Of a DNA stretch of 32,884 nucleotides, positions 1 to 32,884 are shown piece after piece; within the stretch, counting starts at the first letter, position 1; every line of letters begins with the position of its first letter. This DNA is from a virus. A program made the translations under genes and the position numbers. The notes beneath the pieces were generated by a model. That model had not been told where the DNA came from. It searched no databases and saw only the letters and a program-made list of their open reading frames with translations. Location of the stretch: positions 1 to 32,884 of the IMG/VR virus record IMGVR_UViG_3300025168_000338; one strand, written 5' to 3'.

Positions 1-606
1 AGAACCTTCCATAGATTGAATAGGCTTTGCTTTTGGAAATATAACCTTAACATCTCCTTCCATTTTGAAAGGGAGATATCGGGGGCTTATAGATAAAGTG
101 AGTATTTCTTCTATACTCAATTGTAAATCTGCTATTCTTAGGGGTATGCAATATAGAGCATTGCCATTACTATCGGAAGAAGACATATTGACGGTATTAG
201 GTACTCTTCTAAGTCTAGAGGTTTGGCCGACCCTATCATCTAGAGTGATGTCTTTACCGACCTTAGCGATTAGGTATTGCTTTATTTCTCTAAATAATAC
301 TTGAACCTCTCTCATATTCTTAGCCCTTTCACCAAAAATAAACATATGAAAACCTCTTCCCGAAAAGAAAAGAGTATGTTCGTAGTTTTCCTGTATTACC
401 AGTTCCATAACTTGCTTTACATCTCTCCATGCTTTATCTAAAGAGCCTTCGTGAGCGTCAAAATCTAAAAAGATTCTATCTATAATCACCGTACTTTCAA
501 TAGGCATTTTTTCGGAAAAATGTTCAAAATCATACACTGTAGTATACACATTTGTTCTATTGGTGTGAGAGTGAACAAAATCAATATAATCATTCTTCGT
601 TATCAT
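1..606 (-). CDS. priS: Archaeal/eukaryotic-type DNA primase small catalytic subunit (PriS-like), C-terminus cut off by window edge
   Basis: About 200 N-terminal residues are present and the reading frame is open to base 1. The protein would make RNA or DNA primers for the viral replisome. What is seen: an acidic strand reading IFLDFDAHEGS near residue 50 (metal-binding motif of the AEP superfamily), then LFFSGRGFHMFIFG near residue 90, which matches the SGGRGFH-type primase motif, then RVGQTSRLRRVPNTVN. The start is taken as ATG at 606, overlapping the end of the upstream gene; an in-frame ATG at 621 is the alternative, and neither has a strong ribosome binding site. It is the most downstream gene visible of the replication operon. 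Family assignment is by motif recognition. Confidence 0.8.
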   Translation of the reverse strand, partial: MITKNDYIDFVHSHTNRTNVYTTVYDFEHFSEKMPIESTVIIDRIFLDFDAHEGSLDKAWRDVKQVMELVIQENYEHTLFFSGRGFHMFIFGERAKNMREVQVLFREIKQYLIAKVGKDITLDDRVGQTSRLRRVPNTVNMSSSDSNGNALYCIPLRIADLQLSIEEILTLSISPRYLPFKMEGDVKVIFPKAKPIQSMEGS

Positions 607-961
607 CTTTCTTCTTTTCATTTGAGGGGCGTTCTTTATTTGACTCCCTGCCCAAACCATCCTCGGATATCTCATTTTTATTTCCTCCAAAATTCACTGT
701 TGCTGAATTAAGCATTTGCTTAACTACTTCTGCCATGTCTGCTTGTATTTGTATCAAACCAATGTCTCTAAACATATCTTCGTATGTTCTACCTATCATA
801 TTTTCATTTATTCTAATATCTCTAACTAATTCGAATCTTTCATTAAGAGACAATTCAATATATATCTCATTGGCTAATGTACTAATAGAATTTCCTAAAT
901 CGCTAATTTCTAGAAAAGACCAGTTTTTAGATAATACTTTCTTTTTAATTAATTCTTTCAT
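590..961 (-). CDS. Unknown 123-residue protein upstream of primase
   Basis: I do not recognise the family. The N-terminal two thirds looks alpha-helical (ISTLANEIYIELSLNERFEL, then ADMAEVVKQMLNSA), and the last 30 residues are a charged, probably disordered tail ending KKKDDNEE. ATG at 961 has GGTGA eight bases upstream and overlaps the stop of the preceding small gene. The last 17 bases overlap the primase start, so translation is probably coupled. A primase partner is possible from position only. Confidence 0.75.
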   Translation of the reverse strand: MKELIKKKVLSKNWSFLEISDLGNSISTLANEIYIELSLNERFELVRDIRINENMIGRTYEDMFRDIGLIQIQADMAEVVKQMLNSATVNFGGNKNEISEDGLGRESNKERPSNEKKKDDNEE

Positions 962-1071
962 GCTGTCACCTTCTCATATCTATTCATTAGTATCTCGGCC
1001 AGTTCATATTGGCCTAAATGCTGTATAATAGTTATAGCATCTATTGCTACCCTATCTATTGAATCATTCAT
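958..1071 (-). CDS. Small 37-residue helical protein
   Basis: ATG at 1071 to TGA at 958; the stop overlaps the next start as ATGA. The product is a single amphipathic helix (RVAIDAITIIQHLGQYELAE). It fills exactly the gap between the Cas4-like gene and the 123-residue gene, which supports it being real. The ribosome binding site is weak. Function unknown. Confidence 0.6.
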   Translation of the reverse strand: MNDSIDRVAIDAITIIQHLGQYELAEILMNRYEKVTA

Positions 1072-1075
1072 AATA

Positions 1076-1990
1076 TCAAATCCATGTGTCCTGTAGTGCA
1101 TCTTCACAAATACCAAAGTATGAGCAATTTGTGCATATGTTGGCGTAAAATTGCCTAGCCTTAAACTCTTTTCTTTCGTAGGCGTGAATTAATTTCGCTA
1201 TTCCTTTCATTACTGCCCTAGTAGAAGTCTTCTTTACCTTTTCAGTATAGGCATAATCCGAAGCAGGATAATACCAACCCCAATGAGTAACTTCCATATC
1301 CTTAGTTAGGCCAAATTTATCTAGTATTTCTACTTCACAATTCTCTATCATGAGTTTATAGAAAGCCATTTCCTTTCTCATGGAAGTTTTCTTAGCGGCA
1401 CTAGTAGACCAAGCACCAGTTTTATATTCAAATGGTATTAAATTACCATCTTCAATAAATACTCTATCAATAATTCCTTGAAGATGAACAGTATAGTCTC
1501 TTGCTAAGGGAAAATCGGGATGAGTATCTTTATCAATAGTAACTTCACAATCAAACATTTCTTCATTAATAATAGGTAGATACTCTTCTATCTTGTTTTC
1601 TACTCTAGAATCTAGAAACCTTTGTGCTTCAAAAGCAGCAACAGTTAAACTAATATCAAAATAATCATCTACAGGCATAAGACTTGTACAGTAATCTAAT
1701 ACTTCATTAGCATTCATAGACTCAGCCTTCTTAACATCAAAGACATTGAAGAAATCTTCTCTACTGTTATGTAGAATAGTACCCTTCTTCATCGCTTCTG
1801 TTTGGTCTTGTGGTCTTCTTTCAATGTAATTAAATTCATATTTCTTAGCACACCAAGCGAAACTCCCCAAAGAAGATTTACTTATCTTCAATATAGGTTG
1901 TGACGGGTCATCGTAGTTCTCCGGTTGCCAATCATATGTGTATTCTTTCATTGATGCTATTCTTGCTTTATATTTTTCATCTATATTCAA
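1076..1990 (-). CDS. Cas4/RecB-like PD-(D/E)XK nuclease with C-terminal cysteine cluster
   Basis: Likely single-strand exonuclease for recombination or end processing. What is seen: LKISKSSLGSFAWCAKKYEF near the N-terminus (helix plus first cysteine), IDRVF followed by LIPFEYKTG (the D...ExK catalytic core), and CTNCSYFGIC near the C-terminus; one N-terminal plus three C-terminal cysteines is the Fe-S arrangement of Cas4/AddB nucleases. I chose the TTG start at 1990: it overlaps the upstream stop as TTGA and has GGAGG seven bases upstream, while the nearby ATG at 1996 sits too close to that site. No cas1 or CRISPR array is nearby, so this is a replication or recombination nuclease rather than CRISPR adaptation. 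Confidence 0.82.
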   Translation of the reverse strand: MNIDEKYKARIASMKEYTYDWQPENYDDPSQPILKISKSSLGSFAWCAKKYEFNYIERRPQDQTEAMKKGTILHNSREDFFNVFDVKKAESMNANEVLDYCTSLMPVDDYFDISLTVAAFEAQRFLDSRVENKIEEYLPIINEEMFDCEVTIDKDTHPDFPLARDYTVHLQGIIDRVFIEDGNLIPFEYKTGAWSTSAAKKTSMRKEMAFYKLMIENCEVEILDKFGLTKDMEVTHWGWYYPASDYAYTEKVKKTSTRAVMKGIAKLIHAYERKEFKARQFYANICTNCSYFGICEDALQDTWI

Positions 1991-2880
1991 AACCATTCCT
2001 CCAAAGTTTTCTGTATTTTTCCTGTTCTTATTGATGATAAGTCCCAATTCATGGCTTTGTAAATTGGTTTTGCCTTATCTAGTATTTGTTCGGCGTAGTG
2101 TTCATAATTAGGTACATAATTATCAAAATCTTTCAATTCAATACCTGCAACATATTCTACTTGCCTAGCCTCTTGAGTCAAAGGGTGTGTAAATGTGTCT
2201 CGTATATTCTTTACTTTCATAGAAAGATAAGAATCATCAAACGCCTTGTTCTCCTTTTCCCAAGCAAATAATACTCCTGCTATACCCGAACCTATCGAAG
2301 GTTTCTTTCCTTCTAAGGTTACAAACTTAGTTGTGGGCGTGGAGCATTTCTTACAAACTGAATAGTCCAGTTTGATACATTCTTTTAGGTGGTATTTAGT
2401 ACCACAATCGGGGCATTTGACATTGAATCTATTTGCCCGCAACCTACTTCTTTTGACTATATCTTTCAAATCTATCTTACCGGAAATAGCATCAGTATAT
2501 CTAATGTGTAGTGATTTGTTAATCTCCTCTCTAGACTCAGCATTTACCCATCTTTTTAGAACATCCATTTGTGCCTGTTTAGCAAATTGGGTTTCACTAA
2601 CTCTTTTTGCTGTAAATCCAGTCATGGTAAATTCAGGCTCATCTAGCCATTCTCCGTCTTTCCAAGTTATCATTCCTGCATTTCGATTCTTTGTTGTCCC
2701 CACTCCCAAAGAAGAATAATACTTCTCAAATTCTAATACTACAGGATGTTGATTTAACCCCATAGTATTAGGAAAATGTTCTCTAACGCTTTCTTCGATT
2801 GTTTTGATTACTGATTGAGCCTTCTCTACTGAATCTACTTGAACATAAATTGAATCTGTGTGTCCGTAAACTACCTTCAT
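1987..2880 (-). CDS. polB: Family B DNA polymerase, C-terminal half (motif C, zinc ribbon, thumb, PIP box)
   Basis: Second half of a split replicative polymerase. It opens with KVVYGHTDSIYV, the motif C strand, where the usual YGDTDS has His in place of the first Asp; the second Asp is kept. KNRNAGMITW matches the KKRYAG-type motif. A zinc ribbon (CPDC and CKKC, near residues 157-182) interrupts the thumb. The extreme C-terminus QKTLEEWF is a textbook PCNA-interacting (PIP) box. ATG at 2880 has GTGATT upstream; GTG at 2889 is possible. The partner half is 4494-6152; palm residues are divided between the two, so both must assemble for activity. The stop overlaps the nuclease start. Confidence 0.88.
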   Translation of the reverse strand: MKVVYGHTDSIYVQVDSVEKAQSVIKTIEESVREHFPNTMGLNQHPVVLEFEKYYSSLGVGTTKNRNAGMITWKDGEWLDEPEFTMTGFTAKRVSETQFAKQAQMDVLKRWVNAESREEINKSLHIRYTDAISGKIDLKDIVKRSRLRANRFNVKCPDCGTKYHLKECIKLDYSVCKKCSTPTTKFVTLEGKKPSIGSGIAGVLFAWEKENKAFDDSYLSMKVKNIRDTFTHPLTQEARQVEYVAGIELKDFDNYVPNYEHYAEQILDKAKPIYKAMNWDLSSIRTGKIQKTLEEWF

Positions 2881-2885
2881 AATAA

Positions 2886-3089
2886 TCACTTCTTGAGGTT
2901 GTGAAAAGGATAGTAGTCAACATCGTAGCCATTAGACTTCTTTGTTAGGTAATCCTGTATTTCCAGTATAGCCTTTCCAAGTTTATTACTGTCATCTAAT
3001 TGTTGTTCTAACTCATCCAAATCATTTTCCAATCCTCTAATCTTCATTTCTAGTTTTTCTATTCTCTCTTTCATATCTTTATTATTCAT
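2886..3089 (-). CDS. 67-residue coiled-coil protein
   Basis: Heptad-like sequence (IEKLEMKIRGLENDLDELEQ) runs through most of the protein, so a dimeric coiled coil is likely. The start overlaps the stop of the membrane miniprotein upstream as ATGA. It lies directly before the C-terminal polymerase half. Function unknown; a role bridging or stabilising the split polymerase is possible from position alone. Confidence 0.75.
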   Translation of the reverse strand: MNNKDMKERIEKLEMKIRGLENDLDELEQQLDDSNKLGKAILEIQDYLTKKSNGYDVDYYPFHNLKK

Positions 3090-3217
3090 ACTATCACCGT
3101 TACTATTGTTACAATGGTTGCTATGTTCACGATATTTACCATCATTAATATCTTATTACTTCTTGCTATCATAGCCAGCAATTCTTCTAATAACTCATTC
3201 GTTCTGTCCATCATCAT
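3086..3217 (-). CDS. 43-residue protein with C-terminal hydrophobic segment
   Basis: Three tandem ATG codons (3217, 3214, 3211) start a short charged helix followed by a hydrophobic stretch (IVNIATIVTIVTVIV) that could be a tail anchor. It overlaps the end of the 57-residue gene upstream and ends in an ATGA overlap. I do not recognise it. The exact start among the three ATGs is undecided. Confidence 0.55.
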   Translation of the reverse strand: MMMDRTNELLEELLAMIARSNKILMMVNIVNIATIVTIVTVIV

Positions 3218-3368
3218 TTTTGTCTACTCCTTGTTCGATGTCTGTGATAACAGCATTCCGTTTTAAATTATTCATCATTTGAAATATTTCTTTTACCTCT
3301 TCTAGAGTAATTTCCCAAGTATCTTCCGTATCATATTGCACCTTTACAGTTACATATTTTGTTTTCAT
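3195..3368 (-). CDS. 57-residue unknown protein
   Basis: ATG at 3368 has a clear GGTGATT ribosome binding site and overlaps the preceding stop as ATGA. An N-terminal beta segment (KYVTVKVQYDTEDTWEIT) is followed by a helix and an acidic tail. It fits the operon gap exactly. Function unknown. Confidence 0.6.
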   Translation of the reverse strand: MKTKYVTVKVQYDTEDTWEITLEEVKEIFQMMNNLKRNAVITDIEQGVDKNDDGQNE

Positions 3369-3568
3369 TTAATCACCCTATATTCGTTTTCATGTATTCT
3401 TTCAACATTTTCTAATCTAGCGAGATACCATCCAATAGATGATACAGTGCCAAGATATTGGCTTGTTCCACGCTTAGATACTATTTCTTCTAGTATCATA
3501 TTAGATGAAAATATATCTTCTCTATTTCCAACTGTCTCTCTTATCCATTTCTTAAAAAAGTTATTCAT
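3365..3568 (-). CDS. 67-residue unknown protein
   Basis: Contains a mid-protein helix-loop pattern (MILEEIVSKRGTSQYLGTVS, then IGWYLARL) reminiscent of a small winged-helix fold, but the match is too weak to name. Start ATG at 3568 has GGGGA upstream, inside the end of the preceding zinc-ribbon gene. Coupled at its stop to the next gene by ATGA. Confidence 0.65.
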   Translation of the reverse strand: MNNFFKKWIRETVGNREDIFSSNMILEEIVSKRGTSQYLGTVSSIGWYLARLENVERIHENEYRVIK

Positions 3569-3671
3569 CGCTATTCCCCACTTTCAACCTTTCTGCACAT
3601 CTTTTACAATGAAACTTACCCTCAAATTGAGGATTATGTGCCAATGGTTTCATACATTTTATTCTATTCAA
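3561..3671 (-). CDS. 36-residue zinc-ribbon miniprotein, TTG start
   Basis: TTG at 3671 overlaps the preceding TGA as TTGA, the same coupling used by the nuclease and the 205-residue gene. The product has one cysteine near the N-terminus (IKCMKP) and a CKRC knuckle (FHCKRCAERL), enough for a small metal site with the neighbouring histidines. Starting at the internal ATG would lose the first cysteine. Function unknown. Confidence 0.55.
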   Translation of the reverse strand: MNRIKCMKPLAHNPQFEGKFHCKRCAERLKVGNSDE

Positions 3672-3883
3672 TCGAAATCAACCCTAAAAGACATCATTCC
3701 ATACTCATTCCAAATCATAGCCAATGCTCCTTCACAAACAGTTTTATCCATTTGACTTCTTAATTGCATAATTAATTCATGTAATGGTATAGAATCCCAA
3801 CATTCATCGGGGTCGGAAGCCCGTTTTAAAAACCATAAGATTTCCCATATAGCCCTATCTTTATCATATTTCTTTTCGCTCAT
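3668..3883 (-). CDS. 71-residue unknown protein
   Basis: Mostly helical and acidic, with the pattern IWEILWFLKRASDPDECW then LHELIMQLRSQMDKTV. Start ATG at 3883 overlaps the upstream stop (ATGA) and follows a GGAGTTGGAAGT coupling sequence. I do not recognise the family. Confidence 0.7.
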   Translation of the reverse strand: MSEKKYDKDRAIWEILWFLKRASDPDECWDSIPLHELIMQLRSQMDKTVCEGALAMIWNEYGMMSFRVDFD

Positions 3884-4497
3884 ACTTCCAACTCCCTTCT
3901 CGCTTCCGCTTCCAACCTATACTTAGCGATAAGTGCTTCTGTTTTGGCATTTACTTCAATAACTTTAGGGTTGAGTTCACAACTTCTTGTTGAGTGATAA
4001 GTGCTTGAGCAGTATTTACATTCACGCAATTTACCTGCCTTAACTTTATCATTATATTTCTTACAAGTAGCGCAAAAACCTCCCTCATGGTTTCTTTTAT
4101 TGCACCTATCCCCTTCCATATTAATAATACCATTACAACGGCCATCATTACATATAACAAGAGGTAAAGATTCTATTATCTTATCTTCTTCTTTATCACC
4201 ATAGGAATAAAATTCTATAAGATATTTGCTTTTAGGAAACTCCAAACCTAAATATTTACCATTCCATTTTTCTTCTCTATGGATTGGATTTCCATATTCT
4301 TCAATTAAACTTTGAAGGGGTCTAAGTTTAGAAAAGCCCCAAGTCCAAGGATAACCTTGTTCAACAACACAGAATGCTACGCCATTTTCCTCTTGAAACT
4401 TATCTAAGTCTTCCTCTTCCCAATGGGAATAAAGGGGTCTATACCATTCTGTTTCAGTTGTAACTAAATCTCCCAAATCTTCATGTTCCGGTATCAA
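3880..4497 (-). CDS. 205-residue cysteine-rich protein between the two polymerase halves
   Basis: The N-terminal half has no recognisable motif (YPWTWGFSKLRPLQSLIEEY). The C-terminal half is a metal-binding region with many cysteines: CNDGRCNG, RCNKRNHEGGFCATC, CKYCSSTYHSTRSC, so probably two zinc sites. The start is TTG at 4497, overlapping the polymerase stop as TTGA, with AAGGAG eight bases upstream. It is the first of the seven genes that separate the halves of polB. It is not a homing endonuclease or intein by sequence. Function unknown. Confidence 0.78.
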   Translation of the reverse strand: MIPEHEDLGDLVTTETEWYRPLYSHWEEEDLDKFQEENGVAFCVVEQGYPWTWGFSKLRPLQSLIEEYGNPIHREEKWNGKYLGLEFPKSKYLIEFYSYGDKEEDKIIESLPLVICNDGRCNGIINMEGDRCNKRNHEGGFCATCKKYNDKVKAGKLRECKYCSSTYHSTRSCELNPKVIEVNAKTEALIAKYRLEAEARRELEV

Positions 4498-6152
4498 ACT
4501 TCCAACTCCTTAGCCTTAAACGCTGCCAATCTAATAGCCTCTCTAGCACTAGCAGTAATACTAGCGGCTAGAGTAACATTAGCCCAACCAAAACCTTGGA
4601 AAGCAACAATACCATAAAATGAAGCCATTAGTCTCTTAACAGCCATTTGATTATTGTGCCATTTCATATACTCACCGTTTGGCTTCCCTCTTGCCTCTTT
4701 CATTTTGGCTTTATAGTCATTCCTAAGTTCCTTCAGTTCTAATACTGCTTTGGGCAATAGTCCCATTTTATCAGTCTTAAAGTAAACCATTTCTTTATGG
4801 GAAACCTCACTAAAGTCTCTAGGAGTAAGAATATTAACTGCAAAATCTGTAGGTTCGTGGCTAATAGTTTCCCATGATATGTTTCTAGCAATCATCATAC
4901 TAGGATATAGACCTGCAAAATCAAAAGCAGCGACATTAAAATGTAATCCATTAGTCTTCTCACTTAGAGGGTCATAAATCATGGCACCTTGGTACTCTTG
5001 TCTCTTTTCTACTCTTTCTCCTGTAGGTGCTTTCCACCAAGCATTTCTCATAAAGTAAATAGAACCCATATGTGAAGCATAGAAACAAGCATCAAATGGT
5101 GCTTTTAGTAATCTTTGTAAAGAAACAATAGCATCACTACAATAGTTCTTTTCATCCAACTCTACAATCAGTTTTACATCTTTTATAGCATATGCAAGAT
5201 AAGTTTCAGTATCTTCTAACCAACCCCTGCGATAGAATTCATTAGTGTCGCTAAACTTCTTAGAAACCAATTTCTTTTTATTGAGAGCCAATTCTCCAAT
5301 ATAGTCAAGTGCTAAAGAAGGAAGCGTACCCCTTTGAGAATCGTTCCATTGTCGCTCAAAGGCCAAGTCTAAACTGAGGGTTATGCGCCCGCCTATGGGT
5401 TGTTCTATAGGATTGAATCCTTTGTCAGCATAAGCAAAAGTATGTCCTTTCTTGGCCTTCTTAACCCCTTTAATTGAGCCATAAGGGGACATTATGTTGG
5501 GGTTTAATCCTAATGAACAGGCTCTATCTAATAGTTTGGGGATATCTGCAAAGTTTCCAAACCATGCAATTAGCATATCGGGGTCTTTTACTACCATACA
5601 AGTCATAAAGTTTTCAAGCATATCTTTTTCATTATCAAAAACTAAATAATGAAATGAAGTGTATTGTTTTTGCTCAACAAACTTCTCTTGGGGAAACCAA
5701 GCCCATTGATAATATTGCTTATCGTAATTATCATACATTACAATAGTAGTAATCTTATCATGATGTTCTCCACCTTGTTGCCATTCCATATCCCAATACC
5801 ATTTTCTTAAATCATATTCCGGCATATCATCAATATTATCTACTGCATACCTAAAATGAAAGGGAACATCTGCTTCATATGTTCTTTTGAACATACCTTT
5901 TGCTCTACTAATATCAAATGATGATTCTACTACTACTTTCTTTAGTTTATTACCTTCAAGATTTACCCAATCACCACGGATATATTCAAAGTCCCTAGTT
6001 ATATATTTAGTAGCCTTGTAAGAAGTAGGTTCTCTAGAATCCTCATCTACATAAAAATAAGGAGCAAAGGAAACAGTTTCATGTTTCTTCTCCCCATTTT
6101 CTCTCCAAGAAAGATAAATCTTGTCCCCTACATTTGTTCTACTTATTATCAT
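4494..6152 (-). CDS. polB: Family B DNA polymerase, N-terminal half (exonuclease and palm motifs A and B)
   Basis: Replicative polymerase half of 552 residues. The 3'-5' exonuclease motifs are intact: Exo I WYWDMEWQ (near residue 120), Exo II region DPDMLIAWFGNFADIPKLL, Exo III YAIKD. Polymerase motif A is FDFAGLYPSMM and motif B is KRLMASFYG, with Ala where most family members have Asn. The reading frame stops 35 residues after motif B, just before motif C, which is encoded at 1987-2880. No intein splice-junction signature (N-terminal Cys/Ser block, C-terminal HN) is visible at the break, so two subunits are expected, as in the naturally split PolB of some methanogens. ATG at 6152 has GGTGATT upstream. 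Confidence 0.92.
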   Translation of the reverse strand: MIISRTNVGDKIYLSWRENGEKKHETVSFAPYFYVDEDSREPTSYKATKYITRDFEYIRGDWVNLEGNKLKKVVVESSFDISRAKGMFKRTYEADVPFHFRYAVDNIDDMPEYDLRKWYWDMEWQQGGEHHDKITTIVMYDNYDKQYYQWAWFPQEKFVEQKQYTSFHYLVFDNEKDMLENFMTCMVVKDPDMLIAWFGNFADIPKLLDRACSLGLNPNIMSPYGSIKGVKKAKKGHTFAYADKGFNPIEQPIGGRITLSLDLAFERQWNDSQRGTLPSLALDYIGELALNKKKLVSKKFSDTNEFYRRGWLEDTETYLAYAIKDVKLIVELDEKNYCSDAIVSLQRLLKAPFDACFYASHMGSIYFMRNAWWKAPTGERVEKRQEYQGAMIYDPLSEKTNGLHFNVAAFDFAGLYPSMMIARNISWETISHEPTDFAVNILTPRDFSEVSHKEMVYFKTDKMGLLPKAVLELKELRNDYKAKMKEARGKPNGEYMKWHNNQMAVKRLMASFYGIVAFQGFGWANVTLAASITASAREAIRLAAFKAKELEV

Positions 6153-6944
6153 CTAATCACCGCTAACAAAGGGTGCCTTCAATAGAATTCTATCTATGGC
6201 CACCAACAATAATGGGAATTCATCTTTCATGTATATGTTTACCAATTGGTCTTTTTTGAAGAACTTGTGAATAGGACTAGAAAATTCTAATGTGGCCCCA
6301 CTGTCTCCTAATCTAAACAAAGGAGAAATAATCTCTTCATATTTGTTTGAAGCGTTTTGTCTTGAAGATACTTCTAGACAATTGGCATATGGTTCTTCAT
6401 TTGTTTTATGGAAATCAAACTTATACACGCCAGTTTTAACTAATTCACAAGTCTTTAAGGTTTCATTCAACTGTTCTTGAGTCAAGGTGAAACCTACTTC
6501 AAATTTAGACTTGCCAAAATTAAAAAGAACATTAGGATTTGCTTGATAATTGATATGTGTTAGCATCCCCTTTAATGTATCTAAAGCATCTTGATTAGGA
6601 TGGTTTACAATCAAAGGAACTGATGCCTTCTTTCTATTGCTAGTAATTGTCATAGAATCAGCGCACTCGACAACTACATCATCTGCAAAAGAGGTCAAGT
6701 AAGGAATTATCATAGTTACATCAATAACACATTCACCATTAGTTTCTCCCCGTACTGCCAAGGATATCTTGACACAAAAAGTAGTATCACCATTCCAAAT
6801 CTCTAGTTGGTTATCTGTTAATGAAAATCTAGCATAATCCCCAAGGCTAGTGTTCCCAAAACCACTATTAGTTGTTGATTTACCCTTAACTTGGATACTT
6901 TCTACTGCTTCTTTTAGTGTTTTACTATCTACTGTAAATTTCAT
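6153..6944 (-). CDS. pcn: PCNA-like sliding clamp
   Basis: Processivity clamp of 263 residues, close to the usual 245-250 of archaeal PCNA. N-terminus KFTVDSKTLKEAVESI matches the first clamp helix; internal strand patterns and the C-terminal region ending RILLKAPFVSGD fit the fold. Start chosen at ATG 6944: it overlaps the upstream stop as ATGA and has GAGGGA upstream; a longer version beginning 12 residues earlier lacks these. Likely clients visible in the window are the polymerase C-half and the ATPase at 11269-12138, both with C-terminal PIP-like boxes. Confidence 0.85.
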   Translation of the reverse strand: MKFTVDSKTLKEAVESIQVKGKSTTNSGFGNTSLGDYARFSLTDNQLEIWNGDTTFCVKISLAVRGETNGECVIDVTMIIPYLTSFADDVVVECADSMTITSNRKKASVPLIVNHPNQDALDTLKGMLTHINYQANPNVLFNFGKSKFEVGFTLTQEQLNETLKTCELVKTGVYKFDFHKTNEEPYANCLEVSSRQNASNKYEEIISPLFRLGDSGATLEFSSPIHKFFKKDQLVNIYMKDEFPLLLVAIDRILLKAPFVSGD

Positions 6945-7759
6945 ATTGTTCCCTCTCTTAATTCTTTTATTCCATTCCATTCTACTTTACCACTACCAAC
7001 TACTAGAGTTTCCCAAGTAGTTCCCACTAGGGAAGTATTTGTTTTACTACTAGTAAGAGTGGCTTTGTATGCTACATCGCCCTTCTTTAGTATTCTTTTA
7101 GTGCTAATAATTTGGTGTAAAAAGTCTCCCCAATTATGCCAATTGGGTTTTGTTCCTATTACTTCACCAGTGGCACCGTAGTCTGCTTTAGCATGAGTAA
7201 TGTAAATTTGGTCACAATTTAGATTCTTACACATAGCCAATAAAGAATAAAACGGGGCGTTTCTTTTGCCCCACTCGAACTTCATTTTTTGTGGCTTACC
7301 AATTTTAGAACTTCCTGTAACATGAAGTGTACAACAGTCTAGCCATTTATCCACACCGTCGAAAACAAAAAGAACATCTTCTCCCTGTTCAATCTTTTCT
7401 TTGACAAACAAAACAAAGTCTTCGGAATTTGCTTCCGACTTTTGTATGTCTAATTCACCATTTTCATTTCTTACTTCCGGATTCCATAGCGTAATTCTAT
7501 CAGCACATTTATGATTCTGTCTCCATGTTGGCTCACAACCATCATCCCAATCTAAAACATAAACTTGTTTTTCGGGGAAGTCTAAGGCTAATCCACTCTT
7601 TACTGTTTTAGGTTCTCCCCAAACTCCACAAACTAAGCGACTGTTTCTCTTTAGTCTAACTTCTGTTTGGGACTTAAGTTTGTCTCTAAACGCTTCTACT
7701 CTTCTGTTATTTCCTGCTTTTTCTATCATTTCTTTATTTATATTATTTGTTAATCCCAT
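6941..7759 (-). CDS. RecA-like P-loop ATPase (Sak4-type recombination protein)
   Basis: Of 272 residues. Walker A is GEPKTVKSGLAL and Walker B is VLFVFDGVDKW; ITHAKAD and GTKPNWHNW follow in the positions expected of phage Sak4/RecA-core ATPases, which help anneal or exchange single-stranded DNA. No RadA N-terminal HhH domain is present. ATG at 7759 has AGGTGAT directly upstream. It overlaps the PCNA start. Alternative: a RadB-like or generic nucleotide-binding phage protein. Confidence 0.75.
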   Translation of the reverse strand: MGLTNNINKEMIEKAGNNRRVEAFRDKLKSQTEVRLKRNSRLVCGVWGEPKTVKSGLALDFPEKQVYVLDWDDGCEPTWRQNHKCADRITLWNPEVRNENGELDIQKSEANSEDFVLFVKEKIEQGEDVLFVFDGVDKWLDCCTLHVTGSSKIGKPQKMKFEWGKRNAPFYSLLAMCKNLNCDQIYITHAKADYGATGEVIGTKPNWHNWGDFLHQIISTKRILKKGDVAYKATLTSSKTNTSLVGTTWETLVVGSGKVEWNGIKELREGTI

Positions 7760-7764
7760 ATATA

Positions 7765-8238
7765 TCACCTATACCTTTTCCATATTTCTATCATTTCATT
7801 TATTTCTTCTTTGTCATTTAACCATACCTTTACGAACTTATTTCCAGTATGTAGTTTCACCATATAATCTAGGCTTTCTTCATCCTGTCTCCAAGTTAAG
7901 AACTCTATGGCTGCCAAATCTGCTGCCCAAGTTCTATCTTTCGTTAGTATTCCATCTTCAAGAGAAAGATTAATTCTTCTGTTTTTTACTTGAAAGTTAG
8001 CATTTGAACTTTCTCTCCATTCTACAGGAGGTTCAACCTTTCTATTTTTAAAAGAATCTTTTAATCTTTCTAAGTCGTTCTTAGACATATCTTGTGTAAC
8101 TAAGTCATGGTCTTTTATGAAGTGAATTTTTACTTCATAAACTCCATCTTCAATATGACCCCATGAAATGTGGGTTACACAATTAATATCTGTAATTGCT
8201 CTGTCTGTTTCTATATAATTTTTATCTATTTTTAACAT
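7765..8238 (-). CDS. 157-residue unknown protein
   Basis: Beta-rich sequence with aromatic residues (VTHISWGHIEDGVYEVKIHF; FLTWRQDEESLDYMVKLHTG) but no motif I can name. Start ATG at 8238 follows GAGGAATTAAT, an ideal ribosome binding site; the longer frame upstream has no better start. It sits between the SSB-like gene and the RecA-like ATPase, so a recombination or replication accessory role is possible. Confidence 0.75.
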   Translation of the reverse strand: MLKIDKNYIETDRAITDINCVTHISWGHIEDGVYEVKIHFIKDHDLVTQDMSKNDLERLKDSFKNRKVEPPVEWRESSNANFQVKNRRINLSLEDGILTKDRTWAADLAAIEFLTWRQDEESLDYMVKLHTGNKFVKVWLNDKEEINEMIEIWKRYR

Positions 8239-8345
8239 ATTAATTCCTCTTAAGGAAAGGCTTCGCACCTAGTCGAGTATCAATTGCTTCCGCAAGTTCA
8301 TACTTACACTTGCTAATAAAGGGCTTATCACCCTAGGAAATTTAA

Positions 8346-9572
8346 TCAAAACCAATCAAAGTTAGACTCCACTGGTTGAGATACTTCTACTACCGAACCC
8401 TGTCTATCGACACAATATAGCCCGGAAACATTTATTGTAGCGGGTTGTATTCCTTCGTCATTTGTAGATTGACTAGTTCTGCCTACAATAATAACACTAG
8501 AGCCTATACCAAAGTCTAGATTTAGATGTTCCGGAATCCAACAAGTTGTTGTTCCCGAACCACTCTCATAATCTAGTTCAGCATCTAAATCAGTTAGATT
8601 TATGATTCTATTGCCGTTAGAGGTAGGTGTCATATTCATGTTACAAACTGTACCATCAGTAATGATGAATTTTTCCTTAGGAGGTAATCCTTGTCTTACT
8701 ATATGTTCCTTGTCAGTATCTACCAAAGGTATCAAATGAGATTTGAAATCATTCTTTAGACATTCTTCAAAACTAAATGCTGACATATCACGGTGAAGGT
8801 CATCTTCCGGATTCATTTCACTGTTTAAACTTAAACTATTAAGTGTTAATTCCTTAGCACCATATATATCAGTTCCGTTGTCATTAGCAACACAAAGGAA
8901 ATGCACCCATTCAAAGGTATTAGGGGAAAAACCTACACCGCCTTTACCCTTGTAAGAGAAATAATAAGGTTTCATTTCCCCTACGCCCAAAGAGCCGTAG
9001 AATACTCCATTCCTTCTCATTACTTCAGCAGGTAAGGGTCTACCATAATTAGAATTAATATCGCCACTTAGATAAGACTCAGTAGAGTCTAATGGAATAT
9101 AGATTCTACCATCTTCTAAAGTAACTGCTCCTTCCGGTAATTCCGATATCACCTTTTCGCCGTATGTACCCTTATGGTATCTAGATACAGTATATTTGCC
9201 TAATGCATTTTCTACCGCTACTGCGACAATGCCTTTTTCTAAAGCACCATCTTCATCTCTTAGGTATTCTTCTTTTGCTTTCATTCTGTTCCAAGCCATA
9301 GCATCTCTAGGTGTATCTAAAGAAACAAAGAAACCAAATGCAGATTTGTAGAAAGAATCATTTGACCCTTTTGTATCATTTTTTTCTGCGTTATCATTTT
9401 GGCTTCTTCTAGCATTAGCAACAAAGTTTCGCCAAACGCCCTTAGCAATAGGGTTTGTTGGCTCTATACCATTTTGTTCACATATCTCTATGTATTTTGC
9501 TTCTGCTTCTTCCTCGCTCATACCTATGTACTGTGCGCTTTTCGCTATTTCATTCTTCATGTCTTCGTTCAT
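8346..9572 (-). CDS. Probable single-stranded DNA-binding protein (RPA/OB-fold type)
   Basis: Of 408 residues. The N-terminal 60 residues are helical, then a low-complexity linker (RRSQNDNAEKNDTKGSND), then a long beta-rich region. The C-terminal third (IINLTDLDAELDY, then CWIPEHLNLDFGIGSSVIIVGRTS) has the strand-turn-glycine pattern of an OB fold. The extreme C-terminus VESNFDWF is an acidic aromatic tip like those by which SSB proteins recruit replication partners. Position between RFC and the Sak4-like gene agrees. The assignment rests on architecture, not on a diagnostic motif. A 12-codon frame (ATG at 9610) ends in an ATGA overlap with its start. Confidence 0.6.
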   Translation of the reverse strand: MNEDMKNEIAKSAQYIGMSEEEAEAKYIEICEQNGIEPTNPIAKGVWRNFVANARRSQNDNAEKNDTKGSNDSFYKSAFGFFVSLDTPRDAMAWNRMKAKEEYLRDEDGALEKGIVAVAVENALGKYTVSRYHKGTYGEKVISELPEGAVTLEDGRIYIPLDSTESYLSGDINSNYGRPLPAEVMRRNGVFYGSLGVGEMKPYYFSYKGKGGVGFSPNTFEWVHFLCVANDNGTDIYGAKELTLNSLSLNSEMNPEDDLHRDMSAFSFEECLKNDFKSHLIPLVDTDKEHIVRQGLPPKEKFIITDGTVCNMNMTPTSNGNRIINLTDLDAELDYESGSGTTTCWIPEHLNLDFGIGSSVIIVGRTSQSTNDEGIQPATINVSGLYCVDRQGSVVEVSQPVESNFDWF

Positions 9573-9609
9573 ATTTTTTCACTCCTATGTTTATTTTTTT
9601 GTTCCATAA

Positions 9610-10518
9610 CTAAACACTTCCTACTAACCATGAGGCTAGCACTTTAGGGGTCATAGTTGTGGAACGCCATTCGCTCTCCCCTATAGTTCTAAGGAATCTA
9701 AACTTCATTGTACTGTCAAGTTCACTCATATCAATTACAGCATCGTGTAATCCTAGACATATCTCTTTCATTGAAAGGCCATAATATATCATTTCGTGAA
9801 TGTCTCCTAGAGCAGTTGAATTACTATCCTTGATTTTTAATACTAATTTCTTGTAGTCATCTAACGATGCCGAAACTTGTTTTTTTAAGGTTGCCCCGCT
9901 TGATTTAGCGGCCTGTAACTCGGTTATCGCCCTTCTCATATCACCATTCATAGCATATATAAAGGAGTCTAATTCTTCATCAGAAAACCTATCAATGTTC
10001 TCTTTAGTCAATATAGACTTTAATACTCTTTTTACTGCATTATTAGATAATGGTTTAAAATGATAGTTTGCACATCTACTTTGTAGTGGAAATACAATCT
10101 TGTTTCTATTATTACAAGTAATAACAAATCTAATATTATTAGAATACCTTTCCATTATTCTTTTTAATGCATTCTGCGCTTCATTAGTCATACCATCCAT
10201 TTCATCTAATAGCATTATTTTAAATGGTACATCTCCTAATGTACCGCTTTGTGCTACATCTTTAATCGTAGTTCTAACCATTTCCAGTTTTCTATCATCG
10301 GAAGCATTCACTTCATAGAAGTTTTCTTTGAAATTATCTTTCAGTATTTCTTTTGCTAGGACTATTCCTGCACCTGTTTTACCGTTGCCTGCACTTCCAT
10401 ATAACAAAACATTAGGCATATTGTTTTCTTCTACCCATGAATTAGCATCTATCACAAAATGTTCTTGTCCTATTATTTGTGCTAGGTTAGTTGGTCTGTA
10501 TTTTTCTGTCCATAACAT
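9610..10518 (-). CDS. rfcS: Replication factor C small subunit (clamp loader)
   Basis: AAA+ ATPase of 302 residues that loads PCNA. Seen in order: WTEKYRPTNLAQIIGQ (RFC N-terminal box), Walker A GSAGNGKT, Walker B IMLLDEMDGM, sensor 1 VITCNNRNK, SRC motif (LQSRCANYHF) and GDMRRAITELQ. C-terminal collar helices follow. Slightly shorter than host RFC-S (about 320). The start ATG at 10518 overlaps the upstream stop. No canonical large subunit is present; the P-loop protein at 11269-12138 may play that part. Confidence 0.93.
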   Translation of the reverse strand: MLWTEKYRPTNLAQIIGQEHFVIDANSWVEENNMPNVLLYGSAGNGKTGAGIVLAKEILKDNFKENFYEVNASDDRKLEMVRTTIKDVAQSGTLGDVPFKIMLLDEMDGMTNEAQNALKRIMERYSNNIRFVITCNNRNKIVFPLQSRCANYHFKPLSNNAVKRVLKSILTKENIDRFSDEELDSFIYAMNGDMRRAITELQAAKSSGATLKKQVSASLDDYKKLVLKIKDSNSTALGDIHEMIYYGLSMKEICLGLHDAVIDMSELDSTMKFRFLRTIGESEWRSTTMTPKVLASWLVGSV

Positions 10519-10733
10519 TATATCCTCTCCAATTTATATTCTATTGCTTGTATCTTGCCTTCTACTTCTCTAATGGCTTGAGACAATTCCATATCAATAT
10601 GATGGGGTTTGTAAACATCAACCCAATCTACTATATTATCATAAATCATTTCCATATCTTGTAGAGCCTCAAACAATTCTTTGTAGTCTTTTAAATTATT
10701 TTCTATTTCTTTTATTCTTTCCGATGCTTTCAT
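10518..10733 (-). CDS. 71-residue coiled-coil protein
   Basis: Charged heptads (ERIKEIENNLKDYKELFEAL and AIREVEGKIQAIEYKLERI) flank a short middle segment, suggesting a helical hairpin or dimer. GAGGAATAAAA precedes ATG 10733. Directly upstream of and overlapping rfcS. Function unknown. Confidence 0.7.
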   Translation of the reverse strand: MKASERIKEIENNLKDYKELFEALQDMEMIYDNIVDWVDVYKPHHIDMELSQAIREVEGKIQAIEYKLERI

Positions 10734-10735
10734 TT

Positions 10736-10852
10736 TTATTCCTCCTCTATTTTAATTAATTCTTGTTGTATTGGCTCATAGTCGGGTAACAATACCCCAC
10801 CTAACCAATAAAGAAACAATACTGTTATTACTCCTACTAATAATTCTAGCAT
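10736..10852 (-). CDS. 38-residue membrane miniprotein
   Basis: One hydrophobic segment (LLVGVITVLFLYWLGGVLL) with a short acidic tail ending IEEE; probably a single-pass membrane protein. It overlaps the end of the winged-helix gene upstream and stops just before the next ATG, so it fits the operon exactly. Confidence 0.6.
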   Translation of the reverse strand: MLELLVGVITVLFLYWLGGVLLPDYEPIQQELIKIEEE

Positions 10853-11085
10853 TCTTTCAGCCTCCAAACGGTTTGGTCAACTTCGTTACAGAAGCCCGCT
10901 TTCTCATAATGAATTTTAAGAAGCATTTGTAGTTGATTAGTTGAAGGCATTCCTTTCTTTACCGGAGTGCCTCTTTTGGTTTTAGCATTCCAAAGACCTT
11001 CTTTTATTTGCCCTGTTGTCAATTCTTTGTCATTGTCCAATAGGGTGATGATTCTGTCATGAATCCATTTATTCTTCTTTGGCAT
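10846..11085 (-). CDS. Small winged-helix DNA-binding protein (79 residues)
   Basis: Helix-turn-helix layout: RIITLLDNDKELTTGQIKEG, then STNQLQMLLKIHYEK (recognition helix region), then a wing ending VDQTVWRLKE. Similar in plan to the adjacent gene at 11069-11272, which suggests an old tandem duplication. Likely a transcription or replication regulator. Confidence 0.65.
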   Translation of the reverse strand: MPKKNKWIHDRIITLLDNDKELTTGQIKEGLWNAKTKRGTPVKKGMPSTNQLQMLLKIHYEKAGFCNEVDQTVWRLKEC

Positions 11086-11272
11086 CTTTATTCCTCCATA
11101 TTCCTCTTTTTACTTTTACAAAAAGACTCTTTCTTAGTAGTTGACTAATTTGCCTTGAAGTAAATGCTACTCCCTTTTTATCCTGTTTTAAACGGGTCAT
11201 TATTTCTAAAGAAGTCAGTTCTTCTGCTCCTAGAGCATTTTGAATTCTTTCTATTGTTTGTTTACTCTTCAT
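11069..11272 (-). CDS. Small winged-helix DNA-binding protein (67 residues)
   Basis: Contains ALGAEELTSLEIMTRLKQ (helices 1-2), FTSRQISQLLRKS (recognition helix) and a wing FVKVKRGIWRNK. Overlaps both neighbours (16 bases and 4 bases). It is a compact DNA-binding module with no other domain; targets unknown. Confidence 0.68.
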   Translation of the reverse strand: MKSKQTIERIQNALGAEELTSLEIMTRLKQDKKGVAFTSRQISQLLRKSLFVKVKRGIWRNKDAKEE

Positions 11273-12138
11273 ATATATTCCTCTATTTTTGTTTGTTTTA
11301 TTTTTATTATTTTCTTTTTCTTGGGTTTTTTCTTTTCTCCCAATTTAAGAAGTCTGCTTTCACCATGTGACAGTTTCTTCTTGAAATGTTCTTTTAAGAT
11401 TACATCTTTGCATAATTGCTTAAAGACTCTAACCTCTTTGACTTTTAATTTTCTAGATAGAATACGAAAGTTATCTTTCAGCCTTTTATCTTCCTCGTCT
11501 TTATCTGTTCTAACTTTGGCTCTAGACAAAACAGCCACACCTCCACCTTCATGACAATAGGCTAACATTTCATAGAAATATTTTTTGTGCCACCTTCTCT
11601 TGACAGTAGAATCTATCAAGATTAGTCTTGTAGGATGTAATACTTGCACTAATAGATTTAGTATTAGGTAGTCTTTAGGTTCATTGTAGAGAAGCAAATC
11701 TTTGATTTTATCTCTTCTTCTATCTTTCATAAAAGGATAAATTAATTCAAACTCGCCTTTCTTTATGTCTTCGGGAGGCTCGCTGTTGGGTGCCTGTTTC
11801 TTAATTGACTGTTCAAGATATTTATTAGAACCTGCTAATTTGACATCACACATCTTTACTATCCATTTAACTGATTTTTTATTAATCGAAGTCAATACTA
11901 CCTGACCACGATATTGTCTAACTATATTAAGAATAACATCTTTATTTGGTTTATGATGTATATCTTCTATGATAATACCTCTGTCCACCGGAAACGAACC
12001 TAAATCAAATTCTATTTTGTCATTAGCATAGAAAACAATAGGGTCATTTACAAATGTTTTTGCTTTTGTTGTCTTACCAGTTCCTGTTTTCCCAATAACT
12101 AAAATTGCTCTTTTTTTATTCATATTTTTTAATCCCAT
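11269..12138 (-). CDS. P-loop ATPase with C-terminal PIP-like box
   Basis: Of 289 residues. Walker A is VIGKTGTGKTTKA near residue 14; RGIIIEDIHH is a plausible Walker B. The middle has no motif I recognise. The last 30 residues are very basic (KKPKKKKIIKIK) and end in QTKIEEYI, close to a PCNA-interacting box (Q-x-x-I-x-x-Y-hydrophobic). A basic tail plus PIP box at the C-terminus is typical of RFC large subunits and other clamp-bound enzymes, but the RFC boxes are missing, so this is an inference. ATG 12138 has GGGAG upstream. Confidence 0.65.
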   Translation of the reverse strand: MGLKNMNKKRAILVIGKTGTGKTTKAKTFVNDPIVFYANDKIEFDLGSFPVDRGIIIEDIHHKPNKDVILNIVRQYRGQVVLTSINKKSVKWIVKMCDVKLAGSNKYLEQSIKKQAPNSEPPEDIKKGEFELIYPFMKDRRRDKIKDLLLYNEPKDYLILNLLVQVLHPTRLILIDSTVKRRWHKKYFYEMLAYCHEGGGVAVLSRAKVRTDKDEEDKRLKDNFRILSRKLKVKEVRVFKQLCKDVILKEHFKKKLSHGESRLLKLGEKKKPKKKKIIKIKQTKIEEYI

Positions 12139-12533
12139 TATAATACTCCCTTAATTTCTAATAATGCTTCTAATCCTTTTAATTGTTTATGTTGCCCTTC
12201 ATTTATGATTTTAAGTGCATGTTTAAAACCCTCTAACTTAGCACCGGAATCAGGGAGATTTGGTATTAACAATATTATGTTATTTATGTTAATTAACCCA
12301 CTAATTACTAGTATTGGTCTAGGGTTATTTTTAGACTCTAGTTCTTTAATGGTGGAATCTACTGCGTGTTGTTTCAAAGAGCGATGGATTGCTTCCAAGA
12401 AACTTATATCTCCCCTTATAGATATTAAGGGTTTGACCTTATACCCTATAGCAAATTTTTTGTTTTCTTGAATTGAAACGGTATAATTTGCTTTACTCAA
12501 AAATATACCTATCAATATATTTTTGTTATACAT
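12138..12533 (-). CDS. Degenerate LAGLIDADG-like protein, probably DNA binding and not a nuclease
   Basis: Of 131 residues. The sequence matches the layout of one LAGLIDADG domain: a strand GYKVKPLISI, then a C-terminal part PDSGAKLEGFKHALKIINEG followed by LKGLEALLEIKG, as in the segment after the second strand set of group I intron maturases. Where the catalytic helix should read LAGxxDxDG, this protein has ILIGIFLSKANYTVSI with no acidic residue, so cleavage is unlikely. Start ATG 12533 is preferred to GTG 12542. May be a domesticated regulator or maturase-like RNA binder. Confidence 0.6.
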   Translation of the reverse strand: MYNKNILIGIFLSKANYTVSIQENKKFAIGYKVKPLISIRGDISFLEAIHRSLKQHAVDSTIKELESKNNPRPILVISGLININNIILLIPNLPDSGAKLEGFKHALKIINEGQHKQLKGLEALLEIKGVL

Positions 12534-12897
12534 GGCTACCACACAGATGATGTCCTAAATACTCATTCTTATATCTTAAGAAAGTTAATCCGTCAACTAC
12601 CATATGTTGCACTATTTCTTCAATGGCTAATGCATCTCCCCCAAAAACAAAAGATAGAGTAGTGCCTTGAAATGAATTCATGGCTACTGCTGTTTCTTCA
12701 TCAATTTCGTCGCTAGTAACCATTAGAGGTAAAGCATGTGAGGGTTTGCTTTGTAGTATACTAAACATAAGCCCCTTAGTTAGTAATTCGATATCTTCGT
12801 CTTTTAATGCTCCATAGATAATAAAATTAAACCCCGTAGCCTCGCCATATTTCTCTATCCATTTTGATATCTCTTCATCATTATACACTATATTCAC
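12526..12897 (-). CDS. Unknown 123-residue protein
   Basis: I do not recognise it. Alternating strands and helices (NFIIYGALKDEDIELLTKGL; AVAMNSFQGTTLSFVFGGDA) suggest a compact alpha/beta fold. Ends in a His/Cys-containing GHHLCGSHV. Starts within a four-base overlap with the histone-fold gene and overlaps the LAGLIDADG-like gene. Confidence 0.7.
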   Translation of the reverse strand: MNIVYNDEEISKWIEKYGEATGFNFIIYGALKDEDIELLTKGLMFSILQSKPSHALPLMVTSDEIDEETAVAMNSFQGTTLSFVFGGDALAIEEIVQHMVVDGLTFLRYKNEYLGHHLCGSHV

Positions 12898-13331
12898 TCC
12901 TTAAAGAATACTTCATTATCTTTCCAATGACCCGAAGGAAGGTTGTTTGTTTCTAACCAAAACAAATCAGCAGCAGTTATTTTTTGCTTTCCACGAAGTG
13001 CGGCATTTTCCTCAGCATTAGCAATCAAATTGGCAATAGCAGTATCAACCCATTCTACTAGAAATCTTTTGGCGGTATTAGAAACAACTAAGTTGGTACT
13101 TTCTTTGACAACCTTTGAAATGTTCACTCTAGTTGTCATTCTTTTCTTTTTAGGTTGTTCCGGAACTACTAATAAATTATTTTCTATATAGGGGCATAAA
13201 TCTCTTTTATACACTAATGCTCTGCCTTTATCATGCAGAATGTTTTTTAAGAAAACATTATCATCATTATCTATTCTAATGCAGCGATAAGTAGTCGTTC
13301 CTATTATTGTCATATCTCCCACTTCTATCAT
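12894..13331 (-). CDS. Histone-fold protein with N-terminal beta domain
   Basis: Of 145 residues. Residues 1-60 form a beta-rich segment (MTIIGTTTYRCIRIDNDDNV) that may be SH3-like, then a basic linker PKKKRMTTR. The rest follows the archaeal histone plan: helix 1 NISKVVKES, loop 1 plus start of helix 2 NLVVSNTAKRFLVEWV, a long helix 2 through IANLIANAEENAALRG, loop 2 KQKITAADL (compare host GRKTVKAED) and a short helix 3. It could be a viral chromatin protein or a transcription-factor subunit. The fusion with an N-terminal domain is unlike host minimal histones. Overlaps the ligase stop. Confidence 0.7.
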   Translation of the reverse strand: MIEVGDMTIIGTTTYRCIRIDNDDNVFLKNILHDKGRALVYKRDLCPYIENNLLVVPEQPKKKRMTTRVNISKVVKESTNLVVSNTAKRFLVEWVDTAIANLIANAEENAALRGKQKITAADLFWLETNNLPSGHWKDNEVFFKE

Positions 13332-14860
13332 TCTAATGCCTCCACATCATCTAAAGTATTAATATCAGCAACAAATTTATCATCTCTAATCCTAACACAT
13401 CTTGGAAATCTCAATCCCAAATTATTATTATCATCCCTTGAAACCAAATCAGCAGTAACCTCCAATATTACACTAGGGGCGAACTCGAATGTTTTGTTCT
13501 CAAAACTAACCACATTTCTTCTTAGAGTATTGGTTAGTCTAATTAATTCTTCATCAGTAAATCCTGAACCAACACTACCAACTGAAACAAATTCACTATC
13601 GTTCTTAACTGCTATCTCAAAGGTTCCAAACACATTTGACCTATTACCTTGACCGTATTTAGCCTTAACAATAACCACATCTAGATTTATTCTAGGAGGC
13701 TTATACTTAGCCCATCCAATACTTCGCTTTCCTGCTTCATAAGGTAGCGATGAATCTTTAACTATGATGCCCTCAAATCCATCATTAATGGCTTGGTTAT
13801 AGAATGCTAATGTGTCACCATCTTTGGCCATTCTATGTGCTTGTTGGGGAATATTCTTCATTTTCTCAAGCCTTTCACTATATGGTAAATCCATAGTGGT
13901 TTCGTCAGCAATCTTAAGACAATCAAATACTACCCATCTCACAGAAACCTTCTCTCTTGCTTCTGCATGATTTTTAGAATGAACTCTTGTTCCCATTAGT
14001 TTATGTTCGGCAGGTGAACCATCGTCTTTAGTTGGATAAATTTCACCATCAAGAATACAATCAATATAATATTGTCTAACTTGTTCTACTATGTCTTGGA
14101 ATTGCTCTGTAACTATTGTTCCCTTTCTATTGAATATAATTATACTATTTCCTTGTTTATGTATTTGGTACCTATTACCGTCATACTTGTAATCTACAAT
14201 TCTATCTGTTGGCCACTTATCCATAGGGACTTCTTTGGCTAACATTGGTTTTACAAATTTGCCATGTGTTAAATTACACATAGGGTTTGCCGAAATCGTA
14301 TAATGGTTTACTACTATTTCTAAATCATTAAAGTTCAAATGTTTTTTTACATCTTTGAGTGGTTTGTTGTAATACTTAGACACTATTTTAGTTACTATTC
14401 CTTCATTGATGCCGTTTCTAGGTTTCCTAATCCAGTATCTAACAAACCATTGTCTAGCATTAGCAGACATATTAGGTAGTATTTCTTCCATTAGTTTGAA
14501 TGCTGAAGAATCTATTTTACCTGTGTCCATACTTAATAGTCGATAGGTCTGTTTCAATGAGTATTGCTTCTTACATTCTGCTGATGCTTCTAAATGATAA
14601 ACAGCAGAACCTAAACAATTATGTGCGGCATAAAGACCATCAATCTCACTCTCAAACACTTGAAAGATTTTTGCCAACCATTTCTTTGCTCTAGATAAAC
14701 CAATATTATTACTTGGTAGATTATCTTTATCTAGAATTAGTAATACTCTCTTTGGTGCTAATTCAGTGTTCTTTAGGCTTCTAACTATTCCATTTATTTG
14801 TTGCGTCTGTACAATAGAATCATTTGATTCTAACATTCGGCTCATCGTTTCCCATGTCAT
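13328..14860 (-). CDS. lig: ATP-dependent DNA ligase
   Basis: Of 510 residues, a little shorter than archaeal Lig (550-600). N-terminal helical DNA-binding domain, then motif I YKYDGNRYQIH with the adenylated lysine, motif III-like VRWVVFDCLK, motif IV FEGIIVKDSS, motif V WAKYKPPRINLDVVIVKAKY, then an OB fold ending LGLRFPRCVRIRDDK. The complete motif set argues for an active enzyme that seals Okazaki fragments. Start ATG 14860 overlaps the upstream gene by 41 bases and has GTGATT upstream; internal ATGs at 14845 and 14836 are alternatives. Confidence 0.95.
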   Translation of the reverse strand: MTWETMSRMLESNDSIVQTQQINGIVRSLKNTELAPKRVLLILDKDNLPSNNIGLSRAKKWLAKIFQVFESEIDGLYAAHNCLGSAVYHLEASAECKKQYSLKQTYRLLSMDTGKIDSSAFKLMEEILPNMSANARQWFVRYWIRKPRNGINEGIVTKIVSKYYNKPLKDVKKHLNFNDLEIVVNHYTISANPMCNLTHGKFVKPMLAKEVPMDKWPTDRIVDYKYDGNRYQIHKQGNSIIIFNRKGTIVTEQFQDIVEQVRQYYIDCILDGEIYPTKDDGSPAEHKLMGTRVHSKNHAEAREKVSVRWVVFDCLKIADETTMDLPYSERLEKMKNIPQQAHRMAKDGDTLAFYNQAINDGFEGIIVKDSSLPYEAGKRSIGWAKYKPPRINLDVVIVKAKYGQGNRSNVFGTFEIAVKNDSEFVSVGSVGSGFTDEELIRLTNTLRRNVVSFENKTFEFAPSVILEVTADLVSRDDNNNLGLRFPRCVRIRDDKFVADINTLDDVEALE

Positions 14861-14990
14861 CCATAATCACTTCCATATTTTTATTTATTTTTAATACCAC
14901 TTCTTTTAGAAGGCGTGATATTTCACCTTCATTTTGTTCCGAGTATGTCCACATAGCGTTTGCTAAGTAAACCCATTCACTCTTCTTCAT
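14820..14990 (-). CDS. 56-residue helical protein upstream of ligase
   Basis: A single helical protein (EWVYLANAMWTYSEQNEGEI then LLKEVVLKINKNMEVI). ATG 14990 has GGTGAATCTA upstream and overlaps the previous gene; ATG 15002 is a weaker alternative. Unknown function. Confidence 0.6.
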   Translation of the reverse strand: MKKSEWVYLANAMWTYSEQNEGEISRLLKEVVLKINKNMEVIMDDMGNDEPNVRIK

Positions 14991-15333
14991 TAGATTCACC
15001 ATCTAAATTAACCAATAATCTAACAAAGTTTGCTATCAACTGTTCGACCACTTGCGCCTCTTCTATTTTATTCTGTTCAGCAAACCTATGTAACATATGA
15101 ATCATAGTTGCTTGAGTAATAGCAGGTGCTAGTCTTGCTAAATCATTACTAGTATATATCTCCCAATAACAAACAAAGGAAGCCCTAACCAAATAATTAC
15201 CTCCGGAGACTTCTCCGTATGCTTGATTAAAGGCATCTATCGCCATGTCTTGGCCTTTTAGTGTTTTCTTTACTTTCTTAGCCCATTCATGAAATTTCTT
15301 ATCATTAGTGGTTATCAAATATAACTTATTCAT
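14977..15333 (-). CDS. 118-residue unknown helical protein
   Basis: N-terminal strand KLYLITTNDKKFHEWAKKVK, then several helices (LARLAPAITQATMIHMLHRF; EEAQVVEQLIANFVRLLVNL) and an acidic tail NEEE. Start ATG 15333 has GGTGA upstream; ATG 15345 is four codons longer. I do not recognise the family. Confidence 0.7.
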   Translation of the reverse strand: MNKLYLITTNDKKFHEWAKKVKKTLKGQDMAIDAFNQAYGEVSGGNYLVRASFVCYWEIYTSNDLARLAPAITQATMIHMLHRFAEQNKIEEAQVVEQLIANFVRLLVNLDGESNEEE

Positions 15334-15607
15334 TTTCTTCACCATCCATAAATTCTCTCATTGCTTGATAGAACTTACCATAACATAACTCTATATGAGT
15401 ATCTTTAACTCTACATCCTCTACCGCCACCCGCAGGTACTTTCATTTCTTGTTCTACATATTTAGCAAATAAATCTACTATTTTACTCGAACAGCCTATA
15501 AATTTCGGTAATGCTCCGTGGGCATATTGTCGGTTATCATTGGCTTTACGAACGCTTTTCTTGGCTTGAGTCTCACTCAGTCTTTTGTGTATTTCTCTTT
15601 CTGTCAT
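15326..15607 (-). CDS. 93-residue unknown protein
   Basis: Basic N-terminus (EIHKRLSETQAKKSVRKAN), then SSKIVDLFAKYVEQEM, a glycine-rich loop PAGGGRGCR and a helix. No motif recognised. Four-base overlap with the gene upstream. Confidence 0.7.
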   Translation of the reverse strand: MTEREIHKRLSETQAKKSVRKANDNRQYAHGALPKFIGCSSKIVDLFAKYVEQEMKVPAGGGRGCRVKDTHIELCYGKFYQAMREFMDGEENE

Positions 15608-15813
15608 TCTAATTCTCTCCTTAGTATTTCTAATAATAATTTAGCCTCGTCTCTATTAAGACGAACTCCCCTTATCGAGGGTTTGTCATTTTCAAATTGT
15701 CTTATGTCTATAATGTCATAAATAGTCCATCTGCCTTTTTTGACAACATATTCTATCTTTTCATTTCTAATGATAGAGCCTATTTTTTCTAAGGTGTCGC
15801 TCAATTCATCCAC
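15604..15813 (-). CDS. 69-residue unknown protein
   Basis: Two helices flank a small beta segment (KGRWTIYDIIDIRQ); the C-terminus SIRGVRLNRDEAKLLLEILR is amphipathic. Overlaps neighbours on both sides. Unknown function. Confidence 0.65.
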   Translation of the reverse strand: MDELSDTLEKIGSIIRNEKIEYVVKKGRWTIYDIIDIRQFENDKPSIRGVRLNRDEAKLLLEILRRELE

Positions 15814-16199
15814 CCCTGTTTGAATTTATCTAATTCTTTTCTTGAAGTAAAATATCTTGGAGTTTCAAGGTAGTCCAACCTATTTACTACCCAACAGGCT
15901 CCACCTAAAGATGATATTTGTACTACTTCATACTGACCTTCATTCACTATAATCACTTCTTGTGTGTTGATTTCGGGAACTAATCCATACATTCTAGTTA
16001 TCTCACCCGAAATATCATGAATATTATCAACAACATATTTTACAATATGCGCTCTTTGTATTGGTATTTTTGGCGCTACATCTATCTTTAGAGAGCCAGT
16101 CATATTACAAACAACACATTTGTTTCCTTTACAAATAGGGCATTTGATTTGCGCTTTATGTGGCGCAGGTAGTGTTACTGTTACTGCTTTCTTAGCCAT
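15801..16199 (-). CDS. Protein with DnaJ-type zinc knuckles
   Basis: Of 132 residues. Near the N-terminus the pattern CPICKGNKCVVCNMTGSL resembles half of a DnaJ cysteine-rich domain (CxxCxG repeats) and probably binds one zinc. The remainder is beta-rich (EVIIVNEGQYEVVQISSLGG; ACWVVNRLDYLETPRYF). Its location two genes downstream of GroEL may be coincidental. No J domain is present. Confidence 0.7.
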   Translation of the reverse strand: MAKKAVTVTLPAPHKAQIKCPICKGNKCVVCNMTGSLKIDVAPKIPIQRAHIVKYVVDNIHDISGEITRMYGLVPEINTQEVIIVNEGQYEVVQISSLGGACWVVNRLDYLETPRYFTSRKELDKFKQGWMN

Positions 16200-16200
16200 A

Positions 16201-16467
16201 TTATTTTCCCCCTACCTTGTTCTTTCTTAGGATTTCACAACAAAGTCTAATCTTTTGTGTAGACTGTAGGCTCCAAAACGAATCTTGTGGTATTTCGAAT
16301 CGCAACTCTATGTAAGAACATAGTTGTTTTCTAGACATAGTTTGAAATTCATCATCAATCTTTATTCCTAGTATTTCATCCGTGTTCTCATGTTTAGCGA
16401 AACTATCTAGAATCACATAGACTACTCCTGTTAGATAGATTAGTTTTCTTAAAATCCACTGAATCAT
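16201..16467 (-). CDS. 88-residue unknown protein
   Basis: Hydrophobic N-terminal segment (ILRKLIYLTGVVYVILDSFA) that could be a membrane anchor or buried helix, then MSRKQLCSYIELRFEI and a cysteine-containing helix. Start ATG 16467 overlaps the zinc-ribbon stop as ATGA after GGTGA. Function unknown. Confidence 0.65.
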   Translation of the reverse strand: MIQWILRKLIYLTGVVYVILDSFAKHENTDEILGIKIDDEFQTMSRKQLCSYIELRFEIPQDSFWSLQSTQKIRLCCEILRKNKVGGK

Positions 16468-16556
16468 TTTTCTTCACCCTCTAAACATACTTTACATTTA
16501 TTATATCTCCTAGAATAATAGGGAGACATCGTTCTCCAACAAGTCGGACATTTCAA
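16464..16556 (-). CDS. 30-residue zinc ribbon, TTG start
   Basis: Consists almost entirely of two cysteine knuckles, CPTC and CKVC, about 15 residues apart. TTG at 16556 has GGAGGAATAGAG upstream and lies two bases after the preceding stop; the stop is an ATGA overlap with the next gene. The perfect fit and codon pattern support expression of this very small protein. Confidence 0.6.
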   Translation of the reverse strand: MKCPTCWRTMSPYYSRRYNKCKVCLEGEEK

Positions 16557-16558
16557 CT

Positions 16559-16744
16559 CTATTCCTCCGAATACCCAAACGATTCAGCAAAACAATCTTT
16601 GCACATCTCAACTTCTATTCCAGTACCATACCTAACAGTCATTAGAGCATCCCGATTATCTTTACCACAAAACTTACAACTTAAGTTTAGGTTTAACCCC
16701 AAACAATTAGGGTTATCACAACAACTATAATTATTTTTGTTCAT
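16559..16744 (-). CDS. 61-residue zinc-binding protein
   Basis: Three cysteine clusters: CCDNPNC, CKFCGK and CKDC. ATG 16744 follows GGAGGAATAGT, overlapping the end of the GroEL gene; the longer frame has no ribosome binding site. Role unknown; possibly a small adaptor or regulator. Confidence 0.72.
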   Translation of the reverse strand: MNKNNYSCCDNPNCLGLNLNLSCKFCGKDNRDALMTVRYGTGIEVEMCKDCFAESFGYSEE

Positions 16745-16745
16745 A

Positions 16746-18242
16746 CTATTCCTCCAATAAAACCGCAACTTCTGTAGAATAAAACAATTGCGCTATTGAC
16801 ATAGCGGCTAAGAAACTGTTCTTAGTTACCTTAACAGGGTCATAGACTCCGGCTTCGGCCAAATCCTCAACAACATCAGTCAAAGCATTGAATCCCATAT
16901 CACCCTTCCATTCTTCTATACCTACAGGATGATGGCCGCTATTGAAGTGTAATTGTCTACATGGTTGTAGAAGAGATTCATAGAACCATTGTGGTATCTT
17001 GCTTTTAAATTCATTAGCAAAATTGATGAAAGGCATACCTCCTCCTACTACAATACCTTCCTCTAATGCCGCCTTAGTTGCATTAAGAGCATCATCTAGT
17101 CTTTCTTTCTTCTCTCTCATTTCAATAGATGAAGAGGCTCCGACTTGAATAGTGGCAACTCCTCCCTTTAACCTAGCAATTCTTGCTTTGAGCCTAGAAG
17201 CATCATGTCCTTTCATGTCTTCTAAGGCTCCCTTGAGGGAATTAATTCTTTCTTCAGTTTCTCCATCTCCACCAATAAAGGTAGTTGTTTCTTTAGTGAT
17301 TATAACTTTGTTACAAGTCCCTAAATCAAGTTCGGTAAATGAAGCAGGGTCGTCTTTGCTTTCGTGATTAAATACTCTTCCACCAATCATTGATTGCATA
17401 TCACCCAATTCATCTATTTGGGCATCACCGAAATTAGGAGCAAGAACAACAGCACATTGTACTGTTTGATTAATCAAATTCATAATCAAATTATTCATCG
17501 CTGAACCTTCCATCCCTTTACAGAATATGAGTAGAGGTTGTGATTTCTGCGAAGAATATTCCAAAAGAGGAATAATATCCTTGAAATTCCTAAATGGAAT
17601 GTTAGACATAAATATTAACGGGTTATTGAATTCTACTCTACCCGAATCAGTATTACACATCAAGTGGCTCAAATAGCCCTCAGTAATCTCCATACCTTCT
17701 CTAAGAATAAGATTCGTTTGATAGTTGTTAGATTCTTCCACTGTCACTATTCCATCTCTACCAACTTCATTTAGTGCTTCTTGTATTAGTTGACCCAATT
17801 GTTTGTCGTTGTTAGCAGCAATAGTGGCCACATTTAGAATATCCTCGTTCTCTACTTTAGTAGAAATAGCATCAAAATAATTTACCGCTTCTTCCTTCAA
17901 GTAATCTAAAAGAGAATTAAACTCATGTGGTTTAATTTTATTGTCTTCCGGCATATTTTGACATAACGCTTGAGCAAGAATACAAGCAGTAGTAGTTCCA
18001 TCACCGCTTCCTTCTTGGGCTTTACTTGCTAGATTTTGAACTAGTTGTATTCCCATTTGAACATAAGGGTCAGCACTAGAAATATGCTTAGTGATAGTAA
18101 CGCCGTCATTAATTATTACAGGGGGATTTCCCTGTAGAATTACTGTTTTTGCCTGTGGCCCCAAAGTGGGACTTACTGTATTTGCTACAATATTAATTCC
18201 TTCTAATAATTTTTGTTTAACTTCTTTTCCATTCAATATCAT
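16746..18242 (-). CDS. groEL: GroEL-type (group I) chaperonin subunit
   Basis: Of 498 residues (cellular GroEL is about 540). Group I signatures: TLGPQAKTVIL, NDGVTITKHI, ASKAQEGSGDGTTTACILAQ (ATP-binding GDGTT with the catalytic Asp), apical-domain residues TDSGRVEFNNPLIFMS, and EEGIVVGGGMPFINFANEF. This is the bacterial-type ring, not the archaeal thermosome. The GGM repeat tail is absent. ATG 18242 has GGTGGAAG upstream and overlaps the previous stop as ATGA. It probably folds virion or replication proteins together with the GroES-like protein at 18451-18669. Confidence 0.93.
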   Translation of the reverse strand: MILNGKEVKQKLLEGINIVANTVSPTLGPQAKTVILQGNPPVIINDGVTITKHISSADPYVQMGIQLVQNLASKAQEGSGDGTTTACILAQALCQNMPEDNKIKPHEFNSLLDYLKEEAVNYFDAISTKVENEDILNVATIAANNDKQLGQLIQEALNEVGRDGIVTVEESNNYQTNLILREGMEITEGYLSHLMCNTDSGRVEFNNPLIFMSNIPFRNFKDIIPLLEYSSQKSQPLLIFCKGMEGSAMNNLIMNLINQTVQCAVVLAPNFGDAQIDELGDMQSMIGGRVFNHESKDDPASFTELDLGTCNKVIITKETTTFIGGDGETEERINSLKGALEDMKGHDASRLKARIARLKGGVATIQVGASSSIEMREKKERLDDALNATKAALEEGIVVGGGMPFINFANEFKSKIPQWFYESLLQPCRQLHFNSGHHPVGIEEWKGDMGFNALTDVVEDLAEAGVYDPVKVTKNSFLAAMSIAQLFYSTEVAVLLEE

Positions 18243-18454
18243 TCTTCCACCAACCTTGTTTGGATTCCTCTCCATAAATCATATGCTTGTTTCTTTTCGG
18301 GTATTGTTTGTAATAGCATTTTAATCATCTTTAACAGAACCTCTAGTTCCCCAATTAAAAGCCTATCATCCATATCTTCTCTAAACAAGTCTCCGTTTTC
18401 AGTTACATCAATCATTCGTAACAAAGTGTCTTCGTATAACTCTATATCGTTCAT
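18239..18454 (-). CDS. 71-residue helical protein between groES-like and groEL
   Basis: Acidic and helical (LFREDMDDRLLIGELEVLLK; MIKMLLQTIPEKKQAYDLWR). It overlaps the genes on both sides by four bases, so all three should be co-translated. Not a known cochaperone; position suggests a substrate or chaperonin accessory, but this is inference. Confidence 0.68.
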   Translation of the reverse strand: MNDIELYEDTLLRMIDVTENGDLFREDMDDRLLIGELEVLLKMIKMLLQTIPEKKQAYDLWRGIQTRLVEE

Positions 18455-18669
18455 TCTACTATCCCCATGATAAACTTACTATCAATAAAAATCATATTTT
18501 CATGCTCATGAAACTTTTGATTTATATCAAATAAAACTTGACAATCTACTAAGTTAGGTTTAGAAGGACAAGATAAACAAACCCCAATGCCATCGTTCTT
18601 TACTTGAATACCACTACTAGTGATAGTGTTTTCAATCTCAATACAAGCATAATCTCCTACTGCTTTCAT
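18451..18669 (-). CDS. groES: GroES-like cochaperonin, short form
   Basis: Of 72 residues; host GroES is about 97. The ends match the Cpn10 barrel: KAVGDYACIEIE at the start and FIDSKFIMGIVE at the end (compare ...ESDILAIVE). ITSSGIQVKNDGIG fits the mobile loop, with SGIQV in place of GGIVL, that contacts GroEL. The middle is shortened and holds two cysteines. The groEL gene follows after one small gene. The match is one of pattern, but gene order makes it persuasive; T4-type gp31 cochaperonins are likewise strongly diverged. Confidence 0.68.
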   Translation of the reverse strand: MKAVGDYACIEIENTITSSGIQVKNDGIGVCLSCPSKPNLVDCQVLFDINQKFHEHENMIFIDSKFIMGIVE

Positions 18670-19313
18670 TCTTCTTCACCAACCTCTGCTAATTTATGTG
18701 ACCATGTTTGGGTTTCTTCATATTGGTTATCAACAAAGATATCTAACTCATATGGTTCTTTTTGTGTCCAGTGACCAAAATGCTCTACCCCGCCTAAGAC
18801 ATAGGCTTCTTTCATTAGAAGTTGCCAATTAGCAACAGTATTAATATCTACACCGCTAAAATATGCCCTACCGAATGGATGAGTATGAGTCCAACACCTA
18901 ATAGGAAGTTTCATTCCTACAGGTGGCTGCATTCCAAATTCTACATATCCCGAAGAACCTGTTGTAACATAACAATCGTTTCTCCCATCAATAACTACTT
19001 GCACTTCAAGACCCGGTAATATCTCAGTTGAAGCATGCCAAATAGCGCCAAAGAATGCTTCACTCTTATAGGATGTCATATCTACCGTATGTCTGTTATT
19101 CCAATCAACACCAATACTTTTCAATTCTAACATACCTTCTTCAACCCATACATTTAGTATGTGTTGTTCAGCCCTTGCTCTAGCCTTTTCTAGAGCCTCA
19201 AATTCTTTCTGTGCTTCATTAATTTGTAAATCCTCAAGAAATTTATCATAACCATCATCATGATATTCTTTTTTCTCTTCTTCACTTAATGCCCAATCGC
19301 CAGTTTTACTCAT
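18666..19313 (-). CDS. JAB/JAMM metalloprotease, probable ubiquitin-like-protein processing peptidase
   Basis: Of 215 residues. The full JAMM zinc motif is present: HTHPFGRAYFSGVD, that is H-x-H, seven residues, S-x-x-D, near residue 140, with an upstream glutamate in ILPGLEVQVV. The N-terminal 60 residues are a charged coiled segment. Such enzymes remove ubiquitin-like proteins or trim them behind a GG. The E1-like gene is next but one upstream and a GG-ending small protein lies 3.8 kb upstream. ATG 19313 has GGTGA upstream. Other known roles of phage JAB domains are tail assembly and DNA repair (RadC), neither suggested by context. Confidence 0.87.
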   Translation of the reverse strand: MSKTGDWALSEEEKKEYHDDGYDKFLEDLQINEAQKEFEALEKARARAEQHILNVWVEEGMLELKSIGVDWNNRHTVDMTSYKSEAFFGAIWHASTEILPGLEVQVVIDGRNDCYVTTGSSGYVEFGMQPPVGMKLPIRCWTHTHPFGRAYFSGVDINTVANWQLLMKEAYVLGGVEHFGHWTQKEPYELDIFVDNQYEETQTWSHKLAEVGEEE

Positions 19314-19617
19314 TCTTTTCACCACTTAGTTTGTCTAATTTTCTTTGTAATTTATTTATTTTCGCAGCCAATCTTCTTTGCCTTCTAGTAAAGTTCTCAT
19401 TTACTATGTTACCTGCTTTCTTTTGCATCTTAACCTTCTTAGAAGCATCTAATAGAAGGACTACGCCCTCTTCGGATTCGTCATCAAATAGTTTTTCTAA
19501 TCGACCTGCTATTGTTTTATAGGAGGCATCAAATCTTTCTCTTGCTTCTTCAATACTTAGTTCATAAAAATTAACTAATAAATCTAATTCTTTTTCTTTT
19601 GTCCATTTCTTACTCAT
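19306..19617 (-). CDS. HTH protein with basic coiled tail (103 residues)
   Basis: The N-terminal 50 residues WTKEKELDLLVNFYELSIEE followed by ERFDASYKTIAGRLEKL resemble a Myb/SANT-like or GcrA-like helix-turn-helix. The C-terminal part is basic and coiled (RRQRRLAAKINKLQRKLDKL). Lies between, and overlaps, the E1-like and JAB genes, and may regulate or serve that pair. Confidence 0.65.
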   Translation of the reverse strand: MSKKWTKEKELDLLVNFYELSIEEARERFDASYKTIAGRLEKLFDDESEEGVVLLLDASKKVKMQKKAGNIVNENFTRRQRRLAAKINKLQRKLDKLSGEKNE

Positions 19618-20177
19618 AGGTTCACCACCATATATTCTTTAACTTGCTCATCATTAAACCATCTTTGAGTCCATTGTGCGCCCATTCCTGCAATAGCCAC
19701 TTGCATAAAATGAACTCCTTTATTTGAACCATCCCATGAATCCCCTTGACAACTAAATGAACCATCTTTTCCCGCTAAAAGCATATCATACATCTTAGGG
19801 TCTGCTTTATGCGACACAAGTGCGGCATTTCTACCTTGCGCTCTAAGGTCAAGCCATTTAACGGTTGTGTTGTATAATGTTCTTCTAACTGATAAATTGT
19901 CTACACAACAAATAACCAAGTCATATTCTTGCATCTGTTTTTCTGTTAGAATAGGATATTTAATTGCTCTCAATACAGATTTATTATAAGTATCTTTCAT
20001 CACCAACGCTTTGTTTTGTGCTACATTGTCAGCGTTAAAGTTTTGATATGGTAGATTCTTTGTTTCTACCGTATCGGGGTCTGCTACTGTTATGTTATAC
20101 AATTCTACTTTATCTAAAAGCGGTATTAAGAAACTCCCAATACCACCTGCTCCGATTACTAATATTTTTCTTTTCAT
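19614..20177 (-). CDS. E1/ThiF-like activating enzyme, minimal form
   Basis: Of 187 residues, shorter than ThiF/MoeB (about 250). Rossmann motif ILVIGAGGIGSFLIPLL, then VADPDTVETKNLPYQNF (the D-x-D...NL motif that holds ATP), VICCVDNLSVRR (the acidic D...R motif) and a lone cysteine in GSFSCQGDSW that may be the thioester or a relict zinc cysteine. Known members adenylate the C-terminal glycine of ubiquitin-like proteins. ATG 20177 has GGAGAG upstream. Adjacent to JAB-containing genes, which argues for a ubiquitin-like pathway instead of thiamin synthesis. Confidence 0.85.
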   Translation of the reverse strand: MKRKILVIGAGGIGSFLIPLLDKVELYNITVADPDTVETKNLPYQNFNADNVAQNKALVMKDTYNKSVLRAIKYPILTEKQMQEYDLVICCVDNLSVRRTLYNTTVKWLDLRAQGRNAALVSHKADPKMYDMLLAGKDGSFSCQGDSWDGSNKGVHFMQVAIAGMGAQWTQRWFNDEQVKEYMVVNL

Positions 20178-20179
20178 AT

Positions 20180-20338
20180 TTATTCTCTCCTTATTTCGTT
20201 TTCTTCTAATATTTCTATGACCCAATTCTTTATGTCAAACCAATATATCAGTTGATGAGTTTTCAGTATGTCTAATTTTTCTCCAATTTCTTCTAAAATC
20301 TTTCTCTTCTTTTCTTCAAAATCTTTTTCTACATACAT
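20180..20338 (-). CDS. 52-residue charged helical protein
   Basis: ATG 20338 has GAGGTGA upstream; stop TAA lies two bases before the E1-like ATG. Charged helices (DFEEKKRKILEEIGEKLDIL) with a tryptophan-rich middle (LIYWFDIKNWVIEILEE). Function unknown. Confidence 0.6.
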   Translation of the reverse strand: MYVEKDFEEKKRKILEEIGEKLDILKTHQLIYWFDIKNWVIEILEENEIRRE

Positions 20339-20339
20339 A

Positions 20340-20549
20340 TTATTCACCTCTATTAATTATTCCTTTATCTAACAACTCTTGGTAGTTATCCATCCAACTA
20401 CCTAGAATCTTTATTGCTTCTCTTCGGCCTATGCCAAACTCCTCTCTCAAATATGGAGTAGCATCAAACATATTAGTGACTCCACTTTGCCGTAATTCTT
20501 CTAAATATACATAATATTCATACCATTCTTCTTTTATTTCTTTACTCAT
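20340..20549 (-). CDS. 69-residue possible HTH protein
   Basis: Acidic aromatic N-terminus (EEWYEYYVYLEELRQSGVTN) followed by LREEFGIGRREAIKILGSWM, which could be a helix-turn-helix. Overlaps the end of the TFB gene by eight bases. Similar small proteins occur widely in phages, but I cannot assign a role. Confidence 0.65.
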   Translation of the reverse strand: MSKEIKEEWYEYYVYLEELRQSGVTNMFDATPYLREEFGIGRREAIKILGSWMDNYQELLDKGIINRGE

Positions 20550-21405
20550 TTTTAATCACCATTGTTATTTTCTTTCCCTTTATTTGTTTTAAATTATCCT
20601 TTCCTATCAAATTTAATATTGCTTTTGTTTGTCTCCAAATAACCCACTCGGAGAATCCAGTTCTCTTTGAAATCATTTGTTTCGTTATGTCCTTTCTAAC
20701 ATTACAATTAGCCGCTATCCATGCAATACAGGCGTAATAAGAACGCCCTTTGTTAAAATCACTATCTACTATGACTGTCTCAAAATGTTCTAAAACCTCA
20801 TAACATTGTTCATTGAATTTAGACCCACCCATTATCTTCAATAACACCCGTTCTAGTTGATATTGGGGGTTAATTGGCTTTCTACTAACCATGTTCTTAT
20901 TCAGTTTATTCATCTCTCTTAGTAGTCTTTTGATTGTTTTTGTCCTAGCCTTAAATTCGCTATTTACATCAACTAAAGAGTAAGGAGTTCCATTTTCTTT
21001 CAGCACATAATATACTACTGCTGTTGCTCTAGCCTCATGCTGAGAATTACCGAACACTCCTTTTCTATTACAGAATAGATAGAATTCTTCTACTCTTTTC
21101 TTTAAAGGAGAGTTGGGTTGTATAGAACTCAACACCATATTACAGTGAATTAAACCTTTTTGAATATGCTGTGAGAATACAGAACGGTTGTTTAGACTAC
21201 TTAACCGATGGTTAGGTATCATAGAACCTAGAGTATTACCATCAATAGAGTGCTTCCTTTCACCATTAACATCTAGACTATACACTGTTTGTTCGAATAT
21301 TTCTGTAACTAAAACAAGGCCACATTCTAAACAGGCATGTTCTCCTAGCCTTTCATCAAATTCACTCTGTATATCCTTCTCGCAATTTTCGCAAAACATC
21401 TTCAT
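20542..21405 (-). CDS. tfb: Transcription initiation factor B (TFB/TFIIB homologue)
   Basis: Of 287 residues. N-terminal zinc ribbon CENCEKDI...CLECGLVL with the classic second knuckle, then a B-reader/linker segment (NHRLSSLNNRS) and two cyclin-like repeats (EARATAVVYYVLKENG; YYACIAWIAANCN...SEWVIWRQ). It would let the virus redirect host RNA polymerase to its own TATA/BRE promoters, such as the motif shared at 23350 and 28003. ATG 21405 overlaps the upstream gene by 44 bases; ATG 21399 is possible. Confidence 0.9.
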   Translation of the reverse strand: MKMFCENCEKDIQSEFDERLGEHACLECGLVLVTEIFEQTVYSLDVNGERKHSIDGNTLGSMIPNHRLSSLNNRSVFSQHIQKGLIHCNMVLSSIQPNSPLKKRVEEFYLFCNRKGVFGNSQHEARATAVVYYVLKENGTPYSLVDVNSEFKARTKTIKRLLREMNKLNKNMVSRKPINPQYQLERVLLKIMGGSKFNEQCYEVLEHFETVIVDSDFNKGRSYYACIAWIAANCNVRKDITKQMISKRTGFSEWVIWRQTKAILNLIGKDNLKQIKGKKITMVIKNE

Positions 21406-22516
21406 CCACTCTTATTTCATCATCACTAGGTGCGATGTAACTTTTTATTGTATTAACTATTTTTATTGTATGGTTGTCATTTAATAACGCCAATGCTCTA
21501 GTAGCGTACTGGTCGCCCAATGGAGAGCCTTTGGCCATATTATCTATACATATCGGCCCTTTCCAAATTTTGGTAGGGGTACCTTCTTTAAATGTGTCTT
21601 CTTGTAAAATAAAGGTTGATACGCTTTGAAGTGAAGTAGTTGTATAATCAGTATTACCCCTAGAAGTTAATCTCCAATCATGTATTTTACCCTTAACAAC
21701 TAAGTGTTCTAATCTTCCCTCTTTATCAAAGAACGGAATTAATCTTTTTTGGTGTTGCACTAACATATCTTCTACCAATTGCATTGCCCTTCTCTCAACT
21801 ATATCGCCCATTCTATTCTGTTGAAGGAATGCTACCATTACTGTAAGTTGGGATTCAGTGGGTTCTTTACCCACCAAGACTGAATATAATTTTTTAGGTG
21901 AAAGTCTTCTCCAATTTTTGCTTCTTTCTTTGCCATGAAGATAAAAATTACAATAAACATCTAACTCTTTAGCAGTAAGAGTTCCCCATACACCATCACT
22001 TACTTCTATGCCAAACTCATTATCACCTATTTGCTGACAGTTTAGTCTAACTTCTATTTTATTAAAGTCTTCATAGAAGTGAAAGGGGACTTTGTTTTCT
22101 AAACAATACCTAACATTCTCAGGTAGGTTAAGAGTGGAATACAAACTCAGCATTAGTTTTTCTGCATCTTCTTCAAAGCAAGATTTGTAAGTTATTCTTG
22201 CTAATGCTGAAGCCATAGTTTGTAAACTAACATATTGCCCTTGAAGTTTCAATCTACTTCCACTTCTTCCTATAAGGATAGGACAGGACTTAATCATGAG
22301 CATGGTGCTAAAATTACCTGTTGGTATACTCCAAGTATAACCATTACGGCGGGCAATTAAATTTTTCCAAAACTTGGTTATCCCTGCGTGAACAGGGTCT
22401 TTATCTTCTCTTTCAAAGGAAACCGTGGCTCTCGTTGGGAGACGAAGGTCTTTTGAAGTTACTTCTGTTTCATAATATTCTCTACTATCATTAGGTTTTT
22501 TAATTTCTATTTTCAT
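21362..22516 (-). CDS. Conserved-looking 384-residue protein of unknown function
   Basis: I do not recognise the family. Two regions have the look of conserved motifs: DWRLTSRGNTDYTTTSLQSV near residue 290 and ICIDNMAKGSPLGDQYATRA followed by LALLNDNHTIKIVNTI near residue 335. The protein is well folded in composition (mixed alpha/beta, four cysteines). It is the largest uncharacterised protein here apart from the 427-residue one and is immediately upstream of TFB. Confidence 0.8.
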   Translation of the reverse strand: MKIEIKKPNDSREYYETEVTSKDLRLPTRATVSFEREDKDPVHAGITKFWKNLIARRNGYTWSIPTGNFSTMLMIKSCPILIGRSGSRLKLQGQYVSLQTMASALARITYKSCFEEDAEKLMLSLYSTLNLPENVRYCLENKVPFHFYEDFNKIEVRLNCQQIGDNEFGIEVSDGVWGTLTAKELDVYCNFYLHGKERSKNWRRLSPKKLYSVLVGKEPTESQLTVMVAFLQQNRMGDIVERRAMQLVEDMLVQHQKRLIPFFDKEGRLEHLVVKGKIHDWRLTSRGNTDYTTTSLQSVSTFILQEDTFKEGTPTKIWKGPICIDNMAKGSPLGDQYATRALALLNDNHTIKIVNTIKSYIAPSDDEIRVDEDVLRKLREGYTE

Positions 22517-22520
22517 TTTA

Positions 22521-22685
22521 TCACATCATATACATTTTATTATTATCTACATCACATTCTTGATGTATTTCCTTTGCTATATCTTGGGCTGTCATCAATT
22601 GACCTCCGCAAACTCTACAGCGTGTTGCTATATTTTTATTCTTTCTCTTATTGAGAATATATTCGGGGTTCTGTTCTTTTGTCAT
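22521..22685 (-). CDS. 54-residue zinc-knuckle protein
   Basis: Basic N-terminus (ILNKRKNKNIATRCRVCGGQ) with CRVC and a further Cys-His pair (EIHQEC). ATG 22685 has GAGGAATTTAA upstream and overlaps the end of the 125-residue gene by 38 bases. Resembles small phage zinc-finger proteins; role unknown. Confidence 0.6.
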   Translation of the reverse strand: MTKEQNPEYILNKRKNKNIATRCRVCGGQLMTAQDIAKEIHQECDVDNNKMYMM

Positions 22686-23025
22686 TTAAATTCCTCATTT
22701 TTTCTAACATATCTGTTTTTATAGTACAGATATTACAATTATAATCATGACAATTTTCGTCATGATATCTTAAGGCATCTCTATAATGAGTGAGATTCTC
22801 ATCTAGATATGCGTTGAATCCGATATTTACGGCTTCGGGTAATTCCCAAAGACATAAGTGTAGTTGTCTGCGCCAAAAAATATATTTTTCTTTTTCGGGC
22901 ATGGTTCTATTATTTGAGATAATATCTCTAGCGTTATCAATTCTCAAAAGAGAATCATTAGATAAGTTTTGAGAGAAAACTAATACCGTAGTCAAAAACT
23001 CTTGATACGAATTAAATCCTCTCAA
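22648..23025 (-). CDS. 125-residue unknown protein, TTG start
   Basis: TTG 23025 follows GGTGATGTT. Helical protein with tryptophans (KEKYIFWRRQLHLCLWELPE) and a cysteine/histidine cluster (ENCHDYNCNICTIK) near the C-terminus that may bind a metal. Preceded by a hairpin at 23043-23076 that separates it from the ubiquitin-like gene. Confidence 0.7.
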   Translation of the reverse strand: MRGFNSYQEFLTTVLVFSQNLSNDSLLRIDNARDIISNNRTMPEKEKYIFWRRQLHLCLWELPEAVNIGFNAYLDENLTHYRDALRYHDENCHDYNCNICTIKTDMLEKMRNLNDKRTEPRIYSQ

Positions 23026-23042
23026 AACATCACCTAAATAGG

Positions 23043-23076
23043 AGGGAGAGACTACTAATTACAGGTAGTCTCCCCC
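23043..23076 (-). terminator. Hairpin between the ubiquitin-like gene and the downstream operon
   Basis: GAGACTAC pairs with GTAGTCTC around a nine-base loop, with more G/C pairing outside it after one mismatch. It follows the 23104-23310 stop by about 28 bases. There is no long U tract, so attenuation or transcript-end protection is as likely as full termination. Confidence 0.45.
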
Positions 23077-23103
23077 ATTGGTATGAAGTATTGTTGAATA
23101 GCC

Positions 23104-23310
23104 TTACTCGCTTCCTCCAACAATTGCAGGGGTCAAATCTACTGATGTGACCTCATCCCAATTAACATTCGAAATGTCTTCTCTTGCTACCATTTCCCCA
23201 TCAATAAAACACCAATGGGTTGGGTGTGTATCTATTTGTTCGATGATGCTTTCACTACTCATCATTACTTCTGTATGTCCTGTTTCATTCATTATTCTTA
23301 ATTTAATCAT
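23104..23310 (-). CDS. Ubiquitin-like beta-grasp protein with C-terminal GG plus two residues
   Basis: Of 68 residues. The pattern fits ThiS/MoaD/Ubl: strand 1 MIKLRIMNETGHTEVMM, a short helix ESIIEQI, strand WCFIDGEMVAREDI, then VTSVDLTPAIVGGSE. The DGEMVA turn and the closing V-x-L-x-P-A-I-V-G-G are typical of sulfur carriers and prokaryotic ubiquitin-like modifiers. The two residues after GG would have to be trimmed, a job for the JAB protein at 18666-19313, before activation by the E1-like protein at 19614-20177. It has its own promoter (23350-23364) and GGAAGTGA before the ATG. Fold assignment is by eye. Confidence 0.65.
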   Translation of the reverse strand: MIKLRIMNETGHTEVMMSSESIIEQIDTHPTHWCFIDGEMVAREDISNVNWDEVTSVDLTPAIVGGSE

Positions 23311-23349
23311 TTTTTCACTTCCGTTTCATTCTATTCATTCTTCATACCT

Positions 23350-23364
23350 TATTTAAAGGAGTCT
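23350..23364 (-). promoter_or_regulatory. BRE/TATA promoter for the ubiquitin-like gene
   Basis: On the minus strand it reads AGACTCCTTTAAATA, a TATA box with upstream BRE-like bases. The same 15 bases occur at 28003-28017. A start site about 25 bases downstream leaves a leader of roughly 20 bases with a ribosome binding site. Confidence 0.65.
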
Positions 23365-23468
23365 TATTCTAACTCATAATCATTTTCGGCTAAAAGCCCA
23401 AGCATGAATGCTCCTGTTCCTATTGCTACTGCTGCTATTACTATTTTTCCTATTATTTTTCCTATCAT
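23364..23468 (-). CDS. 34-residue membrane miniprotein
   Basis: One glycine/alanine-rich hydrophobic helix (IGKIVIAAVAIGTGAFMLGL) plus an acidic tail. ATG 23468 follows GAGTGATTAA, overlapping the stop context of the upstream gene. Possibly a small pore or anchor such as a holin-like protein, but length alone cannot show this. Confidence 0.55.
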   Translation of the reverse strand: MIGKIIGKIVIAAVAIGTGAFMLGLLAENDYELE

Positions 23469-23472
23469 TTAA

Positions 23473-23718
23473 TCACTCATCCATCTTTTCAAAAGTTCTC
23501 TGTTCGCTCAAGTACGATGTTAATATCGAATCCAATTTGACTTGGAGGTTCTCAATAATACCTACTATCACTTTTCTATTTAAACTAATCCAAATACGGT
23601 GATGAACATTCAACACCACTTTGGGGCTATCATTCTCATTTTGGGTTATTACTATTGGAGGCATTTCCTCTGTATTAATAACTCTAAATTCTACTTGTGT
23701 TTTTTCTTCTACTATCAT
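23473..23718 (-). CDS. 81-residue unknown protein
   Basis: Beta-rich N-terminal half (TQVEFRVINTEEMPPIVITQ; KVVLNVHHRIWISLN) followed by one helix (VGIIENLQVKLDSILTSYL). Not recognised. I considered a beta-grasp fold, but there is no C-terminal glycine pair. Confidence 0.65.
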   Translation of the reverse strand: MIVEEKTQVEFRVINTEEMPPIVITQNENDSPKVVLNVHHRIWISLNRKVIVGIIENLQVKLDSILTSYLSEQRTFEKMDE

Positions 23719-23729
23719 TTTATCATCTC

Positions 23730-24047
23730 TTATTTTTTTATTCCTTTTATCATTGTTTCTGCTAGTGCTAGGACATTCATTGTGTTCTTACCCTGCACCA
23801 TACCATCTAATCGTTGGAGGCTGTTACCGCCTTCCATAATCATCGAATTGACTAACAGTTGTGCTACTAACTGTGCTAGTTTCTGTGGGCTTATCTTAGA
23901 TAACAAAATACTTGTATCATATTCAATTGAATCTCTATAGTTTTCTTCTGCTAGACAATCTAAGCACTCTACAGTTTCCATGATTTCTAATCTATAATTA
24001 GGTTCTTCATAGAATCCTTTTCCTTTGCATAATGCACATTCATTCAT
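23730..24047 (-). CDS. 105-residue protein with zinc knuckles
   Basis: N-terminal CALCKGKGF and CLDC pair resembles a single DnaJ-like zinc site, followed by helices (LAQLVAQLLVNSMI; VLALAETMIKGIKK). ATG 24047 has GGTGA upstream, in the end of the miniprotein before it. Unknown function. Confidence 0.7.
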   Translation of the reverse strand: MNECALCKGKGFYEEPNYRLEIMETVECLDCLAEENYRDSIEYDTSILLSKISPQKLAQLVAQLLVNSMIMEGGNSLQRLDGMVQGKNTMNVLALAETMIKGIKK

Positions 24048-24150
24048 TACTATTCACCTTTTCTTCTGCTTCGGTAAAACAACCGTAGCAATAATGTCTA
24101 TCTTTACTGATAACTTTATCGCAATTTACACAACGGTATCTTGTTTTCAT
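24040..24150 (-). CDS. 36-residue zinc ribbon
   Basis: Two knuckles, CVNC and CYGC, 13 residues apart, then an acidic tail. ATG 24150 overlaps the preceding stop as ATGA, with GGTGATTGA upstream, and the gene ends inside the start of the next one. Confidence 0.6.
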   Translation of the reverse strand: MKTRYRCVNCDKVISKDRHYCYGCFTEAEEKVNSNE

Positions 24151-24365
24151 TCAATCACCCGCTTTTGTGTCCAGTATTGGTAAGTTAGCATTGCTGTCTT
24201 TAGCAAATTGTAATTAGTTGCACTTGGGTTTTCTTTGAAATGCCTTACTGCCATATCAATACCTTCGCTTGAACTGGTTTTACCATTCTCTACTTCTTCT
24301 TTTGGGGCGGCTTCGTAAACCGTACCGTAGGCTTTTGTTATTACTTCATATATTTTTTCTTCCAT
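24147..24365 (-). CDS. 72-residue unknown protein
   Basis: Helical, ending in LLKTAMLTYQYWTQKRVIE; not recognised. Two bases after the stop of the 217-residue gene's neighbour region, with GAGGAATAAAA before its ATG. Typical small early-type phage protein in appearance. Confidence 0.65.
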   Translation of the reverse strand: MEEKIYEVITKAYGTVYEAAPKEEVENGKTSSSEGIDMAVRHFKENPSATNYNLLKTAMLTYQYWTQKRVIE

Positions 24366-24367
24366 TT

Positions 24368-25021
24368 TTATTCCTCCATTAATACTTTAGGGAATCTAGG
24401 ATTAGTTGCATTGTATGCTCTAACTCCTAAATTATATCTTACTGCTCTGTGGTTTTTAGGCCACCAATTCGGCATTCTATCTTCCGGCCATTCAGCAAAT
24501 TGCCACTTGGCTTCTAGGTAATAGTGCCGATAAGAATCAATCACAAAATCCCATTCTTCATTGTCGGGATTGTTAGTGAAATACTCTTTTCTATCTAATC
24601 TATAGATATCAAACATAGCAATTTTTATTGGCGTAGCCATGCTAGAATCAGCATCATAGTCTATTGCTGTTTGTAGTATTCTTTCAAAACTGCCATGTTC
24701 TTTACCATATCTCTCATTGAATTCTCTACACAACTCTACACCATGTTGAAACAACCATAATGTATTATCATCTGTTTTTCTAGCCCATATTGTGCTAGGG
24801 TGATTTAGCATGGCAGGTTTCATTAGTATAGAATTCATATCACTATGATATTGTTTTAGTTGTGCCAAAGTTGGTTCATAACCAAACCTATCAAAGAACT
24901 CACTAAACAATTCATTGGTGTGTAACATTTGGCAAGTTTCTGTTGGCATTTTTACTACATGCTTGTTTAACATCTGTCTTGCTGATTCTTTCGGACATCT
25001 TGTTAGTGCAAATATATTCAT
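24368..25021 (-). CDS. Phage-type protein of the family often annotated as pyrimidine-dimer DNA glycosylase
   Basis: Of 217 residues. MNIFALTRCPKESARQMLNK followed by HVVKMPTETCQML, then NHPSTIWARKTDDNTLWLFQ, YRHYYLEAKWQFAEW and MPNWW match a widespread phage family by memory. Its glycosylase annotation comes from distant similarity to T4 endonuclease V and has not, to my knowledge, been shown. ATG 25021 has AAGGAGGATG upstream. A role in repair or nucleotide metabolism is plausible. Confidence 0.65.
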   Translation of the reverse strand: MNIFALTRCPKESARQMLNKHVVKMPTETCQMLHTNELFSEFFDRFGYEPTLAQLKQYHSDMNSILMKPAMLNHPSTIWARKTDDNTLWLFQHGVELCREFNERYGKEHGSFERILQTAIDYDADSSMATPIKIAMFDIYRLDRKEYFTNNPDNEEWDFVIDSYRHYYLEAKWQFAEWPEDRMPNWWPKNHRAVRYNLGVRAYNATNPRFPKVLMEE

Positions 25022-25197
25022 AGTTTCATCCTCCTTAGAGATATTAAGTACGCTTTATGGTACTTGATGCCCTTAGTAATCAAACGCTTACATATTACCT
25101 TTCTTTTCTTTTCTAGTCTGTACTCTCGATTCAAATACTCCGGTTTGTATTGCCGGTGGTTTTCTATCGGGATTATATCTTTCATATACTTCTTCAT
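25018..25197 (-). CDS. Possible small basic protein, doubtful start
   Basis: A lysine-rich frame (up to 59 residues) that fills the 66-base gap before the 217-residue gene, but overlaps the upstream gene by 110 bases if started at ATG 25197. A 22-residue version starting at a TTG inside the gap is an alternative. It could be no gene at all. Confidence 0.3.
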   Translation of the reverse strand: MKKYMKDIIPIENHRQYKPEYLNREYRLEKKRKVICKRLITKGIKYHKAYLISLRRMKL

Positions 25198-25366
25198 AAC
25201 AATCACTACATATTTTTATTAATATTTTATTTTCTATCTCTACTAAGTCCATAGTTTGGAATTCAACCAACATATGGAACTTAGCACCTAAGCCACAGAG
25301 ATTACACTTAGGGGTTTTTACTTTCTTTTCAGTAACAAAGAACTGCTTAATCCAATCAATTATCAT
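25088..25366 (-). CDS. 92-residue zinc-binding protein
   Basis: A CNLCGLGAKFH knuckle and a later ICSDCYEEVY knuckle make a probable zinc site; the C-terminus is basic (RKEKKGNM). ATG 25366 has GAGAGG seven bases upstream; a GTG at 25381 is the alternative. Overlaps the stop of the 427-residue gene. Confidence 0.68.
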   Translation of the reverse strand: MIIDWIKQFFVTEKKVKTPKCNLCGLGAKFHMLVEFQTMDLVEIENKILIKICSDCYEEVYERYNPDRKPPAIQTGVFESRVQTRKEKKGNM

Positions 25367-26639
25367 CGGAATGCCTCTCACTATCAGGATTTTTGCTTTT
25401 GTTAATTAAATAACCTGCTTGTCCTTTAGTGAGTTCTTCTATAGAACCTTCATAGCCCAAATTAAGAAGATAACTCTTTTGTGCTTCTGTCGCAGGGACA
25501 AAAACATTCCTCAAACTGTTGATTTGATTTTGAGATAAAGATTTACCTTGTAACATTTGACCTTTGATACTGGCTAGAAAACTATATGTCCAATCATTTG
25601 TGGCAAAGGTAGCATCGAATGTTGGAATTCCATAATATCCACACAGATTAACAAACTCTTCGTTATTTTCTTGTAGAATTTGTTTGTTCTTTTCTTTCTC
25701 AGCATCTTCCCTAGCCTTTTTGATTCTATCTTGTTCCTGTCTAAATACCAGTTGTCTTGCTTCCCTTTCTTCTCTTTCTACTCTTCTTTTCTCTACATTT
25801 TCCGGTAGATTGTAGACTCTAGTCTGTTCTGCTTCCCTGTTTCTTCTATCTTGTATTCTAGCCTCTCTTTCTTCTGTTCTAATACGAACTCTAGTATCGA
25901 ATGCTTCTTGAGCCAATTGTCTTTCTAACTTATGGGCTTCGTATTGTTTTATGATACCATCCGATTTAATAAACAACAAGGCTAAATCTTGCAATAGCCT
26001 ATCATTTGGATAGCCTCTTGTTCTAAATTGAGCCTTTGAATTGCTTTCATGATTCCATCGCCATACAACTGAAGCCATTTTATAATCAGCCTGACCATAA
26101 ATTCCTTCTGCTCTCTTTCTTAATTCAGTTACATTGTCCCAAAGATTGAGTTTACTATTATAGAATCGCTGAGTTACCCTAGTGTTGTGCCACAAATCAA
26201 TTTCCTTTACCTTTTCAAACATCAAATCAAAAGAAACACCGTTCTCTTTCCACCATGCTTCTGCTTTCATGGAACCAACTCTTTTGTTCTTCCAATCTTC
26301 TACTTCTTTATCAGTAATAGTGTTAATGTCTCTACCAGTTTCCTGTTCAATTTGACGCATAATTAAGTATGAATTAATATGGTCGCTACCAACACATTCT
26401 CTAGAACCATTAGTGGTATTAAGAATTTCAAAATGATAGACGATTCTATGACCACAAAGGCACTTTGCTTGGTGATTTGTATCGGAAACCCAATCGGGTA
26501 TTTCTCCATTACCTGTCCACCAAACATTACCAGTTGCTAACCACTCATCTTTTGCTTCTTCGTAATTATCTGCTGTAGATAAATGCACCATGTTTCTCAT
26601 TAATGCTTTATCCCAATGTCCATTTCCTAGTTCTCTCAT
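25356..26639 (-). CDS. 427-residue protein: N-terminal zinc site, coiled coil, C-terminal small helical domain
   Basis: An N-terminal CLCGHRIVYHFEI plus later ECVGSDHI looks like the phage CxCG...VG zinc module. Residues 235-330 are a highly charged coiled coil (RVRIRTEEREARIQDRRNRE). The C-terminus PATEAQKSYLLNLGYEGSI followed by ELTKGQAGYLINK resembles the DUF3072-like 'AQ.YL..L......LTK..A...I' module. Known phages carry such proteins without assigned function. ATG 26639 has GAGGAATAAAT upstream. Confidence 0.75.
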   Translation of the reverse strand: MRELGNGHWDKALMRNMVHLSTADNYEEAKDEWLATGNVWWTGNGEIPDWVSDTNHQAKCLCGHRIVYHFEILNTTNGSRECVGSDHINSYLIMRQIEQETGRDINTITDKEVEDWKNKRVGSMKAEAWWKENGVSFDLMFEKVKEIDLWHNTRVTQRFYNSKLNLWDNVTELRKRAEGIYGQADYKMASVVWRWNHESNSKAQFRTRGYPNDRLLQDLALLFIKSDGIIKQYEAHKLERQLAQEAFDTRVRIRTEEREARIQDRRNREAEQTRVYNLPENVEKRRVEREEREARQLVFRQEQDRIKKAREDAEKEKNKQILQENNEEFVNLCGYYGIPTFDATFATNDWTYSFLASIKGQMLQGKSLSQNQINSLRNVFVPATEAQKSYLLNLGYEGSIEELTKGQAGYLINKSKNPDSERHSDDN

Positions 26640-26641
26640 AT

Positions 26642-26803
26642 TTATTCCTCCAAGTTTTGTGTTAATTCGCCAACTAGTTCATGAATAAAGCCAGTTTCAT
26701 CAAGTTGAATCAACTCGGCTAATAATTCGTCTAGTTCTTGTGCGCTCATTAAGTCCAAAATTAATTGGCTCTTGCTATTATATCCATATTTTTCATGTGT
26801 CAT
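26642..26803 (-). CDS. 53-residue acidic protein
   Basis: ATG 26803 has GAGGAATAATT upstream. Leucine-rich acidic helices (LILDLMSAQELDELLAELIQ). Its leader holds the structured element at 26841-26959. Function unknown. Confidence 0.62.
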   Translation of the reverse strand: MTHEKYGYNSKSQLILDLMSAQELDELLAELIQLDETGFIHELVGELTQNLEE

Positions 26804-26840
26804 AATTATTCCTCTATTATTATTCTTTTTGTGAATCGGA

Positions 26841-26959
26841 GAGGGATAGGAGTCAGTCAGTAAGATAAATAGAAGAAGGTTGAGAACTTATTGACAATGA
26901 AACAGTTGAGGTGAATTTAAACTGTAACTTCTTGAGTCGCCTTGACTACACTATCCCTC
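26841..26959. ncRNA. Candidate four-helix structured RNA or regulatory leader
   Basis: A 119-base stretch with a closing helix of nine perfect pairs (26841-26849 with 26951-26959) and three internal hairpins: 26856-26864 with 26887-26895, 26902-26907 with 26920-26925, and 26935-26938 with 26944-26947. The layout is cloverleaf-like but it lacks T-loop bases, so it is not a normal tRNA. In the + orientation the second helix has a G-U pair; in the - orientation an A-C mismatch. In the - orientation it would be the leader of 26642-26803. A TTTAAATT box in the third loop (- strand) could be a promoter flanked by an operator dyad. Confidence 0.4.
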
Positions 26960-27107
26960 ATAGATAATTGCGTATCATTTCTTGTTGTTGAAACAAATCT
27001 TCTATTATTTTTTTTGTTTGCATGTTTGATTCTGCAAACCTCAACCACTTGATACACCCTATCGACCCACATCCGTATATAAGGGGTGGTACAGGGTCAT
27101 CGAGCAA
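26958..27107 (-). CDS. 49-residue protein, TTG start
   Basis: TTG 27107, immediately after a TAG, with AAGG six bases upstream. Sequence looks like a real protein: a Pro/Gly/Cys-rich start (PPLIYGCGSIGCIKW) and an amphipathic helix (TKKIIEDLFQQQEMIRNYL). Lies 19 bases downstream of the zinc/membrane protein. Unknown function; start codon uncertain. Confidence 0.5.
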   Translation of the reverse strand: MLDDPVPPLIYGCGSIGCIKWLRFAESNMQTKKIIEDLFQQQEMIRNYL

Positions 27108-27126
27108 CTACAACCTTAAATGAGAA

Positions 27127-27375
27127 TCATCTAAAGTATATGCCGTAAATAATCCAAGCACTTATGCTAAGAATTATTGTTCCCCAAAAAAGCCTAATGC
27201 GTACATTGTTAGGAGGGTTACATTTCTTATTGAGACAGTAGGTGTTCGTTAAAAGTTTACCCCTATGGATGTAACTTTCCATTAGGAAATTACTGCCTTC
27301 CGGTATATCTATGCCGCATTTTTGACATATTTCGTCTTTGTCAGCCTTGATATATACTTCTTCTACTAATCGCAT
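27127..27375 (-). CDS. 82-residue zinc knuckle plus membrane helix protein
   Basis: CQKCGIDIPEG and a later CLNKKC form a zinc site; the C-terminus LFWGTIILSISAWIIYGIYF is one membrane helix. ATG 27375 has GGTGATTGA upstream. An 11-codon open frame (27366-27401, also with GGTGA) overlaps the start and might act as a leader peptide. A cytosolic zinc domain tethered to the membrane is the likely topology. Confidence 0.7.
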   Translation of the reverse strand: MRLVEEVYIKADKDEICQKCGIDIPEGSNFLMESYIHRGKLLTNTYCLNKKCNPPNNVRIRLFWGTIILSISAWIIYGIYFR

Positions 27376-27423
27376 TCAATCACCTTTTGCTTTTTTTTCA
27401 TAATAATCACCTAGGGGTGTGAA

Positions 27424-27488
27424 GATATTAGGGCATTATCGAAAACACGCAAACGCCTAAAAAAGAGAAAAGAAAACACCCTAATATC
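27424..27488. repeat. Long-arm inverted repeat GATATTAGGG/CCCTAATATC
   Basis: Two perfect 10-base arms, 27424-27433 and 27479-27488, enclose 45 bases that are purine-rich on the + strand, hence U-rich in minus-strand RNA. Lies between two minus-strand genes, so it may be the second part of a terminator or an operator. Confidence 0.45.
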
Positions 27489-27496
27489 CCACTAGT

Positions 27497-27518
27497 GAAT
27501 AACGCACCACCGTTATTC
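27497..27518 (-). terminator. Terminator hairpin of the 27513-27980 gene
   Basis: GAATAACG pairs perfectly with CGTTATTC around a six-base loop and overlaps the stop codon. On the minus strand a run rich in T (27456-27475) follows about 25 bases later, as archaeal terminators need. Confidence 0.6.
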
Positions 27519-27980
27519 TGTCGTAGTTAGTTGAAATTCAAAATTTCCATCCCACTCGCCGTCTTTATATCTTTTAGCGAGAGCATTTCTGCTTCTTTTA
27601 CCAACCGAATGAGCATAGTCTTCAGCGTTAGCATATTCTCCTCCACCGGATTTGATATGTTTACGCAAAACCTTTGGTATGATAGGATTTGAATTATAAT
27701 AGTCTAATGCACTTTGCTCTACTATGGCAACAGCCTTGTCAATAGTAACTCTCACAAAGGCAGGTACTGAGGACTTCTGCCCTCTTTTGAATGGTGTCCC
27801 ATCTCTTCCTTTCAATAGAGCCTTCAAAGCACCTAAAGCGGCAACTCTTTCGCTTGGATTATTATCACCAATCTGTAGATTCAGTTTGACAACTTGTGCC
27901 AATCCACCATCTAGTGTTTCATCTGCTGCTAAATATTCCCTTACTTCTATTGCTAAACTCTGCCATTCTATTTCTTCCAT
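27513..27980 (-). CDS. Diverged third member of the right-arm paralogous family (155 residues), leaderless
   Basis: Shares the layout of the proteins at 29337 and 30835: a helical N-terminus, a GRDGTPFKRGQKS segment opposite their ARRGRES, and YKDGEWDGN near the end opposite KEGRWDG. Function unknown. The TATA box at 28003-28017 is about 26 bases upstream of ATG 27980, so the transcript is probably leaderless; the frame's earlier ATG (27998) would lie before the predicted start site. Encoded on the opposite strand to its paralogues and not flanked by the ACCATATGGT repeat. Confidence 0.72.
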   Translation of the reverse strand: MEEIEWQSLAIEVREYLAADETLDGGLAQVVKLNLQIGDNNPSERVAALGALKALLKGRDGTPFKRGQKSSVPAFVRVTIDKAVAIVEQSALDYYNSNPIIPKVLRKHIKSGGGEYANAEDYAHSVGKRSRNALAKRYKDGEWDGNFEFQLTTTE

Positions 27981-28002
27981 GTTATACTCATAAATCATCC
28001 CA

Positions 28003-28017
28003 TATTTAAAGGAGTCT
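28003..28017 (-). promoter_or_regulatory. BRE/TATA promoter of the 27513-27980 gene
   Basis: Minus-strand AGACTCCTTTAAATA, identical over 15 bases to the promoter at 23350-23364. Its spacing to ATG 27980 suits a leaderless mRNA. Confidence 0.7.
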
Positions 28018-28099
28018 AATTAATTCATTTTCACTCAAGCATTAATATATTACGATTTAATCTTCAAGATAAATCCGACAAATGAAACAACCCCTTGCC

Positions 28100-28380
28100 A
28101 TTCTCATCACTTGTCTCAATGTGAGACAATGACTTATGCAACACAACCCCTATGAAACTTCCCTAAACCAACACTTTTGGGTTGTCTCATCTCGTCTCAT
28201 CAAATCTCATATATACCTCATAGGGGGTATTTTCACTCACCCTCTCTCATCATCATTATTATTATGAGATAATGAGATAATGAGATAGTATGATATAATA
28301 TATACCTTATGTTACACAACCCTCTAATTTCTCACCTGTCTTGTCTCATCTCACTTCTTTCCTACCATGAGACGACCTCA
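28100..28380. other. Candidate replication origin: GTCTCAT iterons with AT-rich segment
   Basis: A perfect dyad TTGTCTCA-ATG-TGAGACAA (28111-28129) is followed by GTCTCAT at 28184, 28194 and 28343, TCTCAT at 28205 and 28245, three tandem ATGAGATA units (28264-28287) and ATGAGAC at 28367. An AT-rich tract (28288-28315) sits among them. Repeated binding sites around an easily melted segment, in the longest gene-free region and at the switch of gene direction, are what an origin looks like. A regulatory region is the alternative. Confidence 0.5.
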
Positions 28381-28529
28381 AGATTCCTATCTATTATATT
28401 AAGATATTAATTTTAATTAGGTCAATTGGAAAAGATGCATAAAGAGAACCCCTCTGATGGGTTATGTAAACTCAAACCTATTTCTATTGGATTGATATCT
28501 TTGTAATAGCAGTTTGTTGCTCTTTTACA

Positions 28530-28563
28530 ACCATATGGTCATGAAACTTTGTGACGAGTGACC
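28530..28563. repeat. ACCATATGGT repeat copy 1
   Basis: Palindrome 28530-28539; stem GGTCA (28537-28541) pairs with TGACC (28559-28563); CTTTG at 28547 lies in the loop. No CAAAG on the left. Confidence 0.8.
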
Positions 28564-28615
28564 CTAGAGCCACCCTATTTAATTTTAGGAGGCGGGGCTT
28601 CTCAGGAGTTATCGT

Positions 28616-28631
28616 CGCTTAACCCTAAGCG
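28616..28631 (+). terminator. Terminator-like hairpin
   Basis: CGCTTA and TAAGCG pair perfectly around ACCC; GGGGTAATTTTTC follows, giving a short T run. No gene precedes it on the + strand, so it may end a transcript from the origin-like region. Confidence 0.4.
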
Positions 28632-28695
28632 GGGTAATTTTTCATTCCCGTATGTTCATTCTATTCAAACTCGTTTCGATACTGCCCCATGAATA

Positions 28696-28941
28696 TTAAC
28701 CAAATATATCATCAAATACTGTTCGTTTTCTGCCTAGCGGTTTCATGTCGCTAGGTCTGTCACGGCAAGAAACACAAATATCTTTGAAATCAGTTAAAGG
28801 GTTTGCTGTGTTTCTGTATTTTTCAGTAAATAGCCGAATATGAATTTGATAGCCTGCATGAGTACCCTTGAATTTATCACATACATAGCACCTCTTTGTT
28901 TCTATTTCTTCTTCCCAATGAATTTCGTCTTCTCTAGTCAT
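28696..28941 (-). CDS. 81-residue zinc-knuckle protein
   Basis: CYVCDKFKGTHAGYQIH and a later ICVSCRDRP give a probable zinc site; the C-terminus GRKRTVFDDIFG is basic then aromatic/acidic. ATG 28941 has GGAAGG upstream. Unknown function. Confidence 0.7.
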   Translation of the reverse strand: MTREDEIHWEEEIETKRCYVCDKFKGTHAGYQIHIRLFTEKYRNTANPLTDFKDICVSCRDRPSDMKPLGRKRTVFDDIFG

Positions 28942-29056
28942 TCTTTTTCCTTCCTTTTATACAAATCTTACAATGTTTCAAATCATGCCTATGGTCTGTT
29001 CTAGAACATTCAAGTGATACAATGTTAATGAGTTTATTCTTCAGTGTAACCGTCAA
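28934..29056 (-). CDS. Possible 40-residue zinc-binding miniprotein, TTG start
   Basis: The frame fills the gap between its neighbours and ends in an eight-base overlap with the next ATG. It contains ECSRTDHRHDLKHCKIC, a plausible Cys/His metal site, and a basic tail. The proposed TTG 29056 lies within the end of the upstream gene and has only GGAG nine bases upstream, so the start is uncertain. Confidence 0.42.
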   Translation of the reverse strand: MTVTLKNKLINIVSLECSRTDHRHDLKHCKICIKGRKKND

Positions 29057-29180
29057 ACCAACCGTCTCCTCTTGTTTCATCATCTTGACAATGGGCTTGC
29101 GCTTCTTCAAGTGTTAATCCCGTTTGAATTGTCTTTGTTTCTTCCCCTTGTCTAAATCTTATTATTTTATAGGTCTTCAT
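29034..29180 (-). CDS. 48-residue phage-type small protein
   Basis: MKTYKIIRFRQGEETKTIQT with GLTLEEAQAHCQDDETRGDG and WFDGYTEE is a small family common in phages and their hosts, function unknown. ATG 29180 fits the family's usual N-terminus; a TTG/ATG 13 residues earlier is less likely. Divergent from the 29337 gene across repeat copy 2. Confidence 0.75.
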   Translation of the reverse strand: MKTYKIIRFRQGEETKTIQTGLTLEEAQAHCQDDETRGDGWFDGYTEE

Positions 29181-29216
29181 GGTTAAATAAAATCGTTCAG
29201 TATTGGGGTATTGCAT

Positions 29217-29267
29217 CAAAGATTACATTACCATATGGTAAGAACTACTTTGTTTGGTCTTACCATA
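29217..29267. repeat. ACCATATGGT repeat copy 2
   Basis: CAAAG 29217, palindrome 29230-29239, CTTTG 29248; stem of ten perfect pairs TATGGTAAGA (29234-29243) with TCTTACCATA (29258-29267). Lies between divergent genes. Confidence 0.85.
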
Positions 29268-29336
29268 TACACCTACCTAGAGTATTAATGACTTCAAGGG
29301 CTAAACAGGAGTCACACATCTAAAAAGGTGAATACT

Positions 29337-29852
29337 ATGAAAATGAATAATTGGATAATGAATACAAATAAGGTCAGGACTTGGGCTGAATCCCAAGCAC
29401 CTTGTGATGAGGTAGCAGCAATTATGCTATCTTTGACACTAGGTGATAGCGCATCAAGCGATGAATTAAGAAGTACATATTGGACAGCAATCCGTTCAAT
29501 CGGTTCTACTCAAGAAGGTTTTCCAGCCGCCCGTCGTGGTCGAGAAAGCAATCTCACAGAAGAACAACAGATTACCGTGGATGCTGTGAATATGGGACTA
29601 GAGAATGCTTTTGCGTCAATCCCTACTGAATATCAAGAACTACTACTGTCTGTGATTGTACCTCACGGAAGAACTGGTGGGGTCTATTCAGACTTTACCG
29701 CACTATCAAACAACTACAAGAAAGCAGGAAACAGTTACATGATGAAAGCAATCAAAGAAGGAAGATGGGATGGAACAACCACCAATAAGAAAGGTGTTCC
29801 ACAAATAACCCCAACAGTCGTCAAAGCCGACGAAGGAGAAGAAGAAGAGTGA
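29337..29852 (+). CDS. Right-arm paralogous family member A (171 residues)
   Basis: Shares with the 30835 protein DELRSTYWTAIRSIGS (near identical), FPAARRGRES, a PHGRTGG motif and KEGRWDG, with an acidic EGEEEE tail. I know no function; the conserved arginine/glycine motifs suggest nucleic-acid or phosphate binding. ATG 29337 has AAAAAGGTGAATACT upstream; a GTG nine bases earlier is part of that site. Followed by two hairpins (29859-29876 and 29889-29928) and preceded by repeat copy 2. Confidence 0.85.
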   Translation: MKMNNWIMNTNKVRTWAESQAPCDEVAAIMLSLTLGDSASSDELRSTYWTAIRSIGSTQEGFPAARRGRESNLTEEQQITVDAVNMGLENAFASIPTEYQELLLSVIVPHGRTGGVYSDFTALSNNYKKAGNSYMMKAIKEGRWDGTTTNKKGVPQITPTVVKADEGEEEE

Positions 29853-29888
29853 GGCTCAAGGTTTAGCCCTTGAGTCGCCACCATTCAT

Positions 29889-29928
29889 GGGGCAGGTATT
29901 AGTAAACAACCCTACTAATATCTGCCTC
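29889..29928 (+). terminator. Strong terminator after family member A
   Basis: A 16-pair stem (two G-U) starting GGGGCAGGTATTAGTA around an eight-base loop, followed by CCCC and ATTTATTTTA. A shorter CTCAAGG/CCTTGAG hairpin lies just before it. Confidence 0.72.
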
Positions 29929-29954
29929 CCCCATTTATTTTAGCGGGGTGAAAG

Positions 29955-29985
29955 CAAAGCACCACCATATGGTAAGGTGTCTTTG
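29955..29985. repeat. ACCATATGGT repeat copy 3
   Basis: CAAAG 29955, palindrome 29964-29973, CTTTG 29981; here a nested CACC/GGTG pair surrounds the palindrome instead of a clear right-hand stem. Confidence 0.75.
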
Positions 29986-30021
29986 ACGGTGAACCCCAAT
30001 ATGAACTGAGTTAGATTTGGT

Positions 30022-30237
30022 ATGTTAAACACAAACACATTAGTAGGATATGTAAGAATGACCAATGCAGGTGGACAAATCAAAGTTTCAATCAATGTTA
30101 AGGCATTTGAAGATTGTAAAACCTATACAACAGCCGATGGGGAAGTATATGTCCCACTGATTATATCAGCAAATGCTCTAAACAAAGTACAAGAAGGAGA
30201 AAGAGTAGTAACAACTATCTTTCAACATGTGGATTAA
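30022..30237 (+). CDS. 71-residue beta-rich unknown protein
   Basis: Strands such as LVGYVRMTNAGGQIKVSINV and GEVYVPLIISA, then EGERVVTTIFQHVD. Not recognised, but residue pattern is strongly protein-like. ATG 30022 lacks a ribosome binding site and lies 48 bases after repeat copy 3, so a leaderless or short-leader transcript is likely. It shares a unit with the next gene, 11 bases away. Confidence 0.7.
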   Translation: MLNTNTLVGYVRMTNAGGQIKVSINVKAFEDCKTYTTADGEVYVPLIISANALNKVQEGERVVTTIFQHVD

Positions 30238-30248
30238 GGTTGATTAAA

Positions 30249-30494
30249 ATGAAAGTAATAAAAGAATTTGGAAACACCATACACAATGATGGGACTATTG
30301 CCTTGAAGACAAGATATGTTTTTGAGGATGTAGTGTCAATGATGCTATATTTCAAGGATGAAGTTTGGGACGGTAGACCACCTAGCGACTTAAATGATTG
30401 GCAGGTTAGAAGAGATGAATTGACCATAACCTGTACAACCTATGTTAAAGCACTAGACCATTATGATTCAATAATAGGAGAAGAAGAGGAATAA
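30249..30494 (+). CDS. 81-residue unknown protein
   Basis: KVIKEFGNTIHNDGTIALKT and a central VSMMLYFKDEVWDG, ending IGEEEE. ATG 30249 follows AAGGTTGATTAAA. Second gene of the only two-gene unit in the right arm. Unknown function. Confidence 0.68.
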   Translation: MKVIKEFGNTIHNDGTIALKTRYVFEDVVSMMLYFKDEVWDGRPPSDLNDWQVRRDELTITCTTYVKALDHYDSIIGEEEE

Positions 30495-30834
30495 ATTCCA
30501 ATGGCTATTAGTGGCCATAACCCCATTGAGAAATGAAGGCGAAAGTCAAGTAACACAATGTGTAATTCGGTAGAATATACATGATAAGGCAAGGTAGAGA
30601 ATACTAGTTAATTTCTGTCTATCCCTTTGATTTAAGAATCGGCGTGACTAGGTGACTTGAATTAGTAGCCGGATTTTCTCACATGGGGTTTACATTTCAT
30701 TTACAAAGTCTACAACCATATGGTTGGTATGGCTTTGCCCTTGCCTTGATACCAACCCTATACTGATGCGCTCGTAATCTATTGCTTGTGTGAGTAGTTT
30801 TGGAAACATTACTATTTTTTTGAGGTGAATAATT
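30495..30834. other. 340-base spacer with hairpin and repeat copy 4
   Basis: No convincing gene on either strand. A CAATGG/CCATTG hairpin (30499-30528) with an alternative inner ATGGC/GCCAT pairing follows the 30249 gene and may end its transcript. Bases 30530-30700 show nothing I can name. Repeat copy 4 lies at 30704-30757, and GAGGTGAATAATT is the ribosome binding site for 30835. Confidence 0.5.
30704..30757. repeat. ACCATATGGT repeat copy 4
   Basis: CAAAG 30704, palindrome 30715-30724, CTTTG 30733; stem of nine perfect pairs GGTTGGTAT (30722-30730) with ATACCAACC (30749-30757). Confidence 0.85.
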
Positions 30835-31341
30835 ATGAAGATAGAAAACTGGAATAAGAATATTGGAGAAGTCAGTAACTGGCTAAATCTAGAGGATAGA
30901 GGCGATGAGGGTCAAGCGATAACATTATCAATTACTCTCGGAAATAACTGTAATAACGACGATTTGCGTTCAACATATTGGACAGCCATTCGTTCTATTG
31001 GGAGCATTTTTGATGATTTCCCAAAAGCAAGGAGAGGTCGAGAATCGGCATTACCCGACGAAATGGAAGCAAGTGCCACTTCTGTAATGAATGCGGTTTA
31101 TTCTGCCTTTGTTTCAATTACTAACCCCCAAATCATTTTGGCAACAATACTACCACATGGGAGAACTGGCGGAGCATACAAAGATATGGATGCAATTGCT
31201 AAAGAATATGCAGCAAAAGCATACAGAAATCTAGTGACTGGATATAAAGAAGGTCGTTGGACAGGTGAAATGGATGGCAATGTGCCATTAATGACCCCAC
31301 CTCCGGTTAAAGCCGAAATGGAGGTAACGGAAGAAGAGTGA
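30835..31341 (+). CDS. Right-arm paralogous family member B (168 residues)
   Basis: Paralogue of 29337-29852: DDLRSTYWTAIRSIGSIF, FPKARRGRESAL, LPHGRTGGAY and YKEGRWTGE align without large gaps, and the tail is again acidic (TEEE). The N-terminus keeps the pattern M-x-x-x-N-W. ATG 30835 has GAGGTGA upstream. Flanked by repeat copies 4 and 5 and followed by a hairpin at 31346. Function unknown. Confidence 0.85.
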   Translation: MKIENWNKNIGEVSNWLNLEDRGDEGQAITLSITLGNNCNNDDLRSTYWTAIRSIGSIFDDFPKARRGRESALPDEMEASATSVMNAVYSAFVSITNPQIILATILPHGRTGGAYKDMDAIAKEYAAKAYRNLVTGYKEGRWTGEMDGNVPLMTPPPVKAEMEVTEEE

Positions 31342-31345
31342 TGTT

Positions 31346-31385
31346 GAAGAAACTACTCGCCAAGCACCCTTAACGGGGTTTCTTC
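31346..31385 (+). terminator. Hairpin after family member B
   Basis: GAAGAAAC (31346-31353) pairs perfectly with GTTTCTTC (31378-31385) around 24 bases. Weak T run; terminator or transcript-end structure. Confidence 0.5.
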
Positions 31386-31394
31386 TACGAATGG

Positions 31395-31435
31395 CAAAGC
31401 CAACCATATGGTCATGAAACTTTGGGTAAATGGCC
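31395..31435. repeat. ACCATATGGT repeat copy 5
   Basis: CAAAG 31395, palindrome 31403-31412, CTTTG 31420; stem GGTCAT (31410-31415) with ATGGCC (31430-31435), one G-U pair. Confidence 0.8.
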
Positions 31436-31442
31436 TCACGGC

Positions 31443-31673
31443 CTATTCTTCTACCTCCTCTTTAGCATATTCTTCTTCACAGGTGCAATAATACCATTCA
31501 TACAAAATAACCATATCTTGTAGTTCTTCATCATAATATTGTTCTCTATGGATTTCTTTTTCTAAAATGTGATTACATTTAGGATGGTGGTCTAAACCTT
31601 CATTATCCGAATAATGATGAGCCTTATCACCATTAAACTTCGCTCTACATATACCGCAACTACAAAACGCCAT
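31443..31673 (-). CDS. 76-residue Cys/His-rich protein
   Basis: CSCGICRAKF at the start, HHYSDNEGLDHHPKC in the middle and YYCTCEEEY near the end: probably two zinc ions. Acidic C-terminus. The only minus-strand gene inside the repeat-separated part. A TTATAA box at 31688-31694 on the minus strand lies about 20 bases before ATG 31673, suggesting a leaderless transcript; the same box could serve the + gene. Confidence 0.7.
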   Translation of the reverse strand: MAFCSCGICRAKFNGDKAHHYSDNEGLDHHPKCNHILEKEIHREQYYDEELQDMVILYEWYYCTCEEEYAKEEVEE

Positions 31674-31710
31674 ACCATTTGTATTATCTTATAATCAATA
31701 CTAGGTTGGG

Positions 31711-31750
31711 CAAAGCCAACCATATGGTAATGGAACTTTGTGGTATTACC
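31711..31750. repeat. ACCATATGGT repeat copy 6
   Basis: CAAAG 31711, palindrome 31719-31728, CTTTG 31736; stem GGTAAT (31726-31731) with ATTACC (31745-31750). It overlaps the likely start codon of the next gene. Confidence 0.82.
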
Positions 31751-32113
31751 GTAAGTAATGCAGATATAAGGTTAGATATGTCAAGGATTAAAGATATAAA
31801 GGAAGATAAAGATGTGAATAAACTGTTTGGTATGCTATTCGATGAATTTGGTAGTGGTAGTATTAACCACTTAAGAATGCTATTCGACCATTTAAGCATG
31901 CTCGGAGTGGGCTATGATGGCAGATTAGAAAAGAGTGGCCAAATTGGTGTATTAGACCGAGATAATATGATTATGATTCAAAAGATACTAAACAACGGCG
32001 AACTGTTGAATGTATTGGTTAGAGCATGGTACTATCGTGTAGATGTGACCAAAGTAAGTAACTTAGAAGTCGGACTACTACTAGAGGAGAAGGTTATACT
32101 TGAAGAGGAGTGA
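31724..32113 (+). CDS. 129-residue unknown protein starting inside repeat copy 6
   Basis: Helical protein (DVNKLFGMLFDEFGSGSINH; LLNVLVRAWYYRVDVTK) with an acidic end VILEEE. Two ATGs (31724, 31730) lie within the repeat; a later ATG at 31778 would avoid it. A TTATAAT box at 31689-31695 is 30-35 bases upstream, so a leaderless mRNA is plausible. Not recognised. Confidence 0.68.
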   Translation: MVMELCGITVSNADIRLDMSRIKDIKEDKDVNKLFGMLFDEFGSGSINHLRMLFDHLSMLGVGYDGRLEKSGQIGVLDRDNMIMIQKILNNGELLNVLVRAWYYRVDVTKVSNLEVGLLLEEKVILEEE

Positions 32114-32132
32114 GTAATACCTCCCCGTAATC

Positions 32133-32160
32133 CCTATATCGGCATTTTGCCGTATATAGG
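32133..32160 (+). terminator. Terminator-like hairpin
   Basis: CCTATATCGGCA pairs with TGCCGTATATAGG around TTT with one bulged base; it follows the 31724 gene by 20 bases. The T run after it is short. Confidence 0.6.
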
Positions 32161-32173
32161 TAGGGTTTATCGG

Positions 32174-32212
32174 CAAAGCCTAACCATATGGTTGTGGTCT
32201 TTGTTCACAACC
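32174..32212. repeat. ACCATATGGT repeat copy 7
   Basis: CAAAG 32174, palindrome 32183-32192, CTTTG 32199; stem of seven perfect pairs GGTTGTG (32190-32196) with CACAACC (32206-32212). Seven bases before the next ATG. Confidence 0.85.
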
Positions 32213-32218
32213 TAGTAT

Positions 32219-32530
32219 ATGAGTAAAAATACTATTACCATGCGAAAAATAACACAAGATGCAATAAGAGCCTTTTATAATCGAACAAACTTCAAAAGAG
32301 GTAATACAAGAGTTGAAGTCAATCAAGCCAACGAATCAAGGCTTATACTTCATGGCCATACTATAGCCTATATGGATGAAACTAAAGTTTTGATTTCTAA
32401 CTGCGGGTATTTCACAAGCACCACAAAAGAACGCTTAAACGGCTTAAATGGTGTAAATATAGTTCAAAGAAATTTTGAATGGTTCTTAAATGGTGAATGG
32501 TGGACTGGTGAGAAAATTCTCATTGAATAG
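32219..32530 (+). CDS. Widespread small phage protein (103 residues)
   Basis: The order FKRGNTRVEV, RLILHGHTIAYMD, LISNCGYFTSTTKERLNGL, then NFEWFLNGEWWTG matches a family seen in many phages (GNT.V, LHGN.IA, CGW.T.TTKERLN, WYLNG..W). No function is known to me. ATG 32219 lies directly after repeat copy 7 with no ribosome binding site, which suggests regulation at or near the start. Confidence 0.82.
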   Translation: MSKNTITMRKITQDAIRAFYNRTNFKRGNTRVEVNQANESRLILHGHTIAYMDETKVLISNCGYFTSTTKERLNGLNGVNIVQRNFEWFLNGEWWTGEKILIE

Positions 32531-32538
32531 GCTTCTGC

Positions 32539-32549
32539 CCCCTTCGGGG
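32539..32549 (+). terminator. Short GC hairpin after 32219-32530
   Basis: CCCC-TTC-GGGG hairpin nine bases after the stop codon; small but very stable. No T run. Confidence 0.45.
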
Positions 32550-32555
32550 TACACC

Positions 32556-32574
32556 CAAAGTATTACCATATGGT
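32556..32574. repeat. ACCATATGGT repeat copy 8 (partial)
   Basis: CAAAG 32556 and palindrome 32565-32574, but no CTTTG to the right; ATTAC/GTAAT bases surround the palindrome instead. Confidence 0.7.
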
Positions 32575-32738
32575 AGTGTAATGGCAATTGAGGACATGCG
32601 ATGACAATTCAGTGTGCATAATTAGAGAATGTTGAACAGGGGCATTGTTTAGGAAAGATGTAGGCTTGACAATAAAACATTGAACAGTTGCGTAATGCCT
32701 TTTTTATTGATTTATTATGCGCTATAAACAATCAATTC

Positions 32739-32882
32739 CTAACCTTCAGAATAATAGTCCTCTATGCATTTTGCATATTCTAATCTACAACCATATGCTT
32801 TGTATTCCAAATTTTTTATTTTATATGCATTTAAAACATATCATTTTAATGCCCTAAAGTAAACAAAAAACTCTTTATTCAT
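32739..32882 (-). pseudogene. Open frame with one in-frame TGA at the right edge
   Basis: From ATG 32882 the frame reads 13 codons, a TGA (32841-32843) and then 33 protein-like codons (NLEYKAYGCRLEYAKCIEDY) to TAG. It may be a broken gene, a downstream gene with a non-ATG start, or a gene that continues past the window edge. AT content is high throughout. Confidence 0.3.
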
Positions 32883-32884
32883 TA

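Follow-up and report, generated by a model that had tools for sequence, protein, structure and literature searches.

The window (the whole stretch of DNA analysed, positions 1 to 32,884 of IMG/VR record IMGVR_UViG_3300025168_000338, 32,884 nt) encodes PolB, an RFC-like AAA protein, an ATP-dependent ligase, and a Cpn60/TCP-1 chaperonin, and it gives a weak match to the TFIIB zinc ribbon. Magroviruses (Magrovirales) are tailed viruses linked to archaea of the Poseidoniales, an abundant marine group. With PolB, a clamp loader, a DNA ligase, and a chaperonin, the window has, from gene content alone, the replisome genes of a magrovirus, and the set fits the published description (PMC10768690); judged by its genes, the window is a magrovirus-like fragment. 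Exact copies of the palindrome ACCATATGGT begin at 28530, 29230, 29964, 30715, 31403, 31719, 32183, and 32565, and none lies outside 28530-32574, in agreement with the eight copies that a first-pass annotation had noticed there and nowhere else. One mismatch adds three matches (12599, 13877, and 32790), and the resulting 11 compare with 0.97 ± 0.97 expected (11 or more in 0 of 100 shuffles).

The proximal end of this array adjoins a fixed gene for a protein of 161 amino acids, F1core (27513-27998, minus strand), with relatives in 45 viral loci. Junction 1 (28530-28563), the proximal array end, consists of the palindrome and a right arm, GGTCA/TGACC with CTTTG, and lacks a left arm, as is usual for an array edge. 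The first cassette (28540-29229, minus strand) carries genes at 28696-28941 and 29034-29219, both on the minus strand; one relative (L146) matches window positions 28591-28945 in the same direction and 28936-29180 inverted and elsewhere. Junction 2 (29207-29267) has a left arm with CAAAG, the palindrome at 29230-29239, and a right arm with a 10-bp stem (z = -3.3), and it is followed by a plus-strand cassette (29240-29963) with a paralogue of F1 (29328-29852). In junction 3 (29947-29995), the palindrome (29964-29973) lies in the arrangement GGT..CAAAG..ACC ATAT GGT..CTTTG..ACC and the arm stems are weak; beyond it, two small genes (30022-30237 and 30240-30494) share a plus-strand cassette (29974-30714). 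Junction 4 (30704-30757; CAAAG, palindrome at 30715-30724, right arm GGTTGGTAT/ATACCAACC) leads to a plus-strand cassette (30725-31402) with a second F1 paralogue (30835-31341), and junction 5 (31395-31435; CAAAG, palindrome at 31403-31412, right arm GGTCAT/ATGGCC) stands between convergent genes, the next cassette (31413-31718, minus strand) encoding a Cys-rich protein of 76 amino acids (31443-31673).

Junction 6 (31704-31750) separates divergent genes and has both a left stem, GGTTGG/CCAACC, and a right stem, GGTAAT/ATTACC, around the palindrome at 31719-31728. The gene of the one-gene cassette that follows (31729-32182, plus strand) ends at 32113 and probably starts near 31780; the listed open reading frame, 31679-32113, extends back across the junction. 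Junction 7 (32163-32212) has a left arm with CAAAG, the palindrome at 32183-32192, and the right arm GGTTGTG/CACAACC. The last cassette (32193-32564, plus strand) carries a gene of the Kyano_Gp96 family (32219-32530; PF23790, E = 2.7e-18; phrog_554, E = 3.4e-22), a family found at ten loci, in nine of them with palindromes on both sides. Junction 8 (32556-32574) has CAAAG and the palindrome (32565-32574) but no right arm. A spacer without an open reading frame of 50 or more amino acids (32575-32789; about 78-80% identity in L162-L164, among the matches listed) then leads to a ninth, variant copy that had been overlooked, ACCATATGCTTTG at 32790 followed by a T tract. It lies in the array's conserved distal end (32781-32822), where ACCATATG-CTTTG (32790-32802) precedes the T-rich tract and which is matched over some 37-86 nt in at least dozens of array loci among the matches listed.

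The flanking motifs were largely as first described. CAAAG does stand 3-8 bases to the left of seven of the eight palindromes (the exception is 28530), and CTTTG stands to the right of seven, but at 6-8 bases rather than the 7-9 claimed (6 at the copy at 32183; the copy at 32565 has none). The six right-arm stems quoted are all present as written, GGTCAT/ATGGCC containing one T-G pair. The copy at 29964 offers GGT/ACC plus mismatches only and folds into a single long hairpin. When the eight copies were folded as single-stranded DNA, z ranged from +0.3 to -3.3, with four below -2 and three near 0. The window copies on their own would not prove a structure; covariation across many viruses, as described below, does so. 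A search of the window against Rfam at gathering thresholds gave no match, and nothing tRNA-like was found.

The original observation is real, and its extent is larger than first described. Arrays of the palindrome were found in at least 31 further IMG/VR records; copies form arrays in all of these, one in each except for a record with two (G011), and one array has as many as 13 joints (G030). Copies of the palindrome stand upstream of a relative of F1core in 41 of the 45 loci, a set that overlaps with the 31 records. The array region and two F1 proteins of the window matched nothing in 50,697 phage records. In a collection of species genomes, the two-arm pattern occurred in 19 stretches. One stretch is an array on a contig labelled as an Altibacter MAG (NZTP01000027.1); contamination by a virus is the probable explanation. 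The remaining 18 consist of one site each, and no title among them names Poseidoniales (the collection may lack genomes of that group); a host origin was set aside.

Across these viruses, the element is a double hairpin, GGT..CAAAG..ACC and GGT..CTTTG..ACC joined through ATAT, with stems that covary in both arms. The first-pass annotation had seen compensatory changes in the right arm only; the covariation holds, and it extends to the left. Cognate stems have 2.09 bp, compared with 0.83 ± 0.06 when arms are swapped (283 arms), and in two subsets with fixed spacing, the covariation observed was matched by 0 of 500 shuffles. With the arms thinned until those kept, 966 representatives, differed from one another at more than 7 of 32 bases, the first stem pair is Watson-Crick in 391 of 547 (0.35 expected). 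The arms of this last count, like those used below for arm direction, TATA-like sites, UUCG hairpins, and attC cores, come from any viral locus with enough palindromes, whether or not it is a magrovirus.

Sequence comparison shows that what lies between the palindromes is mostly one small gene with inverted hairpin arms (ATGGT-stem-CTTTG-stem-ACC) at both ends, and that the palindrome, ACC-ATAT-GGT, arises where two cassette ends meet. CTTTG is carried by 413 of 446 inner arms, but among outer arms by only 14 of 37 at the proximal end and 4 of 31 at the distal end. Arms are mostly missing from the outer ends of arrays and belong to the cassettes. For these counts and for those of moved cassettes, near-identical contigs (L170, L181, L189, L203, and a copy of the window) were set aside, as were arrays holding fewer than four palindromes.

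The first-pass annotation had offered three readings of the elements, as regulatory RNAs, as protein-binding dyads, or as recombination sites through which cassettes come and go, and had proposed comparing the gene content between them among relatives. Its interpretation is supported in part, the cassette reading being the one that the comparison favours. Viruses 86-95% identical differ by whole cassettes gained, lost, moved, or inverted, with breaks inside the palindrome. The changes are clean: cassettes are inserted, deleted, or transposed as units and now and then inverted, and one cassette gives way to the next within the palindrome. Such breakpoints are found at junctions of L162/L163/L164, L177/L178, L183/L187, and L165/L167/L173, and a segment of L136 (7097-7798) matches one of L139 (5306-6006) from palindrome to palindrome at a different position in the array. 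Where a shared cassette (at least 75% identical and in the same direction) has a changed neighbour, identity is 0.84 over its own terminal 30 nt and 0.65 over those of the neighbour, with 0.60 for unrelated arms; its own side is the more alike at 98 of 109 such ends. Each arm moves together with its cassette. With palindromes taken as the boundaries, arrays share 658 cassette pairs, of which 141 are out of order and 9 inverted, and a move was found in 128 of 220 (non-independent) pairs of arrays.

Of 186 alignment ends inside arrays, 32 have a palindrome no more than 20 nt away in each of the two sequences, the fraction of such positions being 0.073 per sequence. This is an excess, yet most ends fall elsewhere because homology fades. 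Collinear coverage is 0.19-1.00 in the array, 0.78-1.00 in the right flank, and 0.46-1.00 in the left flank, so the left flank, outside the array, turns over as well. Some blocks inside arrays are 6-21 points more alike than the genome around them (92.6% compared with 71.8% in one case; blocks were picked at 6 points or more, and some rows repeat, L136 and L167, for example, being entered twice), a pattern that indicates a history other than that of the surrounding genome, as from lateral transfer. Some transferred blocks end 40 nt or more short of a palindrome, so arms can be replaced too. Near-identical records (L161 and the window, L168/L170, L188/L189, L202/L203), some of which may share samples, have the same array, which argues against assembly noise.

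What might move the cassettes? Of 33 arrays, 32 have a gene of an uncharacterised family, F1, inside them or next to them. This family matched nothing in Pfam, PHROGs, or PADLOC, nor among PDB sequences or phage records, and the idea of a known enzyme was dropped on that account; its one significant match is an unnamed viral protein. A structure model (pLDDT 90.5, pTM 0.63) found no PDB structure at E ≤ 0.001, and a second structure comparison gave only matches of moderate strength, helical and for the most part confined to residues 1-70 (best Z 7.7). No tyrosine recombinase (PF00589) was found in 21 records (controls 14 of 14 genomes), a result that does not extend to host enzymes, missing parts of fragments, or very divergent enzymes, and no serine recombinase (Resolvase, PF00239) in 22 (controls 10 of 14). 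Replication and repair genes are abundant in these viruses and include those for an ERCC4/XPF-type nuclease and ATP-dependent DNA ligases.

We favor, with a probability of roughly 0.7, the view that this is a magrovirus gene-cassette array whose hairpin-ended units recombine at the palindrome. The arms would be recognised as folded DNA, either extruded from the duplex or single-stranded during replication, and the palindrome would be where strands are exchanged, or else cut and rejoined. Since the joints are identical, any cassette might follow any other. A weaker suggestion is that a virus protein performs the exchange, perhaps F1, helped by the ERCC4/XPF-type nuclease and the ligases. The likely benefit is a rapid turnover of accessory genes. 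A stricter version, in which F1 recognises the hairpin ends and joins them via the palindrome, so that the virus itself encodes a structure-guided system, unrelated to integrons, for the exchange of accessory genes among viruses of abundant marine archaea, is offered tentatively, with the odds somewhat against it. Cassette exchange is weakened as a reading because no recombinase was found and movement is read from sequences; because inversions are scarcer than expected if symmetric ends were joined freely; because the left flank also turns over; because shuffled sequences fold as well as three of the eight copies in the window; and because one locus, L195, carries one-sided copies. Free ligation of cohesive palindromic ends, as after an NdeI-type cut at CATATG, was set aside, inversions being rare.

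Perhaps, instead, there is no dedicated enzyme, and cassettes shift by template switching or general homologous recombination at palindromes or at hairpins that stall the polymerase, the hairpins having some other purpose or merely promoting the switch. This deserves real weight, though it falls short of even odds: with the same 10 bp at every joint, homology alone would set breakpoints there, and the empty recombinase searches, the plentiful replication and repair genes, the mostly preserved orientation, and the turnover of the left flank are all in keeping with it. It leaves unexplained the linkage of arm to cassette, the mostly armless array edges, the covariation of stems, and the conserved, fixed end site.

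Cassette turnover might also be a by-product of shared control sites, if ACCATATG..CTTTG were bound by a transcription factor that activates array genes and the symmetric copies served both sides. In about half of the cassettes, the arm 5' of the gene is indeed followed closely, on its inner side, by a TATA-like site (after 112 of 219 closed upstream arms compared with 22 of 195 closed downstream arms; these counts, like the two that follow, are of cassettes with one clear gene direction), and in symmetric arrays CTTTG stands upstream of the TATA-like site, on the gene's 5' side, at a median of 13 nt. Moreover, L195 has one-sided ACCATATGCTTTG copies beside a TATA-like box, upstream of genes on the same strand, with neither a CAAAG arm nor an exact symmetric copy; ACCATATGCTTTGG occurs there six times, and a TATA-like box follows every copy. 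This relative keeps a regulatory role alive, including that of a protein-binding or promoter site. The arms, however, are about as common 3' of genes (267 of 307, and 274 of 307 upstream), where TATA is rare, the joint at 31403 in the window sits between convergent genes, and variable spacing with covarying stems would be unusual for a duplex binding site. We consider a promoter or operator unlikely as the main function. Least probable of all, and set aside as the main reading, is the regulatory RNA suggested at first, with the transcribed hairpins serving as sites of processing, as stability elements, or as terminators in both directions, much as hairpins mark mRNA 3' ends in giant viruses: the better tolerance of G-T than of A-C at stem pairs 2-4 (G-T 208 against about 238 expected, A-C 51 against about 109) would suit RNA but is compatible with a single DNA strand too, arm strength and pairing are nearly equal upstream and downstream of genes, a distinct UUCG-loop hairpin (CCCTTCGGG) occurs downstream only (41 of 307 compared with 0), the promoter-like and terminator-like signals, where found, are part of the cassette itself and sit on the side expected of each, and the window has no Rfam match. 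The comparison points to a DNA element, because the units are mostly single-gene cassettes that are rearranged whole, breaking in the palindrome.

This gene-cassette array has a type of structured joint all its own and recurs in viruses tied to abundant marine archaea. Literature searches (top matches, and the text of one magrovirus paper by word search) gave no comparable cassette array; the 10-mer itself occurs in 29 papers, the 15 listed bearing unrelated titles. The array may give uncultured viruses a way, open to testing, of exchanging genes rapidly; it may serve as bait in the search for early and anti-host genes of these viruses, and as a candidate for new recombination chemistry; even passive exchange would show structured boundaries organising viral mosaicism.

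Parts of the design have parallels. Mitochondrial double-hairpin elements also consist of two adjacent intergenic hairpins; mobility has been proposed for them, as elements mobile by themselves, whereas the hairpins here are the ends of gene-bearing cassettes, in one array per record (two in G011). Morons of tailed phages are added genes that sit among others and bring a promoter and a terminator of their own, and recombination in such phages occurs at short conserved boundaries; inserted genes, own signals, and short boundaries recur here, but as a string of units sharing one structured joint across many genomes. In shufflons and other invertible segments, a site-specific recombinase inverts segments between short repeated sites; the array also has repeated short sites and rearranging segments, but inversion is rare and no gene for a site-specific recombinase was found.

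The closest parallel is the integron, an array of attC cassettes with IntI and attI, known also from archaea (PMC9668308). Both have a row of single-gene cassettes gained, lost, and reordered at sites of conserved structure and variable stems, and attC sites too are reported to be recognised as folded DNA hairpins (PMC11641012 and PMC6393395). Clusters of attC sites without a neighbouring integrase are known, and phage-borne attC clusters are described in PMC9892861. The layout differs, two hairpins here surrounding a symmetric palindrome; part of these cassettes bring promoter-like and terminator-like signals; no tyrosine recombinase was found in the 21 records searched; and attC cores (RYYYAAC/GTTRRRY), in a test of the cores only, occur in 3 of 610 junction contexts compared with 3.45 in shuffles. 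As for integron-style insertion at an attI end, the array ends are conserved, and the clear gains and losses are internal. By this comparison, the array appears to work like an integron but to stand outside the integrons as a class.

The window, a virus record of 32,884 bases, holds eight exact copies of the palindrome ACCATATGGT, every one within 28530-32574, and the gaps containing them fall between tandem, divergent and convergent gene pairs. A pattern scan of IMG/VR matched at least 120 stretches, many with multiple copies. The follow-up set comprised 34 loci with at least two copies, in 31 records. These carry 2 to 14 copies per record, arranged in one array (a row of cassettes, i.e., units lying between two palindromes), except for G011 (IMGVR_UViG_3300021958_000021, 184,733 bp), which has two. 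The 32 array regions fetched gave, together with the window, 210 distinct junctions. The two arrays of G011 are about 94 kb apart and not alike; two related genomes may thus have been joined in this record. A contig labelled as an Altibacter MAG (L211, NZTP01000027.1) also carries an array, one with five two-arm joints; it is probably viral and was placed in a bacterial bin.

With F1core, the conserved gene adjoining the array, as bait, 45 loci were collected. Palindromes lie upstream of the gene in 41 of them; of the other four, three end close to the gene and the fourth is L195. Three of the related loci, L162, L163 and L164, are 93-95% identical beside the array and carry cassettes in the orders 4-7-6-8, 4-7-5-(6+8) and 4-5-6-7-8, the palindrome being mutated at the 6/8 joint of L163. 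Elsewhere, L177 carries a 387-bp cassette that nothing in L178 matches, and L187 a 692-bp cassette unmatched in L183; L165 differs from L167 by one inverted cassette and one 385-bp cassette, and from L173 by a swap in the positions of two cassettes. Joint sequences in relatives show one cassette's left arm meeting another's right arm at the palindrome. Among 37 arrays (223 cassettes), 220 pairs of arrays have at least two cassettes in common, and of 658 shared cassette pairs, 141 do not keep the order and 9 are inverted. The neighbour has changed at 109 cassette ends; at 98 of these, similarity is higher over the cassette's own 30 nt than over the neighbour's. In 25 locus pairs, some of which repeat the same records, 30 blocks exceed the surrounding genomes in similarity by 6 points or more. 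At L186 5637-5960, a stretch is bounded by ACCATATG-CTTTG and CAAAG-CATATGGT where the relative L197 has one plain joint; CATATG is shared, as in a target duplication. Plasticity is not confined to the array, since the left flank outside it turns over too; the distinctive feature of the array is the shuffling of whole units at one structured joint.

The structure of the joint lies in its hairpin arms. CTTTG occurs within 30 nt of the palindrome in 283 of the 420 arms of the 210 junctions, where the stem beyond GGT/ACC averages 2.09 bp in cognate arms versus 0.83 ± 0.06 with sides swapped between arms. A wider set of 623 junctions was reduced to 966 representative arms, of which 703 carry CTTTG no farther than 22 nt away; in 548 of these, ACC closes the arm within 14. 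Watson-Crick pairing in this set is 0.71, 0.53 and 0.46 at stem pairs 1, 2 and 3 (0.35, 0.26 and 0.31 expected). Double-change cells numbered 46 versus 24.9 ± 3.9 in 42 arms with equal spacing and 19 versus 9.5 ± 2.4 in 25 arms with another spacing, values reached in 0 of 500 shuffles each, although the shuffles leave relatedness among the arms in; slid controls also fell below the observed values. The count of pairs changed on both sides was no different from the shuffles (468 and 472 of 500).

In a rival reading, favored by promoter-like one-sided copies in L195, the joint motif may have a promoter role everywhere. This 93-kb record carries F1core, and six one-sided copies of ACCATATGCTTTGG replace the symmetric array; within 5025-8884, ACCATATGCTTTGG and then a TATA-like box stand upstream of same-strand genes, with neither a CAAAG arm nor an exact symmetric copy. 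Alternatively, L195 may be a frozen derivative. Cassettes have a median length of 624 bp (463 distinct units of 200-1500 bp), and the mean arm stem is 1.70 bp on the upstream side of the gene and 1.46 bp on the downstream side (283 units with one clear gene direction). Of 307 oriented cassettes, 274 have an upstream arm and 267 a downstream one; CCCTTCGGG occurs on the downstream side of 41 and never upstream, and TATA follows the closed arm in 112 of 219 cases upstream versus 22 of 195 downstream. Present about equally on both sides of the gene, with TATA mainly upstream, the arms thus mark the ends of cassettes irrespective of gene direction.

The ends of the shuffled array differ from its interior. 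CTTTG is present in 413 of 446 inner arms; among outer arms, 14 of 37 next to F1core and 4 of 31 at the far end have it. A separate conserved site, ACCATATGCTTTG followed by a T-rich tract (window 32790), marks the far end. All 21 distinct sites listed for it fall outside the run of symmetric copies, save those of L186 and L195, and BLAST matched this stretch in dozens of loci among the matches listed. Between the last symmetric joint and this site, 215 bp (window 32575-32789) contain no ORF of at least 50 aa. Identity over this segment is about 78-80% in L162-L164 and 70% in L179; the segment may represent a leader or an RNA gene. In the record G021, the array (68,984-72,223) coincides with the cumulative GC skew minimum, near 71 kb, which may mark an origin. 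The first and last long ORFs of that record (154-549 and 96,344-96,739; L206 and L210) are 98% identical (alignment A3), which suggests terminal redundancy.

As to an enzyme, the tyrosine recombinase profile PF00589 matched in none of 21 records and the serine recombinase profile PF00239 in none of 22, nor does a recombinase appear among the Pfam families listed for G021 (the scan covered 91 of the 93 proteins with 100 aa or more; for one of three groups the list gives 25 of 62 families). An ERCC4 (XPF-type) nuclease was matched in 19 of 22 records, the misses being the three shortest; the gene is already known in magroviruses (PMC10160649). F1, the uncharacterised family of F1core, has members in 32 of 33 array regions (the remaining region is cut at a contig end), and of 60 members matching its profile, 42 lie inside the array span and 18 outside. 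The relation of F1 to the arrays is one of association only.

The elements are not described in the best-ranked literature matches or in the parts of PMC10160649 reached by a word search; an earlier mention is possible in the 2017 discovery paper or in a 2025 survey. The window encodes PolB, an RFC-like AAA protein, an ATP-dependent DNA ligase, a Cpn60/TCP-1 chaperonin and a PD-(D/E)XK nuclease, with a weak match to a TFIIB zinc-ribbon. By gene content, the window fits the magroviruses, a group of tailed viruses that has been linked to Poseidoniales (PMC10768690). Published profiles of two magrovirus families describe one as lacking an integrase (PMC12999244) and the other as lacking an identifiable integrase or transposase (PMC10768690). 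One gene of the window (32219-32530) belongs to Kyano_Gp96 / phrog_554, a family named from cyanophages and present at ten loci, in nine of them between palindromes. This distribution hints that genes pass between bacterial phages and archaeal viruses.
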